From NCBI GenBank assembly GCA_020438215.1, contig JAGQUX010000002.1:1-64000 (forward strand): a stretch of DNA of 64,000 nt. Reading direction: 5' to 3'. The position numbers and the translations under genes are program-made. This stretch comes from Armatimonadota bacterium (GTDB lineage: Bacteria; Armatimonadota; Fimbriimonadia; Fimbriimonadales; Fimbriimonadaceae). Below the pieces are notes generated by a model. The model had not been told where the DNA came from and searched no databases. It saw only the letters and a program-made list of their open reading frames with translations. Below are positions 1 to 64,000 of this stretch, in pieces (positions within the stretch are counted from its first letter, which is position 1; every line of letters begins with the position of its first letter).

Positions 1-1
1 C

Positions 2-535
2 AGGACCTCGCGGTACGTCTGCCCCCTTTCGTTCGACACGACAGCAGCATCGCTTGTGGCGTGCTTTGCCGCATTTGGCGCATCGAAAGCCCGGATTGTA
101 GAAGGTCGCGGGTTTGGATTCGTCGATGTTGAAGAAGATCAAGCGGAAGCAGCAATCTCCGCAAAGAACGAAACTGAATTTGAAGGTCGAAAAATCTTTG
201 TGAACGAGGCACGCCCTCGTGAAGAACGTCCACGCCGAGACTTCGGTGGTGGCGGCGGCGGCGGTGGTCGCGGTGGCTACGGTGGCGGTGGCGGCGGTGG
301 TCGCGGCGGCTACGGTGGTGGCGGAGGCGGTGGCTTCCGTGATCGTGATTCCGGCGGCGGCGGCGGTTATGGTGGCGGTGGCCGTGGTGGTCGAGATCGA
401 GATGATCGCGACTTTGGTGGCGGTGGCTTCCGAGATCGTGGTGGTCGCGGCGGCGGTCGAGATGATCGTGGTGGACGCGGTGGCGGTCGAGACGACCGAC
501 GCGGTGGACGCGGCGGCGGCGGTCGCGGCTGGTAA
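2..535 (+). CDS. Glycine-rich RRM RNA-binding protein (5' truncated)
   Basis: The reading frame is open to the window edge, so the start lies outside; 177 residues are visible. An RNA-recognition motif occupies residues 1-70, with an RNP2-like strand (RYVCPL, residues 4-9) and a clear RNP1 (RGFGFVDV, residues 36-43). It is followed by the usual helix and NEARPREE end of bacterial RRM proteins. Residues 75-177 are almost entirely Gly, Arg, Asp and Tyr in RGG/GGYGG-type repeats, as in cyanobacterial and cold-inducible Rbp proteins that bind RNA and act as chaperones. RNP2 has CP where GN is usual. A bidirectional hairpin follows the stop. Confidence 0.9.
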   Translation, partial: RTSRYVCPLSFDTTAASLVACFAAFGASKARIVEGRGFGFVDVEEDQAEAAISAKNETEFEGRKIFVNEARPREERPRRDFGGGGGGGGRGGYGGGGGGGRGGYGGGGGGGFRDRDSGGGGGYGGGGRGGRDRDDRDFGGGGFRDRGGRGGGRDDRGGRGGGRDDRRGGRGGGGRGW

Positions 536-554
536 CCCATTCACACTGATTGAC

Positions 555-594
555 AAAAAAAGGAGCGAGTCCAATTTGGACTCGCTCCTTTTTT
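555..594. terminator. Bidirectional intrinsic terminator
   Basis: A 13-bp perfect inverted repeat (GGAGCGAGTCCAA and its complement, 1-nt centre) is flanked by an A-run on the left and a T-run on the right. It separates the convergent RRM and fatty-acid hydroxylase genes and can stop both transcripts. Confidence 0.85.
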
Positions 595-609
595 ATGCCC
601 TTGTCTGAT

Positions 610-1590
610 TTAGGGATGGGTGCGTTGCTTTCGGAAGAGTCCGAGAAGCTTGGTTTCAACTTTGCGCGACCATTTGAACATGGGTGGTTGCCATTTGTCG
701 AGCACGCTGATTGGCCAGCGGACTTTAGCCAGCTTGGCATCGGCAAACTTGACCATCGCACCTTTGACAGGCAGTCGTTCTGGTCGGTGGTGGGTTGCAA
801 AGAGGTGATCCCAAAGTGCAACACCCCAGAGGCCAACAACCGCTAGGTTGGAGGTTGGGCGCCAGTGGTGCATCAGGTGGAAACCGTAAACGTAGCGGGT
901 TGTCTTGCTTCGCATCAACCGCGGCTTCCAGAACTTATCGTATGGCAAGTGCAGAATCGCGTGCCAGATTTCGTAGCCCAAGTAGAAGCACACCGAGCTC
1001 ATCAAGGTTGCAAAGTAGATCGGCTGGCTCTTGAATACGAGTTTGAACGGCACTGCAAGAAGAAGGGTGAAAACGAGGAAGAACGCTGAGATTGCGAACG
1101 CCGGGAACATCATTGACTCTTCTTGGTGAGATTGTTCGATTGGGTAAGCGTTGTCGACCGGAGCTTGGTGCTCGGGTTCTTTCGGGGTGACCGCAGCCCG
1201 GACGTAGGTGAGACCATGGTGCTCGCGGTGAGCATTGTGCATTGAACCCAGGAACGGGAGTACCGCCGAGTGGAGCAAGTAGCGGTGGTACAGATACTCA
1301 AACAAGCTCAGGGGAATTCCCATCAAAACTGTCCACAGAATAATCTGACCAGGCTTACCGATTTCGCTGGCGTACATGTTCGGGAAAACGAACTTGTAAA
1401 TCAGGATGGCGGCGGTTGTCTGCAGTGCCACCCAAAAGAGCATCATCGGAATGGTTTGCCACAGAGTGCGCGCGGTTAGCTCATGGTGACCGTGATGATC
1501 GTCTTCTTCATCGTGGTTTGCATGCAGTTCGTGGTGAAGTGAGTCGATTGCTTCGACTTCTTGTTCAACGGTAATCGTTTCTTTGGGCAT
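610..1590 (-). CDS. Fatty acid hydroxylase superfamily membrane protein
   Basis: Integral membrane di-iron oxygenase-type protein of about 326 residues. It carries the histidine clusters of the fatty-acid hydroxylase/sterol desaturase family: HRYLLH, then HNAHREHH, and near the C-terminus HLMHHW. Several hydrophobic segments lie around residues 45-90 and 165-205. The N-terminus has an unusual His/Glu/Asp-rich stretch (HANHDEEDDHHGHHE) that could bind metal. The ATG at 1590 is preferred; a TTG ten codons upstream is possible. The substrate (fatty acid, carotenoid or sterol-like lipid) cannot be told from sequence. It stands alone between a terminator and a divergent regulator. Confidence 0.8.
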   Translation of the reverse strand: MPKETITVEQEVEAIDSLHHELHANHDEEDDHHGHHELTARTLWQTIPMMLFWVALQTTAAILIYKFVFPNMYASEIGKPGQIILWTVLMGIPLSLFEYLYHRYLLHSAVLPFLGSMHNAHREHHGLTYVRAAVTPKEPEHQAPVDNAYPIEQSHQEESMMFPAFAISAFFLVFTLLLAVPFKLVFKSQPIYFATLMSSVCFYLGYEIWHAILHLPYDKFWKPRLMRSKTTRYVYGFHLMHHWRPTSNLAVVGLWGVALWDHLFATHHRPERLPVKGAMVKFADAKLAKVRWPISVLDKWQPPMFKWSRKVETKLLGLFRKQRTHP

Positions 1591-1731
1591 TCTCGTTGTC
1601 CAATCAGAAGATGACCTCAAAATTCGTTTGGGGTCAAGGTTCAGGACGTGATTCGGGCCTGATGGTTGCTTGATTTTGCAATTACGTTTTCGTCAAGTAT
1701 CGATTTGGGATTCACTGAACTAAAAAGTGGT

Positions 1732-1759
1732 TTGAGTACTCTAAGATTTGGTCTAAAAT
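1732..1759 (+). promoter_or_regulatory. Sigma70-type promoter of leaderless wHTH gene
   Basis: TTGAGT (1732-1737), 16-bp spacer, TAAAAT (1754-1759). The -10 ends 6 nt before the ATG at 1766 and no Shine-Dalgarno is present, so the transcript should start at or next to the start codon. Confidence 0.6.
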
Positions 1760-1765
1760 ACTGTT

Positions 1766-2098
1766 ATGCTCGTGAACAGCCCTGGCATGAGCCTTTTTGG
1801 CACAAAGCTCCGTGAAGACTGCCTGGTGGCAGTGAATAAGCTGATTGAATCCACTGTGCCGGAACTTTCTAAGATCACAGGCGGATCAAAGACAGCGATC
1901 AAGAACATTGTCACTGGCTTGGAAGATGTCGGTGTGCTTGTCTCCCGCTTTATTGGGCGGAGCAAGGTTTATCGGATCAATGATCGGTATCCCAACGTTG
2001 AAGAACTCAAGGCATTGCTTCATTCCATCGGAATGAATCGCCCCGAGTTCCTCAAGCAGCTGGGTTCGCTGAATTTGACGCCGAATAACCCGGCTTGA
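1766..2098 (+). CDS. Winged-helix DNA-binding protein (ArsR-like)
   Basis: Small 110-residue protein with a winged-helix layout: an N-terminal helix around FGTKLREDCL, a recognition-helix region near residues 38-55 (ELSKITGGSKTAIKNIV) and a wing at VSRFIGRSKVYRIN. It is clearly paralogous to the next gene: both share S-FGT--R---L-A, a GR(S/T)KV wing, N-R(Y/F) and L-ALL. Probably a transcription regulator. It lacks the metal-binding Cys of classical ArsR sensors. It begins the accessory island that ends with the nucleotidyltransferase gene. Confidence 0.7.
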   Translation: MLVNSPGMSLFGTKLREDCLVAVNKLIESTVPELSKITGGSKTAIKNIVTGLEDVGVLVSRFIGRSKVYRINDRYPNVEELKALLHSIGMNRPEFLKQLGSLNLTPNNPA

Positions 2099-2192
2099 AC
2101 TACTTGACTTCTAGGTCATCTTTGGAACTGACGTTGCACTTACCTTTCACAAGTACATCCTAGTCGATGTCGAAAGGGCAATGGCAAAAAAA

Positions 2193-2243
2193 TTTTTGAT
2201 ATCATAAACAAAATTTCTGATATAATAAAAAATATTTCAGAAA
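2193..2243 (+). promoter_or_regulatory. AT-rich tandem-repeat operator/promoter upstream of wHTH-NTase pair
   Basis: Two 16-bp direct repeats, TTTTTGATATCATAAA (2193-2208) and TTTCTGATATAATAAA (2214-2229), match at 14 of 16 positions with a 21-bp period, two helical turns. The second repeat also forms an inverted pair, TTTCTGA (2214-2220) with TCAGAAA (2237-2243). The stretch is far more AT-rich than its surroundings and ends 8 nt before the next gene. It is a likely autoregulatory site; this is inferred from symmetry and position. Confidence 0.55.
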
Positions 2244-2251
2244 ACCCGAGA

Positions 2252-2632
2252 ATGATATCGACAATGTCAAAGAAAGCAGAAAAAGCAGTGCTCAGAAGGC
2301 TGAAACCAGCGATCAGCATATTTGGAACAGAGACAAGAACCAACTTCTTATTGGCTCTCCATGCAATGGAGCCGACATATGTAGCGGAAATTGCACGTGT
2401 AATCAATGCGTCTCAAGAAAACACAAAGTTCACCAGTGAGCAGCTTATTGAGGCTGGCATTGTTACTGCCCGCCAGATGGGTCGCACAAAAGTGCTGGAA
2501 TTTAACAATCGCTTTTTTGCAGTCAATCAGCTGCGGGCATTATTGGCAGAAATCTACTTGACAGACTCTGAGCTTCAGAGAAAAGTAAATCAGGTTCGCA
2601 AAAGACCAAGGAGAACCGGCAAGGAAGTCTAA
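2252..2632 (+). CDS. Winged-helix protein paired with nucleotidyltransferase
   Basis: 126-residue protein paralogous to the 1766-2098 product over about 80 residues (FGTETRTNFLLAL, wing RQMGRTKVLEFNNRF, RALLAEI). The N-terminus is lysine-rich and the C-terminus ends in a basic tail (KRPRRTGKEV) suited to DNA or RNA contact. An alternative ATG lies four codons in. The stop is 4 nt from the next start, so the two genes are surely cotranscribed. A wHTH gene immediately before a nucleotidyltransferase resembles the AbiEi/AbiEii arrangement, but no AbiE-specific features could be confirmed. Likely the repressor or antitoxin-like partner. Confidence 0.65.
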   Translation: MISTMSKKAEKAVLRRLKPAISIFGTETRTNFLLALHAMEPTYVAEIARVINASQENTKFTSEQLIEAGIVTARQMGRTKVLEFNNRFFAVNQLRALLAEIYLTDSELQRKVNQVRKRPRRTGKEV

Positions 2633-2636
2633 GGGA

Positions 2637-3179
2637 ATGAAAGCCCCCAGAAGTCTCCCCGTACTTGCGGCAGAAGTACAGGCGCACCTAGAAGGTCAAG
2701 GTTTCAGCGTAGTGCTTGTCGGTGGAAGTGCAGCCACTGCGTATTCAAAAGAAGCATACCAATCACGAGACATTGACTTCGTTTTTGAGAAAGACGTCAT
2801 CAATGCCTCGAAGCTGATTGAAGCTATGAGGCAAATGGGATTTGCAGCAGTTTCAAACGGCGTGTTTGTGAATCCGAAGGAAAAATACACCATCGACCTT
2901 ATTAGTGGGCCACTATTGCTTGATAATGAAGCAATGAGCCCGCCTGTTAGAATCCAGGTGGGGAAAAATGAGTTGAAAATTATTTCGCCAACTGATTGTG
3001 TGCGAGATCGGCTATTGTGGTTCTATCATTACAACGACCGGGCAGGATTAGCTCAGGCCGTTCTAGTTGCCCAGGCACAAGCTGATCAAATCGATATTGA
3101 TATGATTCGGGCATGGTCAAAGAAAATCAAAAAGGACGAAGAATTCGCAGAGTTTCATCGGCTAGTCCTTTCTAGTTAA
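2637..3179 (+). CDS. Nucleotidyltransferase-fold protein (DUF6036/MNT-like)
   Basis: 180 residues with a minimal nucleotidyltransferase core: GGS at 29-31 after a hydrophobic strand, the paired acidic motif SRDIDF (D45, D47) and a third acidic residue in YTIDLI (D87). The C-terminal part (SPTDCVRDRLLWFYHYND, then IDIDMIRAWSKK) matches the helical tail seen in stand-alone antitoxin-, toxin- or drug-modifying-type NTases. A good ribosome site (AAGGGA) precedes the ATG. The substrate is unknown; NMP transfer to tRNA or protein is known for relatives. It overlaps the convergent esterase gene by 8 bp. Confidence 0.7.
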   Translation: MKAPRSLPVLAAEVQAHLEGQGFSVVLVGGSAATAYSKEAYQSRDIDFVFEKDVINASKLIEAMRQMGFAAVSNGVFVNPKEKYTIDLISGPLLLDNEAMSPPVRIQVGKNELKIISPTDCVRDRLLWFYHYNDRAGLAQAVLVAQAQADQIDIDMIRAWSKKIKKDEEFAEFHRLVLSS

Positions 3180-5448
3180 CTTCCAACTCAACTCTGACCG
3201 ATCCGCTCAGCCCCGGATCAGCAGTTGCACTCAATCCTTGAGCGTAGGTCAGCATGTTTGGCGAGACCTCTACTTTCGCCGCTGCCCCGTTGAGGACAAT
3301 GCTCACCTCAGAGCCAGCGAGCTGAGATTCATCTAGCCAAAGTGCCAGTTTGCCGGTGTAACCCTTAGTCGTGATTTCGAAGCTACCAGGGGATTTACAA
3401 GTGGCATCAATGATCGCGTTTTCGGCCGGGCTCATCGCCTCAAGCCAAAAGAACCGCTTGATCTTGGTATCCGACATCTCCCAAATCACGTGTTTTGCGC
3501 GGAGGTTTCGACCGCCTTTTTCAAAGAGGTCTTTGACGATATCGCGATCAGGCACAAAGTGCCCAACTCCGGGGAGCCAGATCATGCCGCCTGGGAAATT
3601 GCCGTGGGAGGACTTCCAGCTCTTGATCTGCTTGTCGAATTCTTGGCAGCGGTCTGCGCGACCATAAGCCGTGTCTTGTTCGCCGATTGTCCATGAGAAG
3701 TAAGTGTTCATCAGGTTGATGCCACGAGTCTCGCCGGGAGTGGGAGCAGATGCGCTCGCGTTTGCCGCGTGGAATCGGAATGGAGTCTTAGGAACGATCA
3801 CAAAGGCTCCGTAGCCTCCATGGCTGGCACCCGTTGCAACCACACGATCCGGATTGACCTCTCCGAAGACGGCGAACTGCTTGATCAGCTGATCGACCAA
3901 TGGGCAGATTTCGTCATCGTAGAAGCCGTTCCATTCATCGTTCGGAGCGCGAAGGGCAAGATAGATGTAGCCGCCCGATTCTGGGTGATCTTTGTAATAG
4001 CTTCGGAACATCCCCTCCCATTGCTGATCATTGAATTCTTTGGTTGTGCCGCCACCGCCATGCATCGCAATGACGAGTCCCCAGCCATCCTTGGGTTTAG
4101 TTCCGACCTGCCGCCATTTGTAAGGCGATGTTCGGGTCGACGTCTTGACGATGTTGTTATCAAAGTCGGCTTTGAAGGATTCGTGTTGCGGAGACTCCAG
4201 ATAGTTTTTCCAAGCTGACTGCTTCGCTTCGTCTGTCACTTCCACGTGTTGAAGGAGTCGTGTTGCGGCAGAGACGGTTTCCTTTTGAGCGGCAAACATC
4301 CGCCAAAGGATGGAATCGAGTTGCTCCTCGTTGAGCTGAGACGGCTTTCGCAAATCAAACTTTGCGACATGATCTTCCTCAACCTCCACCATTTGGTTGA
4401 GGGTCTTGCCGTTCGCATTGACGGAAACCAGAAGTTTTTGCCCTTTGCGAACTTGCTGGTTCAAATGGAAGTTCATATCAGCGGTGGGGCCGAAACTGGT
4501 GCCTTCAAGGATCACTTCACCCGTTTCCGAATCAAGAACAGTGACAGGAACTGTAACACGAGTGCCGTTATCCTTGACTTCCACCATGATGCGCGGCCCG
4601 CTGGCAACTTCCGCAGATTTGTAGTTCTTGGTGACATTGACGGCGTTGATCTTGGTGCCGGGATCCCAAGCCAAAGGGAAGTAGTCGCCGGTCGATTTGT
4701 AGGATACGGCGTACACCGCATTTTCAGGAATAGATTCGATGGCTTTGGCGGCATCTCCCCCAAACCACGCGTGGTTTAAGCCTTTTTCATCTGGTTCGGC
4801 GGCGCCAACGTAGTGCCACTTGCCGTTATCCCAAACCTCGACCCAGGTGTGGTTTCCTCCGCGACCGGGCCAACTATGAATTCCGGCAACGCGAGCGGGA
4901 ACGCCAACCGATCGGCACGCCTCTACCAGCATGATCGAGAGGCCAGTACAAGTCGCCATTCCCTGACCAATCGTCTCGCGAGAGTTCTGGTCGGTGCGGA
5001 GGCGACGGGTGTTATAAGTGACTTTGTAGTCTTTGAAGAGGTTTGCGTTGATGAGAAGCGCGGCTTCGCCGGATGTCTTGGCACTCTTCACAAGAGGGAG
5101 GTACTTGGTCAGGAATTCTTGGCGCATTGGGTTGCGGGGTTCGGTGACCGATGCGTAGGGAAGAACGTCGTTGAAAAAGACTTCTTGAGGAATAGCTTTG
5201 GCCCATGCCGAAGAGTTCCTTGCCTGATAAGCAAGCGCAAGGTTCTGCGTGAACATGGTGCGGGAGAACGACCGCAGATCGGCCTCCGGCATATTGGTGA
5301 TCAGGAACTCTGCCCCCGCTTTTTGATCGCCGCTGACCTCTTTAAGAATCGACCGCCAGAAATCAGCGGTTTCTGGAGAACGCATCAGGGATTTTTCGAG
5401 GGCGTTCTGCTGAGAAAGGACAATGCCAAAGACAACGGCGTTGATCAT
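3172..5448 (-). CDS. Exported transglutaminase-like / alpha-beta esterase fusion
   Basis: About 758 residues, two enzymatic modules. Residues ~130-225 form a transglutaminase-like core with Cys167 in ATCTGLS, His200 in GNHTWVE and Asp220 in AAEPDE. Residues ~285-360 look like a beta-sandwich linker. Residues ~440-660 are an alpha/beta hydrolase of the PHB-depolymerase/esterase-D kind, with an oxyanion-type MHGGGG loop, nucleophile motif GASHGG (Ser542) and a late His in GVGHFV. A short hydrophobic N-terminus (MINAVVFGIVLSQQNA) suggests export. The ATG at 5448 is preferred over a TTG six codons upstream. The fusion could couple a peptidase/amidase with an esterase; no substrate is evident. Confidence 0.8.
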   Translation of the reverse strand: MINAVVFGIVLSQQNALEKSLMRSPETADFWRSILKEVSGDQKAGAEFLITNMPEADLRSFSRTMFTQNLALAYQARNSSAWAKAIPQEVFFNDVLPYASVTEPRNPMRQEFLTKYLPLVKSAKTSGEAALLINANLFKDYKVTYNTRRLRTDQNSRETIGQGMATCTGLSIMLVEACRSVGVPARVAGIHSWPGRGGNHTWVEVWDNGKWHYVGAAEPDEKGLNHAWFGGDAAKAIESIPENAVYAVSYKSTGDYFPLAWDPGTKINAVNVTKNYKSAEVASGPRIMVEVKDNGTRVTVPVTVLDSETGEVILEGTSFGPTADMNFHLNQQVRKGQKLLVSVNANGKTLNQMVEVEEDHVAKFDLRKPSQLNEEQLDSILWRMFAAQKETVSAATRLLQHVEVTDEAKQSAWKNYLESPQHESFKADFDNNIVKTSTRTSPYKWRQVGTKPKDGWGLVIAMHGGGGTTKEFNDQQWEGMFRSYYKDHPESGGYIYLALRAPNDEWNGFYDDEICPLVDQLIKQFAVFGEVNPDRVVATGASHGGYGAFVIVPKTPFRFHAANASASAPTPGETRGINLMNTYFSWTIGEQDTAYGRADRCQEFDKQIKSWKSSHGNFPGGMIWLPGVGHFVPDRDIVKDLFEKGGRNLRAKHVIWEMSDTKIKRFFWLEAMSPAENAIIDATCKSPGSFEITTKGYTGKLALWLDESQLAGSEVSIVLNGAAAKVEVSPNMLTYAQGLSATADPGLSGSVRVELEVN

Positions 5449-5548
5449 TCTTCTATTTTGCTTCAATTCTGCCTTCTGGGTCGTATGGTGGGCACCAAAG
5501 AATCCTCGGAGAGCGGTCGGAATCTTAGTCTATTGAGAGGCAAAGAAA

Positions 5549-6019
5549 ATGATGACCACATTAGCACTCGGTTTCGTAATCGCAACACAACCAGCAACAG
5601 ACTTGAAAACTCTGCTGTTCGAAGGTTATCAAGATGAGCGCATGGCGCACTCCACCTATACGGCAGTTTTGAAACGATTCCCGAACCAGCGACCATTCGC
5701 AAACATCGTGAAATCGGAAGCGCAACACAGCGAAATGATGATCAAGCTTATCAAAGCGCGAAATTGGGAAGCCCCTGCAGACAAGTGGAGTCAAAAGAAG
5801 GACGAGACAGACGCGCAGTTCCTGACGCGGATGAAAACTCCGACCGATTGGAAAGCGGCTCTGAAAGTAGGCGTTGATGTTGAAAAAGCGGACATTGAGT
5901 TCTTGACCAAAGCGCTCAAGCAAGATCTGCCGGATGATGTCAAGAAGACATTTGAACAACTGCTCTATGTGAGCCAAAACAACCATCTGCGCGCCTTCGA
6001 GCGAGCACTGGGACGATAA
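5549..6019 (+). CDS. Ferritin-like DUF2202-type protein
   Basis: 156 residues. Helical protein with the paired carboxylate/histidine pattern of DUF2202 ferritin-like domains: DERMAHSTY in helix 1, SEAQHSEMM (ExxH) in helix 2, VEKADIEFL and YVSQNNHLRAF in the later helices. A short hydrophobic N-terminus precedes the domain, so the protein may be exported or membrane-attached. A TAGTCT -10-like box and a GAGAGG ribosome site precede the ATG. Function in the family is poorly defined; iron binding or oxidative-stress handling is inference. Confidence 0.75.
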   Translation: MMTTLALGFVIATQPATDLKTLLFEGYQDERMAHSTYTAVLKRFPNQRPFANIVKSEAQHSEMMIKLIKARNWEAPADKWSQKKDETDAQFLTRMKTPTDWKAALKVGVDVEKADIEFLTKALKQDLPDDVKKTFEQLLYVSQNNHLRAFERALGR

Positions 6020-6023
6020 ACCA

Positions 6024-6064
6024 AAAGAGCGAGGTGACTAGATAATCACCTCGCTCTTTCTTTG
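6024..6064. terminator. Intrinsic terminator
   Basis: A 14-bp perfect inverted repeat (AAAGAGCGAGGTGA with its complement, 8-nt loop) followed by CTTTCTTTG on the plus strand, with an A-rich left flank. It sits between convergent ferritin-like and aldolase genes. Confidence 0.8.
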
Positions 6065-6081
6065 CCCAACCTTTTCCTTTC

Positions 6082-7158
6082 TTAGGCGATTGTGATTTGA
6101 TCATCCAAGTAAACATCTTGGATTGCTTGCAGAATCTTTGCGCCTTCATCAATCGGTCGTTGGAACGCTTTTCGACCGGAGATCAAGCCGGTTCCACCCG
6201 CTCGCTTATTAATGACGGCCGTCATCACCGCCTCTTGCAGGTCATTATCGCCGCTTGCGCCACCGCTATTGATAAGTCCGGCTCGGCCCATATAGCAGTT
6301 AGCGACTTGGTAACGGGTCAGATCAATGGGGTGATCGGATGTGAGCTCGGTGTAGATGCGCTCATCGAGTTTGCCGTAACTGGATGAACCAGAGTTCAAA
6401 GCTTTGAATCCGCCATTGTTGGTGGGGAGTTTTTGCTTGATGATGTCGGCCTCGATTGTCACGCCCAGGTGGTTAGCTTGACCGGTGAGGTCGGCGGAGG
6501 TGTGATAGTCCACGCCGTCTTTCTTGAAATCGTTATTCCGGAGGTAGCACCACAGAACGGTTGCCATTCCGAGTTCGTGGGCGCGAGCAAATGCTTCGCT
6601 GACTTCCACGATCTGTCGCCCAGACTCTTCCGAGCCAAAGTAAATGGTTGCGCCAACCGAGCAAGCTCCCATTTCCCAAGCCTGTTCAACTTGTGCGAAC
6701 ATGATTTGGTCGAACTTGTTTGGGTAGGTCATCAACTCGTTGTGGTTGAGCTTGACCATGAACGGGATTTGGTGAGCGTATTTGCGGCTGAGACTTCCCA
6801 ATACGCCAAGAGTGGAAGCTACGGCATTACAACCGCCTTCAATTGCGAGTTTGACAATGTTTTCTGGATCGAAGTGCGCCGGATTCTTGGCAAAGCTGGC
6901 TCCACCCGAGTGCTCAATCCCTTGGTCAACGGGAAGGATGGAAAGATATCCGGTTCCGGCAAGGCGACCAGTGTTGAACATTTGGGACAAAGATCGCAGG
7001 GTTTGTGGGTTGCGATCGGTGATGGAGTAGATGCGGTTCACAAAGTCTCCGCCGGGGAGGTGAAGCATTGACTTATCAATGGTTTGACACTTGTGGTTGA
7101 GGAGAGATTCTGCGCTGTCTCCTAAAATCGAAACGAGTTGGTCGTGGGTGTGGGCCAT
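6082..7158 (-). CDS. fbaB: Class I fructose-bisphosphate aldolase (FbaB/DhnA type)
   Basis: 358 residues, full length for FbaB. The match to the E. coli-type enzyme is strong across the chain: [61 protein letters not shown] and the family-typical C-terminus [11 protein letters not shown]. It cleaves fructose 1,6-bisphosphate to DHAP and glyceraldehyde 3-phosphate through a Schiff-base lysine. With tpiA (19.6 kb) and eno (49.6 kb) it gives three glycolytic enzymes in the window, in separate units. An AGGA ribosome site lies upstream of the ATG. Confidence 0.95.
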
Positions 7159-7298
7159 GGTGGTCTATCCTGATTTTGCCATGATCGGCGGGAAAATCGG
7201 GCTTGAGGGCCCAAGTTCACCCATGTTCGCAACCGTGCCTTCCAAGGAGCGGTATACCAGGGAAGAAGTTGCGGTACTCCGTGATTGTTGGTTGCTGT

Positions 7299-8606
7299 AT
7301 GAAGAATTTGCAACGAGTCGGTGGATGGATTTTGGTTTTGGGGATGGCGTCCTTTGCCCACGCGCAAGAAACGCTCACGCTTGAGCAAGCATTGCAGAGA
7401 GCAAAGAACTCAAATGGCGATATTCAAGCGGCATTCTTGAATTACGAAGCGGCCCGACAAAACGAAGTCTCAGCATTTTCTTCCTATCTACCGAGTGCAA
7501 CCCTTGGATTTAGCCGTTCAGTCGGACAGAGTGAAGTCTTCAATGGCCCGGGACAAGGGTTTGCCCGCTCGGGGAGCACCGATCTCTCTTTGCAGACAAA
7601 CTGGCTTCTTTGGGATGACGGCACTCGCGCAGAGAATCTTCAACGTGCTCGACTCGGGAGTGTTGCCCAGAGTCAATCGGCATTACAAGTTTTGCGAAAC
7701 ACGCTTTTCTCAGTTCACGAGCGGTATCTGGAGTCGCTGAGAAGCCAGCTTTTGCTTGGTGTGCAAGAAAAGAATGTTGAGCGAGCGAAGGAACTTCTTG
7801 ACTCAACTCTATTCCGAATTCAAGTAGAAGATTTGCCGGCAAAAGACAAGTATCAAGCGCAGGCAGATTATCAGAACGCATTGGTCAATAAGCTGACCGC
7901 CCAAAACCGGGTGTCCACCAGTGGCGCAAATCTGAAAGCTGTGCTTGCATGGAATGAGGCATTGCCGCAGCTTGTCCAGCCAGAAATGATGGAGGGCCAA
8001 TTCGCCGATATGTCGCTTGAAGATTTGAAAGGTCAGGGGCTATCGAATCGGCCGGAGTTAATTTCTCAGCGCAAACAGATTGAATCCCAGCGAATCAATG
8101 TTTCTTTGGCGAAGAAGCAAAACCGCTTGAAATACGCGCTGAACGGTTCGATGACCAACGGTTTTCTGGAGCAGAACTCACTTTCTCTCGGATTGACCCT
8201 GAGTGCACAGTTGCCGGTCTACTCCGGTAAAGCGAATGAATCGGCGATCCGAGTAGCTGAACTTGGTCTGGAAGCGCAACTCGCGCAGCTTGACCAAAGT
8301 GAGCAGAACGTTGAAGCAGAAATTGAGGCGGCGTATTGGAATGTCACTCAGAATCGCGAAAGGGTGGAAGCGGCAAAGCTGGCATTGAAGGCGGCCCAAG
8401 AAAACTACAACGCGGTGGAAGAAGCATTTCGGCTCCGTGCGGCTACTGTGATTGAACGGCTGACCGCCCAGGTGACGCTCGTCACGGCAGAATCAAACAT
8501 GATTGAATCCACATACGATTCTTTGATTAGCGAGGTGCGTTTGCAACTCGCAATCGGGATGCCGATGCCGGGTGAAATCAACACGGAAACGGGAGCCGGA
8601 GAATGA
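7299..8606 (+). CDS. TolC-family outer membrane efflux protein
   Basis: 435 residues from the ATG at 7299, which begins a classical Sec signal (MKNLQRVGGWILVLGMASFAHA). An ATG/GTG-rich extension upstream has no signal and is rejected. The mature part is two OEP repeats with long coiled-coil helices: TLEQALQRAKNSN starts repeat 1, and AAYWNVTQNRERVEAAKLALKAA marks the second. It forms a trimeric outer-membrane tunnel, which implies a diderm cell. It overlaps the following ABC ATPase gene by 4 nt (ATGA), so the two are translationally coupled. Confidence 0.9.
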   Translation: MKNLQRVGGWILVLGMASFAHAQETLTLEQALQRAKNSNGDIQAAFLNYEAARQNEVSAFSSYLPSATLGFSRSVGQSEVFNGPGQGFARSGSTDLSLQTNWLLWDDGTRAENLQRARLGSVAQSQSALQVLRNTLFSVHERYLESLRSQLLLGVQEKNVERAKELLDSTLFRIQVEDLPAKDKYQAQADYQNALVNKLTAQNRVSTSGANLKAVLAWNEALPQLVQPEMMEGQFADMSLEDLKGQGLSNRPELISQRKQIESQRINVSLAKKQNRLKYALNGSMTNGFLEQNSLSLGLTLSAQLPVYSGKANESAIRVAELGLEAQLAQLDQSEQNVEAEIEAAYWNVTQNRERVEAAKLALKAAQENYNAVEEAFRLRAATVIERLTAQVTLVTAESNMIESTYDSLISEVRLQLAIGMPMPGEINTETGAGE

Positions 8607-9361
8607 GCACGGAAGTCGCAACACAAACCGTCGTTGAAACTCGGGGGCTCTGTAAAGAATATGTGATGGGCACGATGGTTGTTCGAGCACTTCGCGATGT
8701 TGATCTGACTTTCAAAGAAGGCGAATTCATCTCGATCATGGGGCCATCTGGTTCGGGGAAATCCACCTTCATGAACATGATTGGGTGCCTAGATCGCCCA
8801 ACGCGCGGACAGATCTTTCTCGAAGGGAATGAAGTTTCTCGCATGGGTGACAACCAGCTCGCGGAAATTCGGAATCACTACATCGGATTTGTTTTTCAAA
8901 GCTTCAACTTGCTTCCGCGGACTTCGGCAACGAAGAATGTTGAGCTTCCGTTGATGTATGCCGGAAAGAAGAATCGCACGGAGTTGGCGCGGGAAGCACT
9001 CAAAAAGGTTGGGCTTGGTGATCGGATGGATCACAAGCCAAACGAACTCTCTGGTGGACAGCAGCAGCGCGTTGCGATTGCGAGAGCGATTGTGAACGAT
9101 CCCGTTCTGATTTTTGGTGACGAGCCGACTGGAAACCTTGATACTCGCACGAGCTTGGAGATCATGGCTCTCTTCCAAGATTTGAACCGACAAGGAAAGA
9201 CGATCGTTGTTGTTACTCACGAAGAGGAAATTGCGAGATTCGGTACAAGAATTGTCCGCTTTCGGGATGGTCGCGTCGAGAAAGATGAACTAGTAAAAGA
9301 CCACGTTGATGCTCGTGAAGAGATCGAAAAGCTTCCTCCGCCGGAAGATATGAACGTCTAA
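8603..9361 (+). CDS. ABC transporter ATPase (LolD/MacB type)
   Basis: 252 residues. Walker A GPSGSGKST (about residue 51), Q-loop VFQSFNLLPR, signature LSGGQQQR, Walker B VLIFGDEPTGNLD and H-loop VVTHE are all intact. The spacing is that of the MacB/LolD/FtsE branch, which drives mechanotransmission-type permeases. It starts inside the tolC-like gene's stop (ATGA). No FtsX/MacB permease or HlyD adaptor gene lies on either side, which is odd for this pairing. Confidence 0.9.
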   Translation: MSTEVATQTVVETRGLCKEYVMGTMVVRALRDVDLTFKEGEFISIMGPSGSGKSTFMNMIGCLDRPTRGQIFLEGNEVSRMGDNQLAEIRNHYIGFVFQSFNLLPRTSATKNVELPLMYAGKKNRTELAREALKKVGLGDRMDHKPNELSGGQQQRVAIARAIVNDPVLIFGDEPTGNLDTRTSLEIMALFQDLNRQGKTIVVVTHEEEIARFGTRIVRFRDGRVEKDELVKDHVDAREEIEKLPPPEDMNV

Positions 9362-9391
9362 GAATTTGTGGTCACTTCCGCAATATCCCAG

Positions 9392-9419
9392 TAATTTTCA
9401 AAGTCTAATCCCCCGATAA
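9392..9419 (+). promoter_or_regulatory. Candidate sigma28 (FliA) promoter for chemoreceptor
   Basis: TAATTTTC (9392-9399), 12-nt spacer, CCCGATAA (9412-9419). The consensus for FliA-type promoters is TAAAGTTT, N11, GCCGATAA; the -10 differs at one base. It lies 48 nt upstream of a chemoreceptor start, where such promoters are expected. Confidence 0.5.
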
Positions 9420-9467
9420 GAACCCCAGCACAGATTTTTTCAAAGGATCTGTTTGAGGGAAATCAGA

Positions 9468-10145
9468 ATGCTTTGCCAACAATTTGGAATCGACGATTCA
9501 GAACGTCGCCGCAGGCTCGACATCAATCGGATTACATCCGCTGACCAAGAAGCCTTGAAGTCATTGAAACCGGTGCTGGAAAAGCACATGGACGAGATCG
9601 TAGACGCTTTTTATGCTCACGCTGGGAAGTATCCGGAAGCACTTGCTATCATTCAGAGTGCAGGAAGCAGCGTTGAAAAGCTCAAGAAAACGAACCCGAG
9701 TTGGTTCGCCCATATGTTTAAGGGTGAGTTTGATCTTGACTATTTTGAAAGCCGCTTGATCGTGGGTCGAGTTCACGCGATGATTGGATTGGAGCCAGTT
9801 TGGTTCTACGGCGCGATGAGCACCTACTATGATGTGATCTACCCGATCATTGTCAAGGCGTACAAGCTCAACCCAGGAAAGCTCACATCCGCGATTGTGG
9901 CCTTCCAAAAAGCCTTCAACCTTGACCAAGCGTTGGTCATGGAAGCGTACATTGAATTTGGATTCTTGGAGGAAATCCGCAATATCGTTGAGAAGACTCA
10001 CGATGTTGCTTCCAGCCTCCAAGAAAGCTCCGAACAACTCCGACAGGGTGCCGACGAAAGTGGCCAGTCTGTTCAAGAAGTGGCTAAGGTTTCTGAGCAA
10101 CTTGCTCACTCAGCAATGAGCCAAGCAGAGCGATCTGCAAATTAG
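9468..10145 (+). CDS. Globin-coupled chemoreceptor, sensor half (ends at in-frame TAG)
   Basis: 225 residues. Residues ~1-170 are a protoglobin domain: LRPVLEKHMDEIV-type helix, DYFESRLIVGRVHAMIGLEP with the proximal His in VGRVHAMIGL, and WFYGAMSTYYDVI. Such domains bind heme and sense oxygen. Residues ~180-225 start the helical signalling segment (SSLQESSEQLRQGADES). Translation ends at a TAG (10143-10145), and the same frame continues directly into a complete MCP signalling domain. The ATG at 9468 has a GAGGGA site 9 nt upstream. As it stands it yields a soluble sensor without its output domain. Confidence 0.85.
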   Translation: MLCQQFGIDDSERRRRLDINRITSADQEALKSLKPVLEKHMDEIVDAFYAHAGKYPEALAIIQSAGSSVEKLKKTNPSWFAHMFKGEFDLDYFESRLIVGRVHAMIGLEPVWFYGAMSTYYDVIYPIIVKAYKLNPGKLTSAIVAFQKAFNLDQALVMEAYIEFGFLEEIRNIVEKTHDVASSLQESSEQLRQGADESGQSVQEVAKVSEQLAHSAMSQAERSAN

Positions 10146-10154
10146 GCTGAGTCC

Positions 10155-11039
10155 ATGTCGAACCTCAGTGAAGCGAGTCAACGAATGCGCACTGGTGCAG
10201 AGCATCAGCGCGAAGCGGTTGGTCAAGCCAGCTCGGTTGTGGAAGCAGTTCAAAAGAGCATCATTGAGATTAGCGACCAGGCTGCGCTTTGGGAAGAAAT
10301 CCGAGAGCGAATTGCGGCAATGGAGCGAGTCAAGCAGACCGTTTCCGAAACCGCTGGTCGTGTTGGTGATATGACTAAGCGATCCGACGAAATCGGACGC
10401 ATCGTTCAAACCATCGAAGATATTGCGGCGCAAACCAACTTGCTGGCGCTCAACGCAGCGATTGAAGCGGCGCGAGCCGGTGAAGCTGGTCGAGGTTTTG
10501 CGGTTGTTGCGGAAGAAGTCCGCAAGCTGGCTGAACACTCAAGCGAAGCAACCAAGGAAATTACTACGTTGATTGGCGCAGTTCAATCCGGTAGCCAAGA
10601 CGCGGCTGATTCCATGGAGCGAACCATCAAGGATGTGGACGAAGCATCCGAGGTCACTCTCCAAGCAGCGGGATGTCTTGAGCAGATCGCGAAGACGGCG
10701 ACAGAAACCGCTCAGCAAAATAACCTCCTCACCGAGGCAATGGGCGAAGTGGAGCGAGTTGCTGGCGAGAATCTTGATCTTCTGATCAACATGGCAGAAG
10801 AAATCACCTCCGTCAATGCGAACATCGAAGGAATCGCGGCATCGAGCCAAGAAAACTCAGCCTCGACCGAAGAGATGAGCGCATCCTCGGAAGAAATGAG
10901 CGCGATGGTGGAAGAGTTAGTTGCCTCCGTTTCTGAAGTGGATGACCAGATCCGCAATCTTGTCACGATTGTTGAAGAAGCACAAAAAGTTCTCGACAAA
11001 TCTCGCAAGAACGATAGCGGTATGCAACGCGCTGCCTAA
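10155..11039 (+). CDS. MCP signalling domain, downstream half of the split chemoreceptor
   Basis: 294 residues beginning at the first ATG after the TAG; in-frame codons 10146-10154 read AES. It holds the adaptation helices and the highly conserved hairpin tip ([20 protein letters not shown], then [15 protein letters not shown]) that contacts CheA and CheW. The C-terminal helix is Glu/Ser-rich ([19 protein letters not shown]), with likely methylation Glu/Gln pairs. The ATG lacks a convincing ribosome site. Both halves are in the same frame, so this is the 3' part of one gene interrupted by a nonsense codon. Confidence 0.85.
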
Positions 11040-11063
11040 GTCAGCAAGCAATCTGAAAACCGA

Positions 11064-11100
11064 AATGGGTTGGGCTCAATTGAGCCCAACCCATTCTGAT
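11064..11100 (+). terminator. Intrinsic terminator after chemoreceptor
   Basis: A perfect 32-bp palindrome (16-bp arms beginning AATGGGTTGGGCTCAA) at 11064-11095, followed by CTGATTTTTG. Confidence 0.75.
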
Positions 11101-11153
11101 TTTTGAGAAGCGCAAATGTAGACACATCATCAAAAATGACAAGGGAAGTCAGG

Positions 11154-11600
11154 ATGTGCAAAAGGACAGTTTTTTGGAAGTCCAATAATCTGAATCATAT
11201 GCGCGCTTTGTGGCTAGCAGGAGGATATTTGCTAACAGGAACGGGCCTTGTGGGATATTGGCTCCCCGGGGTTCCTGGCACAGTCTTTCTGATCATGGCC
11301 CTTTTCTGCTTTTACAAAGGTGGAGACGAGCGAATGCGGGCATGGCTCTTGAACAATCGATTGTTCGGGGCAACCCTTCGCGATTGGGAAGAAAACAAAG
11401 CGATTTCGCTCCGCATCAAATGGGTTGCCTGCACTTGTATTGCCGTATCTTGCGGACTATCCTGCTTAGTGATTCCGCCGATCTGGGTGAAAGCAGTTGT
11501 TGCGATTCTCGGCCTGGCTGGGATAGCTTATATCGTGACGCGCAACACAGCGGTTGTCAAACCGGTGGTCGTCAGCGAGAAAACACCGAAAGCCGCCTAA
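11154..11600 (+). CDS. YbaN/DUF454 family inner-membrane protein
   Basis: 148 residues. The DUF454 core starts at ALWLAGGYLLTGTGLVGYWLPGVPGT and continues with FLIMALFCFYKGG, matching YbaN. Three hydrophobic segments are visible (about residues 17-45 and two between 95 and 135). AAGGGA lies 7 nt before the ATG at 11154; a later ATG at 11199 is the alternative. The family role is unknown. The stop shares CTAA with the convergent glycosylase gene. Confidence 0.8.
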   Translation: MCKRTVFWKSNNLNHMRALWLAGGYLLTGTGLVGYWLPGVPGTVFLIMALFCFYKGGDERMRAWLLNNRLFGATLRDWEENKAISLRIKWVACTCIAVSCGLSCLVIPPIWVKAVVAILGLAGIAYIVTRNTAVVKPVVVSEKTPKAA

Positions 11601-12196
11601 ATCCTGGGGCGCGGTAGAGATGTGTCCTGGATGTAATCGGGATGCAAGAATCGCCACGGAGTGTGCTCACCTTTTCCCTCGGCTAACCCAACCCGCACGT
11701 CTATCACTGGATATTTGATGACTTCCTTCGTTGGGAGGATATAGAGTTCATTTTTCGGATTGAGGAGATCAAGTTCGTTGTATTGCTTATCAATGCCGAG
11801 TGCCTGGGTGAGCTTTCCCGGCCCGGTGAGCAAATCGTGTTCTGACTTTGCTTTGGCGCGCCTGGATTTCATCTCCTCGAGCCCACTCAGCGGTTTGCCC
11901 GCCCGGATGAGAGTTGCCGCGGCGTCTTCCCGATCATGAGCAGTGATGCACAGCATCCAGTGATTGCCGTAGGTGAAATAGATAAAGGCGTGTCCGGCAG
12001 GGCCGAACATCGGCTCTGTGCGTGGGGTGATGCCGCGATAAGCGTGAGAACCGGGATCATCTGCTCCGCCATAGGCTTCGACTTCGGTGATCAGGCAACT
12101 CCCAATCGGGGAAACGAGCGTCGCTCCGAGGAGTAGGTGTGCAGAATCTTCCACACGCATTTCGCAGAGCATAGTTCTGAGTTCTTCAGTCGTCAC
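11597..12196 (-). CDS. 3-methyladenine DNA glycosylase (AAG/Mpg family)
   Basis: 199 residues, typical length. Signature segments of the AAG fold are plain: ITEVEAYGGADDPGSHAYRG with the catalytic Glu in EVEAY, RTEPMFGPAGHAFIYFTYG, and LLTGPGKLTQALGI. It removes alkylated and deaminated purines in base-excision repair. The start is GTG, with AAGG about 9 nt upstream. Confidence 0.92.
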   Translation of the reverse strand: MTTEELRTMLCEMRVEDSAHLLLGATLVSPIGSCLITEVEAYGGADDPGSHAYRGITPRTEPMFGPAGHAFIYFTYGNHWMLCITAHDREDAAATLIRAGKPLSGLEEMKSRRAKAKSEHDLLTGPGKLTQALGIDKQYNELDLLNPKNELYILPTKEVIKYPVIDVRVGLAEGKGEHTPWRFLHPDYIQDTSLPRPRI

Positions 12197-12252
12197 TTTG
12201 TGAGCCTTGGGAAATGGTCATGCGAAAGCGCATCCGTGGCAGAATAGTGAGC

Positions 12253-13101
12253 ATGGATTGGGAAGCGATCAAGGATTTTTTGGAGCACAAGCTTTATCAG
12301 AATATCACGCCGGGGTTGATTCTGCAGGCGGTTTTGTTTACCGTTGGTGTTGTTCTGGGGAGCAAGCTGGTTAGATCGATCACGATCAAAGCTCTCAAGA
12401 ATGTTCCGCATCTTGATTCCGGCACTCGAAATGCCATTGCCACGGTGGTCTATTACATCGTCCTCGCCGTTGGTTTGGGGATGGTCATTGGATCGCTTGG
12501 ATTGAGCTCATCCAGTCTGGCGGTGTTCACAGGGGCTCTCGGTTTGGGGATTGGCCTAGGCTTCCAAGATGTCGCCAAGAACTTCATCTCTGGACTGATT
12601 ATGTTGATCGGGAAGACTATCAAACCGGAGGACATCATCACAGTTGGCGAGATGACGGGCCGAGTGGAGGTGGTGGGCATGTATTCCAGCACAATGCGGA
12701 CAGTACAGGACGCCACCGTAATTATCCCGAACAGCGAAATTCTGAGTTCGAAATTCATCAATTGGACGCACGATAACCGCATCCGCATGATCGAAATCCC
12801 GGTGGGAGTCCACTACGATTCAGACATGGAAGTTGTGCAGGAGTGCTTGCGTGATGCGGCGAAGAACCTGGAAAAGGTCTTGGAAGATCCTCCGGTGCGC
12901 GTACTCTTGGTGAATTACGGCGAATCAAGCGTGGATTTCGTTGCTCGCATTTGGACGGACGAAGTCTTCTACTACCAACGCGTCATCAGCGCGTACTACT
13001 TGGAAGTGTGGCGACTGTTCAAAGATCGTGGCGTGATCATTCCTTACCCGCAACGCGATCTGCACATACACACGGTTCCGAGTGAGCTGGTTCAGAAGTA
13101 G
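12253..13101 (+). CDS. MscS-type small-conductance mechanosensitive channel
   Basis: About 282 residues. Three N-terminal membrane helices end in the glycine/alanine-rich pore helix (FTGALGLGIGLGFQDVAKNFISG), followed by the beta-domain (GKTIKPEDIITVGEMTGRVE, TVIIPNSEI) and an alpha/beta cytoplasmic vestibule. It releases solutes on hypo-osmotic shock. The ATG at 12253 is preferred since it begins right at the first helix; CAGAAT lies 7 nt upstream. It ends 2 nt from the convergent DUF3298 gene with TAG, showing that TAG is a normal stop here. Confidence 0.92.
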   Translation: MDWEAIKDFLEHKLYQNITPGLILQAVLFTVGVVLGSKLVRSITIKALKNVPHLDSGTRNAIATVVYYIVLAVGLGMVIGSLGLSSSSLAVFTGALGLGIGLGFQDVAKNFISGLIMLIGKTIKPEDIITVGEMTGRVEVVGMYSSTMRTVQDATVIIPNSEILSSKFINWTHDNRIRMIEIPVGVHYDSDMEVVQECLRDAAKNLEKVLEDPPVRVLLVNYGESSVDFVARIWTDEVFYYQRVISAYYLEVWRLFKDRGVIIPYPQRDLHIHTVPSELVQK

Positions 13102-13103
13102 AT

Positions 13104-13790
13104 TTACTTCTGAACCGCTTTGGAGAGCATTGGCTTGACGTACTGGCTGAGTTCGGACCACTTCATCTTCACCATGTATTCGCCCTCGACATAGGAACCG
13201 ACGGCATACGGCTGGAACATGAAGGCAATCCCGCTGGGAGTCAGAACAAAGTCGGCGCACTGTTCAGGAGCCAGGGTTAGCATTTCTGTTGGTTCGCCCA
13301 TGCGGCTAGTGCGCTCTTTTTCAACTAAAGAACTCAAGACTGTCGTGCGGAAAACCATTTCTGCCGATTCATTGATGAACAGATCTTTGAATTCGAAAAC
13401 TTCCGCCGAGTCTTTGCCGGTACTGACTACCGTCCGTGAAGTGTAAAAGCGGTTAGGGTGTGCGCCGCCGGAGTAGTCGTATTGGTACCAGATAATTGAG
13501 ATCACCGAGTCGTTGGCTACCGAGATCGTTGGATAAGCTTCGTGGTACCACTCTGAAGGAGCGTTTCCTTCTTCGGAGAAGAACTCTTTTGCGAACTGCT
13601 CAAACTCGCCGAATTGTGATTTGACGAACTTGAGGGCTTCCTTGTTAGCAAGTTGAGCAACCGCGCTTTTCGAGGAGAATTCTGGATACTGGAGCTTGGC
13701 TTCGTATTGATCTTTGACCTTCACCGCAAGGGTTTTCATTGTGTATTTGGCGGGAGTGAGGACGAGAGCGGCGGCAACAGCGGTCAGCAT
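13104..13790 (-). CDS. Exported DUF4163/DUF3298 protein (RsiV-like fold)
   Basis: 228 residues. A short hydrophobic N-terminus (MLTAVAAALVLTPA) suggests export. The body fits the DUF4163-DUF3298 pair known from RsiV and PdaC: ISIIWYQYDYSGGAHPN is the diagnostic strand, then LFINESAEMVFRTTV and ITPSGIAFMFQPYAVGSYVEG-like segments near the end. In relatives this fold binds lysozyme or sits before peptidoglycan deacetylases; here it stands alone. Function not assigned. Confidence 0.75.
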   Translation of the reverse strand: MLTAVAAALVLTPAKYTMKTLAVKVKDQYEAKLQYPEFSSKSAVAQLANKEALKFVKSQFGEFEQFAKEFFSEEGNAPSEWYHEAYPTISVANDSVISIIWYQYDYSGGAHPNRFYTSRTVVSTGKDSAEVFEFKDLFINESAEMVFRTTVLSSLVEKERTSRMGEPTEMLTLAPEQCADFVLTPSGIAFMFQPYAVGSYVEGEYMVKMKWSELSQYVKPMLSKAVQK

Positions 13791-13849
13791 GACAAATATT
13801 CAGACGGAGCAAACGGACGGGAGCGTCTCAAATTGGGGCGCGGCATGGA

Positions 13850-13855
13850 TAAAAT
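13850..13855 (+). promoter_or_regulatory. -10 element of leaderless Kbl-type gene
   Basis: TAAAAT ending 7 nt before the ATG at 13863. GGGAA in the gap is too close to the ATG for a normal Shine-Dalgarno. Confidence 0.45.
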
Positions 13856-13862
13856 GGGAATC

Positions 13863-15068
13863 ATGAACGGCACGCTCCAATCCTGGCTGGAAAAGGAAAT
13901 CCAGGGCCTGAAAGACGCTCACCTATATAAGAAACCACGCATTTTGGATTCTCCCGCTGGCGGTCGCGTTGTGATGGATGGCAAAGAAGTCATCAACCTA
14001 TCCAGCAACAACTATCTGGGTTTGGCGAACCATCCGAAGGTGCGACAAGCGGCTCTCGATGCTATTGAGCGATGGGGCGTGGGTGCCGGTGCTGTCCGCT
14101 GGATTGGCGGGACGATGAAAGTCCACGACGAACTGGAAGAGCGGATCGCCAAGTTCAAAAAAGTGGAGTCGGTGCTCGTTTTCACTGGCGGGTTTACGGC
14201 GAATAGTGGCTGTATTCCCGCCGTTTTGACTAAGCAAGACGTTGTCATCAGCGATGAACTGAACCACGCTTCGATCATTGACGGCGTGCGGCTGTCACCG
14301 GCGGAATACCGCAAGTCGGAGGGCTGGGTTTACGCGCACAAAGACATGGACGCACTAGAAGACTGCCTCAAACGCGCACAGGAACGCGGTTTTGAGAAGA
14401 AGATGATCATCACCGATGGTGTCTTCAGTATGGATGGAGACATCGCTCCGCTTCCGGAGATTGTTGCCCTGGCGGAGCAGTACGACGCCTTCGTGATGGT
14501 AGACGACGCCCATTCCAGCGGCGTGCTTGGAAAGAATGGGGCCGGCACAACCAGCCACTTCGATCTATACGGACGGGTGGATATCCAACTCGGGACGCTT
14601 TCCAAGGCACTCGGAGTGGTGGGTGGATACATTGCCGGTTCCAAGGAATTGAAAGAGTGGTTGATCAATCGAGGACGACCGTACTTGTTCTCGACGGCAC
14701 ATCCTCCGGTGGTTGCGGCGGCGCTCATTGCGGCATTGGATGTCATGGAAAACGATCCTGAGCCGATGAATCGCCTTTGGGATAACACCAAGAAGTGGAA
14801 AGCGATGCTGGCAGAAAACGGCTTTGATACGATGGGGAGCGAAACCCCGATCACGCCGATTCTGTTTGGAGATGCTAAGGTCGCGCAAGAAGCAGAGCGA
14901 CTCCTTTGGGAAGAAGGGGTTTATGCCCTCAGCATTGTTTATCCGACGGTGGCACTGGGCAAGGCTCGTATCCGTACGATGCCGAGCGCAGCGCATACCG
15001 ACGAAGACTTGAATGATGCACTTCAAGCGTTCATTCGAGTGCGCGACAAACTCGGGATGACCGTCTAA
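13863..15068 (+). CDS. kbl: PLP-dependent alpha-oxoamine synthase (glycine C-acetyltransferase-like)
   Basis: 401 residues from the ATG at 13863, the usual Kbl length. It contains NLSSNNYLGLANHPKV, GAGAVRWIGGT, the DELNHASIIDG segment, MVDDAHSSGVLG and the PLP lysine in TLSKALG. These enzymes condense an amino acid with an acyl-CoA; the N-terminus (LKDAHLYKKPRIL) and overall similarity favour 2-amino-3-ketobutyrate CoA ligase over BioF. No tdh gene is adjacent, so the partner reaction of threonine breakdown is not shown. ATGs at 13845 and 13854 are alternatives. Confidence 0.88.
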   Translation: MNGTLQSWLEKEIQGLKDAHLYKKPRILDSPAGGRVVMDGKEVINLSSNNYLGLANHPKVRQAALDAIERWGVGAGAVRWIGGTMKVHDELEERIAKFKKVESVLVFTGGFTANSGCIPAVLTKQDVVISDELNHASIIDGVRLSPAEYRKSEGWVYAHKDMDALEDCLKRAQERGFEKKMIITDGVFSMDGDIAPLPEIVALAEQYDAFVMVDDAHSSGVLGKNGAGTTSHFDLYGRVDIQLGTLSKALGVVGGYIAGSKELKEWLINRGRPYLFSTAHPPVVAAALIAALDVMENDPEPMNRLWDNTKKWKAMLAENGFDTMGSETPITPILFGDAKVAQEAERLLWEEGVYALSIVYPTVALGKARIRTMPSAAHTDEDLNDALQAFIRVRDKLGMTV

Positions 15069-15610
15069 CGCCAGAGTTGCTCGGCGAGCGGATCGGTTGA
15101 GTCCATGAGTTGGCTCAGCCGATCTTCTTCGCAAGCATTGAGCTTCTCCAGGAGATCAGCCATTTGCGCCCGGCGTTGATCGCGGAGCTCTCGTCGCAAC
15201 CGCCCAGCAAGGTACTGGCGCTTTTCATCGCGGGTTTCGCAGATCAAACGCGGAACAGGGCTGGATGATCCATCTCGGATCGCAACCATAACCACTCGAG
15301 CGGTATTGACATGGCGTCGTTCTTGGGTGGTCAGGCGTGTTGCGTGGACATCAATCGTGACTTCAATACTGGTTCGCCCAACGTAGCTGACGTGCCCATC
15401 AAGCTCAACCAACTCCCCAATTTCAACCGGTTGGTGGAAATCGACACGGTCAAAAGCGGCAGTCACACAAACGGTGCCGGCGTATTTGCTACTCACAGCA
15501 CTTGCCGTCAGGTCGATCAGGGCAAGGATTGATCCCCCAAACACTTTGCCAAGAACATTGGCATCGTTCGGAGTCATGATCTGCGCGAGGCGCAGATAGG
15601 TGTCAGCCAT
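15065..15610 (-). CDS. Acyl-CoA thioesterase (hotdog fold, YciA/BFIT type)
   Basis: 181 residues. The hotdog core shows LGKVFGGSILALIDLTASA, with a catalytic Asp in the central helix, and strands VTAAFDRVDFHQPV and GELVELDGHVSYVGRTSIEV, as in YciA and related acyl-CoA hydrolases. A C-terminal basic/acidic helical tail (~50 residues) is extra. It lies 40 nt downstream of rluB on the same strand, so it may be the last gene of the scp operon. Its stop shares CTAA with the convergent kbl gene. Confidence 0.85.
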   Translation of the reverse strand: MADTYLRLAQIMTPNDANVLGKVFGGSILALIDLTASAVSSKYAGTVCVTAAFDRVDFHQPVEIGELVELDGHVSYVGRTSIEVTIDVHATRLTTQERRHVNTARVVMVAIRDGSSSPVPRLICETRDEKRQYLAGRLRRELRDQRRAQMADLLEKLNACEEDRLSQLMDSTDPLAEQLWR

Positions 15611-15650
15611 GCGAACGGAATCCACGCCGCGAGTGTACTTGGGCCGGATA

Positions 15651-16379
15651 TTAGATTTCGGGAAGATCAACCGAGCGGAGAAGCTGATTGACTTCTTTTT
15701 TGCCGAGCCGAATGCACTGCCCGCTCGACATTCCTTTCAGCAGGAGGTTGCCGATCCGTACCCGGCGGAGAGTCACAACTGGGCGGGCGACAGCTTCGCA
15801 CATCAGGCGAATTTGGCGTTTACGACCTTCTTTCAAGATGATCGTGAAGGACGTTTCGTTCTTCTTTGCGTTGTAGCGGTGCGGTCTGACAATCGCGGGG
15901 AGAGTTTTCTTGCCTTCAATGACGATGCCGTTGGAAAGCCGCCGATACTCTTTGTCAGTCAGTTCGCCGACGACGGTGACTTGGTATTCCTTCTCGACTT
16001 TGTAGCGAGGGTGAGTGAGACGTGCAGCAAGATCTCCGTGATTAGTGAGGAGAAGGAGACCATCACTTTCCCGGTCCAGGCGACCGACAGGTTTGGCCGT
16101 TTTTGCCCCTTCGGGCATCAAATCTTTGACAGTTCGGCGGCCCCGATCATCGGACATCGTGGTGATGATCCCGGTTGGTTTGTAGAGCATATAAACCGCA
16201 CGATCTTCCGCTTCAATAGGTTGTTCATCGACCGTGACGACGTCTTTGGTTGGGTCGATCTTGGTGCCCATCTCCGTGATGGTTTCGCCATTGACCTGAA
16301 CACGTCCTTCGGCGATGATTTCTTCAGATTTGCGGCGGCTGGCGACGCCACATTGAGAAAGGAAGCGGTGAAGTCTCAT
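15651..16379 (-). CDS. rluB: rRNA pseudouridine synthase, RsuA/RluB family
   Basis: 242 residues. An S4 RNA-binding domain (residues 1-50, RLHRFLSQCGVASRRKSEE) is followed by the catalytic domain with GRLDRESDGLLLLTNHG (catalytic Asp in RLDR), YMLYKPTGIITT and LKEGRKRQIRLMC. It isomerises uridine in 23S or 16S rRNA. It starts 4 nt inside the dac gene (ATGA), within the scpA-scpB-dac-rluB run, a common synteny. Confidence 0.93.
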   Translation of the reverse strand: MRLHRFLSQCGVASRRKSEEIIAEGRVQVNGETITEMGTKIDPTKDVVTVDEQPIEAEDRAVYMLYKPTGIITTMSDDRGRRTVKDLMPEGAKTAKPVGRLDRESDGLLLLTNHGDLAARLTHPRYKVEKEYQVTVVGELTDKEYRRLSNGIVIEGKKTLPAIVRPHRYNAKKNETSFTIILKEGRKRQIRLMCEAVARPVVTLRRVRIGNLLLKGMSSGQCIRLGKKEVNQLLRSVDLPEI

Positions 16380-17536
16380 CGAATGCGTCTCTGCCTGATT
16401 TTGTAAGCGATTGAGCCGAGACCCATCATCAGAACCATCATCCCGGCGGGGGTACCAAAGCTGGAAAGGAAGATCGCTTTACGAGGCACCGCTTCTTTTG
16501 CTTGAATTTTGATCTCGTGGGTCGTGCCATCGGGGAAGATGACTTTGGCGATCCCGAGGTCTTGTCCTTCTTCAATTGGGGCGGTGAGTTCCTTGGTGAC
16601 GGGGAAGACTTTGGCTTTCGCGATGTCGTATTCACTGGCGAGTGCGGCAAGACCGTTCTGCGTGGCGAACTCGACTTCGGCCAGTTCGCCTTCCTTGACT
16701 GGGATTGTGCCGAGGGCGATTCCGGTCGGGACGATGGAGCGTGTCTCGAAGGTTTTGAATCCCCATTCGATGATGTTCTGCTGATCAGCAACCCAATCTT
16801 TGCTTTTGAGGATGACGGTGAGGAGCCGGAGTCCGTTCCGGTCGTTCATCCCAACAAAGCATCGCCCCGCCGCGTTTGTCCATCCGGTTTTGACGCCTTT
16901 GCTGCTGGCGTCAAATTCCATCGTTTTGTTGGTGGTTTCCAGCAGAGTGTCCTCTTGGTTGATGGATCGGGTGATCGTTCGTTGGAAAGTGCTGACAGCC
17001 TCGGCGAACCGCGGATTCTTGAGCGCATCCCTGGTGATCATCGCCATATCGTAGGCGGTGGTCATGTGTTTATCGTGAGGCAAACCGTGCGGGGTGTAGA
17101 AAGTGGTGTTTTTCGCGCCTGCTTCCTTCGCGCGCTCATTCATTTTTCGCGCGAATGCGGTGACCGATCCTGAAACATGAAGGGCGGTAGTATGGGCTCC
17201 GTCATTGGCCGAACGGAGCATCAATCCGTACAGCATGTCTTCGGCGGTGATCTCCTCACCGGGCTTCATGTGAAGGCTACTCCCCGTGACTTTCTCGATA
17301 TCGCTGGGCGCGCGGAGGATGTCGCTAGGCTGGGTGTTCTCCGCGAGCAGCAGCCCGGTCATGATCTTGGTCGTACTGGCGGGATAACGACGAGAGTTGA
17401 TGTTCTTCCCGTAAAGAATCCGGCCGGAGTCCAAATCCATTACAAGGCAACTGAGCGCGGTCGGAGTGGGAGTCGTGGCTTGGACGCCAACAAAACTGGC
17501 GGCTCCCAGAGTCATTCCAACTACAGCAGTGATCAT
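16376..17536 (-). CDS. D-alanyl-D-alanine carboxypeptidase (PBP5/DacF, S11)
   Basis: 386 residues. Signal-like N-terminus, then the three S11 motifs: STTK (S-x-x-K), SAND (S-x-N) and KTG in SSKGVKTGWTN. A C-terminal beta domain follows, and a hydrophobic anchor (AGMMVLMMGLGSIAYKI) with basic tail (RQRRIR) tethers it to the membrane. It trims the terminal D-Ala from peptidoglycan pentapeptide. It overlaps scpB upstream and rluB downstream by 4 nt each. Confidence 0.93.
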   Translation of the reverse strand: MITAVVGMTLGAASFVGVQATTPTPTALSCLVMDLDSGRILYGKNINSRRYPASTTKIMTGLLLAENTQPSDILRAPSDIEKVTGSSLHMKPGEEITAEDMLYGLMLRSANDGAHTTALHVSGSVTAFARKMNERAKEAGAKNTTFYTPHGLPHDKHMTTAYDMAMITRDALKNPRFAEAVSTFQRTITRSINQEDTLLETTNKTMEFDASSKGVKTGWTNAAGRCFVGMNDRNGLRLLTVILKSKDWVADQQNIIEWGFKTFETRSIVPTGIALGTIPVKEGELAEVEFATQNGLAALASEYDIAKAKVFPVTKELTAPIEEGQDLGIAKVIFPDGTTHEIKIQAKEAVPRKAIFLSSFGTPAGMMVLMMGLGSIAYKIRQRRIR

Positions 17537-18129
17537 TCTTCTTCGTCTCCTTCGGTGTCCTCGTCGTGGACGCTGGGCAAGGCAGGCTGATCGGGTGGAA
17601 CGTTGGTGCCGATCGCTTCGCTCAAGATGCCTTCATCGAATTCGACCTTCGGAAGGTCTTCCAGCGTTTGGAGATTAAACGTGTGGAGGAATTGCTGGGT
17701 TGTTCCGTAGAGAACTGGTCGACCGGGAGCGGCTTTCCTTCCAATATCAACGACGAGTCGCTTCTCCACTAGCTGTCGCAAACCGTAATCGGAATCCACG
17801 CCGCGGATTGCATCAATCTCAGCTGAGGTCACCGGCTGGCGATACGCGACAATAGCGAGAACTTCCATCAGCGAACGGCTGAGCTTGTGTTTTTGCGGTT
17901 TGAGGAATCGAGTGACCGCATCGGCGTATTCTGCCTTTGTGCAGATTTGGTAGCCGCCAGCAATCCGCACGAGTTGTAGGCTACTCGTATGGTGCAATCG
18001 CCCGCCGAGCTTTTCAAGTGCTTCTTCCACTTCAAAGATGGGCACTTCCAGAGCTTGGGCAAGATCTTCTGGCGTTGCCGGGCTATCGGCCACGAACAGG
18101 AGGGCTTCAACCGCGTGGGTGATTCTCAG
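17533..18129 (-). CDS. scpB: Segregation and condensation protein B
   Basis: About 198 residues. Two winged helices of ScpB are evident: the second has LSRSLMEVLAIVAYRQPVTSAEI and GLRQLVEKRLVV, with GRPVLYGTTQQFL. No ATG/GTG/TTG opens the family's first helix: the GTG at 18093 would start inside it, whereas an in-frame CTG at 18129 restores the expected AVEALLFVADSP. GGAG sits about 8 nt before the CTG, within the end of scpA. A CTG start is therefore proposed. It partners ScpA and SMC in chromosome condensation. Confidence 0.88.
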   Translation of the reverse strand: MRITHAVEALLFVADSPATPEDLAQALEVPIFEVEEALEKLGGRLHHTSSLQLVRIAGGYQICTKAEYADAVTRFLKPQKHKLSRSLMEVLAIVAYRQPVTSAEIDAIRGVDSDYGLRQLVEKRLVVDIGRKAAPGRPVLYGTTQQFLHTFNLQTLEDLPKVEFDEGILSEAIGTNVPPDQPALPSVHDEDTEGDEEE

Positions 18130-18132
18130 GGC

Positions 18133-18897
18133 TTATTCTCCGCGAGCAAATTGTACTTGACCTTCACTCAGCCGTACCCGCGCTTGGCCGAGGCGGATGA
18201 GTTCGAGGAGAGAGAGGAACCACCAGACCACTTCGGTGCGGGTGAATTCCCCCGTCACGATCTCTTCCAGGTTCATGAAGTCGCCGGGGAGAGCTTTGAG
18301 AACCACAAACATCATTTCGCTGAGGCTCCGGCGTGGACGGTTAAGCGTTTCTGGTGGGTCGGGCTTCGCCCGCTCCATGAGTCTTTCGAACACTACCGCG
18401 AGATCAGATGGAGAAACTCCACCTGTTTCAAAAGGAAGCTCGTAAGGGAGTTGAGCAGAGTCAGCACTGCGGAAGAAGAGGTGGCTACGCTCCTCAGCAC
18501 GCCCCAGCAAGTCCTCAATCATCGGTTGGAATTCGTGGACGTAGGGATCGACGTCATCCAAAAGGTCCTCGGCGTCGGGTTCTTCTACTTCGGGTTTGGG
18601 GAGGAGACGCCAAGCTTTCCGCTCAAGCAGATAAGTCAGCGCGGCAAGAGCAACACCGACCGATTCGAGCTCGACTTGTTGTTCCTCAATGATGTAGCGG
18701 AAGTACGCCTCGCAGACTGGGCCGAGCGGAATATCCAGCAAATCGACCTTACTTTCGCGCACGCAGACAAAGAGGGTTGCAAGCGAACCACGAAAGGCAC
18801 CGCACTCAATATGAATTTCGGGGGGACGAAATACACCTAGGGGGCCGGGGGAATCGACGGGTTCCAGTCTTGCAACAGATGCCATGCTTGCACCCAT
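18133..18897 (-). CDS. scpA: Segregation and condensation protein A
   Basis: 254 residues. The kleisin N-terminus is recognisable (FRGSLATLFVCVRESKVDLLDIPLGPV), followed by the AALTYLLERKAWRLLP helix, an acidic linker and a C-terminal winged helix (MNLEEIVTGEFTRTEVVWWFLSLLELIRLG). It bridges SMC heads and binds ScpB. First gene of the minus-strand operon, 3 nt ahead of the proposed scpB start. Confidence 0.92.
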   Translation of the reverse strand: MGASMASVARLEPVDSPGPLGVFRPPEIHIECGAFRGSLATLFVCVRESKVDLLDIPLGPVCEAYFRYIIEEQQVELESVGVALAALTYLLERKAWRLLPKPEVEEPDAEDLLDDVDPYVHEFQPMIEDLLGRAEERSHLFFRSADSAQLPYELPFETGGVSPSDLAVVFERLMERAKPDPPETLNRPRRSLSEMMFVVLKALPGDFMNLEEIVTGEFTRTEVVWWFLSLLELIRLGQARVRLSEGQVQFARGE

Positions 18898-18973
18898 TCG
18901 AGACGGTGGGGCTACGGCTCAGGCACCGCGCACTTTTCCACAGAAGTTGAACCTGCGTGAGGTTAAACAAAAA

Positions 18974-19049
18974 TGGAGGCGACGACCGGATTCGAACCGG
19001 TGAATGAGGGTTTTGCAGACCCTTCCCTTAACCACTTGGGTACGTCGCC
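18974..19049 (-). tRNA. tRNA-Cys (GCA)
   Basis: Cloverleaf on the minus strand: acceptor GGCGACG/CGTCGCC, D-arm CCC/GGG, anticodon stem AGGGT/ACCCT with loop CTGCAAA (anticodon GCA), T-arm ACCGG/CCGGT with loop TTCGAAT. Discriminator U73, as expected for tRNA-Cys, and an encoded CCA (18974-18976). A T-run follows directly and could terminate it. Confidence 0.96.
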
Positions 19050-19143
19050 TCGTGGATCGAAAATGGTACCCGCCGAACCGCAGTCGGAGTGAGGACTGAT
19101 CCGCTTGTCCCAGTTGTCCGAGTCAATTTTCGGAGTGGGGACG

Positions 19144-19149
19144 TAGAAT
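19144..19149 (+). promoter_or_regulatory. -10 element of leaderless osmC-like gene
   Basis: TAGAAT ending 7 nt before the ATG at 19157. An in-frame ATG at 19148 overlaps this hexamer and is therefore the less likely start. Confidence 0.5.
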
Positions 19150-19156
19150 GGGCGGT

Positions 19157-19612
19157 ATGGCAAAGCTCCATGAATATCCAGTGACAGTGCAATGGCAAGG
19201 GGGCCGCGGCGGCTCTGGGAAAGTGACGGCAGATACAAGCGGCTCGAGTTCGACTCTTGCGGTTCCGGCTGAATTCGGTGGAACTGGCGGCGGAACGAAT
19301 CCAGAAGAAATGCTCTGTGAAGCAGTCGCGAGTTGCTACAGCATCACCTTTGGGATTATTGCCGATATGCGGAAGCTGCCGGTTGTGGGATTTGAAGTCA
19401 AAGCGGTGGGTGAAGTTGAAGAAAACGGCCCGACCTTTACTTACAAGAAAATCACAATTCGCCCGACGATCACTCTTGCCAGTGACGCTTCGGATGATCA
19501 AATGAAAATGGCAGAAGATATGTCCCACAAAGCGGATAGCTACTGCATTATCACGAACGCGGTTCGCGGCAAGGTTGAGATTGTCGTTGAGCCAACACTC
19601 AGCCGCGCATAA
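19157..19612 (+). CDS. OsmC/Ohr family peroxide-detoxification protein
   Basis: 151 residues. The OsmC fold carries two redox-site cysteines in their family positions: the first in EAVASCYSITF, the second in KADSYCIITNAV. GGTNPEEMLCEAVASC is the typical helix N-terminus. These proteins reduce organic hydroperoxides, generally with lipoyl or thiol donors, in the cytoplasm. It stands alone between the tRNA and tpiA. Confidence 0.88.
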   Translation: MAKLHEYPVTVQWQGGRGGSGKVTADTSGSSSTLAVPAEFGGTGGGTNPEEMLCEAVASCYSITFGIIADMRKLPVVGFEVKAVGEVEENGPTFTYKKITIRPTITLASDASDDQMKMAEDMSHKADSYCIITNAVRGKVEIVVEPTLSRA

Positions 19613-19640
19613 ACAATAAGGGATTTGCCCATTCTGCGGC

Positions 19641-19646
19641 TAAACT
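19641..19646 (+). promoter_or_regulatory. -10 element of leaderless tpiA
   Basis: TAAACT ending 6 nt before the ATG at 19653, with no Shine-Dalgarno in between. No clear -35 at 16-18 bp. Confidence 0.45.
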
Positions 19647-19652
19647 ATCAGA

Positions 19653-20444
19653 ATGAGAACCAAATTGGTGGCGGGTAACTGGAAAATGAACATGACCTCA
19701 GCCGAGGGTGTTGCCTTGGTTGAGGGGTTCATTGAACAGGCAGAGATTCGGTACGACATTGATGTTGTCGTATGCCCGCCGTATCTCTCTATTCCTAAAG
19801 TGCGGGAGATTACAAAGAAATCAAGCGTGAAACTCGGAGCGCAAGATGTTTTCTGGATGCAAGAAGGGGCATTTACCGGGAACGTGAGTGCCAAGCAACT
19901 CTCTGAATTCTGCGTGGATTATTGTATTGTCGGGCATAGCGAGACTCGTGGTCGATTTGGCGCGATGGAAGTTTCGGAATCCACACTCAGCTACTTCAGC
20001 GAATCAGAAGAGACGATCAATCTCAAGATCAAATCGCTTTTGTATTACGGTATCAACCCGATCCTCTGTGTTGGCGAAACCAAAACAGAGCGTGCCGCCG
20101 GAGCGACCGATGAGATCATACGCGCGCAGATCAAGGGGGCGCTTTCTGGAATTGAGCCAGCGGAAATGTACGGAATGGTGATCGCCTACGAACCAGTCTG
20201 GGCAATTGGTACAGGAATCACCTGTGATGATGAAGAGGCAGAGCGCGTGTGTAGTTTCATCCGAGATGTAATGCGCGAAGTAGCCGATGACGATGTTGCC
20301 GACATTATGCGAGTTCTGTATGGCGGTTCTGTGAAACCAAGTAATGCTAAGGGCTTGTTCGAGATGCCGAACATTGATGGCGGTTTGGTGGGCGGTGCGA
20401 GCCTGGACGCGAGTTCCTTTGCCGCGATTGTCCGCCACGCCTAA
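19653..20444 (+). CDS. tpiA: Triosephosphate isomerase
   Basis: 263 residues, slightly longer than the usual ~250. Catalytic Lys in AGNWKMN, His in VGHSETR, Glu in AYEPVWAIGTG and the C-terminal phosphate loop GGLVGGASL are present. Two oddities: GHSERR, nearly invariant elsewhere, reads GHSETR, and the segment after FG carries an insertion of about ten residues (MEVSESTLSYFSESEE) before the helix that normally begins with ETDE. It interconverts DHAP and GAP. A HEAT-like gene follows after 6 nt. Confidence 0.94.
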   Translation: MRTKLVAGNWKMNMTSAEGVALVEGFIEQAEIRYDIDVVVCPPYLSIPKVREITKKSSVKLGAQDVFWMQEGAFTGNVSAKQLSEFCVDYCIVGHSETRGRFGAMEVSESTLSYFSESEETINLKIKSLLYYGINPILCVGETKTERAAGATDEIIRAQIKGALSGIEPAEMYGMVIAYEPVWAIGTGITCDDEEAERVCSFIRDVMREVADDDVADIMRVLYGGSVKPSNAKGLFEMPNIDGGLVGGASLDASSFAAIVRHA

Positions 20445-20450
20445 TAGAGA

Positions 20451-20990
20451 ATGACCACGCCAGAAATTCGGGAGATTTTTGATCTTCCTGATCGGAAGTC
20501 GATTGCTCCAAATCTGCAAGTGCTCGATGGTTTGTTGGGTGGAGCTTGCAAGTTGATTGACTTATCTCCTTTGTTTCGCGACGGCAATCCTCTGATCCAA
20601 CTTCGAGCATTAGATGTTGCCGAGCGATTTTCGCGAGAGAATCCTGCGGCGATACAAGATTTCCGCCAGGAGTTTTTGATTGAAATTGATGAGGAGATGC
20701 TTTGGGAAGGGCGGCTCTCTGTCACTCGGATTCTTGCTTTGGCGGATTGGGATGATTCGGAAAAGGAGGGTGTGTTGAAGTGTCTTCGCCAAACTTTGGA
20801 TGATCCTCAGCCTTTTGTTTCCGCCTGGTCGCTTGATACCCTCAGCATTCTCAGCCTGAAATGGCCCGAGCTGCGAGAGGAAGTCGTTGAGCGTGTGCTG
20901 CGATTTTTTGAATCGGGCACGGCCGCGCAGAAAGCTCGTTGTCGGCATATCGCCAAACGGATCGGGTTGCAAGCCCCGCCTCGCGGCTGA
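20451..20990 (+). CDS. HEAT-repeat-like helical protein
   Basis: 179 residues, no signal peptide or membrane segment. Paired helices such as LIQLRALDVAERFSREN, VTRILALADWDDSEKEGVLKCLRQ and PFVSAWSLDTLSILSLKWPEL recall HEAT/ARM repeats. Cotranscribed with tpiA (6-nt gap). Repeat proteins of this kind usually mediate protein contacts; no specific function can be given. Confidence 0.65.
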   Translation: MTTPEIREIFDLPDRKSIAPNLQVLDGLLGGACKLIDLSPLFRDGNPLIQLRALDVAERFSRENPAAIQDFRQEFLIEIDEEMLWEGRLSVTRILALADWDDSEKEGVLKCLRQTLDDPQPFVSAWSLDTLSILSLKWPELREEVVERVLRFFESGTAAQKARCRHIAKRIGLQAPPRG

Positions 20991-21014
20991 TCCCATCGGT
21001 ATCCTGGGAGTGGC

Positions 21015-23168
21015 ATGTCCAACCGACTCCATCTCTCTAACAACCCTTACTTGCGCCAGCACAAAGACAACCCGGTGCATTGGCAGGAGTGGGGTACGGA
21101 GGCGTGGGAGCAGGCCGAGCGCGAGAACAAACCGGTCTTTTTGAGCATCGGATATTCCACTTGCCACTGGTGCCATGTCATGGCGCACGAATCGTTCGAA
21201 GATCGAGAGACGGCCGATGTCCTCAACACGCATTTTGTGAACATCAAATTGGATCGGGAAGAGAGGCCGGACATCGACGACCTCTTTATGACGGCGACTC
21301 AATTGGCGACTGGTCATGGAGGATGGCCGCTTTCCATCTTTTTGACCCCAGATAAGAAGCCGATTTTTGCAGGGACATATTTTCCGAAAGAAGGCAGACA
21401 AGGTGTCCCGAGTTTTGTGACGATTCTGAATGCGCTGGCATCGGCTTGGCGGGATGAGGAGGCGGAAGTTCGGAGTAAAGCCGAGGAGTTTGCGCAAGGA
21501 CTCGAGTCGGTTCTCGAGAAAGGGGTCGCGCCTGTCAGTACTCAGATTGATCCGGGGTTGCTGGATCAGGCAATTCAGCATTTTCATGGCGACTACGACT
21601 ATGAAAAAGGCGGATTTGGAAGCGAACCCAAGTTTCCGCCGCACGCAACAATTGAATTTTTGATTCGGTACGCCCAGACTCGCCACCATTTGGTGGGGGA
21701 CGTGGCGATTATCGAGAATCTCACTGGTGAAGCGAGCATGATGGCGTTCCAGACGCTGGAAGAGATGGCGAAGGGAGGCATTCGTGATCACTTACGGGGT
21801 GGGTTCCATCGCTACACGGTCGATGAGGAGTGGCATCTCCCTCATTTCGAGAAGATGCTTTACGACAATGCTCAGATGATCCGGAACTACGCTCTGGCGG
21901 CGCGTGCAGTCGACGTCCCTGAACTGAGCACTTTCTTCCAAGAAGTTGTTGACCAAACGGTGGATTTTGTGCAGCGCGAAATGATGACGGAAGAAGGTCT
22001 TTTTCTGTCTGCGCTTGATGCAGATTCTGATGGGGAAGAAGGGGCATATTATGTTTGGAGTTGGCAGGAGTTGGAGTCAAATCTCGGGGACTCCATGGGA
22101 GAAGTTGCTGAGCTTTATGGGCTGAATGAGCGTGGAAATTTTTCGGATGAAGCCACGGGGATTCCAATCCCGAAGAACATCCTGCATTTGCAAGCGGTTG
22201 CGCGACGTCATCCCGCTTTGGATCGCTTGATGGTCGAGTCAGAATCTCGAGCGCGACCCTTCGTGGATGATAAGCGAATTTTCGGCTTGAACGGTTTGAT
22301 GATTTCTGCTTTGGCGAGGGCTGGTTACTTAGACTTGGCGACCAAGTGTGCATCCAATTGGTTGAAGATCACGGATGATGCTCTGTATCACCAAATCGGC
22401 AGTACTTCACCGCCATTTTTAGACGACATTGCGTACTTTACCGACGCGCTATTGGATTTGCATGTCCAAACCTCCGACCCGAAGTGGAAAGAAGCGGCGG
22501 AGTCCCTCGCAGATCGAATGATAGAGCATTTTTCGTGTGAAAGTGGAGGCTTCTACTTTACAAGTACGATGCACGAGAAATTGTACAGTCGCACAATCCC
22601 GGCAATGGACAACGCGATGCCCTCACCAAATGGTGTAGCCGTGAGAGTTCTGCGCAGATTGGGGCGTCAGGAAGAAGCCCTCAGGCACCTCACTGCGATT
22701 TATGGATGGGCGCAGAGATTGCCGGGTGCATCTTCCACCATATTGTTAGAGTGCTTAGAGCAGCTTTTGATTGCAGAAGGGGAGCTTCGTTTGGAGGGGG
22801 CTAAGAGTCAGCCGAGTGCGGAGATTGAGTTCGACCCGAGAGAGGTGATTGTCGGAGAAGATGGATTCGGATACTCGAAGGTGATAATTCGGATACCGAA
22901 GGACTTGCATATCAACTCGCATTCTCCAGGAGCGCACTGGCTGACTCCAACAACTGTGCGGATTGATGGAGTTTATGGTGAAGCTGGCTTCCCGGATGCG
23001 GAGCATGATCGCTATGAAGATGAAGTCGAGATTCATCTTCGGCTCAAAGCAAAAACCCGCACTGATGAGTTTGAACTGAGTGTGACTTATCAACTTTGTT
23101 CGGAATCCGAATGTTATTTGGCGCAAGAAGCGCGTTTTGCTGGTGTTTTGATTGCGCCCGGGGACTAA
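21015..23168 (+). CDS. YyaL/DUF255 thioredoxin-domain protein with DsbD-alpha-like tail
   Basis: 717 residues. Residues 1-160 are the DUF255 thioredoxin-like domain with the diagnostic STCHWCHVMAHESF (C50, C53) and KLDREERPDID. Residues ~170-590 are the (alpha/alpha)6-barrel of the YyaL/SPATA20 family. The last ~110 residues differ from ordinary YyaL: beta strands ending in YQLCSESECYLAQEARF (C695, C700), the signature of the DsbD N-terminal domain. The protein may therefore relay thiol-disulfide electrons. No signal peptide is visible. A TATCCT box and GGGAG lie just upstream of the ATG. Confidence 0.88.
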   Translation: MSNRLHLSNNPYLRQHKDNPVHWQEWGTEAWEQAERENKPVFLSIGYSTCHWCHVMAHESFEDRETADVLNTHFVNIKLDREERPDIDDLFMTATQLATGHGGWPLSIFLTPDKKPIFAGTYFPKEGRQGVPSFVTILNALASAWRDEEAEVRSKAEEFAQGLESVLEKGVAPVSTQIDPGLLDQAIQHFHGDYDYEKGGFGSEPKFPPHATIEFLIRYAQTRHHLVGDVAIIENLTGEASMMAFQTLEEMAKGGIRDHLRGGFHRYTVDEEWHLPHFEKMLYDNAQMIRNYALAARAVDVPELSTFFQEVVDQTVDFVQREMMTEEGLFLSALDADSDGEEGAYYVWSWQELESNLGDSMGEVAELYGLNERGNFSDEATGIPIPKNILHLQAVARRHPALDRLMVESESRARPFVDDKRIFGLNGLMISALARAGYLDLATKCASNWLKITDDALYHQIGSTSPPFLDDIAYFTDALLDLHVQTSDPKWKEAAESLADRMIEHFSCESGGFYFTSTMHEKLYSRTIPAMDNAMPSPNGVAVRVLRRLGRQEEALRHLTAIYGWAQRLPGASSTILLECLEQLLIAEGELRLEGAKSQPSAEIEFDPREVIVGEDGFGYSKVIIRIPKDLHINSHSPGAHWLTPTTVRIDGVYGEAGFPDAEHDRYEDEVEIHLRLKAKTRTDEFELSVTYQLCSESECYLAQEARFAGVLIAPGD

Positions 23169-24259
23169 GATTGTGAGACATAGCGCCGCATCACGCGGGT
23201 CATGATGCGAGTGAGGATTTCATGACTGTTTGTGTTTGTGAGCGTCGCTAGTTCTTGCACAAGGATTTGGTTGCCCAGAAGCTCGGCGACATCGCCGATT
23301 TGGACATTCTGGATATCTGTGACATCAATCAGAGTTTGATCCATGCAGACGAGCCCGACTACGGGCGCACGGTGTCCATTGATGGCAACTACGCCCTTGC
23401 TGCTGAGATTTCGTGGGTAGCCATCGCCGTAGCCGACTCCGAGAGTAGCTAATTTTGAGTCACGTTCCAACCGAAAGGTGGAAGCATAGCTCACCGTTTC
23501 CCCAGCTTTGACATCTCTGATACTCAAGACACGAGCGTTCCACGTCATGACCGATTTGAGTCGCTTGTTTGTGAGGTTGAAAGGATCAACTCCATAAGCA
23601 AAAATGCCAACGCGCACAAGCTGATGGTGAGTTGCGGGGAGGCAAGCAACCGCCGCACTGTTTGCTGAGTGAAGCAGCAAAGCATCATCGCCTGCAGTTA
23701 ACAAAGCGCCAAACTGGTCAATTTGGTATTGAGTTTTCTCACGATCGGAGGCACTGTCAACAAAATGGTGGGAAAGCCCAACCATTTGGACATTTTTGAG
23801 GCTTTGGCCGAATTCCAGCAACTCGCGGGCAATATTTGGATTACATCCAAACCGATGGAGCCCAGTATCCACCTTGAGGTGGAGGCGTGCAACTCGATCC
23901 ATGCCCCCCGCGGCTGAGTTGTAAGCTTCAATGCTCTCCCTTGATTCCACCATCACATCGAGATCGTAAAAGATAGCTTGCTCAGCTTCGCCAGGCAAAC
24001 TTGGCGACATGACGAGAATCCGGTTACTGACTCCCGCATCGCGTAGGGCAACGCCCTCCTGGACTGTTGCGACGGCAAGCCAGTCAACGCCATTTTTTAC
24101 CGCTTGACGCGCCATGGGAACAAGCCCGTGCCCATAGGCATCGGCTTTGCATACGAGAGCAAGCAACACATGCGGGCCAATCATCTCGCGCATCACCGAA
24201 AGGTTGAATGCAAAAGCATCCAAATCAATATCAGCCCAGGTACGAGAGTGCGGTTTCAC
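23165..24259 (-). CDS. alr: Alanine racemase
   Basis: 364 residues. PLP lysine in VCKADAYGHG near the N-terminus, the C-terminal catalytic Tyr in VSYASTFRLE, and GVGYGDGYPRNLS are family marks. It supplies D-alanine for peptidoglycan, upstream of the DD-carboxypeptidase at 16.4 kb. The start is GTG. The gene diverges from a TetR regulator across a symmetrical operator, so control by that regulator is likely. Stop shares CTAA with the convergent YyaL gene. Confidence 0.94.
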   Translation of the reverse strand: MKPHSRTWADIDLDAFAFNLSVMREMIGPHVLLALVCKADAYGHGLVPMARQAVKNGVDWLAVATVQEGVALRDAGVSNRILVMSPSLPGEAEQAIFYDLDVMVESRESIEAYNSAAGGMDRVARLHLKVDTGLHRFGCNPNIARELLEFGQSLKNVQMVGLSHHFVDSASDREKTQYQIDQFGALLTAGDDALLLHSANSAAVACLPATHHQLVRVGIFAYGVDPFNLTNKRLKSVMTWNARVLSIRDVKAGETVSYASTFRLERDSKLATLGVGYGDGYPRNLSSKGVVAINGHRAPVVGLVCMDQTLIDVTDIQNVQIGDVAELLGNQILVQELATLTNTNSHEILTRIMTRVMRRYVSQS

Positions 24260-24273
24260 TTGGTTCGTTAGTC

Positions 24274-24313
24274 GTCCTTTTGGTCAAAAACTTGAAATTT
24301 GACCATCTGGACG
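24274..24313. promoter_or_regulatory. TetR-type operator between alr and tetR
   Basis: Two 16-bp arms around an 8-nt centre: the left arm is CGTCC, 3 nt, TGGTCAAA and the right arm is TTTGACCA, 3 nt, GGACG. The arms match at 13 of 16 positions. The right arm contains the -35 of the TetR gene, and the left arm lies 15 nt before the alr start. Confidence 0.7.
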
Positions 24314-24327
24314 GTTAGAATTATACT
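24299..24327 (+). promoter_or_regulatory. Sigma70 promoter of the TetR-family gene
   Basis: TTGACC (24299-24304), 17-bp spacer, TATACT (24322-24327). The -10 ends 4 nt before the ATG, so the message has almost no leader. The operator's right arm covers the -35, implying autorepression. Confidence 0.7.
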
Positions 24328-24331
24328 CATC

Positions 24332-24883
24332 ATGAAAACACGTCGTGACGACATCATGAAAACTGCCTATGATTTGATGGGCACCAAAGGGTTGGAATCG
24401 GTTCATGCCCGAACCGTAGCCAGTGAGCTCAGCATCAACCACGCGACAGTTCACTATTACTTCCCAACCCGCGCCGACCTTTTGGTGGGGGTAGCAGACT
24501 TTGCTCTGACTCAGTTTCAGAGCGACCGTGCGCGATTCCATGATGGCTTGACTTCGGCTGCCGACAAGATTGAAGGGGAATTGGCTCTCGCGGAAGCATA
24601 TTGTAAGAAGAACAGCCGGTTTGCGAAGGTTCTTGCGGGCTTGTATGTTGCATCCATTGAGCATACGGCACTCAAAAAGAAGATGCAAGCACTCTGGAAT
24701 GAGTGGCAAGCTCTCAATGCTGAACTGACGACATCAGCGAAACTCAAGAAAGGAACTCCTTATGTAGATGGTGAGCTTTTGACCGCAACTCTCTTTGGGT
24801 TTGCGCTCACAAGCCACCTCACCGATGGTTCATTTGATGCTCGCGGAAAGATTGACGAAGTCTTTGCTTCGATGTTCGGCTAA
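24332..24883 (+). CDS. TetR-family transcriptional regulator
   Basis: 183 residues. The N-terminal HTH is standard TetR (RDDIMKTAYDLMGTKG, then TVASELSINHATVHYYFPTRADLL). The C-terminal helical domain is unspecific. No efflux pump is adjacent. The only divergent neighbour is alr, and the shared operator suggests it controls itself and alr; the ligand is unknown. Stop shares CTAA with the convergent ABC ATPase gene. Confidence 0.88.
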   Translation: MKTRRDDIMKTAYDLMGTKGLESVHARTVASELSINHATVHYYFPTRADLLVGVADFALTQFQSDRARFHDGLTSAADKIEGELALAEAYCKKNSRFAKVLAGLYVASIEHTALKKKMQALWNEWQALNAELTTSAKLKKGTPYVDGELLTATLFGFALTSHLTDGSFDARGKIDEVFASMFG

Positions 24884-25842
24884 CCTTTTGGTGTAGCGAC
24901 AAAACCTGATTCCAACCGCCAACATGCCGCCTCTGTTCCCTCCGCTGGGAAGAGGGGCGGTTCTGCATTACATTTGTCGAACGCGAACGGACATCTGGGA
25001 GCGAACGAACATCCTTCCGGCAGATCGGCGAGAAGCGGCGGCTGGCCAGAGATCACTCGTAAGCGATCCATTCCCACGGTCGGCATTGCTTCCAGAAGTG
25101 CTTGCGTATATGGATGCTGCGGAGTTCGCAGAACTTCTTCCGTATCACCCATCTCAACAACACGCCCCGCATAATAAACCGCCATTTGGTCAGAAACAGA
25201 GGCGATGACGCCGATATCGTGGGAGATGAGAATGACCGCCGTATTTTCCTCTTCCTGCATCTGTTTGAGCAAGCGCAGGATTTGCGCTTGAAGAGTGACG
25301 TCAAGGGCGGTGGTGGGTTCGTCGGCGATGAGAAGCTTTGGCCGTGCGGCGAACGCAATAGCGATGACAACTCGTTGGCGTTGACCACCGGACATTTGGT
25401 GTGGGTACTTGCGTGAGGAATCAACCGGAGAGGGCACCCCAACTTTCTCGAGGAGTTCAACCGCTTGGACTTGGGCATCGAATTTCGACATGCCTTTGTG
25501 AAGAGTCAGGACTTCGGCGATTTGATCACCAACGCGCATCAATGGGTTGAGGCTAGTGAATGGATCTTGCATGACTAGTGCGATCTCTTGTCCGCGGATG
25601 CCTAGCCATTCTTTCTTGCTAAGCGTAGTCAGATCGCGGCCATTCAGGAGGATGCTTCCATCCGTAACCGCTCCGCCGTTCGGGAGCATCCCCATGATTG
25701 CCTTGCCGGTCATTGATTTTCCGCAACCGCTTTCCCCAACAACGCCGAGAGTTTTGCCCGCTTCCACTTCAAAGGAAACGCCCCGGAGGATTGGAGTCGC
25801 GCGAACGGCGACATGAAGGTTATCGACCTTGATGACTGGCAT
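24880..25842 (-). CDS. Oligopeptide/dipeptide ABC transporter ATPase (OppD/DppD type)
   Basis: 320 residues, full-length OppD/DppD. Walker A GESGCGKSMT, Q-loop MQDPFTSLNP, signature MSGGQRQRVVIA, Walker B LLIADEPTTALDVT, plus the family's C-terminal cysteine-containing oligo_HPY tail (FAPRCPFAFDKCNAEPP ... ACW) that can hold an Fe-S cluster. OppA, OppB, OppC and OppF genes are not beside it, so the rest of the transporter must be encoded elsewhere. Confidence 0.9.
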   Translation of the reverse strand: MPVIKVDNLHVAVRATPILRGVSFEVEAGKTLGVVGESGCGKSMTGKAIMGMLPNGGAVTDGSILLNGRDLTTLSKKEWLGIRGQEIALVMQDPFTSLNPLMRVGDQIAEVLTLHKGMSKFDAQVQAVELLEKVGVPSPVDSSRKYPHQMSGGQRQRVVIAIAFAARPKLLIADEPTTALDVTLQAQILRLLKQMQEEENTAVILISHDIGVIASVSDQMAVYYAGRVVEMGDTEEVLRTPQHPYTQALLEAMPTVGMDRLRVISGQPPLLADLPEGCSFAPRCPFAFDKCNAEPPLFPAEGTEAACWRLESGFVATPKG

Positions 25843-25878
25843 AGAGATTTTGATTATATGCGATTCACAACTTTAGGA

Positions 25879-25884
25879 TATAAT
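25879..25884 (+). promoter_or_regulatory. -10 element of leaderless response regulator gene
   Basis: Consensus TATAAT ending 7 nt before the ATG at 25892; no Shine-Dalgarno and no clear -35. Confidence 0.55.
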
Positions 25885-25891
25885 CGACCTC

Positions 25892-26554
25892 ATGCCCTCC
25901 AACATTCGTGTTGTGATTGCGGATGACGAACCGGCTTACCGAAACGCCATCCAACGCACGCTGACTCTCATGCCTGAGTGTCAGGTTCTCGCTGTATGTA
26001 AAGATGGTCAAGAAGCACTTGACGCCTGCCTGCAGGATGTGCCCGATGTGCTTCTCACCGACATTAATATGCCACGCCTTGATGGCCTGGAATTGATGCG
26101 CCGACTTCTGAAGAAAGAGAAGGAAGTTCAGGTTGTGGTGCTTACCATCAACGAAGAAGAAGAAGTGGTATTCGAAGCGTTCCGAGCGGGCGCACTGGGC
26201 TACTTGCTCAAAACATCCACTCCGCAAGAAGTGATTGATGCAATTCGCCTCGCTTTCCGCGGTGAAGCCAAGATCACTCCGAAGATTGCAACCAAGGTAA
26301 TCGAAGATTTCCGACGAGTGAAGGATGACGACGAAACCGACGATACGGAACTTTACGTTCTGTCCGATCGGGAAACCGAAATTCTGGAACTCATCGCAAA
26401 GGGCATGCGAAACAAGGAAATCGCCAACCATCTCAGCATTGCCGAGAAAACGGTTAAGAACCACGTCTCGAATATCCTGAAGGCGTTGCAAGTCAATAGC
26501 CGAACTGAAGCCGCAATGAAGGCCGTGCGGGCCAAGTTGGTTCAGGGAAACTAA
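25892..26554 (+). CDS. NarL/FixJ-family response regulator
   Basis: 220 residues. Receiver domain with acidic pocket DDE (11-13), phospho-acceptor Asp in LLTDINMP, Thr in VVLTINEEEE and Lys in GYLLKTSTP. The C-terminal LuxR-type HTH begins at LSDRETEILELIAKGMRNKEIANHLSIAEKTVKNH. A short acidic linker (KDDDETDDTE) joins them. No histidine kinase gene is adjacent, so it is an orphan regulator. Followed by an intrinsic terminator. Confidence 0.92.
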   Translation: MPSNIRVVIADDEPAYRNAIQRTLTLMPECQVLAVCKDGQEALDACLQDVPDVLLTDINMPRLDGLELMRRLLKKEKEVQVVVLTINEEEEVVFEAFRAGALGYLLKTSTPQEVIDAIRLAFRGEAKITPKIATKVIEDFRRVKDDDETDDTELYVLSDRETEILELIAKGMRNKEIANHLSIAEKTVKNHVSNILKALQVNSRTEAAMKAVRAKLVQGN

Positions 26555-26596
26555 CTTCCGCCGACTGAAATACGGAGGCGGTAATCAACGCCCAAT

Positions 26597-26630
26597 AAAA
26601 GCCCGGAGTGAAAACTCCGGGCTTTTTGGG
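26597..26630 (+). terminator. Intrinsic terminator after response regulator
   Basis: GCCCGGAGT and its complement around a GAAA-type loop, left A-run and right CTTTTTGGGTTTT. Confidence 0.8.
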
Positions 26631-26681
26631 TTTTCTTGCGGGGTGGGAACTCGGTAGGCTTTGTGTTCAGTAGAGGATGCC

Positions 26682-28037
26682 ATGATTGCACAATTTCTGA
26701 AAAATGTGATCTTGACGGCGATTTCGGCGGCATCGGTTGCCGCTGGAATCTCGCCACAGCCGGATGCCCTTCCCCGCAAGCCAGCACTGGGGACGCAATT
26801 CGAGCAGGGCACAACCAAAGTGTCACGAGTCATTGCCGGGAGCTCGGCCGAGGGTGCGCTCAAGGTGGGTGACGAGATCACGATGATCGGTAATCAGAAA
26901 GTCGAAAACGCCCCTTCGTTAGTGCAAATCTTGAACGGCTGCTTATCGGGGAGGGACTACGTTTTTACCGTTAAGCGAGAAGGGAAAGAGGAGTTGGTGA
27001 CAGTGCATCTCAAGGAGCGCGCCAGGGAGGTTTCCGACAAGTACGATGTGATTTACGATCATGTTGTGAGTAACGGAAACAAAATCCGGACAATTGTCAC
27101 AAAGCCGAAGAAGGAAGGCAGGTTCCCAGTCTTTATGATGATGCAGGGGCTGGGCGAATTCTCGATGGATTACGATTTGAGCAGAGGCGGAGCCTATTCC
27201 CAGTTTGTGAGCCACTTTGCCAACAAGGATTTTGTGACCATCCGCGTTGAGAAGCCTGGCATGGGTGATTCCGAAGGCGGCCCGTATGTGGAAACTGATT
27301 TCTGGACGGAGGGAGATGTTTATCGCCAAGCTCTCAAAGCGGTGAAGCAATATCCGTTTGTCGATCCTGATCAAGTGTTCATTTATGGGCACAGCATGGG
27401 CGGATTGTATGGGCCAGTCATTGTTGGGGAGCAACCGATTGCCGGGTTCATCGCTGCCAGTACGGTTTACAAAACCTGGACCGAATATTGGCTAGAAAAC
27501 GTGCGTCGGCAGAACGTCCTCGGCGGGATGTCGCGGGTAGCGGTGGATCAGGATGAGAAGGATCTGGCTCTCATGTCGGCATGGATACTGACGGAGAAGC
27601 GTGATCCGCAAGAACTGATCAAACTCTTCCCGCGGTTAGAAACGAAAGTCAACCAGATGGTTGTAGACGGCAAATTCCTCGGACGAACGATCGATTTTTG
27701 GACACAACTCGCCGGGATGAACTACGCAGAAAACTGGTCGAAAGTGACGAGCCCAACCTTGGTTCTTTGGGGGCAATGGGACTTTGTCAGTACAGAGGAA
27801 GATCACCACATGATTGTCAAAGCGCTCAATGCTAAGACTCCCGGGTTGGCAGAGTATGTGCGGATTGATAACGCGAATCACGGCTTTACCGAATGCACGA
27901 GCTATGAAGATGCCTTTGCATCATTTCGGGTTGCTCGCCCATTCCGAACCGAGATCATTACCGTGATCGACCAGTGGATTGAGAAGACTCGAAAAATTCG
28001 CAAAAATGCGGAACCCGGCACCCCATCACCACAGTAA
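26682..28037 (+). CDS. Exported PDZ domain-alpha/beta hydrolase
   Basis: 451 residues from the ATG at 26682 (AGAGGA upstream). A hydrophobic N-terminus is followed by a PDZ domain at ~35-115 (VSRVIAGSSAEGALKVGDEITMIGNQKV is the classical carboxylate-binding and loop pattern). Residues ~130-440 are a serine hydrolase with nucleophile elbow GHSMGG, an acid in LWGQWDFVS and His in NANHGF. The PDZ domain may position protein or peptide substrates. Probably periplasmic. Substrate unknown. Confidence 0.82.
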   Translation: MIAQFLKNVILTAISAASVAAGISPQPDALPRKPALGTQFEQGTTKVSRVIAGSSAEGALKVGDEITMIGNQKVENAPSLVQILNGCLSGRDYVFTVKREGKEELVTVHLKERAREVSDKYDVIYDHVVSNGNKIRTIVTKPKKEGRFPVFMMMQGLGEFSMDYDLSRGGAYSQFVSHFANKDFVTIRVEKPGMGDSEGGPYVETDFWTEGDVYRQALKAVKQYPFVDPDQVFIYGHSMGGLYGPVIVGEQPIAGFIAASTVYKTWTEYWLENVRRQNVLGGMSRVAVDQDEKDLALMSAWILTEKRDPQELIKLFPRLETKVNQMVVDGKFLGRTIDFWTQLAGMNYAENWSKVTSPTLVLWGQWDFVSTEEDHHMIVKALNAKTPGLAEYVRIDNANHGFTECTSYEDAFASFRVARPFRTEIITVIDQWIEKTRKIRKNAEPGTPSPQ

Positions 28038-28066
28038 GAACCGGTTGAAAGGCATGCGACACAATT

Positions 28067-28102
28067 GCCCGGATGTCCCAGCGAGGACTCCGGGCTTTTT
28101 TT
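28067..28102 (+). terminator. Intrinsic terminator after PDZ-hydrolase
   Basis: GCCCGGA ... TCCGGGC stem, extended by GTCC/GGAC past a bulged T, followed directly by seven T residues. Confidence 0.85.
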
Positions 28103-28174
28103 GTGCCACTGAACATTTTCGGAAACTTCTCGTTTGTGCCAAACAAGTCCACGCAAAAGACGAGGAATAACGAG

Positions 28175-28747
28175 ATGAAAATCAAAACACTCACTTCACT
28201 TTTGATGATTTGTGCATGCGCAATGAGTTTTGCTCAGGAAGCAAAGCCTGTTCGAGGTGGTCAGACCGACCAAGCCGACCAGAAGCCTAAGGTAATTGCC
28301 GCAGGTAAAGGCGTTGCCGAAGCGCGGAATAACATCCGGGCGGAATTCCAGTTCCGGTTCTTCCCCGGGCGACGACCAGGAGCGTTTGGTGGCGACTTCT
28401 CAATGAGCGCAGTCTCCCGAGAGCCGCACCGTGCAATCAAGTTGAACTTCGGCGAAGTCGCTGAGATTCGAACTGATGGCGACACGGCGATCATTCATGG
28501 TTCGGCGCGGATGGCAGTTCGTACCGATGATGGTGAGCGCGTCTTCAACGGGCGTGTGAAGATTACGGTGAAGGATATTGCTCCCAACCGACGCGATGGC
28601 GAAGTGGATGGTAATGCCGCCGCTCCGCAGGAGCACGATCGTAAAGACCGGATCACGGTCGAGTTTCAGGCAGTGGGCGCCGATGTGACGTGGACTTTTG
28701 AAGGTGTTGTCGCTCGCGGCGGCATCATCGTCAACCATCGGCGCTGA
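28175..28747 (+). CDS. Secreted protein of unknown function
   Basis: 190 residues. Signal peptide MKIKTLTSLLMICACAMSFA with cleavage before QEAKP; GAGGA lies 8 nt upstream of the ATG at 28175. The mature part is beta-rich and polar (AEFQFRFFPGRRPGAFGG, GDTAIIHGSARMAVRTDDGER, RVKITVKDIAP, DVTWTFEGVVARGG), resembling small secreted calycin- or post-SET-type sandwiches, but no family is recognised. It stands alone. Confidence 0.65.
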   Translation: MKIKTLTSLLMICACAMSFAQEAKPVRGGQTDQADQKPKVIAAGKGVAEARNNIRAEFQFRFFPGRRPGAFGGDFSMSAVSREPHRAIKLNFGEVAEIRTDGDTAIIHGSARMAVRTDDGERVFNGRVKITVKDIAPNRRDGEVDGNAAAPQEHDRKDRITVEFQAVGADVTWTFEGVVARGGIIVNHRR

Positions 28748-28776
28748 GTGCTTTCAATCGAGTAAATGCTAATGCT

Positions 28777-28810
28777 AGCCCTTCCGATTCTTCGGGAGGG
28801 CTCGCTTCTT
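28777..28810. terminator. Hairpin between convergent genes
   Basis: AGCCCTtCCGA pairs with TCGGgAGGGCT around TTCT. The downstream flank (CGCTTCTTAA) is only moderately T-rich, so terminator strength is uncertain. Confidence 0.5.
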
Positions 28811-28831
28811 AATCTTGGCGATCAAACAGAC

Positions 28832-29755
28832 TCACTCATCGCACCACCGGTAAGCGTCAATCACTTTCTGCGCGCCTTCTTTCCCCGGTACGGAGTTACC
28901 ATGCTCCATCCCCACAATGAGATCAGTAGATTTGCTACGGATATGGCGGAAGATGTTGCGGTAGTTCATCTCACCGGAAAGCGGCTCTTTGCGACCCGGG
29001 TTATCACCTAGCTGGAAATAAGCGATTTCTGACCAGGCCTTGTCAATGTTCGGGATGATATTGCCCTCGGTGATCTGCTGGTGATACATGTCAAACAGAA
29101 TCTTGCAACTCGGGGAATCAACTGCTTTGCAGATCATGTACGCCTGCGGGATTTTGCTGAGGAACATGCCCGGGTGGTCCGTGAAGTGGTTGAGCGGTTC
29201 GAGCACCATGACCATGCCGTGCGGCTCAAAGACTTCCGCCATTGTTTTGAGCGTGTCGATGACATTGGCGGATTGGTAATCCCATTCCAGGCGGAGATCG
29301 TACGGGCCAGGAACGACGGTCATCCATTTGGCATTGACGCGCTTAGCGCACTCGACCGCTTTTTTGCATTCTCCCATCAGGAAGTCGCGGCCCTCTTTGT
29401 TGGGGACGGCGTAGATCGGCTTACTCCATTCGGCATTGGCAACGAAGACCCCCATTTGCATCCCGAGATCGGACATCGTTTTCGCCATGCGCTCTTGCTC
29501 TTCCACCGGGCGACCCATCATGCCGTTGTCTTCCCAAGCAGTGAATCCTTGGTCAGCAGCGAACTTAAGCTGATCGATGGGATCATTACCCGCGAGTGCG
29601 CTGAACATCCCGAAGTGGGGTGCATATTTGAGGCTGAATTTTTTAGTTTGGGCGGATTCGTTGGATGCGGACAGTTGGCTCATAGCAGTACCTGTGACGG
29701 ATGTTGTTGCGATTGCGGCGGTCGCTTTCAAGATATCCCGACGCGAGATTTTCAC
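28832..29755 (-). CDS. Tat-exported sugar isomerase/epimerase-like TIM barrel
   Basis: About 307 residues. The Tat signal is SRRDILKATAAIATTSVTG, placing the protein outside the cytoplasmic membrane. The body is a xylose-isomerase-like barrel of the hydroxypyruvate isomerase group (APHFGMFSALAGNDPIDQLKF, MVLEPLN, ILFDMYHQQ, HGNSVPG), with metal-type Glu and His residues. A GTG at 29755 gives a standard Tat n-region; a TTG at 29812 would add 19 residues. Hypothetical substrate only. It diverges from the SRPBCC gene and its operator. Confidence 0.8.
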   Translation of the reverse strand: MKISRRDILKATAAIATTSVTGTAMSQLSASNESAQTKKFSLKYAPHFGMFSALAGNDPIDQLKFAADQGFTAWEDNGMMGRPVEEQERMAKTMSDLGMQMGVFVANAEWSKPIYAVPNKEGRDFLMGECKKAVECAKRVNAKWMTVVPGPYDLRLEWDYQSANVIDTLKTMAEVFEPHGMVMVLEPLNHFTDHPGMFLSKIPQAYMICKAVDSPSCKILFDMYHQQITEGNIIPNIDKAWSEIAYFQLGDNPGRKEPLSGEMNYRNIFRHIRSKSTDLIVGMEHGNSVPGKEGAQKVIDAYRWCDE

Positions 29756-29817
29756 GGGTTTGATTTTATTGGCAATCGGCTCTGAAATACAATTTTTTCG
29801 GAAAAGTAACAAAAAAG

Positions 29818-29855
29818 TTGCATATTATGATATTATGCAATCAAGAGGTTGCATA
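29818..29855 (+). promoter_or_regulatory. ArsR-type operator with three TTGCATA half-sites
   Basis: TTGCATA (29818-29824) and TATGCAA (29834-29840) form a perfect 7-bp inverted repeat. A third TTGCATA (29849-29855) runs into the ATG at 29855. It lies before an operon encoding an ArsR protein, so autorepression is likely. Confidence 0.65.
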
Positions 29856-30307
29856 TGGACGCAATTTTACCGACAGAAATACGACGAGAGATGATGATTC
29901 GTGCTCCCAAGAGCAAAGTTTGGAACGCAGTGGCAAGCTTGGACGGGCTCAAAAGCTGGTTTGCGGCGGTTGTGGATGGGGTGTTCGCAGAGGGGGAAAC
30001 CCTGCGGCTGGACTTCCAGGTGGAGAACTGCGACGACTGCTTTATGGTTGTCAAGGAGATCAGCCCGGAAGATCGGGTGGCGTTTCAATGGCATCCGGGA
30101 GAAGATTGCCCGATAGATGCTTACCCTCGGAAAGAGATGACAACGATTACTTTTGAACTCTATGAGCAAGGCGATGGAACAAGCCTGGTGATGGTGGAAT
30201 CTGGGTTTGACCGAGTGCCGCTGAGTCGCCGGGCGAAGTGCCTTGAGCTGAACACTGGCGGCTGGGATTACGAGCTGAAAGAGCTTGTAGAAGTTCTTGA
30301 GCAATGA
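29855..30307 (+). CDS. SRPBCC/AHSA1-family protein
   Basis: 150 residues. Begins with the AHSA1 pattern EIRREMMIRAPKSKVWNAVASLDGLKSWF, continues with strands ISPEDRVAFQWHPG and TTITFELYEQGDGTSLVMVESGF, and ends in the long helix GWDYELKELVEVLE, forming a ligand cavity. AAGAGG lies just upstream. It overlaps the ArsR gene by 4 nt; AHSA1-ArsR pairs are common and thought to sense or handle hydrophobic ligands, though their substrates are mostly unknown. Confidence 0.85.
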   Translation: MDAILPTEIRREMMIRAPKSKVWNAVASLDGLKSWFAAVVDGVFAEGETLRLDFQVENCDDCFMVVKEISPEDRVAFQWHPGEDCPIDAYPRKEMTTITFELYEQGDGTSLVMVESGFDRVPLSRRAKCLELNTGGWDYELKELVEVLEQ

Positions 30308-30615
30308 GCACGGAGAAGGTTTTCGCCGCGCTGGGTGATGAGACGCGCTTGGAACTGGTTCGTCGACTCACCGTCGGCGGACCACAGCGCACGCTTGATC
30401 TCGTTGCGGGGCTGGAGATGTCTCGCCAGGCCGCGACCAAGCATCTGGAAATCCTTGAGGGTGCAGGGCTGGTCAAGTCAGAGAAATCGGGGCGCGAGGT
30501 GCTCCGTTCGCTTGACCCGGAAGCACTGGATGCTGCCGCAAGTTGGCTGGCAAAGAGAGCGATGGAGTGGGACGACCGTTTGGATCGCTTGAAAATGATG
30601 TTGGAATCGGATTAA
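30304..30615 (+). CDS. ArsR-family transcriptional regulator
   Basis: 103 residues. Winged helix starting FAALGDETRLELVRRL, recognition helix MSRQAATKHLEILEGAG, wing LVKSEKSGREVLRSL. No metal-site cysteines are present, so it is not a classical arsenic or cadmium sensor. Coupled to the SRPBCC gene (ATGA overlap). The likely operator is at 29818-29855. Confidence 0.9.
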   Translation: MSTEKVFAALGDETRLELVRRLTVGGPQRTLDLVAGLEMSRQAATKHLEILEGAGLVKSEKSGREVLRSLDPEALDAAASWLAKRAMEWDDRLDRLKMMLESD

Positions 30616-30622
30616 AGCAAAA

Positions 30623-30656
30623 CCCCGCCGCTGGGCAGGCGACGGGGCATATTTTT
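30623..30656 (+). terminator. Intrinsic terminator after ArsR gene
   Basis: CCCCG/CGGGG stem continued by CGC/GCG after one mismatch, loop GGGCA, then ATTTTT. Confidence 0.65.
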
Positions 30657-30677
30657 GGCGTTTGTGTTATGCAAGCG

Positions 30678-31142
30678 TTAGGGTCGGATATAAACCATTC
30701 TCTCGATCACTTGTTTGGCTGAAGTATCGGCGATGAGTGCGCCGAGCAGCCCGAGATCCATATCGCCGCGGCGCATGGTCACCCAAGTGTCGTATTTGCT
30801 TTTTGAGACATCGAACAAACTGGAATTGAGGATGGCATCCATTTGACCGGACGCTTCTTTCCCTTTTGCCGGAGCTTGTAGGATTGTCAGAACATTGGCG
30901 CTGTCGGGATTGATGTATTTCAATCGCACGACGTGGCGCTTTGGATCGGTATTAGGGAGAGCAACGTAATCGACTGATCGCAGAGAGTAACCGCGTGGGG
31001 TTCGATCCGGTGCATAGAGTCCGTGACCGAGTTGCTGAGCCATTGCTTTGATTTTGTCGTGCGACCGAACGGGCGTGACAAGCTCAGCATTGACATTTTG
31101 TTGACCGACGAGCACGGTCATTGCGGCGATAGTAGCGATCAT
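30678..31142 (-). CDS. Exported protein of unknown function
   Basis: 154 residues with a short hydrophobic leader (MIATIAAMTVLVGQQNVNA). Mature part: helix KIKAMAQQLGHGLYAPD, then strands YSLRSVDYVALPN, HVVRLKYINPD, ANVLTILQAP and a terminal IERMVYIRP. This alternation recalls the DUF4367-type domain of sigma-factor regulators, but the match is weak. Alone between two terminator-bounded units. Confidence 0.6.
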   Translation of the reverse strand: MIATIAAMTVLVGQQNVNAELVTPVRSHDKIKAMAQQLGHGLYAPDRTPRGYSLRSVDYVALPNTDPKRHVVRLKYINPDSANVLTILQAPAKGKEASGQMDAILNSSLFDVSKSKYDTWVTMRRGDMDLGLLGALIADTSAKQVIERMVYIRP

Positions 31143-31254
31143 CTGCGTTGTCTCTCTTCCACGCCAGCGCGTGTACTGTTCATTAAGGTTATGAGACGGG
31201 ATTTTCGTACAGAAAAAATGTCAGGTTTTTGTCAATCTTGTCGCAAATGTATAG

Positions 31255-32202
31255 TTACGGGTTCAAAACTGATCGATAAACGGCGGCATATTTCTCCGCG
31301 CACTCTTGAATATTGAAGCGATCTTCGACTTTTGCGCGCCCGGCTAAACCGAGGGCTTCGCGGTGGACGGGAGCATCAATAAGCTCGAGGAGGTGACGGG
31401 TGAGATCGTTTTCATCCTCATAAACCTCGAGGCTGACATTGGCGACGCCCATCTCGGAAAGTCCGCCCACATCTTTGGCCATGACCGGCACGCCGGAGCT
31501 CATGGCAAGGAGGCAATCCAGATCGATTCCTAATCCCGGCTTGCTCTGGATGACGAGATCGGAAGCGGCAATCCAAAGAGGAAGTTGCTCTCGGGATTCG
31601 ATTTTGTCTGCACCGGGAGTCTCTTCGTCTGAAAAGATTGCGAAGGAAACATCCGCTCGTTGGTTGGTGATCTCGTGGACGACGTCATCCATATGGTCAG
31701 AAGAGAGGGAAAGAACAAGAAATTCTTCCGGCCCAAAACCGAGTTGTTCGCGGGCGGTTTCCCGATCGAAGCGTAAATAGGGTGGCAACCCAGGGTAGAT
31801 CGTTTTGAGGTGGGAAGTGTACGCGCCATCTAGGAATTGTCGGGCGGCACTGCAACAGCAGATCCCGGTTCGCGCGGAGTTCAGGCGATCCACCAATTGG
31901 TTGTTCGATGTTTTGGGCATATCGAAGGCGGTGTACACCCACGGGAACCGCAGATAAAACGCCTCACCGCAAGCCCAAGCTGTCCTCATCCCCCAAGCGT
32001 GGACAAGATCAAATCCACGGATGGATTCTTTCAACCGTTTGGAGACTTTGCGATCTACCGACCAGCCGGTTTCGTTGGGAATCCAATCCACTTCATCAAT
32101 GGCAACATCGATATCAAGTTCCCCAAGCGGCGCAATGAGTGATTCGGCAAATTCAGCCATTTGCCCATGGTTTTGTCGGCGCAGGAAGAGGACGCGGATC
32201 AC
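31255..32202 (-). CDS. Glycosyltransferase, GT4-like
   Basis: 315 residues. GT-B layout with a C-terminal domain resembling glycosyltransferase group 1: LPLWIAASDLVIQSKPGLGIDLDCLLAMSSGVPVMAKDVGGLSEMG holds the usual E/D-loop region, although the classic Glu-x7-Glu reads as Gly/Asp-rich. The N-terminal half binds acceptor. It lies 19 nt downstream of moxR on the same strand. The sugar donor is unknown. Confidence 0.75.
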   Translation of the reverse strand: MIRVLFLRRQNHGQMAEFAESLIAPLGELDIDVAIDEVDWIPNETGWSVDRKVSKRLKESIRGFDLVHAWGMRTAWACGEAFYLRFPWVYTAFDMPKTSNNQLVDRLNSARTGICCCSAARQFLDGAYTSHLKTIYPGLPPYLRFDRETAREQLGFGPEEFLVLSLSSDHMDDVVHEITNQRADVSFAIFSDEETPGADKIESREQLPLWIAASDLVIQSKPGLGIDLDCLLAMSSGVPVMAKDVGGLSEMGVANVSLEVYEDENDLTRHLLELIDAPVHREALGLAGRAKVEDRFNIQECAEKYAAVYRSVLNP

Positions 32203-32221
32203 TGCTTAAGATATTGAGGGT

Positions 32222-33169
32222 TTAGCGCGGCACGGTCTGGGCATCAATGAGTTGCCCAAGCACCTGATCAACGGTGTAGCCTTCGATTTCTGCCTCCGGT
32301 CGGATAAGGATGCGGTGGCGCAAAACGGGGAGCGAAAGCTCTTTGACATCATCCGGAATGACGAAGTCGCGTCCGCGCATGGCGGCAAGAGCTTTGGAAG
32401 TGGAAACCAGGGCAAGTCCGGCGCGAGGCGAAGCACCGACAAGGACATCGTGGCTGGTTCGCGTTGCTTTCACAAGCTCATAGATGTAGTTGAAAATTTT
32501 CTCTTCGACCCGAACGGCGTTGACTTCTTCGCGTAGCGATTTCAGCATTTCCGTATTGATGACCGGCTGGATATTGGCTCGCTCGAGGTTGGTCGCTCGG
32601 AAGCCTTGATCGTAATTGCGGAGGACTTGGATTTCCGCTTCATCACCGGGGTAATCGAGGATGATCTTGAGAAGGAAGCGATCTTGCTGTGCTTCGGGGA
32701 GGGGGTAAGTCCCTTCGTGTTCGATTGGGTTCTCGGTAGCAAAACACAAGAACGGGTACGGAAGCGGGAGTCGCTGCCCATCAATCGTGACCTGACGTTC
32801 TTCCATCGCTTCCAATAGAGCCGATTGGGTTTTGGGCGGGGTGCGGTTGATCTCGTCGGCCAGGAGGACAGCGGTGAAGATCGGCCCTTTCTTGAGGGTG
32901 AATTCCGAGGTCTGCTGATTAAAAACGTTGGTGCCAAGCACGTCGCTCGGCATGAGATCGGGGGTGAACTGAATGCGCGAGAACTGCAAGTCTACGGTTC
33001 GAGAAAGGGTTTTGACGAGAAGGGTCTTTCCAAGACCGGGAACGCCTTCTAGCAAACAGTGCCCATCAGCGAGGATTGCGACAATGGCTTGTTCAACGGC
33101 TTTGTGCTGACCAACAATGGCTTTCGCCACTTCCTCCATGATTCGGGCGGAGACCTGCGCGACTTGCAT
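32222..33169 (-). CDS. MoxR-family AAA+ ATPase
   Basis: 315 residues. Walker A in [14 protein letters not shown], Walker B in [28 protein letters not shown], sensor 1 in [24 protein letters not shown]-terminal lid [27 protein letters not shown]. MoxR proteins act as chaperones for metal or cofactor insertion, usually with a DUF58/VWA partner; none is adjacent here. Confidence 0.92.
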
Positions 33170-33176
33170 GGGCGAA

Positions 33177-33182
33177 ATCGTA
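33177..33182 (-). promoter_or_regulatory. -10 element of leaderless moxR
   Basis: TACGAT on the minus strand, ending 7 nt before the ATG at 33169; no Shine-Dalgarno. Confidence 0.45.
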
Positions 33183-33285
33183 CCTGCAAACCGTGGATTG
33201 CTGTCCCTGTGCGGGAACCTTTCTGACCGGTATCCTGTTCAATCACTCAGCGGGCAAAGTTTGCTTTTCCCGAATCGAATTTGTC

Positions 33286-34413
33286 ATGAAAATGAACCCA
33301 TCTCTCAAAGCCGTCTTGATAGGGGGCGCTTTTCTAGGTGCTTTGTATGGCGCCTATTGGGGATATGGGGAACTGCAGCTCAAAGATTTTGAAGTCACAC
33401 CGGTCGCTCCGGGCGATGTCAACATGATTGCTTTTGATGCGACGGGCAAGTACCGCATTCGTGTTGCGAATCGGGTTGCAACTCTTGTCGAACTGAGCGG
33501 GGATGCAACAGAGCGACGCGCATCGGCTATGGGTGCCGCAGATGAAGATGCACGCCGCATTCCAATCCGTGAGATGTTAGGAGCCTTACAGGGAAAAGAG
33601 GATGACCTGAGCTATTTGATCTCCTCGATGAATAAGTTCAAGGAAGACGATTTGCCTGGGAAAGAAATTCTTTGGTCAGCTTCAGATTTGAAGAAAGCAA
33701 TTGATGGCGACGTGACCCTCAAAGCAAAGCTCGAGGAAGATCTCCTGATGAAGCTTGACGGCACGCCCTTCGATCGCATCAGCATGACGGCTTTGATGAA
33801 CGGAATTGTTATCGAACTTCCTATCCCGATGGAAATTAATGTTGGGGGCAAAGTCAAGTCCGTCACGGGGACAGTGAAGATTCCATTCAAAACGCGTCTC
33901 ATGGATGCGTTTGAGAAGCTTGCCAGTGAGAAGGCAACGCTTGGTCAGGACTTCATCATAGGGAACTACGAGCAACTGGCTCAGAGTATTTTGGAAGGCA
34001 CCTCGAACAAAGAAGATTTGGGAAAAGCGATCTCAAAATTGATCTCAGATACTCAAATTGACCGGTATCGGCAGGCTCCGGCCCAACTATTGCAGAGTGC
34101 TGAGGTGTTGATCACCGATGAACACCTTCGAGGATGCGAAATCTCATCGTATCAAGATGACCGTGGTAACACGATCACTGATATGTCGATACGTGTGAAC
34201 GACGAAGGTAGGAAGCGGCTTTGGAAGCACAGCCGAGATACCAAAGGTTTCTCGCTGATGCTGATTGTCGATGGGGTTGCCATTGCGGCTCCGGAAGTGG
34301 TTTCTCAGCTTGGCGGGAGCGAAGTCAAGATCAGTCGCTTAATGGAGCAACGCCTTGCCGAAGAAGCTAAGGAAAAGATCAACGTCATTTCAGGACAACA
34401 AGGAAAGAATTAA
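33286..34413 (+). CDS. Membrane-anchored protein with SecD-P1-like domain
   Basis: 375 residues from the ATG at 33286. One N-terminal membrane helix (AVLIGGAFLGALYGAYWGYG) anchors a large outer part. Residues ~271-367 follow the SecD first periplasmic (P1) head pattern: a SAEVLITDEHLRGCEIS strand, SIRVNDEGRKRLW (the 'ltpeGak' helix), then LMLIVDGVAIAAPEV (the 'laivlDgkvisaP' strand). The rest (helix-rich, residues 60-260) is unrecognised, and none of SecD's six transmembrane helices exists. It opens an operon: its stop overlaps the next start (TAATG). Confidence 0.75.
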   Translation: MKMNPSLKAVLIGGAFLGALYGAYWGYGELQLKDFEVTPVAPGDVNMIAFDATGKYRIRVANRVATLVELSGDATERRASAMGAADEDARRIPIREMLGALQGKEDDLSYLISSMNKFKEDDLPGKEILWSASDLKKAIDGDVTLKAKLEEDLLMKLDGTPFDRISMTALMNGIVIELPIPMEINVGGKVKSVTGTVKIPFKTRLMDAFEKLASEKATLGQDFIIGNYEQLAQSILEGTSNKEDLGKAISKLISDTQIDRYRQAPAQLLQSAEVLITDEHLRGCEISSYQDDRGNTITDMSIRVNDEGRKRLWKHSRDTKGFSLMLIVDGVAIAAPEVVSQLGGSEVKISRLMEQRLAEEAKEKINVISGQQGKN

Positions 34414-35192
34414 TGAAGTACGGGACATGGATATGCATTGCACTCGCAAGCATCGCGCTTGTGGGTTGCGGAAAAGATGACACTGCTGGCGTCGCCGTAG
34501 GCGGCGGCCCATCCGGTGATGGCAAGAGTGAAGCACCGGCCACACCGATTCAATCTCAAGAAATCAAAGATGGCGAATCGCCGATGGATCTCTTGCCTAC
34601 GACTGTCGGTAGCCAGGCTGTTTACGAAGTCACTCAAGTTGGCACTAACGAGAAGCGAGAAATTACTCTCAAGGTTGCTAATGTCAAGGAAGTTAACGGC
34701 AAGAAAATCGTGACTCTGGAAACCTACATGGAGGATCCAGAAACCAAGACTGAAAAGAAAACTGATCAGAGCGATTGGGAAATCGGACCAGAGGGTGTTG
34801 CTCAACGAACTTCGGCCGAAACAAAAACTTACGATCCGCCACAACCTGTTCTCAAGTTCCCAATCAAAGTTGGTGAAGAAAGCACTTACGAAGGTGTTGG
34901 CCCAGTACCTGTTGGCGGTCAAGTTGGAAAGCAAGCGGGCAAATACCGTGTGCGCTCATTTGAAGAAGTCGATACTCCGATGGGAACCGTCAACTCGGTC
35001 GCTTGCGAATCTCTTATCGCTTTCGAAGCAGAGAACGAGAAAGGCGAGAAAGGTGTCGTTCGAATCAAAACAGTCATCTGGCTCGCACCCAAGTACGGTA
35101 TCGTTCGTTTTAAGAATTACGCGCTGACGAACACGGGTCAGCAACAGGAAATCCAAAGTCTGGCGATTAAGTCATTCTCGGAAAAGAAGTAG
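34413..35192 (+). CDS. Lipoprotein, member 1 of four-gene paralogous set
   Basis: 259 residues. Lipobox LVGC (Cys19). After a Gly/Pro-rich linker, a beta-rich domain begins at PMDLLPTTVGSQAVYEV. It shares with the next three genes a core of the form (G-x-W/Y ... strand ... 'TPxGxFxxv' ... strand ... aromatic-LAPKYGIVRFKNYAL), here VDTPMGTVNSVACES. Function unknown; exported and lipid-anchored. Third-codon usage is normal for the region. Confidence 0.75.
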   Translation: MKYGTWICIALASIALVGCGKDDTAGVAVGGGPSGDGKSEAPATPIQSQEIKDGESPMDLLPTTVGSQAVYEVTQVGTNEKREITLKVANVKEVNGKKIVTLETYMEDPETKTEKKTDQSDWEIGPEGVAQRTSAETKTYDPPQPVLKFPIKVGEESTYEGVGPVPVGGQVGKQAGKYRVRSFEEVDTPMGTVNSVACESLIAFEAENEKGEKGVVRIKTVIWLAPKYGIVRFKNYALTNTGQQQEIQSLAIKSFSEKK

Positions 35193-35195
35193 GAC

Positions 35196-35960
35196 ATGAA
35201 AATCAAGGCATCATCACTCATTCTCGCGTTGGGACTCTTTGCTTTCGGCCTAGTGGCCTGTGACAAGAAGAAAGATGAAGGGACTTCAAACTCGGTGACC
35301 GCTCAGGGCAAAACGACTGAGAACCAAGAGACACCGACTTTGCCTGAATCAGATGCGGATGATGTGACCGATGCTCAGCGTCATGCCGGATACCAGTACT
35401 ACGGTATCGGCAAAAACCAAACACTGACCTTTGATATGACTCGCCCTGATAGCGAAGGTAAACCCGCGACTTCTGAAGGGAAGCAGTCGGTGATTTATCA
35501 AGGAAAGGTCGATGGTGTTCCGACTTACAAGTTTGAGCGTGAAGGTGCTCTGGCTGATATGGGTACCGACACGGTTGTTCTGAAAGATGATGGCGTGTTT
35601 TTGTTGGAATCTCAATTCGGAAAATTTGATACACCGGTTATCGCTCTCCCCAGCGAAATGAGTGTTGGGAAAAACTGGGCAAGCTCTCAAACCGTGAAGG
35701 GGCCGACGGGAGAAGATGTGAATATCGAGCTGAACAACAAGATTGTTCGCGAAGAGAAAATCACCACTCCGGCCGGTGAATTTGATACGATGGTAGTGAC
35801 TTCAACTGGAACAATCAAAATGGCGGACGTCACTCAGCCCGTAACGGGAACGGTTTGGTATGCAAAGGGCATTGGCTCGGTCAAGTTGGAAATCAAGGCG
35901 ACTGACGCGGCAACGGGCAAACCGACCGTCACCACTGTTGTTCTGAAGTCAATGGAGTAA
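35196..35960 (+). CDS. Lipoprotein, member 2 of paralogous set
   Basis: 254 residues, lipobox LVAC (Cys22), then a charged linker (DKKKDEG). The C-terminal core, from MSVGKNWASSQTV through ITTPAGEFDTMVVTSTG to GTVWYAKGIGSVKLEI, matches member 1 and resembles the DUF3108-like 'TPAGxFxx(v)' lipid-carrier sandwiches. Starts 3 nt after member 1. Confidence 0.75.
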   Translation: MKIKASSLILALGLFAFGLVACDKKKDEGTSNSVTAQGKTTENQETPTLPESDADDVTDAQRHAGYQYYGIGKNQTLTFDMTRPDSEGKPATSEGKQSVIYQGKVDGVPTYKFEREGALADMGTDTVVLKDDGVFLLESQFGKFDTPVIALPSEMSVGKNWASSQTVKGPTGEDVNIELNNKIVREEKITTPAGEFDTMVVTSTGTIKMADVTQPVTGTVWYAKGIGSVKLEIKATDAATGKPTVTTVVLKSME

Positions 35961-35964
35961 TCCA

Positions 35965-36582
35965 GTGATTGCCACACTTATTGCCGCTTCATCGATCCTT
36001 GGCCAAGAGAAATCGGCCAAGGATTTCTATCCTTTAATTCCAAATTCCACTTGGGTCTACGAAGAATCTCAAAAAGGGAAGAAAGACAAATCCACTTTGG
36101 AAATGACGGTGAACGAAGCGGTCAAATTTCGTGATCATGATGTGATCCCGGTTGCGAACAAGATGGGTCGCCAGGTCACGAATATTTACTATCAAGTGAC
36201 TGATTCAGAGGTGTTTGTCCTGGGATACGATCTTGAGCAAATGCTTGATAAACCGATTCCGATCTTGAAACTGCAAGGGAAGGAAGCGAATTGGAATTAC
36301 CGTGGAAGCACACAATTGATGGGGTACCCGGCGTCGCTCTCGATGCAATGTACAAGCAAGCTTCTGGGCAAGCGCAAAGTTCTCGGTGAAGAGTGCGAAA
36401 TTCTCGAAGTCAAGTACAAAGCGGTGATCGACGAAGACAGCGGCGGCCTCAAAATCGAGTCCGAGCAAACGGCACTTTATGCGGCTGGAATCGGTCTTTA
36501 TGAAATGAAAGAGATTGGCAATTTCGGGAAGCAACGCACGGAACGAAGCCTCAAGCTGATTTCGTATGAAAAAGGGAACTAA
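35965..36582 (+). CDS. Exported protein, member 3 of paralogous set
   Basis: 205 residues, GTG start. A very short hydrophobic N-terminus (MIATLIAASSILG) replaces a lipobox, so it is probably soluble periplasmic. Domain: FYPLIPNSTWVYEE, EANWNYRGSTQL, KRKVLGEECEILEVKYKA, and TALYAAGIGLYEMKEIG, the equivalent of the aromatic strand in members 1 and 2. Four nt after member 2, and the stop overlaps the start of member 4. Confidence 0.7.
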   Translation: MIATLIAASSILGQEKSAKDFYPLIPNSTWVYEESQKGKKDKSTLEMTVNEAVKFRDHDVIPVANKMGRQVTNIYYQVTDSEVFVLGYDLEQMLDKPIPILKLQGKEANWNYRGSTQLMGYPASLSMQCTSKLLGKRKVLGEECEILEVKYKAVIDEDSGGLKIESEQTALYAAGIGLYEMKEIGNFGKQRTERSLKLISYEKGN

Positions 36583-37271
36583 TGAAAAATCTTTCATTGA
36601 TTGTCAGCGGGCTTATTGCAACAACGGCATTCGCCGTTGTTTCTTGTACTCAGCCGTCCAAAAATCCGGACAATCATGAAAACGACAGTCCACCCACGCC
36701 TCTCAACAAAATAGAGTCTCCAATCAGCGAAGCGCAGAGTTTGAATCCCGAAGCTGCTCCGCCCAAGCTCGGAAATCTCGTACTAGCTGGAACCCTTGTT
36801 CCAGTCGATGTGAAAGCGACAAGGGAAGGCAATACACTACTCATCGAATGTTTGAGCCGCGATACCGTTGTCGAGCGGGAAAAATACTCCTTCAGCGACA
36901 AAGTTTTTGCCATCGTCTCTGGCCCGAGTGACGTTTTTGAACCGCCGATCGCAATCATCCAATATCCCATGGATATTGGCAGCGAATCGAGCTGGGCAGG
37001 CAAAGTTCGAACAGGAACCAATAGTAACCCGGCTAAGGCGATTATTAAGTCTAGTCAAGAGCCAGTGAATGAAGATTTTGGGAGTTTTCAAGCCCTCAAA
37101 GTGACGGTTGACCTGCGGATTGATACTGGCTCTCCGGAACAATCTGAGGCTCGGTTGCAGTTCTGGTTCAAGCCTGGTGAAGGCATGATCATGCGCGAAT
37201 TCGGCGCAGTTTCTAAGCGAGAGCCCCGAATTTCGGAAGATCGAGAACCAACGAGCCCCGAAGAGGGTTAA
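36582..37271 (+). CDS. Lipoprotein, member 4 of paralogous set
   Basis: 229 residues, lipobox VVSC (Cys22), then a Pro/Asn-rich linker. Core: YPMDIGSESSWAGKVRTG, EDFGSFQALKVTVDL and ARLQFWFKPGEGMIMREFG, aligned with members 1-3. It overlaps member 3 by 1 nt and ends 11 nt before rodA, so the whole set is one transcription unit with a shape-determining gene. Confidence 0.7.
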   Translation: MKNLSLIVSGLIATTAFAVVSCTQPSKNPDNHENDSPPTPLNKIESPISEAQSLNPEAAPPKLGNLVLAGTLVPVDVKATREGNTLLIECLSRDTVVEREKYSFSDKVFAIVSGPSDVFEPPIAIIQYPMDIGSESSWAGKVRTGTNSNPAKAIIKSSQEPVNEDFGSFQALKVTVDLRIDTGSPEQSEARLQFWFKPGEGMIMREFGAVSKREPRISEDREPTSPEEG

Positions 37272-37282
37272 TCAGTTTTGAT

Positions 37283-38401
37283 ATGGGAGCATTCTCTGCC
37301 GATAGACAGTTTGTGGTGGAGAGGTCGTCAAAGCCTCGACACGACTATTGGCTGCTCCTGAGTGCATTCATCCTCGCTGCTGCTGGGCTCCTCTGTATGC
37401 ACAGCATCGACCGGTCGCTTGGCACCAACCACGCGATCAAGCAGTCGATCTTTTTTGCTCTGGGATTGGGCGTTTTTCTGGTTGCGAACAAAATCAAATT
37501 GACCGTTTGGAAGAATATGTTCTGGCCACTCTATATCGCCACGAACGTCTTGCTTTTTTTGACGCTATTGATTGGTAAAGGCCCGAACGATGTCAAGCGA
37601 TGGATTGCAATTGGATCGTTTCAGTTTCAGTCTTCTGAAGTCGCCAAGATATTGATCGCCGTGTGCTTTGGTGTATTTTACGCTAAGCGCGAAGAGATCA
37701 TCCGTCAGCCCAAGGTGTTTGCCGGGGCTCTCCTCGTCGCATTGCCGCCGTTACTGTTGATCTTCAAACAACCGCACTTAGGGGGAGCGCTTTCCATCAT
37801 CGTTATGACGATTGCGGCCGCACTTTACGCGGGAGTCCCCGGGAAATTCTTCCCGATTGTCCTTGCTGGACTGATACTTCTGGGTGGTGCGGTATGGGTG
37901 ATGCCGAACGTACTTTCACCTTATATGCGGGGACGGGTGAATAGTCTCATCAATAAGTTTGTGAATGATGATGCTGATGTTCGTGGCAGTGGCTACCAAC
38001 AGCATCAAGCGATGATTGCTATCGGCTCTGGCGGGCCGCTTGGAGCTGGGCTTTTCAATGGCGATCAAAAAGCCGCCGATATCATTCCTGAGCAGCATTC
38101 CGACTTCATTTTCAGCGTTGTCGGAGAGGAAGGCGGGTTCTTTGGGTCTGTGTTGCTGCTGATCTGCTTTGGTTTCTTCTTTTTCCGAGCGTGGTTGGTG
38201 GGTTATCGCGCCAAAACGACAATGGGCAGGGTGGTCGCCGGATCGCTGTTTGCCGTGCTGGGTTTCCACTTCATTGTCAATATGGCGATGGTGCTTCAGA
38301 TTGGGCCGGTTGTGGGCTTGTGGCTCCCATTTATGAGCTACGGTGGCACCGCGCTTTGGATGTGTATGGCGTCGGTTGGCATTCTCGATCAATGCGAATG
38401 A
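37283..38401 (+). CDS. rodA: RodA/FtsW-family SEDS glycosyltransferase
   Basis: 372 residues, about ten membrane helices. SEDS marks: RWIAIGSFQFQSSEVAKI, PHLGGALSIIVM, SGYQQHQAMIAIGSGG, EQHSDFIFSVVGEEGGFFGS and GLWLPFMSYGGTALW. These polymerise lipid II into glycan strands with a class B PBP. No PBP2 or MreBCD gene is adjacent. The RodA versus FtsW assignment rests on overall resemblance. Confidence 0.88.
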   Translation: MGAFSADRQFVVERSSKPRHDYWLLLSAFILAAAGLLCMHSIDRSLGTNHAIKQSIFFALGLGVFLVANKIKLTVWKNMFWPLYIATNVLLFLTLLIGKGPNDVKRWIAIGSFQFQSSEVAKILIAVCFGVFYAKREEIIRQPKVFAGALLVALPPLLLIFKQPHLGGALSIIVMTIAAALYAGVPGKFFPIVLAGLILLGGAVWVMPNVLSPYMRGRVNSLINKFVNDDADVRGSGYQQHQAMIAIGSGGPLGAGLFNGDQKAADIIPEQHSDFIFSVVGEEGGFFGSVLLLICFGFFFFRAWLVGYRAKTTMGRVVAGSLFAVLGFHFIVNMAMVLQIGPVVGLWLPFMSYGGTALWMCMASVGILDQCE

Positions 38402-38410
38402 TCGCTATGC

Positions 38411-38416
38411 TATAAT
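38411..38416 (+). promoter_or_regulatory. -10 element of leaderless ftsK
   Basis: Consensus TATAAT beginning 9 nt after the end of rodA and ending 6 nt before the ftsK ATG; no Shine-Dalgarno. It suggests ftsK has its own start site. Confidence 0.55.
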
Positions 38417-38422
38417 GAACCT

Positions 38423-40681
38423 ATGCCCAAGGAAGGGCGGACGACTAAATCTTCCGCGAAATCTTCGCGTGCCAAGAAGGCCACACCAGCAACCAACCAC
38501 CGTACTTTAGAGGTGGTCGGAATTGTCCTGATCGCCCTCGCCCTTGTTCTTATTGTGGGGCTGAGTGCGAGCAACGGCGGACTGCTGGGGGATTCTGTGG
38601 CGCAACTCTCCCGTATCCTCTTTGGACGCGGCGCGTGGATTGTTCCTGCCGTCCTTGGTCTGAGCGGCCTCTCGTTGATTTTCGGGCGGGCGCAAATTCA
38701 ATCCCGATTAGTGGCTTGGGGGGCATCACTGACTTTTCTTGGTGTATTGGCGGCACTCGCTAAACCGGACGCCACCGGCGATTACTTTGTCAGTCAGGCG
38801 ATGGAATCGAGCGGTGGCTACTTCGGCGCGATTGTTGGCTGGGCACTGAGTTCACTGTTTGGTGAAGGCAAGGTCATCGGCGTTTTTGCAATGATCGTGA
38901 TCGGGTTGCTTCTCTGCCTCAATATCCCGATCCGCGAGACGATTCAGAACATCAAGGATGCTTCGAAAGAGGAGAAGATCACCAAGGGCATTGATAAGGC
39001 AAAAGCCAAGGCTCTCAAGCAAGAAGAAGCAGCCCTTTCTGCGCGGATGAATCGGCGATCATCGGCCGCAGCGGTTGTTGTTGAAGAAGATGATCCGAAA
39101 CCAGAAGTCAAAAAACCGAAAATCGCCTTTCAAACTCCGGAGCCATCAAAGCCAATTGCCCAATCTGGGGAACTTGATTTTGCGAGCTACAAGAACCCAG
39201 AGCCGGAGAATGGATATCAACTTCCTCCTCTTGATCTGCTTGTCGAGCCGGATAAGAAGGGCAAAAAAGATCCGAAGGAAGTCCAGCAGAACATCGAAAA
39301 GCTGGAAGACACACTCGAAGAATTCAATATTGATGCGAACGTGGTTGCGGTTGCGCAGGGGCCGACCATCACGCGCTATGAAATTCAGCTGGGGCCGGGG
39401 ATTCGCGTTAACAAGATTGTCAATCTCGCGGATAACATTGCCATGTCACTTGCAGCGAGCCATGTCCGGGTGGAAGCACCCATTCCTGGCAAGAGCGCGA
39501 TTGGGATTGAAATCCCCTCTGCAACTCGCCAAATGGTGAGTTTGCGGGAGATGTGCGATAGTCTTGAGTTTCACGATAAAACGCATAAGCTCTGTATTGC
39601 GCTTGGAAAAGACGTTGCCGGTGCAAATGTTTACACTGACTTGACCCGGATGCCTCACCTTTTGGTTGGGGGGGCAACTAATAGCGGGAAATCGATATGT
39701 CTGAGTAGCCTCATCATGAGCCTCATCCTGAAGATGACTCCGAAGGAACTCAAGCTCGTGATGATCGACCCGAAGCGGGTGGAACTCACCCTTTTTGAAG
39801 GCCTACCGCACTTGATGTGTCCGGTGGTCAAAGATGTCAAAGAGTCGGCGGGGGTTCTTCGCGCAGTGGTGCGCGAGATGGATCGCCGCTACGACAAGTT
39901 CTCCGAGGCTGGAGTTCGAAACATTGATGGTTGGAATGCCAAGGCTTCTTATCAAGATCAGATTCCGTACATCGTGGTGATCGTAGATGAGCTTGCCGAC
40001 CTCATGATCCAGTGCGGGAATGAAGTCGAAACAAGCATTTGCCGGTTGGCTCAACTCGCGCGTGCGGTGGGGATTCACCTGGTGATCGCAACCCAGCGCC
40101 CGAGCGTGGACGTTATTACCGGGACGATCAAGAACAACATTTCGAGCCGCGTAGCGTTCGCGGTCAGTAGCGGGATTGATAGCCGCACGATTCTTGACTC
40201 AACCGGCGCAGAGGATTTGATCGGGAGGGGCGACATGCTCTTCCTTCCGATTGATGCGACCAAGCCGATTCGGATTCAGGGCAACTTTGTGAGCGAGAAG
40301 GAGATTGAAGATGTCTGCAACTTCTGGCGCAAACAAGAAAAGCCGCACTACGTTCTCAACCCCGTCCAAATCGTGCTGGAAGAACGCGAGTCCGAGATGC
40401 GCGAAGCAGCGGCGGACGATCCACTGTTTGAAGATGTCGTGCGGTTCGTTGTCGGCGGTGGGCAGGCGAGCACTAGCACTCTTCAGCGCAAATTCTCGAT
40501 CGGGTTCCAGCGGGCCGGTCGCATCATGGACATGATGGAGGAGCGCGGCATCATCGGCCCGAAAGAAGGCACGAAACCGCGTCAGGTTCTGGTTGATCCG
40601 ATGCAAGCTGAGGCACTACTTGGGAATGCACAGTACGAGAATCCTATGCCTGAAGGCGCGTATCTGGAAGACGAAGACTAA
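38423..40681 (+). CDS. ftsK: DNA translocase FtsK/SpoIIIE
   Basis: 752 residues. Basic N-terminus, four membrane helices (~30-180), a charged linker, then the motor: beta domain with GPTITRYEIQLGPGIRV and GKSAIGIEIPS, Walker A LVGGATNSGKSICL, VMIDPKRVELTLF, Walker B VVIVDELADLM and VIATQRPSVDVITGTIK. The C-terminal gamma winged helix (ASTSTLQRKFSIGFQRAGRIMDMMEERGIIG) reads KOPS-type DNA signals. It pumps chromosome ends through the division septum. Confidence 0.96.
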   Translation: MPKEGRTTKSSAKSSRAKKATPATNHRTLEVVGIVLIALALVLIVGLSASNGGLLGDSVAQLSRILFGRGAWIVPAVLGLSGLSLIFGRAQIQSRLVAWGASLTFLGVLAALAKPDATGDYFVSQAMESSGGYFGAIVGWALSSLFGEGKVIGVFAMIVIGLLLCLNIPIRETIQNIKDASKEEKITKGIDKAKAKALKQEEAALSARMNRRSSAAAVVVEEDDPKPEVKKPKIAFQTPEPSKPIAQSGELDFASYKNPEPENGYQLPPLDLLVEPDKKGKKDPKEVQQNIEKLEDTLEEFNIDANVVAVAQGPTITRYEIQLGPGIRVNKIVNLADNIAMSLAASHVRVEAPIPGKSAIGIEIPSATRQMVSLREMCDSLEFHDKTHKLCIALGKDVAGANVYTDLTRMPHLLVGGATNSGKSICLSSLIMSLILKMTPKELKLVMIDPKRVELTLFEGLPHLMCPVVKDVKESAGVLRAVVREMDRRYDKFSEAGVRNIDGWNAKASYQDQIPYIVVIVDELADLMIQCGNEVETSICRLAQLARAVGIHLVIATQRPSVDVITGTIKNNISSRVAFAVSSGIDSRTILDSTGAEDLIGRGDMLFLPIDATKPIRIQGNFVSEKEIEDVCNFWRKQEKPHYVLNPVQIVLEERESEMREAAADDPLFEDVVRFVVGGGQASTSTLQRKFSIGFQRAGRIMDMMEERGIIGPKEGTKPRQVLVDPMQAEALLGNAQYENPMPEGAYLEDED

Positions 40682-41556
40682 CTTCGTTCGATCAGCTGGC
40701 ACTGCATTCCACGATTAGTGGCGAGGCGGACGCCTTCATCACCCATTACGCAGATCGCGGTCGCCCAAGGATCATTTTTCAGCCCAGAACGGGAGATCAC
40801 CGTGGCCTGCCGACGATTGGTGAGGGCTTGCCCCGTGCGCGGATCGACGATGTGGGAGTAACGCTTACCCCCGATTTCGACAAACTGCTCGGTGCTGCCG
40901 CTGGTCGAAACTGACTTATTTCGGATTGAAAGTGATTGCCCTGTTCCTTCAATGGTAACGGGCCAGTCTTCTTCTTCATCGGGGGTTTCGCCGAGAGCCA
41001 TGTCTCCGCCCGCAATCACAGCGGCGTAGTGGACACCCTCTCGGCGGAGGGCGGCAAGAGCTTCGTCGCAGGCAAACCCTTTGGCGACACCGCCCATATC
41101 GATTTCGATTCCGGGTTTCGCGATGCGAATTTGCCGAGTGCGGTGATCAATCTCGACATTTTGCCAACCGACGTTCTCCTTGGCTTTCGCGAGTAGATCC
41201 GGGTCAGGGAGATTGCCGGTCTTCCGCGCTTCCCGCCAGAGCTTGATGATTGGTCCAGCGGTGAAATCGAATGCTCCGTCTGTAGCGCGGGCAACTGCGA
41301 TGGATTTGTCTATAGCGGCGAAAAGATCATGAGAAACATCGCTCCATTTGCCGACTCCATTCTGGACAAGCAACTTGATCTCGCTGTCGCGGCGGTAATC
41401 GCTCATGGATTGTTCGAGTTGCTCAAATCGGAGGAAAGCGGCTTTAGCTCCTCGTTCTGCATGGATGCTGTCATCGGCAAAACAACGGATGACCACCTCC
41501 ATTCCCATGTGAATTTCAACAAATGAGAACAATTCGAGATTCGGCAACTCTTCCAC
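40678..41556 (-). CDS. apbE: FAD:protein FMN transferase ApbE
   Basis: 292 residues. ApbE features: ATDGAFDFTAGPIIKLWR, the IDMGGVAKGFACDEAL segment, the VIAGGDMAL nucleotide/metal loop, and a SVSTSGSTEQF plus YSHIVDPRTGQAL end. It attaches FMN to Thr/Ser of Nqr/Rnf-type proteins. GTG at 41556 is chosen; the ATG at 41598 would run over the divergent gene's start. No signal peptide or lipobox is visible, so this looks like a cytoplasmic form. Stop shares CTAA with ftsK. Confidence 0.9.
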   Translation of the reverse strand: MEELPNLELFSFVEIHMGMEVVIRCFADDSIHAERGAKAAFLRFEQLEQSMSDYRRDSEIKLLVQNGVGKWSDVSHDLFAAIDKSIAVARATDGAFDFTAGPIIKLWREARKTGNLPDPDLLAKAKENVGWQNVEIDHRTRQIRIAKPGIEIDMGGVAKGFACDEALAALRREGVHYAAVIAGGDMALGETPDEEEDWPVTIEGTGQSLSIRNKSVSTSGSTEQFVEIGGKRYSHIVDPRTGQALTNRRQATVISRSGLKNDPWATAICVMGDEGVRLATNRGMQCQLIERS

Positions 41557-41588
41557 GAATCCTATTCTAGTGCCAAAATAGGGGTGAG

Positions 41589-42329
41589 ATGTTCGCATCG
41601 ATTGCTTGTTTGTCTGTCCTTATGTCTGATTCCCCCGAAACCAAAGGCTGGGTGGAGAAAATTCCTGGCCATCTTGCTGAGTTCCGCATGGTCACGATCC
41701 CTGGCGTTGATGGCAAGGGCGAGTTGCATATCGCTGAAACAGAACTGACCTGGGATGTGTACGACATCTTCGCTTACCGCCTTGATTTGACTCAGGAAGA
41801 GCAGGCGGCTGGCGTTGAACTGACAAGCCGACCTTCCAAGCCGTATGGGGCGGCAGATCGCGGTTATGGACACAAAGGATTTCCCGCGATTGGAATGACC
41901 GAGAATTCGGCCAAGCGGTTCTGCGAATGGCTGAGCAAGAAAACTGGCAAGCACTATCGCCTCCCCACTTTGTCGGAATGGCAACACGCGGCTAAAGCCG
42001 GAGCTAAGGATGTCCCCAGTCCGATCAACGACTTTTCTTGGAATTGGGATAACGCGGACGACAAAACTCAAGCCGTTGGCAAAAAGAAAGCGAACGCTTG
42101 GGGATTGTTCGATATGCTCGGCAATGTGAGCGAGTGGGTGACCAAGTCAGATGGCACGGCAACAACTGCGGGCGGTCATTTCTACAACAAGCCCAAAGAA
42201 TTGAAGTTTGATTACACCGAGGACTACGATTCCAGTTGGCAAGAATCTGACGCCCAAATCCCCAAATCGAAGTGGTGGCTATCGGACGGTGACTTTGTGG
42301 GAATGCGCGTTGTTTGTGACAAGAAATAG
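41589..42329 (+). CDS. SUMF1/FGE-sulfatase domain protein
   Basis: 246 residues with a short hydrophobic leader. The FGE-like fold is shown by IAETELTWDVYDIF, FPAIGMTENSAKRFCEWLSKKTGKHYRLPTLSEWQHAAKAG, GLFDMLGNVSEWVTKSDG and the closing DFVGMRVVCDKK. The paired active-site cysteines of true formylglycine-generating enzymes are not seen, so this is probably a lectin-like or structural member. Located 78 nt before the Gfo/Idh/MocA gene. Confidence 0.85.
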   Translation: MFASIACLSVLMSDSPETKGWVEKIPGHLAEFRMVTIPGVDGKGELHIAETELTWDVYDIFAYRLDLTQEEQAAGVELTSRPSKPYGAADRGYGHKGFPAIGMTENSAKRFCEWLSKKTGKHYRLPTLSEWQHAAKAGAKDVPSPINDFSWNWDNADDKTQAVGKKKANAWGLFDMLGNVSEWVTKSDGTATTAGGHFYNKPKELKFDYTEDYDSSWQESDAQIPKSKWWLSDGDFVGMRVVCDKK

Positions 42330-42407
42330 CCTGAGAGTCAATTCTCAACGGCTTTGACTTGCAATTCTGCGTGTGACTCGCGGAGAATAGGAGGCAGGAC
42401 AAGGAAT

Positions 42408-43670
42408 ATGAATAAGAATCTGTCCCGACGTGAATTTTTGGCGGCCTCTGGGGTCGCTGCCGCGAGTTTCGCTATGCCTAAAAATGTATTTGCTGCCCCC
42501 CAAACTTCGAAGCTAAGAATCGGTGTGATCGGTTGTGGTGGCCGTGGCACCGGTGCCGCTGTCAATGCTTGCAAAGCGGCGGAAGGCGTTGAAATCGTTG
42601 CCTTGGGCGATCTCTTTATGGATCGCGTGACGGGTTGCGCGAACTATATCCAGGAGCAAGCTAAGGACAGCTTCAATGTCAAGCAAGACCACATGTTCAG
42701 CGGGTTTGATGCCTACACCAAAGTGCTCCAAACCGACTGCGACATGGTGATCTTGGCGACTCCGCCTGCTTTCCGCCCGTTCCACCTTCAAGCGGCGATC
42801 AAGGCGGGCAAGAACGTTTTCATGGAGAAGCCGGTTGCCGTTGATGGTGCCGGAATCAAGATTGTTTACGAGGCTTCAGATCTTGCAAAAGAGAAGGGGC
42901 TTGCGATTGTTGCGGGGACGCAACGCCGCCACCAAAATTCTTATCGAGAAACTCTGGCTCGCATTCACGATGGTGCAATTGGCGATGTTGTTGCCATGAG
43001 CTGCTATTGGAATCAAGGTGGCCTTTGGATGCACCCGCGCCAAGATTCATGGAGCGATGCGGAATGGCAACTTCGTAACTGGCTTTACTTCACATGGCTT
43101 TCTGGTGATCATATTTGCGAGCAGCACATTCACAACATTGATGTTTGTCTTTGGGCAAAGCAAAAGATGCCGGTCAAAGCAATTGGCCATGGTGGACGAC
43201 AGGTGCGAACCGATCCAGCTTACGGGCATATCTTTGACCACTTTGCCATCGAATACACCTTTGATGACGGCACTATTCTGCACTCCTACTGCCGCCAGCA
43301 AGACGGTACGGTTGCCAATGTCAGCGAACGGATTGTTGGCACAAAGGGAACCTCAAATGGGGATGGTCGCATCGCTGGTGAGAATGCTTTCCGGTTTGAT
43401 GGTGACAACCCGAACCCGTATGTCAATGAACACACTGACTTGATCGCCAGCATCCGCTCGGGTAACCCGCTGAATGAGGGACGCCAGGTAGCGAACTCCA
43501 CTCTTGCGGCGATTATGGGGCGGCTTGCCGCTTACACTGGTGATGAAATCACGCCGGAAGAAGCACTATCCACTAAATCAACAATGCCTTCTGGTCTGAC
43601 GCTTGCTTCTTCTTTGGAAGTGGAAGCGGTTGCTGTTCCGGGCAAGACAAAGCTGGTTGATTTCAGCTAA
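42408..43670 (+). CDS. Tat-exported Gfo/Idh/MocA oxidoreductase
   Basis: 420 residues from the ATG at 42408 (AAGGAA 3 nt upstream). Tat signal LSRREFLAASGVAAASFAM. Rossmann start IGVIGCGGRGTGAAV, then MEKPVAVDGAGI (the EKP motif) and the GFO C-terminal domain with HNIDVCLWAKQKM. NAD(P)-dependent sugar oxidoreductase or hydrolase-like member; such Tat-secreted versions are frequent in Planctomycetes, Verrucomicrobia and Armatimonadota. Substrate unknown. Confidence 0.9.
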   Translation: MNKNLSRREFLAASGVAAASFAMPKNVFAAPQTSKLRIGVIGCGGRGTGAAVNACKAAEGVEIVALGDLFMDRVTGCANYIQEQAKDSFNVKQDHMFSGFDAYTKVLQTDCDMVILATPPAFRPFHLQAAIKAGKNVFMEKPVAVDGAGIKIVYEASDLAKEKGLAIVAGTQRRHQNSYRETLARIHDGAIGDVVAMSCYWNQGGLWMHPRQDSWSDAEWQLRNWLYFTWLSGDHICEQHIHNIDVCLWAKQKMPVKAIGHGGRQVRTDPAYGHIFDHFAIEYTFDDGTILHSYCRQQDGTVANVSERIVGTKGTSNGDGRIAGENAFRFDGDNPNPYVNEHTDLIASIRSGNPLNEGRQVANSTLAAIMGRLAAYTGDEITPEEALSTKSTMPSGLTLASSLEVEAVAVPGKTKLVDFS

Positions 43671-43689
43671 CCGTTTGGTGAGTTGAGTG

Positions 43690-43719
43690 AAGGCGCGGGT
43701 CTTATGATCCGCGCCTTTG
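43690..43719. terminator. Intrinsic terminator
   Basis: AAGGCGCGG pairs with CCGCGCCTT around a short loop, then TGCTTTTG, separating convergent genes. Confidence 0.75.
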
Positions 43720-43739
43720 CTTTTGCATGAGTATTCCCG

Positions 43740-44528
43740 CTAGCCGTATAGTAAGCCTGGTGGAATATGTTTGGTCAAGTAGTCTTGTAGCTCAGGGGAG
43801 AGGGCGAGGAACGCTTCCTGACGGCTCATTGCCTCAGTTCTCTCGCTTCGGCTCGAACTCGAAAAGATCAGCGGGAACATGAGAATCATGGGAGCAACAA
43901 ATGCAAACACGATTCCTATAGCGCCAAGTCTAATTTGATCTGGGTTTTGAAGATCTGTCAGTCCAAAGAGACCGATGAGAATCCCACCGACAATCGATAA
44001 CCCAATTGACCATTTGATGATCTTGTGTAATACGGGAAACCTGGGTTTGGGTGCTTCCCGTTTGAAGAGTGCATTCAAAGATTCGAGATTCTTGTCAATA
44101 TCAGTATCCTCAAACCCAGCGAGTTTGAGGGCAACTCGCATCCGCTGCGTGCCCTCAAGATTCTTGATCAAGAGAAGCTCTTGAAGTTTGTGAGAGTTTT
44201 TCTCTGAGTCTGGGAGTTGGGCGATGACCTCAAAACTATTTCCGTCAACATAGCTGAGTAGCTCCTTTCTTGCGCGTTGAAAGTAAATGATGTAGAGCGC
44301 GCAAGCTAGAAGAAGCAATCCCGAGATAACGCCAACATAGATCGCACCAATTGGGAGCGGTATCGCTTCTGAGCCTGGGATGCCAGCCTCTAACTTCTTC
44401 ATCCAAATCTCGCCCAGTATCATGAAGAAGAACATGCCTGGAAGCATGGTGAAAAGCATGATTGTTCGCGAAACTCGAAGGCTAGGAATTCGCTTGAGTT
44501 TTTCGCGTAGCACATCAGGGTTGGGCAT
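43740..44528 (-). CDS. Four-helix membrane protein of unknown function
   Basis: 262 residues. Two membrane helix pairs: FTMLPGMFFFMILGEIW and IGAIYVGVISGLLLLACALYII near the N-terminus, WSIGLSIVGGILIGLFGL and IGIVFAFVAPMILMFPLIF near residues 175-225. A ~90-residue cytoplasmic helical part lies between. The ends are polar. No family recognised. It is more AT-rich than the flanking genes and runs toward a terminator. Confidence 0.65.
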   Translation of the reverse strand: MPNPDVLREKLKRIPSLRVSRTIMLFTMLPGMFFFMILGEIWMKKLEAGIPGSEAIPLPIGAIYVGVISGLLLLACALYIIYFQRARKELLSYVDGNSFEVIAQLPDSEKNSHKLQELLLIKNLEGTQRMRVALKLAGFEDTDIDKNLESLNALFKREAPKPRFPVLHKIIKWSIGLSIVGGILIGLFGLTDLQNPDQIRLGAIGIVFAFVAPMILMFPLIFSSSSRSERTEAMSRQEAFLALSPELQDYLTKHIPPGLLYG

Positions 44529-44573
44529 TTCGCTCTCTTATCTGTAAATACGATCTGCCCAACCGTCTGGTTG

Positions 44574-44981
44574 CTATTCGCCTTTATCTTTGAACTGAAT
44601 CGAAGCCGAGTTGATGCAGTAGCGCATTCCTGTAGGTGTCTGGGGAGCATCATTGAAAACGTGTCCCAGGTGCCCGCCGCAAGCTTTACACATCACTTCG
44701 ATGCGATGCATCCCGTGAGTGTTGTCCTGGTCGTATTGGATGGTGTCCTTATGCGATTCAAAGAAGCTAGGCCAGCCGCATCCCGAGTCGAACTTTGCTG
44801 TGCTGTCAAAGAGCTTTGCCCCACACGCACGGCAGGAGTATTCTCCTTCGCCTTTGAAATCCCAATACTCGCCGGTGTACGGTCGCTCCGTCCCTTTTTG
44901 ACGGAGGACGTGGTATTCCTCTTCGGAGAGTTGCTCGCGCCACTCTTCTTCGGTCTTTTTGATTTTGGGATCGAACGTCAT
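44574..44981 (-). CDS. msrB: Peptide methionine sulfoxide reductase MsrB
   Basis: 135 residues from the ATG at 44981. Zinc site from two CxxC pairs (CRAC, CKAC), catalytic Cys in GMRYCINSASI, and SGCGWPSFF and HLGHVFNDAP conserved. It reduces the R-epimer of methionine sulfoxide. The next gene upstream on this strand ends 4 nt before this start, so both are cotranscribed; a longer start at 45020 would overlap it. Confidence 0.95.
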   Translation of the reverse strand: MTFDPKIKKTEEEWREQLSEEEYHVLRQKGTERPYTGEYWDFKGEGEYSCRACGAKLFDSTAKFDSGCGWPSFFESHKDTIQYDQDNTHGMHRIEVMCKACGGHLGHVFNDAPQTPTGMRYCINSASIQFKDKGE

Positions 44982-44985
44982 ACGG

Positions 44986-45741
44986 CTATCCGTGTCCTGC
45001 TTCCCAGCCATCCATTTCACCTTGATGCTGTTCGGCGGTCTGCTCTAAATCAATTCTCATTGAATCAAATTCAATCCCATCAATTGGAGTATTGATGTCG
45101 ATTGTGCACCAAAAGCTTGGGGCTTCTCCTGACTCGAGATCCGGTGACTCATATTCCCACTGATCATTGATAGTCCAGTTGATATCTTTTACCCTTAGTG
45201 ATTTAAGAAAAGTATCTCTATCTTCAGGACGCGGAAATAGGAATGCAAATGTGACATCTCTCGGTTTGAATAGGTCATCACCTTGCCTGCGGAATTCTTT
45301 TTTCAATTCCTCGTTTAGATCAATAGGGTTTATGTCATCCAATCGTTTAAACCAATCCAGATATGTTGTCCACTCTTTGTCAAGAACAGAGTTGATTTCA
45401 AAAGTTCGTTTTCCGAATAGCCCGGCTTTCACAGTAACTGAATGTGGGCAATTCTCATTGCCATAAAAGACCGCAATGATACGACCGTTCCCTGTTCTAT
45501 GCCCAACAAATAGCTGGCCATGCGCGGATAGAACGTCAATAATGCGGTCTTCGAATTTGAGTGCCTTGGTAAGTTCCGAGCTTGAGACAGGCAAGCCTGT
45601 TTCGTTTGAAATATATGGAATCTCAATAGTTGAACAATAGATATGTTCAGGAAAATCTGCGGGCTCAAGTAAGCAGAAATTTACCGTACCATTGTTGATC
45701 GGATCAGGCAGTGCCTTCCATCGAGATTCCCCAGTATACAT
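44986..45741 (-). CDS. DUF695 plus RraB-like domain protein
   Basis: 251 residues, no signal. The N-terminal half (WKALPDPINNGTVNFCLL ... GHRTGNGRIIAVFYG ... WTTYLDWFKRLDD) has the DUF695 arrangement, and the C-terminal half (FAFLFPRPEDRDTFLKSLRVKDINWTI) looks like an RraB/RNase E-inhibitor domain. Residues 60-110 are less clear. AT-rich compared with msrB and sod. Tight coupling to msrB suggests shared stress induction, which is inference. Confidence 0.65.
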   Translation of the reverse strand: MYTGESRWKALPDPINNGTVNFCLLEPADFPEHIYCSTIEIPYISNETGLPVSSSELTKALKFEDRIIDVLSAHGQLFVGHRTGNGRIIAVFYGNENCPHSVTVKAGLFGKRTFEINSVLDKEWTTYLDWFKRLDDINPIDLNEELKKEFRRQGDDLFKPRDVTFAFLFPRPEDRDTFLKSLRVKDINWTINDQWEYESPDLESGEAPSFWCTIDINTPIDGIEFDSMRIDLEQTAEQHQGEMDGWEAGHG

Positions 45742-45765
45742 ATTGATATTTTAGCTAACCAAATG

Positions 45766-46371
45766 TTATTTTGGCAACTTCGCATTGACGGCATCCCAAT
45801 CAATGCACTCAACATACGCTTCGATGTATTTCATCCGCGCAGTTTGGAAGTCGAGATAGTACGCGTGCTCATAGACATCCATCGCGAGGAGGAGCGTGTG
45901 GTTCCAGGTGGGGAAAGTGTCTTGCGAGTCACCGATATAGGTGTGAACGCGTTGTTCGTCGTGGTCGTAGCCCAGGAACACCCAGCCGCGACCAGCCATG
46001 CCGGTTGCTTTGAAATCAGCGAGCCAATGATCGAAATTGCCGTAGGCTTCGTTGATCAAATTGGCTACATCACCAGTTGCAGAGCCACCTTTCCCGCCGA
46101 TGGTTTCAAAATAAACCTTATGGTTAATATAGCCACCGTAGGCAAAGGCGTAGTTCACTTTTAGTGCGCGCATTTGGGAGTAGACTTGGTTGGCTTTGGA
46201 TGGATCGGTGTCCGCCTCGGAGAGCAGATTGCGGATCTCGTTGGTTTTGTTGGCGTAGCCTTTCCAAAGACCAAGGTGGGCGTCGTGGGTGGCTTTGCTG
46301 ATACCGACACGATCGGTGGTGTAAACCTTTTCTGGCAGCGCTTCTGGGACAGTGACTAATTTGATGCTCAT
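45766..46371 (-). CDS. Superoxide dismutase, Fe/Mn family
   Basis: 201 residues. Four metal-ligand positions are visible: His in the first helix (SKATHDAHLGLW), His in GGYINHKVYFE, and Asp and His in AMDVYEHAYYLDF. WVFLGYDHDEQRVHTY precedes the last pair. Metal choice (Fe or Mn) is not decided. GGAG lies 8 nt before the ATG and a TAGAAT box is about 35 nt upstream. It removes superoxide in the cytoplasm. Confidence 0.9.
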   Translation of the reverse strand: MSIKLVTVPEALPEKVYTTDRVGISKATHDAHLGLWKGYANKTNEIRNLLSEADTDPSKANQVYSQMRALKVNYAFAYGGYINHKVYFETIGGKGGSATGDVANLINEAYGNFDHWLADFKATGMAGRGWVFLGYDHDEQRVHTYIGDSQDTFPTWNHTLLLAMDVYEHAYYLDFQTARMKYIEAYVECIDWDAVNAKLPK

Positions 46372-46484
46372 TTGAAAAACTCCATGTGCGGGGCAACCCC
46401 GACGGAACCTAGTAGATTCTACGTGGTGAGGTGATCAGAATTTGCCAATCCCAGGAAAGGAACAGGAATTTTTCAAAAAAGCCC

Positions 46485-46513
46485 TTGTTCCCAGCAAAAA
46501 GCAGGTGTAACCT
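46485..46513 (+). promoter_or_regulatory. Promoter of leaderless dinB-like gene
   Basis: TTGTTC (46485-46490), 17-bp spacer, TAACCT (46508-46513), 6 nt before the ATG at 46520. Confidence 0.5.
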
Positions 46514-46519
46514 AGATTT

Positions 46520-46993
46520 ATGAGCGAAGCTCTCTTGAATGGCCTTTCTTATGCTCCCCATGTTGTGGAACGCATTCTTCGCGTTTTCCCGCATGAACGT
46601 CTTGATGAGCGCGTCGATCCTGATCGCTATACGGCTCGCGAAGTCGTCGCTCACCTTGCTCACTATGAGCAAGTGGTGTTGGATCGCATCCGCGCCGCCA
46701 ACCAGCAACCAGGGCGATCTGTGCCGGGTTACGATCCGGACGCAGAGTGCGCAGAGCACGGCTATGGTGATAAAGAAGTGTTCCACGAGGCTGAGGTGTT
46801 TGAATCTCGCCGGAACATGACGATTGAGTATTTGAAGGATCTCTCCGAATCGGATTGGGATAAGACTTTCACTATCGGTGAAAATCGTACAACCTCCATC
46901 CGCGATTACATGATTTTGATCTTGGCGCACGATATGTCGCACATTGATCAGATCAGCTATTTCTTGGCGACCGAAGTCGCTACTCTAAGCTGA
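46520..46993 (+). CDS. DinB-family protein
   Basis: 157 residues, four-helix bundle. The three His of a DinB metal site are in VAHLAHYEQV, and in AHDMSHIDQI near the end. RYTAREVVAHLAHYEQVVLDRI is the typical second helix. DinB-like proteins are thiol or metal-dependent enzymes of many kinds; the specific activity is unknown. A strong terminator follows. Confidence 0.85.
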   Translation: MSEALLNGLSYAPHVVERILRVFPHERLDERVDPDRYTAREVVAHLAHYEQVVLDRIRAANQQPGRSVPGYDPDAECAEHGYGDKEVFHEAEVFESRRNMTIEYLKDLSESDWDKTFTIGENRTTSIRDYMILILAHDMSHIDQISYFLATEVATLS

Positions 46994-47013
46994 GATCATT
47001 CAGTCTGTAAAGC

Positions 47014-47060
47014 GAAGAGCCGAACTCTGTGCAGGAGTTCGGCTCTTCATTTTTATTTTT
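47014..47060. terminator. Intrinsic terminator
   Basis: A 14-bp perfect inverted repeat (GAAGAGCCGAACTC with complement) then ATTTTTATTTTTTG; lies between convergent dinB-like and PEP-CTERM genes. Confidence 0.85.
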
Positions 47061-47077
47061 TGACTATTCAGTTTTGA

Positions 47078-47746
47078 TTAGTTTTTCTTGCGGCGTCGGA
47101 GCGCGGCAAGCCCACCCAGGGCCAGAATTGCCATTGTTGCCGGTTCCGGTACTGCCTCGAAGTTAGACATGGTGATGTCACCGCTTTCAACGGTATCCAA
47201 TCGCACTACGATTTGGTCAACATCAGAGAAGTCCACACCGGAGAAGTCAGCGAAGTCAACGGTGACCATGAACGGGTTGTTGATCATGTCGCCTGGGAGT
47301 GCGGTGGAGATGGTATTGACCGTTCCTGCACCCGAGCTAGATCGAACTCCCACGAACAGGGTTGCTGGCTTGTCGCTGGATTCAAAGTTGAACTTGAATT
47401 GGTTTTCGCCCGAAAGGTTCAAGTTCAGATCGTCGAATACAAGAGAGCCACCTGCTCCAGCGGTAAAGCCATAGCCCATTTCGCTGTATCCATCAACAAG
47501 CGGTTGGCTGGATGCGCTCCAGTAGCCGTTGAGGATGTCGGATTGGATTTCAAGGCCGATCGGGTTGGAATTGATCGAAGTAGTGACATAGCTGTCTCCA
47601 CCGATCATTGAACCCAGCCGGAATTCCGTGACGGTGCCTCCTGTAATTGTTTTGCTATAGGCGCCGGAGCTGAAATCGTCGAGTAACACAGTAGCTTGTG
47701 CACCCACCGAAGCAACCACGAGGCCAAGAATCATCAGTTTTTTCAT
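47078..47746 (-). CDS. PEP-CTERM secreted protein 1
   Basis: 222 residues. Signal peptide MKKLMILGLVVASVGAQA, beta-rich mature part (LLDDFSSGAYSKTI, QFKFNFESSDKPATLFVGV, VDQIVVRLDTVESGDITM) and PEP-CTERM tail from residue 199: VPEP, hydrophobic helix, RRRKKN. Exosortase substrates are cleaved at this tail. Paralogous to the next two genes. AAGGAGA lies about 10 nt before the ATG. Confidence 0.9.
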   Translation of the reverse strand: MKKLMILGLVVASVGAQATVLLDDFSSGAYSKTITGGTVTEFRLGSMIGGDSYVTTSINSNPIGLEIQSDILNGYWSASSQPLVDGYSEMGYGFTAGAGGSLVFDDLNLNLSGENQFKFNFESSDKPATLFVGVRSSSGAGTVNTISTALPGDMINNPFMVTVDFADFSGVDFSDVDQIVVRLDTVESGDITMSNFEAVPEPATMAILALGGLAALRRRKKN

Positions 47747-47890
47747 AACAACAGATGTCTCCTTGATTCGTTTGAATTTGAATATTGAGGAGTGCGGTTA
47801 GACCGCGTTTCTTGGTTCGCTCAAATACAGTGCCATGGAAGTAAGTCAGCAAAAAACAAGGTGAAATTGCGAGGGGCGAAGGGCGAAAAA

Positions 47891-47919
47891 GCCCAATCCT
47901 GATGGATTCAGGATTGGGC
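47891..47919 (-). terminator. Intrinsic terminator after PEP-CTERM protein 2
   Basis: A 12-bp perfect inverted repeat (GCCCAATCCTGA with complement, 5-nt loop); on the minus strand it is followed by TTTTTCGCCC. The 226-nt gap here between two PEP-CTERM genes holds this hairpin and nothing else recognisable. Confidence 0.75.
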
Positions 47920-47972
47920 AGATTGTTCAGCAGAGTTTGGAACTCTTGCGACTAATCGTATTTTTGCGCTGT

Positions 47973-48653
47973 TTAGTTTTTGCGTCGGCGTCGGGAAGCC
48001 AGAAGGGCTGCACCAGCACCAAGAGCAATCATGGTTCCTGGTTCGGGCACCGCTCGGATTTCGTCCAGAGTGATGTCGCCGGATTCAGCGGTTTCAATAT
48101 CCACCAGAATTTGATCCACATCATTGAATGGGAATCCGCCAAATTCGGTGAAGTCCCAAGTAATGGTTTGTGGGGTGTTGACCATGCCGCCAGCAACGTT
48201 CTTCGAAACCATGAGGATGGTTCCACCGTTGAATACGCTATTGCGAAGAGCAATAGTGATGGTAGCCGGAAGGTCGTTGCTGAAGACGTCGATTTCGAAG
48301 CGAGATTCGCCAGAGAAATCGAACGACATGTTGTCAAAACCTGCACCGGTGCCAGTATCGAGGTAGCCGTAGCCAAGCTTGGTGTTTCCATCAACGCCGG
48401 GTTGAGAGGAAACACTCAGGAGGCCAGTAGTTGTATCAACAGCATAGTTGAGGCCGAACTGGTTTCCGGAAACATTGAGTTCGGTATACCGGTCGCCACC
48501 AACCATGGATCCGTTTTGGAACGAATAGGTTGTTGCACCATTGGTTGTCATGTTGACTGCTCCAGTGGAGAAGTCATCAATTACGATGAGCGCTTGAGAA
48601 GCTGCAGCCGCGATGACTGCGCTGAGCACGAGTAGTCCTTTGTAAATTTTCAC
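47973..48653 (-). CDS. PEP-CTERM secreted protein 2
   Basis: 226 residues, GTG start with GGAGAG upstream. Signal peptide MKIYKGLLVLSAVIAAAASQA, body as in protein 1 (IDDFSTGAVNMTT, FEIDVFSNDLPATITIALR, VDQILVDIETAESGDITL) and a PEP-CTERM tail from residue 202: VPEPGTM, a Gly/Ala helix and SRRRRKN. Member of the tandem triplet. Confidence 0.9.
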   Translation of the reverse strand: MKIYKGLLVLSAVIAAAASQALIVIDDFSTGAVNMTTNGATTYSFQNGSMVGGDRYTELNVSGNQFGLNYAVDTTTGLLSVSSQPGVDGNTKLGYGYLDTGTGAGFDNMSFDFSGESRFEIDVFSNDLPATITIALRNSVFNGGTILMVSKNVAGGMVNTPQTITWDFTEFGGFPFNDVDQILVDIETAESGDITLDEIRAVPEPGTMIALGAGAALLASRRRRKN

Positions 48654-48693
48654 TTGAGTTCTCTCCGAAATAAATTCCTTGATCTACACCCGA

Positions 48694-49356
48694 TCAAGAG
48701 GTCTTGCGCTTGCGTCGAGCAGCGAGAGCTGCAAGGCCAGCACCGAGGGCAATCATGGTTCCTGGTTCCGGAACAGCTTCGAAGGTGTCGACAACTGTAT
48801 CGGCGTCAGAAGTTCCATCAATGACCATAGCGATTTGGTCGATGTCGCTGAAATCAACACCAATGAAGTCCGAGAAATCAAACGTAATTGTCTGAGATGT
48901 AGAGACCATGTTCGGTGCGATAACCTTGGTAACGTCATTGGAATCAACGCCGTTAGAGCGAAGGAACATTCGCATGTTCGCAGGGTTGTCGTTTGACAGA
49001 ACAGTCCAGGTGAACGCGTTGTAAGCGGAAAGATCAAGATTCAGATCAGTTCCTGGATCGCCTTGGTTGTCGTAACCGTAACCAACCGCGGCTTGTGCAG
49101 TCACGCCTGATTTAGACGCAGAAACAAACACGCCGTTTGTGACGACTGCCGCATGGGTCAGACCAAAGAGATTGACCGAAATTTCCTGTCCAACAACCCG
49201 ATTTCCACCCGGCACGGTTGCTGCGCTTTGAGTGTAAGTCGGTGTAAACACTGCCGATATGACGCTATTCATGTTGCCGTCATCAAAGGCATCCAACACA
49301 ATTGCCTGAGAAACCGCAGCGACAGCTAGCGCCGAGAGTATTGCAAAGATACGCAT
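48694..49356 (-). CDS. PEP-CTERM secreted protein 3
   Basis: 220 residues, GAGGA before the ATG. Signal MRIFAILSALAVAAVSQA, then LDAFDDGNMNSVI, FTWTVLSNDNPANMRMFLR and IDQIAMVIDGTSDADTVVDTFEA; PEP-CTERM tail from residue 195 with the RRKRKTS end. It diverges most from the other two and lies furthest upstream, likely heading the cluster's transcription. Confidence 0.9.
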   Translation of the reverse strand: MRIFAILSALAVAAVSQAIVLDAFDDGNMNSVISAVFTPTYTQSAATVPGGNRVVGQEISVNLFGLTHAAVVTNGVFVSASKSGVTAQAAVGYGYDNQGDPGTDLNLDLSAYNAFTWTVLSNDNPANMRMFLRSNGVDSNDVTKVIAPNMVSTSQTITFDFSDFIGVDFSDIDQIAMVIDGTSDADTVVDTFEAVPEPGTMIALGAGLAALAARRKRKTS

Positions 49357-49520
49357 ATTATTTTTTTCCTCTGCTGAAAAAGCTGCTCCGAGACAACTCC
49401 CGGAACATGACTAGTATAGACGGACCCTTCTGTGGGGTTGTTCGCAATTTGCGCCTAATAAGACAAAACCAGTAGAAATACTTGAGTGCAGGTTCAAACT
49501 CAACAGGTTCTTAACGAACA

Positions 49521-49553
49521 ATCGCCCGGAACGGTCCTAGTATTCCGGGCGAT
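49521..49553. terminator. Hairpin between eno and PEP-CTERM cluster
   Basis: An 11-bp perfect inverted repeat (ATCGCCCGGAA with complement). The downstream flank in either direction lacks a good T-run, so termination is uncertain. The rest of the 224-nt gap (49357-49580) probably holds the PEP-CTERM promoter (TATACT-like box near 49417). Confidence 0.5.
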
Positions 49554-49580
49554 TTAGGTTCAAACGAACCAGAAAAGTTG

Positions 49581-50891
<1,311 letters not shown>

Positions 50892-51032
50892 TTATCGGAA
50901 GTGGATTCAGCATAACGCATGGCACGAATTTTCGGGCCGGACTGATTGGGGAAATCGGCGGTGTTTCAGGAGTTTTTTCGCTGGTCACAAGGTTCGGGCT
51001 GGAGCGAGGCAGGTAGTATCGAAGAAGGCATC

Positions 51033-51752
51033 ATGCGTGAGAGCTATTTTTGGCATAAAGTTCACTCATTGACGGGCGTCATTCCAACCGGCTTTTATTT
51101 GGTTCAGCACCTGTCTTTGAACTCGTTTTCTTTGGCGGGGCCGGAGAAATTCAATAGCGTGCCGAATTTCTTTGAGTCGCTGCCGACGCACCTCTTGCTG
51201 TTTCTGAAGTTTGGTGTGGTTTGGCCCGCGCTCCTCTTCCATGCGATCTACGGATTCTTCATCATTGGTCGTGGGGAAGGCAATTACTCCGAGAAGGCGC
51301 TCAAGTATCGCGAGAATCGCTATTACACGCTCCAGCGCGCTTCGGGGATATTCGCATTCATCTTCTTGTGCTGGCATATGGCGACGACTTCGCTGAATGG
51401 GATGATCAATGGAATTGAGACCATTCATTACGAAACTTGGGCTGATCGCCTTGCGGCTCCTGGTGGTACCTACTTGATGTTGATTTTCTACATCCTGGGG
51501 ATCACTGCTTGTGCTTACCACTTCGCTTACGGTATTTGGAATTTCTGTATTCGCTGGGGCATCACGGTGAGCGAGCAAGCACAGGCTCGAGTAGGGAAAT
51601 TGAGCGCTGGGCTATTTGTTGCGGTTGCTGGAATCGGGATTCTTGCATTGGTTGGTTTCTTCAAACCGATCCTTCAGCGTGACGATCACAAGGTTTTGGA
51701 TACGAAGGCAATACCAGTAGAACGACCGATCAGTCATTCAAACGAGATCTGA
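51033..51752 (+). CDS. sdhC: Succinate dehydrogenase cytochrome b subunit (SdhC, B. subtilis type)
   Basis: 239 residues, five membrane helices as in the b558 family. Heme-ligand His candidates are in FWHKVHSLTGVIPTGFYLVQH, in LLFHAIYGFF, in LCWHMATTS and in AYHFAYGIWNF. It anchors the SdhA/SdhB dimer and passes electrons to quinone. AAGG precedes the ATG at 51033; upstream in-frame starts are less likely. sdhA and sdhB are not next to it, where the usual order would put them. Confidence 0.85.
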   Translation: MRESYFWHKVHSLTGVIPTGFYLVQHLSLNSFSLAGPEKFNSVPNFFESLPTHLLLFLKFGVVWPALLFHAIYGFFIIGRGEGNYSEKALKYRENRYYTLQRASGIFAFIFLCWHMATTSLNGMINGIETIHYETWADRLAAPGGTYLMLIFYILGITACAYHFAYGIWNFCIRWGITVSEQAQARVGKLSAGLFVAVAGIGILALVGFFKPILQRDDHKVLDTKAIPVERPISHSNEI

Positions 51753-51777
51753 ATTTGAACCTGGAAATGGGTTTGAG

Positions 51778-51808
51778 AACGGGCGGTCTTTAGAGATCGC
51801 CCGTTTTT
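51778..51808. terminator. Intrinsic terminator
   Basis: AACGGGCG/CGCCCGTT stem extended by a GTCT/AGAT pairing, followed by TTTGG. Separates convergent sdhC and rfbC. Confidence 0.75.
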
Positions 51809-52347
51809 GGTAGTGATGCTAGCGCATCTTGCAAAAAGGGGAGATTCTGGTCTTTCCCGGAAAGCGTTGGGTTTTGGATTGGCCAGTCAATATTGAGATC
51901 AGGGTCATCGAATTTGATGCCAGCGTCGAATTCCAGATGGAAGAATTCGGTGACTTTGTAGGTGACTAAAGCTGGCCCTTCGATCACGGCAAAACCGTGC
52001 CCGAATCCAGGTGGAATCCAGTACGAGCGATGATTCTCCGTGCTCAAGACTTCTGCGTGCCACTGTTTGAAAGTGGGTGAGTCGGGACGGAGATCAACCG
52101 CGACATCCCAGATTGAGCCTTGCAGAACATGAACGAGTTTGCCTTGTGGTTTTGGCCACTGGTAATGCACCCCCCGCAAAACTCCCTCCGCGGAAAGTGA
52201 AACGTTGTCTTGCACAAAACTCAGATCAAATCCGAGTTCTTTGTACTTGGCAACATTGTGAGCTTCGTAGAAGAATCCTCTGTTATCACCAAAAACGGTT
52301 GGCTCAATCAATTTGACTTCTGGGAGCGGGACATCAATCAGTTTCAT
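51790..52347 (-). CDS. rfbC: dTDP-4-dehydrorhamnose 3,5-epimerase
   Basis: 185 residues. RfbC marks: [36 protein letters not shown] with the catalytic His in [19 protein letters not shown] and [14 protein letters not shown]. Third step of dTDP-rhamnose synthesis. It overlaps rfbA by 4 nt. Confidence 0.93.
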
Positions 52348-53240
52348 CGCCCGTGCTCCGCTAGATCAAGCAGATACTTCCCGTAGCGGTTTTTTGCCAT
52401 CGGCTGGGAGATTTTGATCAATTGGTCAGCGTCAATCCAGCCCATTCGGAATGCGATTTCCTCAGGAGAAGCAATGAGCAAACCTTGGCGTTCTTCCACG
52501 GCTTGGACAAAGTTTGCGGCCTTGAGCATCGCTTCCGGGGTGCCAGTATCAAGCCAAGCAAAGCCGCGCCCGAATTGCGAAACTTGGAGCGAGCCTTCAT
52601 TCAGATAGCAGCGATTGAGGTCGGTGATTTCCAGTTCACCACGCGGAGAAGGAGCGAGGTTTCTGGCTTTTTCTGATGCGGTGCGGTCGTAGAAGTAAAG
52701 CCCCGTCACAGCGTGATTGGATTTGGGATGTTCGGGTTTTTCTTCTAGAGTTTCCGCGCGTCCTGAACCATCAAACGACACAACCCCATAAGCCCTCGGA
52801 TTCTCAACCTGATAGCTGAAGACGGTGGCTCCTTCCGTGCGGGTATTCGCTTCACGAACTATCCCGGTAAGGTTTTGACCATAGAAAATGTTGTCGCCAA
52901 GCACGAGCGCACTGGGCGAGTCAGCCAAGAAATCTTCGGCGATGATGAGTGCTTGCGCCAAACCATCCGGGCTGGGCTGAACGGCGTATTCGATATTGAT
53001 TCCCCAATCAGAGCCGTCTCCAAGTAGCCGTTGGAAAGCCTCCTGCTCGTGCGGAGTGTTGATGATCAGGACATCGCGCATCCCGGCAAGAAGCAAAACG
53101 CTCAGTGGGTAGTAGATCATCGGTTTGCTGTACACAGGGATGAGTTGTTTGCTCACTCCACGCGTGATGGGGAAGAGGCGTGTGCCGCTCCCGCCCGCGA
53201 GAACAATGCCTTTGCGTCCGTGAGGATTGATATCGGTCAT
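52344..53240 (-). CDS. rfbA: Glucose-1-phosphate thymidylyltransferase
   Basis: 298 residues. Nucleotide-binding start [50 protein letters not shown] and [12 protein letters not shown]. It makes dTDP-glucose from glucose 1-phosphate and dTTP, the first step of the pathway. Overlaps rfbB by 4 nt. Confidence 0.95.
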
Positions 53241-54271
53241 AAAGCGATGTTTTGGTAAGTGCCGTCTTTGATGGCGTCGATCCAGGGTTGGTTCTGCAAA
53301 TACCAGGCCACAGTTTGACGAATTCCTTCTTCGAATGTGATGGATGGCGACCAGCCGAGTTCCGTTTTGATTTTGGTGGCGTCGATTGCGTAGCGGCGGT
53401 CATGCCCTGGGCGATCGGTGACGAAGGTGATGAGATCCGTGTACTTCTCAATAGGTTGATCGGTTTGCTCAGCGAGGGCGGAACAGATTTCGTGAACGAC
53501 TTGGAGATTGGTGCGCTCGGAGTTACCGCCGATGTTGTAGGTTTCTCCAACTTTTCCTTTTGTCATGACTGTCCAGAGCGCATCGCAGTGATCGTTCACA
53601 TGGAGCCAGTCGCGAACATTGAGCCCATCACCATAAATAGGGATCGGCTTGCCAGCGGTTGCGTTCTGGATGATAACGGGGATGAGCTTTTCTGGAAATT
53701 GGTACGGGCCGTAATTGTTAGAGCAGTTCGTGATTTTAACCGGAAGGTGGAAAGTGTGATAGTAAGCACGGACGATGTGATCGCTGGCGGCCTTGGATGC
53801 CGAGTAAGGACTTCGTGGATCGTAAGGAGTCGTTTCCTGGAAGAGTCCTTCTGCGCCGAGTGATCCATAGACTTCATCGGTGCTAACATGATGGAAAACG
53901 TTTTCAACCGTTTGGTTGTGTTGCCAAAGTTCTTTAGCCGCCTGCAGAAGGTTGAAAGTGCCAAGGATGTTCGACTCTAAAAACTCTTGCGGGCCAGTGA
54001 TCGAGCGATCCACATGGCTTTCAGCGGCAAAGTGGATGATATGGGTGGGCTGGAACTCCTGCACGATCTCGCGTGTTCGTTCGGCATCACGCAGGTCGCA
54101 ATGATAGAACAGGTAGTTCGGGAGATCGTTGAGAGCAACCAGATTTTGTGGATTCCCGGCGTATGTCAGGGCGTCGAGATTCAAGAACTGAATCTCGGGA
54201 TTCTGCGAAACGAACCGGTTGAGAAAATTAGAACCGATAAATCCTGCGCCGCCAGTCACTAAGAGTTTCAT
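53237..54271 (-). CDS. rfbB: dTDP-glucose 4,6-dehydratase
   Basis: 344 residues from the ATG at 54271, which begins directly with the Rossmann [27 protein letters not shown], catalytic YSASK (YxxxK) and [14 protein letters not shown] follow. It makes dTDP-4-keto-6-deoxyglucose. First gene of the rfbB-rfbA-rfbC unit. Confidence 0.95.
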
Positions 54272-54347
54272 TGCCAAACCAGAGTCCATTTTGACTAACA
54301 CGCCACCATTTGCGTCGGTTCCCCGGGAAACGAGCAAGAAAAGGTAA

Positions 54348-57293
<2,946 letters not shown>

Positions 57294-57311
57294 CGCGTTA
57301 GGGATACCCGA

Positions 57312-58490
57312 TTACACTTTTTTGCCCAAAGCATCCAGGATGAAATTGGTGACATCCTCGGCGGAACCCTCCGCAGTGAAATTGGATTCGTAACAACTCT
57401 TGGCGTTGGCGCATTTGGTTTGGTATTCCTCTTGGCTCCAAGCGTCCATTTCACGGAGCTTTTCCGCGATCGATGTTGGCGCGGTGGTCGAAATTACGCC
57501 TGCATCACCATCCTGAACTTCCAACCGAATTTTGACTTTGTCTGAGATCAGAACTGGTTTGCCGTAAGAGAGCCCCTCGGCGACAGCCATTCCAAAGCTT
57601 TCCAGATAGCTGGGACAGGCGAATGTCCAGCAGGAAGCGAGCCCGCCAGCCTTAGCTGGGCCGGTGATCAGCCCCGGCATATGAACTCGATCGGAGATTC
57701 CCAGTTCCTTTGCTTTGGCGTGAAGTTCATCTGCATAGGGGTGGTCAGTGGGGCCAGCGAGGAGAAGTTCAGTCTCGGAACCGTCCGGAAATGCCTGGGC
57801 GAAACCTTCCACGAGGCTCATCAGGTTTTTGATGGGATCGATGCGACCGAGGAACATGACGAATTTCTTTCCGATGAGCTGGGGGGCGTATTCTGAGAAA
57901 GCTTGCGTGGCTTTGTCAGGATTATATTGCGGGATTTCGGTGCCGTAACGAATGACGTGGTTGTTCGGACAAACACGGTAACACGCCGCCGATTCCTTCA
58001 GCTCGCCTTGATTCGTCCAAAGCACTCCGGAGGCATTAGCAATCACCTTTTTGAACTTCAGATGCCAGTAAGTCAGTTTCTTGAAAACCTTCGGGCTCCA
58101 GCCTTGGTGGAAATATTGGTCGTACATCCCGTGTGGAATGACGAAGTAAGGGATTCCCGAACCGATCAGGGCTTCACCTGCAGCCAAAGCTGGGAATTGC
58201 CAAACCGCGTGGAGGACAACAGCATCGTAGTTTTTCAGGTTTTCCCCTAGCCAAGCCTTCATTTCTGGTGCATGACCATACGAGGAATCGCTCGGCCCCA
58301 AAGCATGAACTTTGACGGGGAAGTTTTTGACGCAATCTTCAGCAGAGCCGTCGGAAGTCAAAACTTCAATCTGGTGCCCTTGATTGGAGCGGATTCTTGC
58401 TGTCTGCTGAATCCAGTGAAGCGGCCCACCGTACTTTGGATTCACGGTACGGGCAACATGGAGGACGCGTAGGTTTTGGCTGTGACTCAC
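57312..58490 (-). CDS. Glycosyltransferase family 4 (group 1)
   Basis: About 392 residues from the GTG at 58490, which begins just before VARTVNPKYGGPLHWIQQTARI. GT-B fold with the donor-binding region KFVMFLGRIDPIKNLMSLVEGF and ACPSYLESFGMAVAEGLSYGKPVLIS (ExxxxxxxE). An upstream TTG start at 58586 would overlap the glmS promoter. Starts 19 nt before the epimerase gene on the same strand; makes part of an envelope glycan. Confidence 0.88.
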   Translation of the reverse strand: MSHSQNLRVLHVARTVNPKYGGPLHWIQQTARIRSNQGHQIEVLTSDGSAEDCVKNFPVKVHALGPSDSSYGHAPEMKAWLGENLKNYDAVVLHAVWQFPALAAGEALIGSGIPYFVIPHGMYDQYFHQGWSPKVFKKLTYWHLKFKKVIANASGVLWTNQGELKESAACYRVCPNNHVIRYGTEIPQYNPDKATQAFSEYAPQLIGKKFVMFLGRIDPIKNLMSLVEGFAQAFPDGSETELLLAGPTDHPYADELHAKAKELGISDRVHMPGLITGPAKAGGLASCWTFACPSYLESFGMAVAEGLSYGKPVLISDKVKIRLEVQDGDAGVISTTAPTSIAEKLREMDAWSQEEYQTKCANAKSCYESNFTAEGSAEDVTNFILDALGKKV

Positions 58491-58587
58491 TAGAAGCTCT
58501 CTTAGATTATTGATTCCACAAGTTCCGTGCCGCAACACGAGTGCCGAAAGTCTGATGATGGCAGATGCGCTTTTGACGGCGTTCAAG

Positions 58588-58593
58588 TAGACT
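58588..58593 (+). promoter_or_regulatory. -10 element of leaderless glmS
   Basis: TAGACT ending 6 nt before the GTG at 58600, with no Shine-Dalgarno. It lies in the 109-nt divergent gap between the glycosyltransferase and glmS. Confidence 0.5.
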
Positions 58594-58599
58594 CGCGGC

Positions 58600-60429
58600 G
58601 TGTGCGGAATTGCAGGATATGTAGGTCAGCGGAACGCAGTTGATGTTGTGCTCGACATGATTAAGCGGTTGGAGTACCGCGGGTACGACAGCACGGGGAT
58701 CGCTTTTCCGGTTGATGGTGAGCTTCGCATCCTGAAACGTGCCGGGAAGCTCAGCGAGCTGAAAGCCGTTGTCGATGATGAAAACCCCTCCTCCCACCAG
58801 GCGATTGTTCACTCAAGATGGGCGACGCATGGTGCCCCCACCGACCTCAACGCCCACCCGCACTACGATCATGGGGCACGAATTGCTCTGATCCACAACG
58901 GGATCATTGAGAACTATATTGAGCTGAAAGAGGAGCTTGTCCGGCATGGGCATATCTTCCAAAGCGAAACTGACTCCGAAGTTGCCGCCCACATTGTTGG
59001 TCAGGAGTACCAAGAAGGAGTGCCGTTGGAAGAAGCGGTTCGGCGAGCCGTCAAAAAGCTTCGAGGAGCGTTTGCTTTTGTTGTGGTCAGCGTAGATGAG
59101 CCTGACAAAGTCGTATGTGTTCGCAATGCCAGCCCGCTGGTCATTGGGTTCGGGAAAGATGGCGAGAACATGGTCGCCAGCGATATCACGGCGATGCTCC
59201 CTTACACCAAGCAGTTTGCGATCCTCGAAAACGATATGGTCGCGGTGGTCACTCCCGATGGAGTGAAGGTCACCAATCTGAACGGTCGCCCGGTTGACCT
59301 TGAGACTTTTGAAGCGAATTACGACGTGAAATCCGCAGAAAAGGGTGGTTACGATCACTTCATGCTCAAGGAAATCCATGAGCAACCGGATGTCGTGCGG
59401 CAGTGCCTTGCCGGGCGATTGAGTGAGAAAACGGTCACGCTGGACGGGCTTTTCTCCGACCACGTATGGCAAGAAATCGACCGGGTGAACATCATCGCTT
59501 GCGGAACGGCATATCACGCGGGGTTGATGGGCAAGTACCTGTTTGAGAAGATGCTCCAACTCCCAACGGATGTCCATTTTTCCAGTGAATTCCGGTACGG
59601 TGAGCCCATTCTTTCCCCGCGGTCTTTGGCGGTGTTTATCAGCCAATCCGGTGAGACTGCGGATAGCTTGGCGGCATTGAAACTATGCCAGCAGCACCGC
59701 ATTCGGACACTGGGGATTGTGAATGTCGTGGGGTCAAGCATTGCCCGTGAAGTGGATAAGGTTCTGTTCACACAAGCTGGCCCAGAAATCTCAGTAGCAT
59801 CTACCAAGGCGTATGTTGCTCAGGCCATTGTTTTGATGCTCCTCGGCATTCACATCGCGCAGAAGAAAGAGATGCCTGGTGTCCGCACCGCTGATCTGGT
59901 TCAAGCGCTTCGGAATTTCCCGGATGCGGTGCAAGAAGCACTTGATTTGGAAGGGCAGATGCAGGAGATCGCGAAGAAGTTCGCTGATTCCAGTTTGGTG
60001 TTCTTCCTCGGGCGGCGAGCTGACGCGAATATCGCTCTGGAAGCTGCCCTTAAGTTGAAAGAAATCGCCTACATCCCCACTCAAGAGTGCCCGGCGGGAG
60101 AAATGAAGCACGGCCCGCTCGCGCTGATTGATCAAGGGACGCTGGCGGTGTTCGGGGCGACGGATAAGGAAATCCGTGAAAAGCTGGTTTCTAACATCAA
60201 GGAAATCCAGGCGCGGGGTGGACATGTTCTTGCTCTCACCGGGAATGATGACGACTCTCTCGATAAGATCGCAGAGGATGTGGTGAAGCTTCCACCTTGC
60301 GATGATCCGTATTTGGATGCGCTCGTGAGTATCGTTCCGCTTCAGATGCTGGCTTACTACATGGCGAAAGAACGCGGATGTGAGATTGATCAGCCTCGCA
60401 ATCTTGCCAAGTCCGTCACAGTCGAGTGA
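58600..60429 (+). CDS. glmS: Glucosamine-fructose-6-phosphate aminotransferase
   Basis: 609 residues, GTG start. The N-terminal glutaminase begins MCGIAGYVG with Cys2 as nucleophile, then HSRWATHGAPTDLNAHPH; the two SIS domains follow with ISQSGETADSLAAL, and the C-terminus (QPRNLAKSVTVE) is canonical. It makes glucosamine 6-phosphate for peptidoglycan and lipid or polysaccharide amino sugars. Single gene; no glmS ribozyme is visible upstream. Confidence 0.97.
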   Translation: MCGIAGYVGQRNAVDVVLDMIKRLEYRGYDSTGIAFPVDGELRILKRAGKLSELKAVVDDENPSSHQAIVHSRWATHGAPTDLNAHPHYDHGARIALIHNGIIENYIELKEELVRHGHIFQSETDSEVAAHIVGQEYQEGVPLEEAVRRAVKKLRGAFAFVVVSVDEPDKVVCVRNASPLVIGFGKDGENMVASDITAMLPYTKQFAILENDMVAVVTPDGVKVTNLNGRPVDLETFEANYDVKSAEKGGYDHFMLKEIHEQPDVVRQCLAGRLSEKTVTLDGLFSDHVWQEIDRVNIIACGTAYHAGLMGKYLFEKMLQLPTDVHFSSEFRYGEPILSPRSLAVFISQSGETADSLAALKLCQQHRIRTLGIVNVVGSSIAREVDKVLFTQAGPEISVASTKAYVAQAIVLMLLGIHIAQKKEMPGVRTADLVQALRNFPDAVQEALDLEGQMQEIAKKFADSSLVFFLGRRADANIALEAALKLKEIAYIPTQECPAGEMKHGPLALIDQGTLAVFGATDKEIREKLVSNIKEIQARGGHVLALTGNDDDSLDKIAEDVVKLPPCDDPYLDALVSIVPLQMLAYYMAKERGCEIDQPRNLAKSVTVE

Positions 60430-60498
60430 TTTTGCCAGTAAGGAAAAATTGAATTTGGCCTGAGTTGGCACGCTCTATGTACCGATATGTAGGTTACT

Positions 60499-60837
60499 AT
60501 GGGCGCTCTCAGGAAGCATCAAGAGCACATTCAAACGACGGAAATCATCATTTTTCCGTTTGAGCAAGCTCGACCGGAATTTAGTTCGCAAAAAAAGAAG
60601 GACTCTTCTTGGTCGCGATTCATGCAGTCCGAATTCATGGACGTCGTGATGTTTGAAATCAAGGCGTTTGCAATCACAGGATTAGTTGCCGCAGTATTTG
60701 TTGGTAGCTATTTCGCGGCGAACTCCGGCAAATCCAAAGCGAATTTGAATCTCACGGATTCTAGCTATTCTGCGATCACACCGCAAACCGACTCGGTTGC
60801 ATTCGACTGGGCAAACCCTGGTCGATACACTCGATAA
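60499..60837 (+). CDS. Small single-span membrane protein of unknown function
   Basis: 112 residues. Polar N-terminus with two lysine patches, one membrane helix (AITGLVAAVFVGSYFAANS, ~59-77), polar C-terminus with Ser/Asn/Asp-rich sequence (YSAITPQTDSVAF). No family recognised. It lies between glmS and the exosortase gene, so a role in envelope assembly is possible but unsupported. Confidence 0.55.
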   Translation: MGALRKHQEHIQTTEIIIFPFEQARPEFSSQKKKDSSWSRFMQSEFMDVVMFEIKAFAITGLVAAVFVGSYFAANSGKSKANLNLTDSSYSAITPQTDSVAFDWANPGRYTR

Positions 60838-60846
60838 AGCTTTCAT

Positions 60847-60921
60847 CCCCGCAAGTCAGCGGGGGTTCGTGACAAAATAGGCCGTCGGCATGGGAATTGC
60901 GCCCAGGAGTGTCGACGGCCT
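60847..60921. other. Two hairpins in the 202-nt gap before the exosortase gene
   Basis: CCCCGC/GCGGGG (60847-60864) and a longer AGGCCGTCG/CGACGGCCT pair (60879-60887 with 60913-60921) with an inner GGG/CCC. The second is followed by TTATCCTGTT. They may end the 112-residue gene's transcript or form a structured leader for the exosortase mRNA. The remaining ~120 nt to 61039 shows no ORF. Confidence 0.5.
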
Positions 60922-61039
60922 TATCCTGTTAAGAAGGACTGATTTGGAGTTTCTTTGTGCCTGAAGCGGGCACTCTTTACTAAAAGCAGTCGTTATGGAG
61001 TGAGGGCCGGATACGATCCGGGAGATTGTTTGGAGACCA

Positions 61040-61960
61040 GTGGATAACGAAGCGACGATTGAATCCATAACTGAGGAAGCGGGAGTTACCGAAGAGCCTC
61101 GTTTGCGTATAGATTTAGACACTGTTTTGGGTTGGTTGCGAATGCAGCCTGTTCAAATGGGTTTGGTGATCTTTGCGCTTTTGATTGGCGTGTTCTGGCC
61201 GGTGTTTGACTCTGTCCCAAGCCTTTGGTTTGATATGGACGGCTACTATCAGCACGGTCCGCTGATCCCGTTTGCAATCGCCTACATTCTTTATGTGAAC
61301 TGGGATAAGTTCTCGAAGATCCCTGTGAAGCAATCCTGGGCGCCGCTCATCTTCCTGATCCCGCTTTTGTATCTCAACTTTGCCGTCACGAGGTCAGGGT
61401 TCTTTAGCTCGATCCAGACTGGCATCTTGATCATGGCGGTTGGGTTCATTCTGTGGGCCTTGATCGGTTTCCGGTGGGCGTTTGCGCTGATTCCAACAAT
61501 GCTCTTCGCCACAACCGGGCTTCCTCTTTGGGAGCGCGTGATTGATGAGAACACCAATACGCTTCAGCTTTGGTCCACCGATATCACTTTCAATTTGTTG
61601 AAGATGTTCGGTTATGGACCGTTCCGAACCGAGCCGACCATTATTTACTTGGACAACTACACGCTGAACATCGCCGTTGCTTGTAGTGGGATGAAGCTGA
61701 CGATGGCCATGATTGCGTCTACGCTCTTCGTGATCTTGGTTGCTCGATTGGCGTGGTGGAAGAATCTACTCCTTGCCGCGATGGCACTGCCGCTTGCCGT
61801 TCTCATCAATGGGATGCGGATCACGGCTATTGGGATGGTGGGTCAGCATTACGGCGAGAAAGCCGGGATGCTCTTCCACGATTATGGTAGCTACATCTTC
61901 CTTGTCCTCGCGTTCTACATTTTCTATCAAGTTTCTAAATTGCTCGGGTGGAAGATATGA
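61040..61960 (+). CDS. Exosortase/archaeosortase family transpeptidase
   Basis: 306 residues, eight or more membrane helices. The catalytic triad of exosortases is present: Cys215 in NIAVACSGMK, Arg260 in LINGMRITAIG and His280 in MLFHDYGSY. It recognises PEP-CTERM tails and transfers or releases the proteins at the outer surface; three candidate substrates are at 47.1-49.4 kb. GTG start with GGAG 4 nt upstream. Stop overlaps the next start (ATGA). Confidence 0.93.
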   Translation: MDNEATIESITEEAGVTEEPRLRIDLDTVLGWLRMQPVQMGLVIFALLIGVFWPVFDSVPSLWFDMDGYYQHGPLIPFAIAYILYVNWDKFSKIPVKQSWAPLIFLIPLLYLNFAVTRSGFFSSIQTGILIMAVGFILWALIGFRWAFALIPTMLFATTGLPLWERVIDENTNTLQLWSTDITFNLLKMFGYGPFRTEPTIIYLDNYTLNIAVACSGMKLTMAMIASTLFVILVARLAWWKNLLLAAMALPLAVLINGMRITAIGMVGQHYGEKAGMLFHDYGSYIFLVLAFYIFYQVSKLLGWKI

Positions 61961-62613
61961 GAAAGAAAATCTTTGTCGTCGTCGCCGTTGTCCTTGGCAT
62001 TTTTGCCGCTTGGGGCCTGACTTCTGGTAGTACCAAGTCAACCAAGCCGGAAGAGAAATGGCTGGAAGATCAACTTATCACCGAAGTAGGTGAGTTTGAG
62101 TTGGTCAACCCGATGGACGATAACCCTAAGATCAGCTACAAGATGGATGAGAGTTCTTATGAAGCCTTGGAACCGATCGGGATGGCCTGCCAACGCATGA
62201 GCGATGATCGTGGGCGACTCTATGATGTTGTCATCATCGCCGCTGACTCGATGAAAGCTCTCCACGATCAAACGGTGTGTTTCCGAGCGCAAGGCTACGA
62301 GCTGTATTCCGACGAAATCAAGCCAATTCAAAGCGATGTCCGGGGCCAATACCCCGCGATCTTCTCAACAATTCGTCGAGATGGCGGCCCGATGATCAAC
62401 GCGATTTTGGCTTTCCGATCTCCGCGCGGAATGGTGACCTACAACCGCGCGAAAGTCGATTTCTTCTTGTATCAATTGCAAAAGGGTCAACCTGGTCGAG
62501 GATTCAGTTACCGATTTATGGGACTGGATGAGACCATTACAATGGAAGACCTTGAATTTTTTGCTCGCAACTATATGGACAAGTTGTACGAAGAGTCGGA
62601 AGGTAAAGTCTAA
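61957..62613 (+). CDS. EpsI/DUF3485 exosortase-associated protein
   Basis: 218 residues from the ATG at 61957. One N-terminal membrane helix (FVVVAVVLGIFAAWGL) and a periplasmic domain with the EpsI-type HDQTVCFRAQGYEL, which parallels the 'HxPxxCxxxxG' motif of EpsI proteins, and late DFFLYQLQKG, SYRFMGLDE. In many species exosortase and EpsI form one gene or an adjacent pair. Translation coupled to the exosortase gene. Confidence 0.88.
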   Translation: MRKKIFVVVAVVLGIFAAWGLTSGSTKSTKPEEKWLEDQLITEVGEFELVNPMDDNPKISYKMDESSYEALEPIGMACQRMSDDRGRLYDVVIIAADSMKALHDQTVCFRAQGYELYSDEIKPIQSDVRGQYPAIFSTIRRDGGPMINAILAFRSPRGMVTYNRAKVDFFLYQLQKGQPGRGFSYRFMGLDETITMEDLEFFARNYMDKLYEESEGKV

Positions 62614-62645
62614 ATCCTGGACTTGATCCGTCCGAATTGGAAAGA

Positions 62646-62676
62646 GGGGCTCGGCAAACTGTCGATCCCCTTTTCT
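62646..62676 (+). terminator. Probable terminator before flippase gene
   Basis: GGGG, 1-nt mismatch, TCG pairs with CGA, 1-nt mismatch, CCCC around a 9-nt loop, then TTTTCTTAT. Position fits the end of the exosortase-epsI unit. Confidence 0.55.
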
Positions 62677-62686
62677 TATCATCGCT

Positions 62687-64000
62687 ATGAGCCACTCCGC
62701 TGAGCCTGAAATGACGCACGAGCAGAAAATTGCTCAGTTGCGTTCGCAAAGTGTTCGGAAGTCGATGAAAGTCTCCTTGCTCAGCAAGACGATGGGTGCG
62801 CTTATCCAGTTGATTGGACTTCCCATTGCGGCGCATCACTTAGGAAAACTGTATGGTGTCTATGGCCCCCTCGCGAGTCTGATGCTCGTCGTTGGGACAG
62901 TGAACTTGGGGGTTGGCCCCGGGCTCTCACAACGGCTTTCCGGGTTGGTGCTCAAAGATCAAGAGGAGGAGGAGCGTCAATGGTTCTCGAATGCGTTTTA
63001 TCTCACTCTTTGGGCTCTGATCTTGATACTTATCATCGGCCTCGTCGTTGCTCTGTTCGTTCCGATTGACCGCATTCTAGGCAACGACTTTGTTGGTTAT
63101 CGTTCTGAGGGTAAGGCGGGTTTGATAGCAGTTGTTGTTCTGGGGTGTATCCAGAATCTGTTTTCAGCCTTTGATGGCGCATACATCGGGCTGCTGGAAG
63201 ACTATAAGGTTCGGTTTTACAATGCGATTGGATATGGTCTGTCACTGCTGGCTTTGGTGATCGTGCCTTTCTTCCCGAAGAGCCTGCCGCTTATGCTCTT
63301 TGCGGTCTTTGGAACAGCGTTCCTGCCGAAGCTGATCTCCTCATATCGATTGATGATGGTGGAGCGTCCGTATTTGCGGCCGCGTTGGGCGGATTTCGCG
63401 AAGGAGAAGTTCTCCGACCTCATCTCTTCGAATATGGCTTTTACGCTTTGCCAGATGGGTGATTTGGGAATCACTTCTTTGGGGATCATTTTGGTAGCGA
63501 ACCTTGGTGGTACGGAGGCAAGTGAGAAGGCTACGAACGTCATTTACTACCTCACAGTTTTGGCGACCGTTCAGACAATGATTACCGGGTCGGTTTGGCC
63601 GGCAATGAGCAATGCCTGGCGGCAAGGCGACATCGCATGGTTTAAGCGTGTATTTCGCAAAGCCGTTTTGATATTGCTTGGGGCGGGAACAGTTTTCGCT
63701 CTTGGGTTAGCAACCGTCGGCGAGCCAGTTATCGGCTACATTTTCAAGAATCGTGGGCCGCTGGATGGTGCAACAACCGCCTGGATGGGCGTAGCCGTTA
63801 TTATCACCTTTATCGAGATGATGCTCGTGAGTGTGTTCATGTCCATCGGAAAGTTGTGGGATGCGGCGGGGGCGTCGCTAACTCGTGGGTTGCTCGGACT
63901 GGTACTTGCCGGATTCCTTTATCGAGCGATGGGAATGCCCGGCTTTGTAATTGGGATCATCGTTGCCCGTTCGCTGAGCCTGGGTTGGATGTGGATGCGG
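62687..64000 (+). CDS. Polysaccharide flippase, Wzx/MOP family (3' truncated)
   Basis: 438 residues are visible, still open at the window end. Starts at ATG 62687 (TATCAT 4 nt upstream). Repeated hydrophobic helices with typical MOP content: GALIQLIGLPIAAHHLGKLYGVYGPLASL, TLWALILILIIGLVVALF, LGCIQNLFSAFDGAYIGLLEDYKV, and later helices to the edge. It flips undecaprenyl-linked oligosaccharide across the inner membrane. Together with rfb, epimerase, GT4 and exosortase it marks an envelope glycan locus. Confidence 0.85.
   Translation, partial: MSHSAEPEMTHEQKIAQLRSQSVRKSMKVSLLSKTMGALIQLIGLPIAAHHLGKLYGVYGPLASLMLVVGTVNLGVGPGLSQRLSGLVLKDQEEEERQWFSNAFYLTLWALILILIIGLVVALFVPIDRILGNDFVGYRSEGKAGLIAVVVLGCIQNLFSAFDGAYIGLLEDYKVRFYNAIGYGLSLLALVIVPFFPKSLPLMLFAVFGTAFLPKLISSYRLMMVERPYLRPRWADFAKEKFSDLISSNMAFTLCQMGDLGITSLGIILVANLGGTEASEKATNVIYYLTVLATVQTMITGSVWPAMSNAWRQGDIAWFKRVFRKAVLILLGAGTVFALGLATVGEPVIGYIFKNRGPLDGATTAWMGVAVIITFIEMMLVSVFMSIGKLWDAAGASLTRGLLGLVLAGFLYRAMGMPGFVIGIIVARSLSLGWMWMR

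Follow-up and report, generated by a model that had tools for sequence, protein, structure and literature searches.

A conserved cassette of a predicted SecD P1-head protein, YmcC/LolA-like lipoproteins and RodA in Fimbriimonadaceae suggests an envelope module tied to wall growth

Six tightly packed genes, called as ORFs on the forward strand at 33286-38401 of the window (the whole 64-kb stretch of DNA analyzed), encode what is by sequence and model a membrane-anchored SecD P1 head (the P1 protein), a set of related exported proteins (LpA to LpD) and RodA. The order P1-Lp(2-4)-RodA was found in all 43 Fimbriimonadaceae loci that we read, representing about 30 genera, which is far beyond chance. 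The cassette is real and conserved, and from its sequences and models we infer a candidate function. The conserved association of P1, Lp and RodA suggests that they form an undescribed module of the envelope, linked to growth of the wall.

The cassette in its genome and family

The source genome is 2.64 Mb in size and 99% complete, and the presence of a BamA-type Omp85 protein indicates a diderm envelope. The features of the locus are as follows.

32222..33169, -, MoxR AAA+ ATPase, a divergent neighbor (PF07726), often near the cassette in relatives
33286..34413, +, P1-head protein, 375 aa (ORF; AlphaFold2 pLDDT 91; matches to SecDF P1 heads)
33298..33381, +, predicted membrane anchor of the P1 protein, aa 5-32 (model helix; hydrophobic across aligned relatives)
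33412..33492, +, first strands of the predicted P1 head, aa 43-69 (SecDF structural alignments begin at model residues 43-44)
33526..34062, +, insertion domain within the P1 head, about aa 80-260 (alignment; absent from short relatives)
34078..34395, +, remainder of the P1 head, aa 265-370; its motifs EGRKRLW and LIVDGVAIAAP align to SecD (PF22599; SecDF alignments)
34413..35192, +, LpA, predicted lipoprotein of the YmcC/LolA-like set, lipobox LVGC (weak DUF3108_like match; homology to LpB-D)
35196..35960, +, LpB, predicted lipoprotein, DUF3108_like, lipobox LVAC (PF21347, 2e-11; AlphaFold2 model; YmcC-like matches at Z 13)
35965..36582, +, LpC, predicted exported paralogue with a GTG start, a short signal peptide and no lipobox Cys (sequence; homology to LpA, LpB and LpD)
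36582..37271, +, LpD, predicted lipoprotein paralogue, lipobox VVSC (homology to LpA-C)
37283..38401, +, RodA, the genome's only SEDS protein besides FtsW (PF01098, 1.8e-66; NF037961 over its cut-off)
38411..38416, +, TATAAT 6 nt before the ftsK ATG, a leaderless-type promoter placement (sequence; site class enriched at that spacing)

The spacing from P1 through LpA, LpB, LpC and LpD to RodA is -1, +3, +4, -1 and +11 nt, and ftsK starts at 38423, 21 nt past the end of RodA. An earlier note on this DNA had described six genes with gaps of -1 to 11 nt, RodA directly after the Lp genes, and then ftsK with a -10 element of its own, all of which agrees with what we find. TATAAT-like hexamers exactly 6 nt upstream of the start precede 3.3% of first ATGs versus 0.22% of internal ATGs, an enrichment that we read as a sign of frequent leaderless transcripts. 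Further sites of this kind occur in the window at 25892 and at the starts of 32222-33169 and 44986-45741, as well as at starts in family loci L033-L072, L119-L121 and L188-L192.

The P1 orthologues of the family loci are 27 to 41% identical to the source protein. All four Lp genes are present in 25 of the 43 loci, 13 lack LpC and the rest show other losses; LpC is missing from 14 in all. Of 61 family genomes sampled, 58 have the P1 gene, and across the class 106 of 113 genomes encode the protein, be it full-length or short. The earlier note had named conservation of the neighbors in close relatives as a point on which its reading could fail, and they are kept throughout these family loci. The flanking genes (ftsK, moxR and a glycosyltransferase) vary; many relatives have the MoxR ATPase and a glycosyltransferase-like gene (window 31255-33169) along with the cassette, though not always in the same orientation. 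Two reduced Fimbriimonadaceae genomes of 1.5 Mb (G029 and G048; loci L183-L186) keep RodA, MreB and BamA but lack a P1 gene, and their rodA has no Lp neighbors.

RodA itself is ordinary, matching PF01098 at 1.8e-66 and NF037961 at 164 bits against a cut-off of 150; its 287 bits against TIGR02210 fall below that family's cut-off of 337. Two SEDS genes per genome were present in the 16 genomes checked first, with one copy in G193 apparently split. The pair in the source genome (G000) consists of FtsW in the dcw cluster and the RodA of the cassette, which is thus the sole elongation SEDS protein. Of the RodA/MreBCD elongasome, two full-length copies of MreB and PBP2-like transpeptidases (the latter at G000:C30 and C11) are encoded elsewhere in the genome.

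The P1-head protein and the Lp family

The model of the first gene product has a single N-terminal helix (aa 5-32) with N-in topology, followed by a predicted periplasmic domain. The top eight PDB matches of a Foldseek search with this AlphaFold2 model (mean pLDDT 91, pTM 0.84, from an alignment of 37 relatives) were SecDF, all eight. VIA-align placed it on SecDF P1 heads with Z scores of 10.4 to 10.6 and an rmsd of 2.4 to 2.7 over 102 to 110 residues, while the best non-Sec row reached Z 5.2 and unrelated rows about 5 or lower. The proposal of the earlier note, one membrane helix with a C-terminal SecD P1 head and none of the SecD channel helices, therefore survives the structure search that had been named beforehand as able to refute it. 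Sequence comparisons point the same way with less force. Pfam PF22599 matches aa 265-360 with an E value of 1.8e-5 and 25 bits, just below the 27-bit cut-off, and in a six-frame search of the genome the P1 head scores 27.2 bits, above it. The P1 profile ranked SecDF P1 first in the PDB, yet with an E value of 0.55; the single sequence gave only chance hemoglobin rows, and alignment of the profile to the genome's own SecDF was in register but weak. Given such weak PDB sequence searches, the fold comparison is the real evidence for the identity of the protein.

The model residues matched to the SecDF head are 43-69 and approximately 265-370, from which it follows that an insertion of about 180 aa interrupts the head. 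Short relatives align to positions 4-102 and 267-346 of the profile only and do not have the insertion. Likeness to SecD extends beyond the head fold to the conserved EGR...DG...AAP motifs and to the expected periplasmic placement. Unlike SecD and SecDF, the protein has a single membrane anchor, an interrupted head and a gene that is not part of a sec operon. It gave no Pfam match to the P1 base subdomain (SecD_1st, PF21760), which the genome's own SecDF does match, and only about 12 residues separate anchor and head in the model. The multi-span, RND-type proton-conducting channel (PF02355) is absent by Pfam, and the model contains one helix. A separate secDF, whose presence the earlier note had wanted checked, does exist: a complete SecDF of 844 aa, with base, head and channel, is encoded at G000:C58, and we rejected a role of the P1 protein as a substitute for SecD on this ground. 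By sequence and model, then, the P1 protein is a SecD P1 head, predicted to be anchored in the inner membrane, that carries an inserted domain and has neither base nor proton-driven channel.

The P1 domain of SecD has been proposed to bind emerging chains (PMC6028853), and passive binding of a chain or partner is for this reason a natural guess for the P1 protein. The same proposal, together with the retained head fold and motifs and the SurA-like PPIase that adjoins the cassette in some relatives, would fit an auxiliary holdase at the Sec exit that takes emerging chains from SecYEG and is perhaps specialized for Lps or other envelope proteins. We regard this as improbable in view of the missing channel or force-generating part, the lack of any sec gene at the locus and the complete SecDF elsewhere.

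The four Lp proteins are homologous to one another. All six profile-profile pairs gave probabilities of 96 to 99%, versus less than 10% for controls. LpB matches PF21347 (DUF3108_like) at 2e-11, with 44.5 bits against a cut-off of 27; the match of LpA is weak and below the Pfam cut-off, and LpC and LpD, which have no Pfam match, are linked to LpA and LpB by the profile-profile comparison. The LpB model (pLDDT 88) matches the YmcC-like lipoproteins 4fvs and 3fzx at Z 13 and YmcC (2in5) at Z 9.7. We conclude from sequence and model that the Lp set is one expanded family of predicted exported proteins with a YmcC/LolA-type half-barrel fold. The earlier note's four paralogues and three lipoboxes stand, but the sandwich domain that it gave them is replaced by this half barrel. 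LpC and its orthologues (window 35965-36000) have a very short hydrophobic signal without the usual positive charges.

The half-barrel fold of LpB is firm, and a carrier role for the Lp proteins is not. LpB scores Z 6 to 7.5 against LolA, LppX and RseB, where porins score equally or higher, and its range against LolA (Z 6 to 7.2) is one that unrelated barrels also reach. With LolA-like scores only middling and within reach of unrelated barrels, carriage of lipids or lipoproteins is a guess. The LolA profile did not match LpA-D, and a search of ten genomes with it came back mostly empty, which says little because LolA-like families are diverse.

DUF3108 is given no function in the literature searched. 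The nearest folds to LpB, YmcC and YmcC-like lipoproteins, bring to mind the YmcC (GfcB) of group 4 capsule loci, and a glycosyltransferase-like gene often lies next to moxR by the locus, so that handling of an outer polysaccharide layer might be considered. This seems to us very improbable, since no other capsule export gene was recognized at the loci read and the glycosyltransferase has no fixed link to the cassette. The likeness to DUF3108_like and YmcC (GfcB) proteins consists of the half barrel, the lipoboxes and, for LpB, a score over the Pfam cut-off; what differs is that here four diverged tandem paralogues share an operon with rodA and the gene of a P1-head protein, and that no capsule locus was seen.

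Sister families and the wider phylum

Beyond Fimbriimonadaceae, two sister families keep P1 and Lp genes with rodA not adjacent. Six of the seven loci from sister family f42 carry P1 and Lps together, and the seventh ends at a contig edge. The arrangement is P1-LpA-LpB-LpC-LpD, either followed by moxR (four of the seven loci) or close to a gene for a SurA-like PPIase. Most of these genomes have rodA at another place; only one (L193) has it near the cassette, a few genes downstream. PPIC-type PPIase genes by the f42 cassette lie at L199:3196-4005, L194:2376-3260 and L197:11851-12726, two of them SurA-like. Family f2 (L102) has P1-LpA-LpC-LpD about 5 kb from mreB. A purH gene and a gene for an Ig-like-repeat protein stand beside mreB both in this family (L102:1335-6828) and in Fimbriimonadaceae (L190:6476-11172), and the cassette of L102 adjoins this neighborhood.

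In more distant Armatimonadota the P1 protein is short, lacks the insertion and has different neighbors. In family f43 it is followed by a gene that we take from its sequence to be mqnD-like, MqnD being a menaquinone pathway protein (L202, L203, L204, L206, L208 and L209). A gene presumed from its sequence to encode a class-V aminotransferase-like protein often adjoins short P1 in f9 and f25, and lies directly by the short P1 or the f2 cassette in L103, L105, L107, L111 and L102. No Lp genes were found at the short-P1 loci read from f43, f9 and f25. Full-length P1 and Lp co-occur at every complete locus read from three families. Of all parts of the cassette, the P1-head protein is distributed most widely.

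These sister families and short P1 proteins indicate that P1 and Lp together make up the conserved unit, and that the link to rodA is family-wide and not ancestral; an ancestral rodA link was rejected for the same sister-family arrangement. The P1-lipoprotein-RodA envelope machine of the earlier note is accordingly retained as a family-wide association, but RodA falls outside the ancestral unit, as the reduced genomes also show; that P1 grips exported chains or acts on wall-linked proteins is conjecture. In Fimbriimonadaceae the P1-Lp unit is packed into one apparent operon with the sole rodA of the genome. Insertion and Lp set go hand in hand, and rodA is adjacent only in this family, which makes the inserted domain likely to be the Lp-docking part.

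A possible role in envelope growth

As a tentative best explanation, we propose a lineage-specific envelope cassette in which a P1 docking protein and Lps that would handle lipids or lipoproteins are co-expressed with RodA, matching envelope assembly to wall growth. On the periplasmic side of the inner membrane, the P1-head protein would serve passively as a docking or holding platform, with Lp proteins or their client chains bound by its head and inserted domain. The Lp half barrels may carry or shield lipids or lipoproteins between the membrane, the wall and the outer membrane. Joint expression with RodA would keep this assembly of the envelope in proportion to lateral growth of the wall, and the complex may act beside the elongasome. 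The middling LolA-like match and the short P1 proteins with no Lp genes at the locus count against this explanation.

Alternatively, P1 and Lp may form a separate envelope module for lipid, lipoprotein or outer-layer assembly, with rodA a mere passenger that has been the last gene of the operon since the Fimbriimonadaceae ancestor and is kept for expression reasons. We consider this a real possibility, if a somewhat doubtful one. Both the f42 arrangement and the two reduced genomes, in which RodA persists though P1 is missing, favor it and weaken a coupling to RodA. Retention of the linkage in 43 of 43 loci while ftsK, moxR and the glycosyltransferase move supports the coupling and speaks against a passenger, as do the nearby rodA of L193 and the nearby mreB of L102. 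It is unlikely, in our estimate, that the Sec-free P1 head with its inserted domain would be at the center of a lipoprotein complex regulating or serving RodA wall elongation and linking outer-envelope assembly to lateral growth.

LpoA and LpoB act on class A PBPs. LpoB-type activators are a precedent for lipoproteins that act on wall synthases. In the literature searched we found neither a lipoprotein partner whose gene shares an operon with rodA nor a described P1-lipoprotein-RodA system, and no mention of a P1 head subdomain by name; the earlier note likewise did not know the arrangement from described systems.

Across much of one phylum, the SecD P1 head thus appears to stand alone as a protein with its own membrane anchor, with an insertion and lipoproteins in one order and, additionally, with the sole rodA in one family. 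The cassette offers a natural system for learning what the P1 head does without the SecDF proton channel, and, for a diderm group that has received little study, it provides a defined, conserved set of candidates that may couple traffic in the outer envelope to the activity of RodA.
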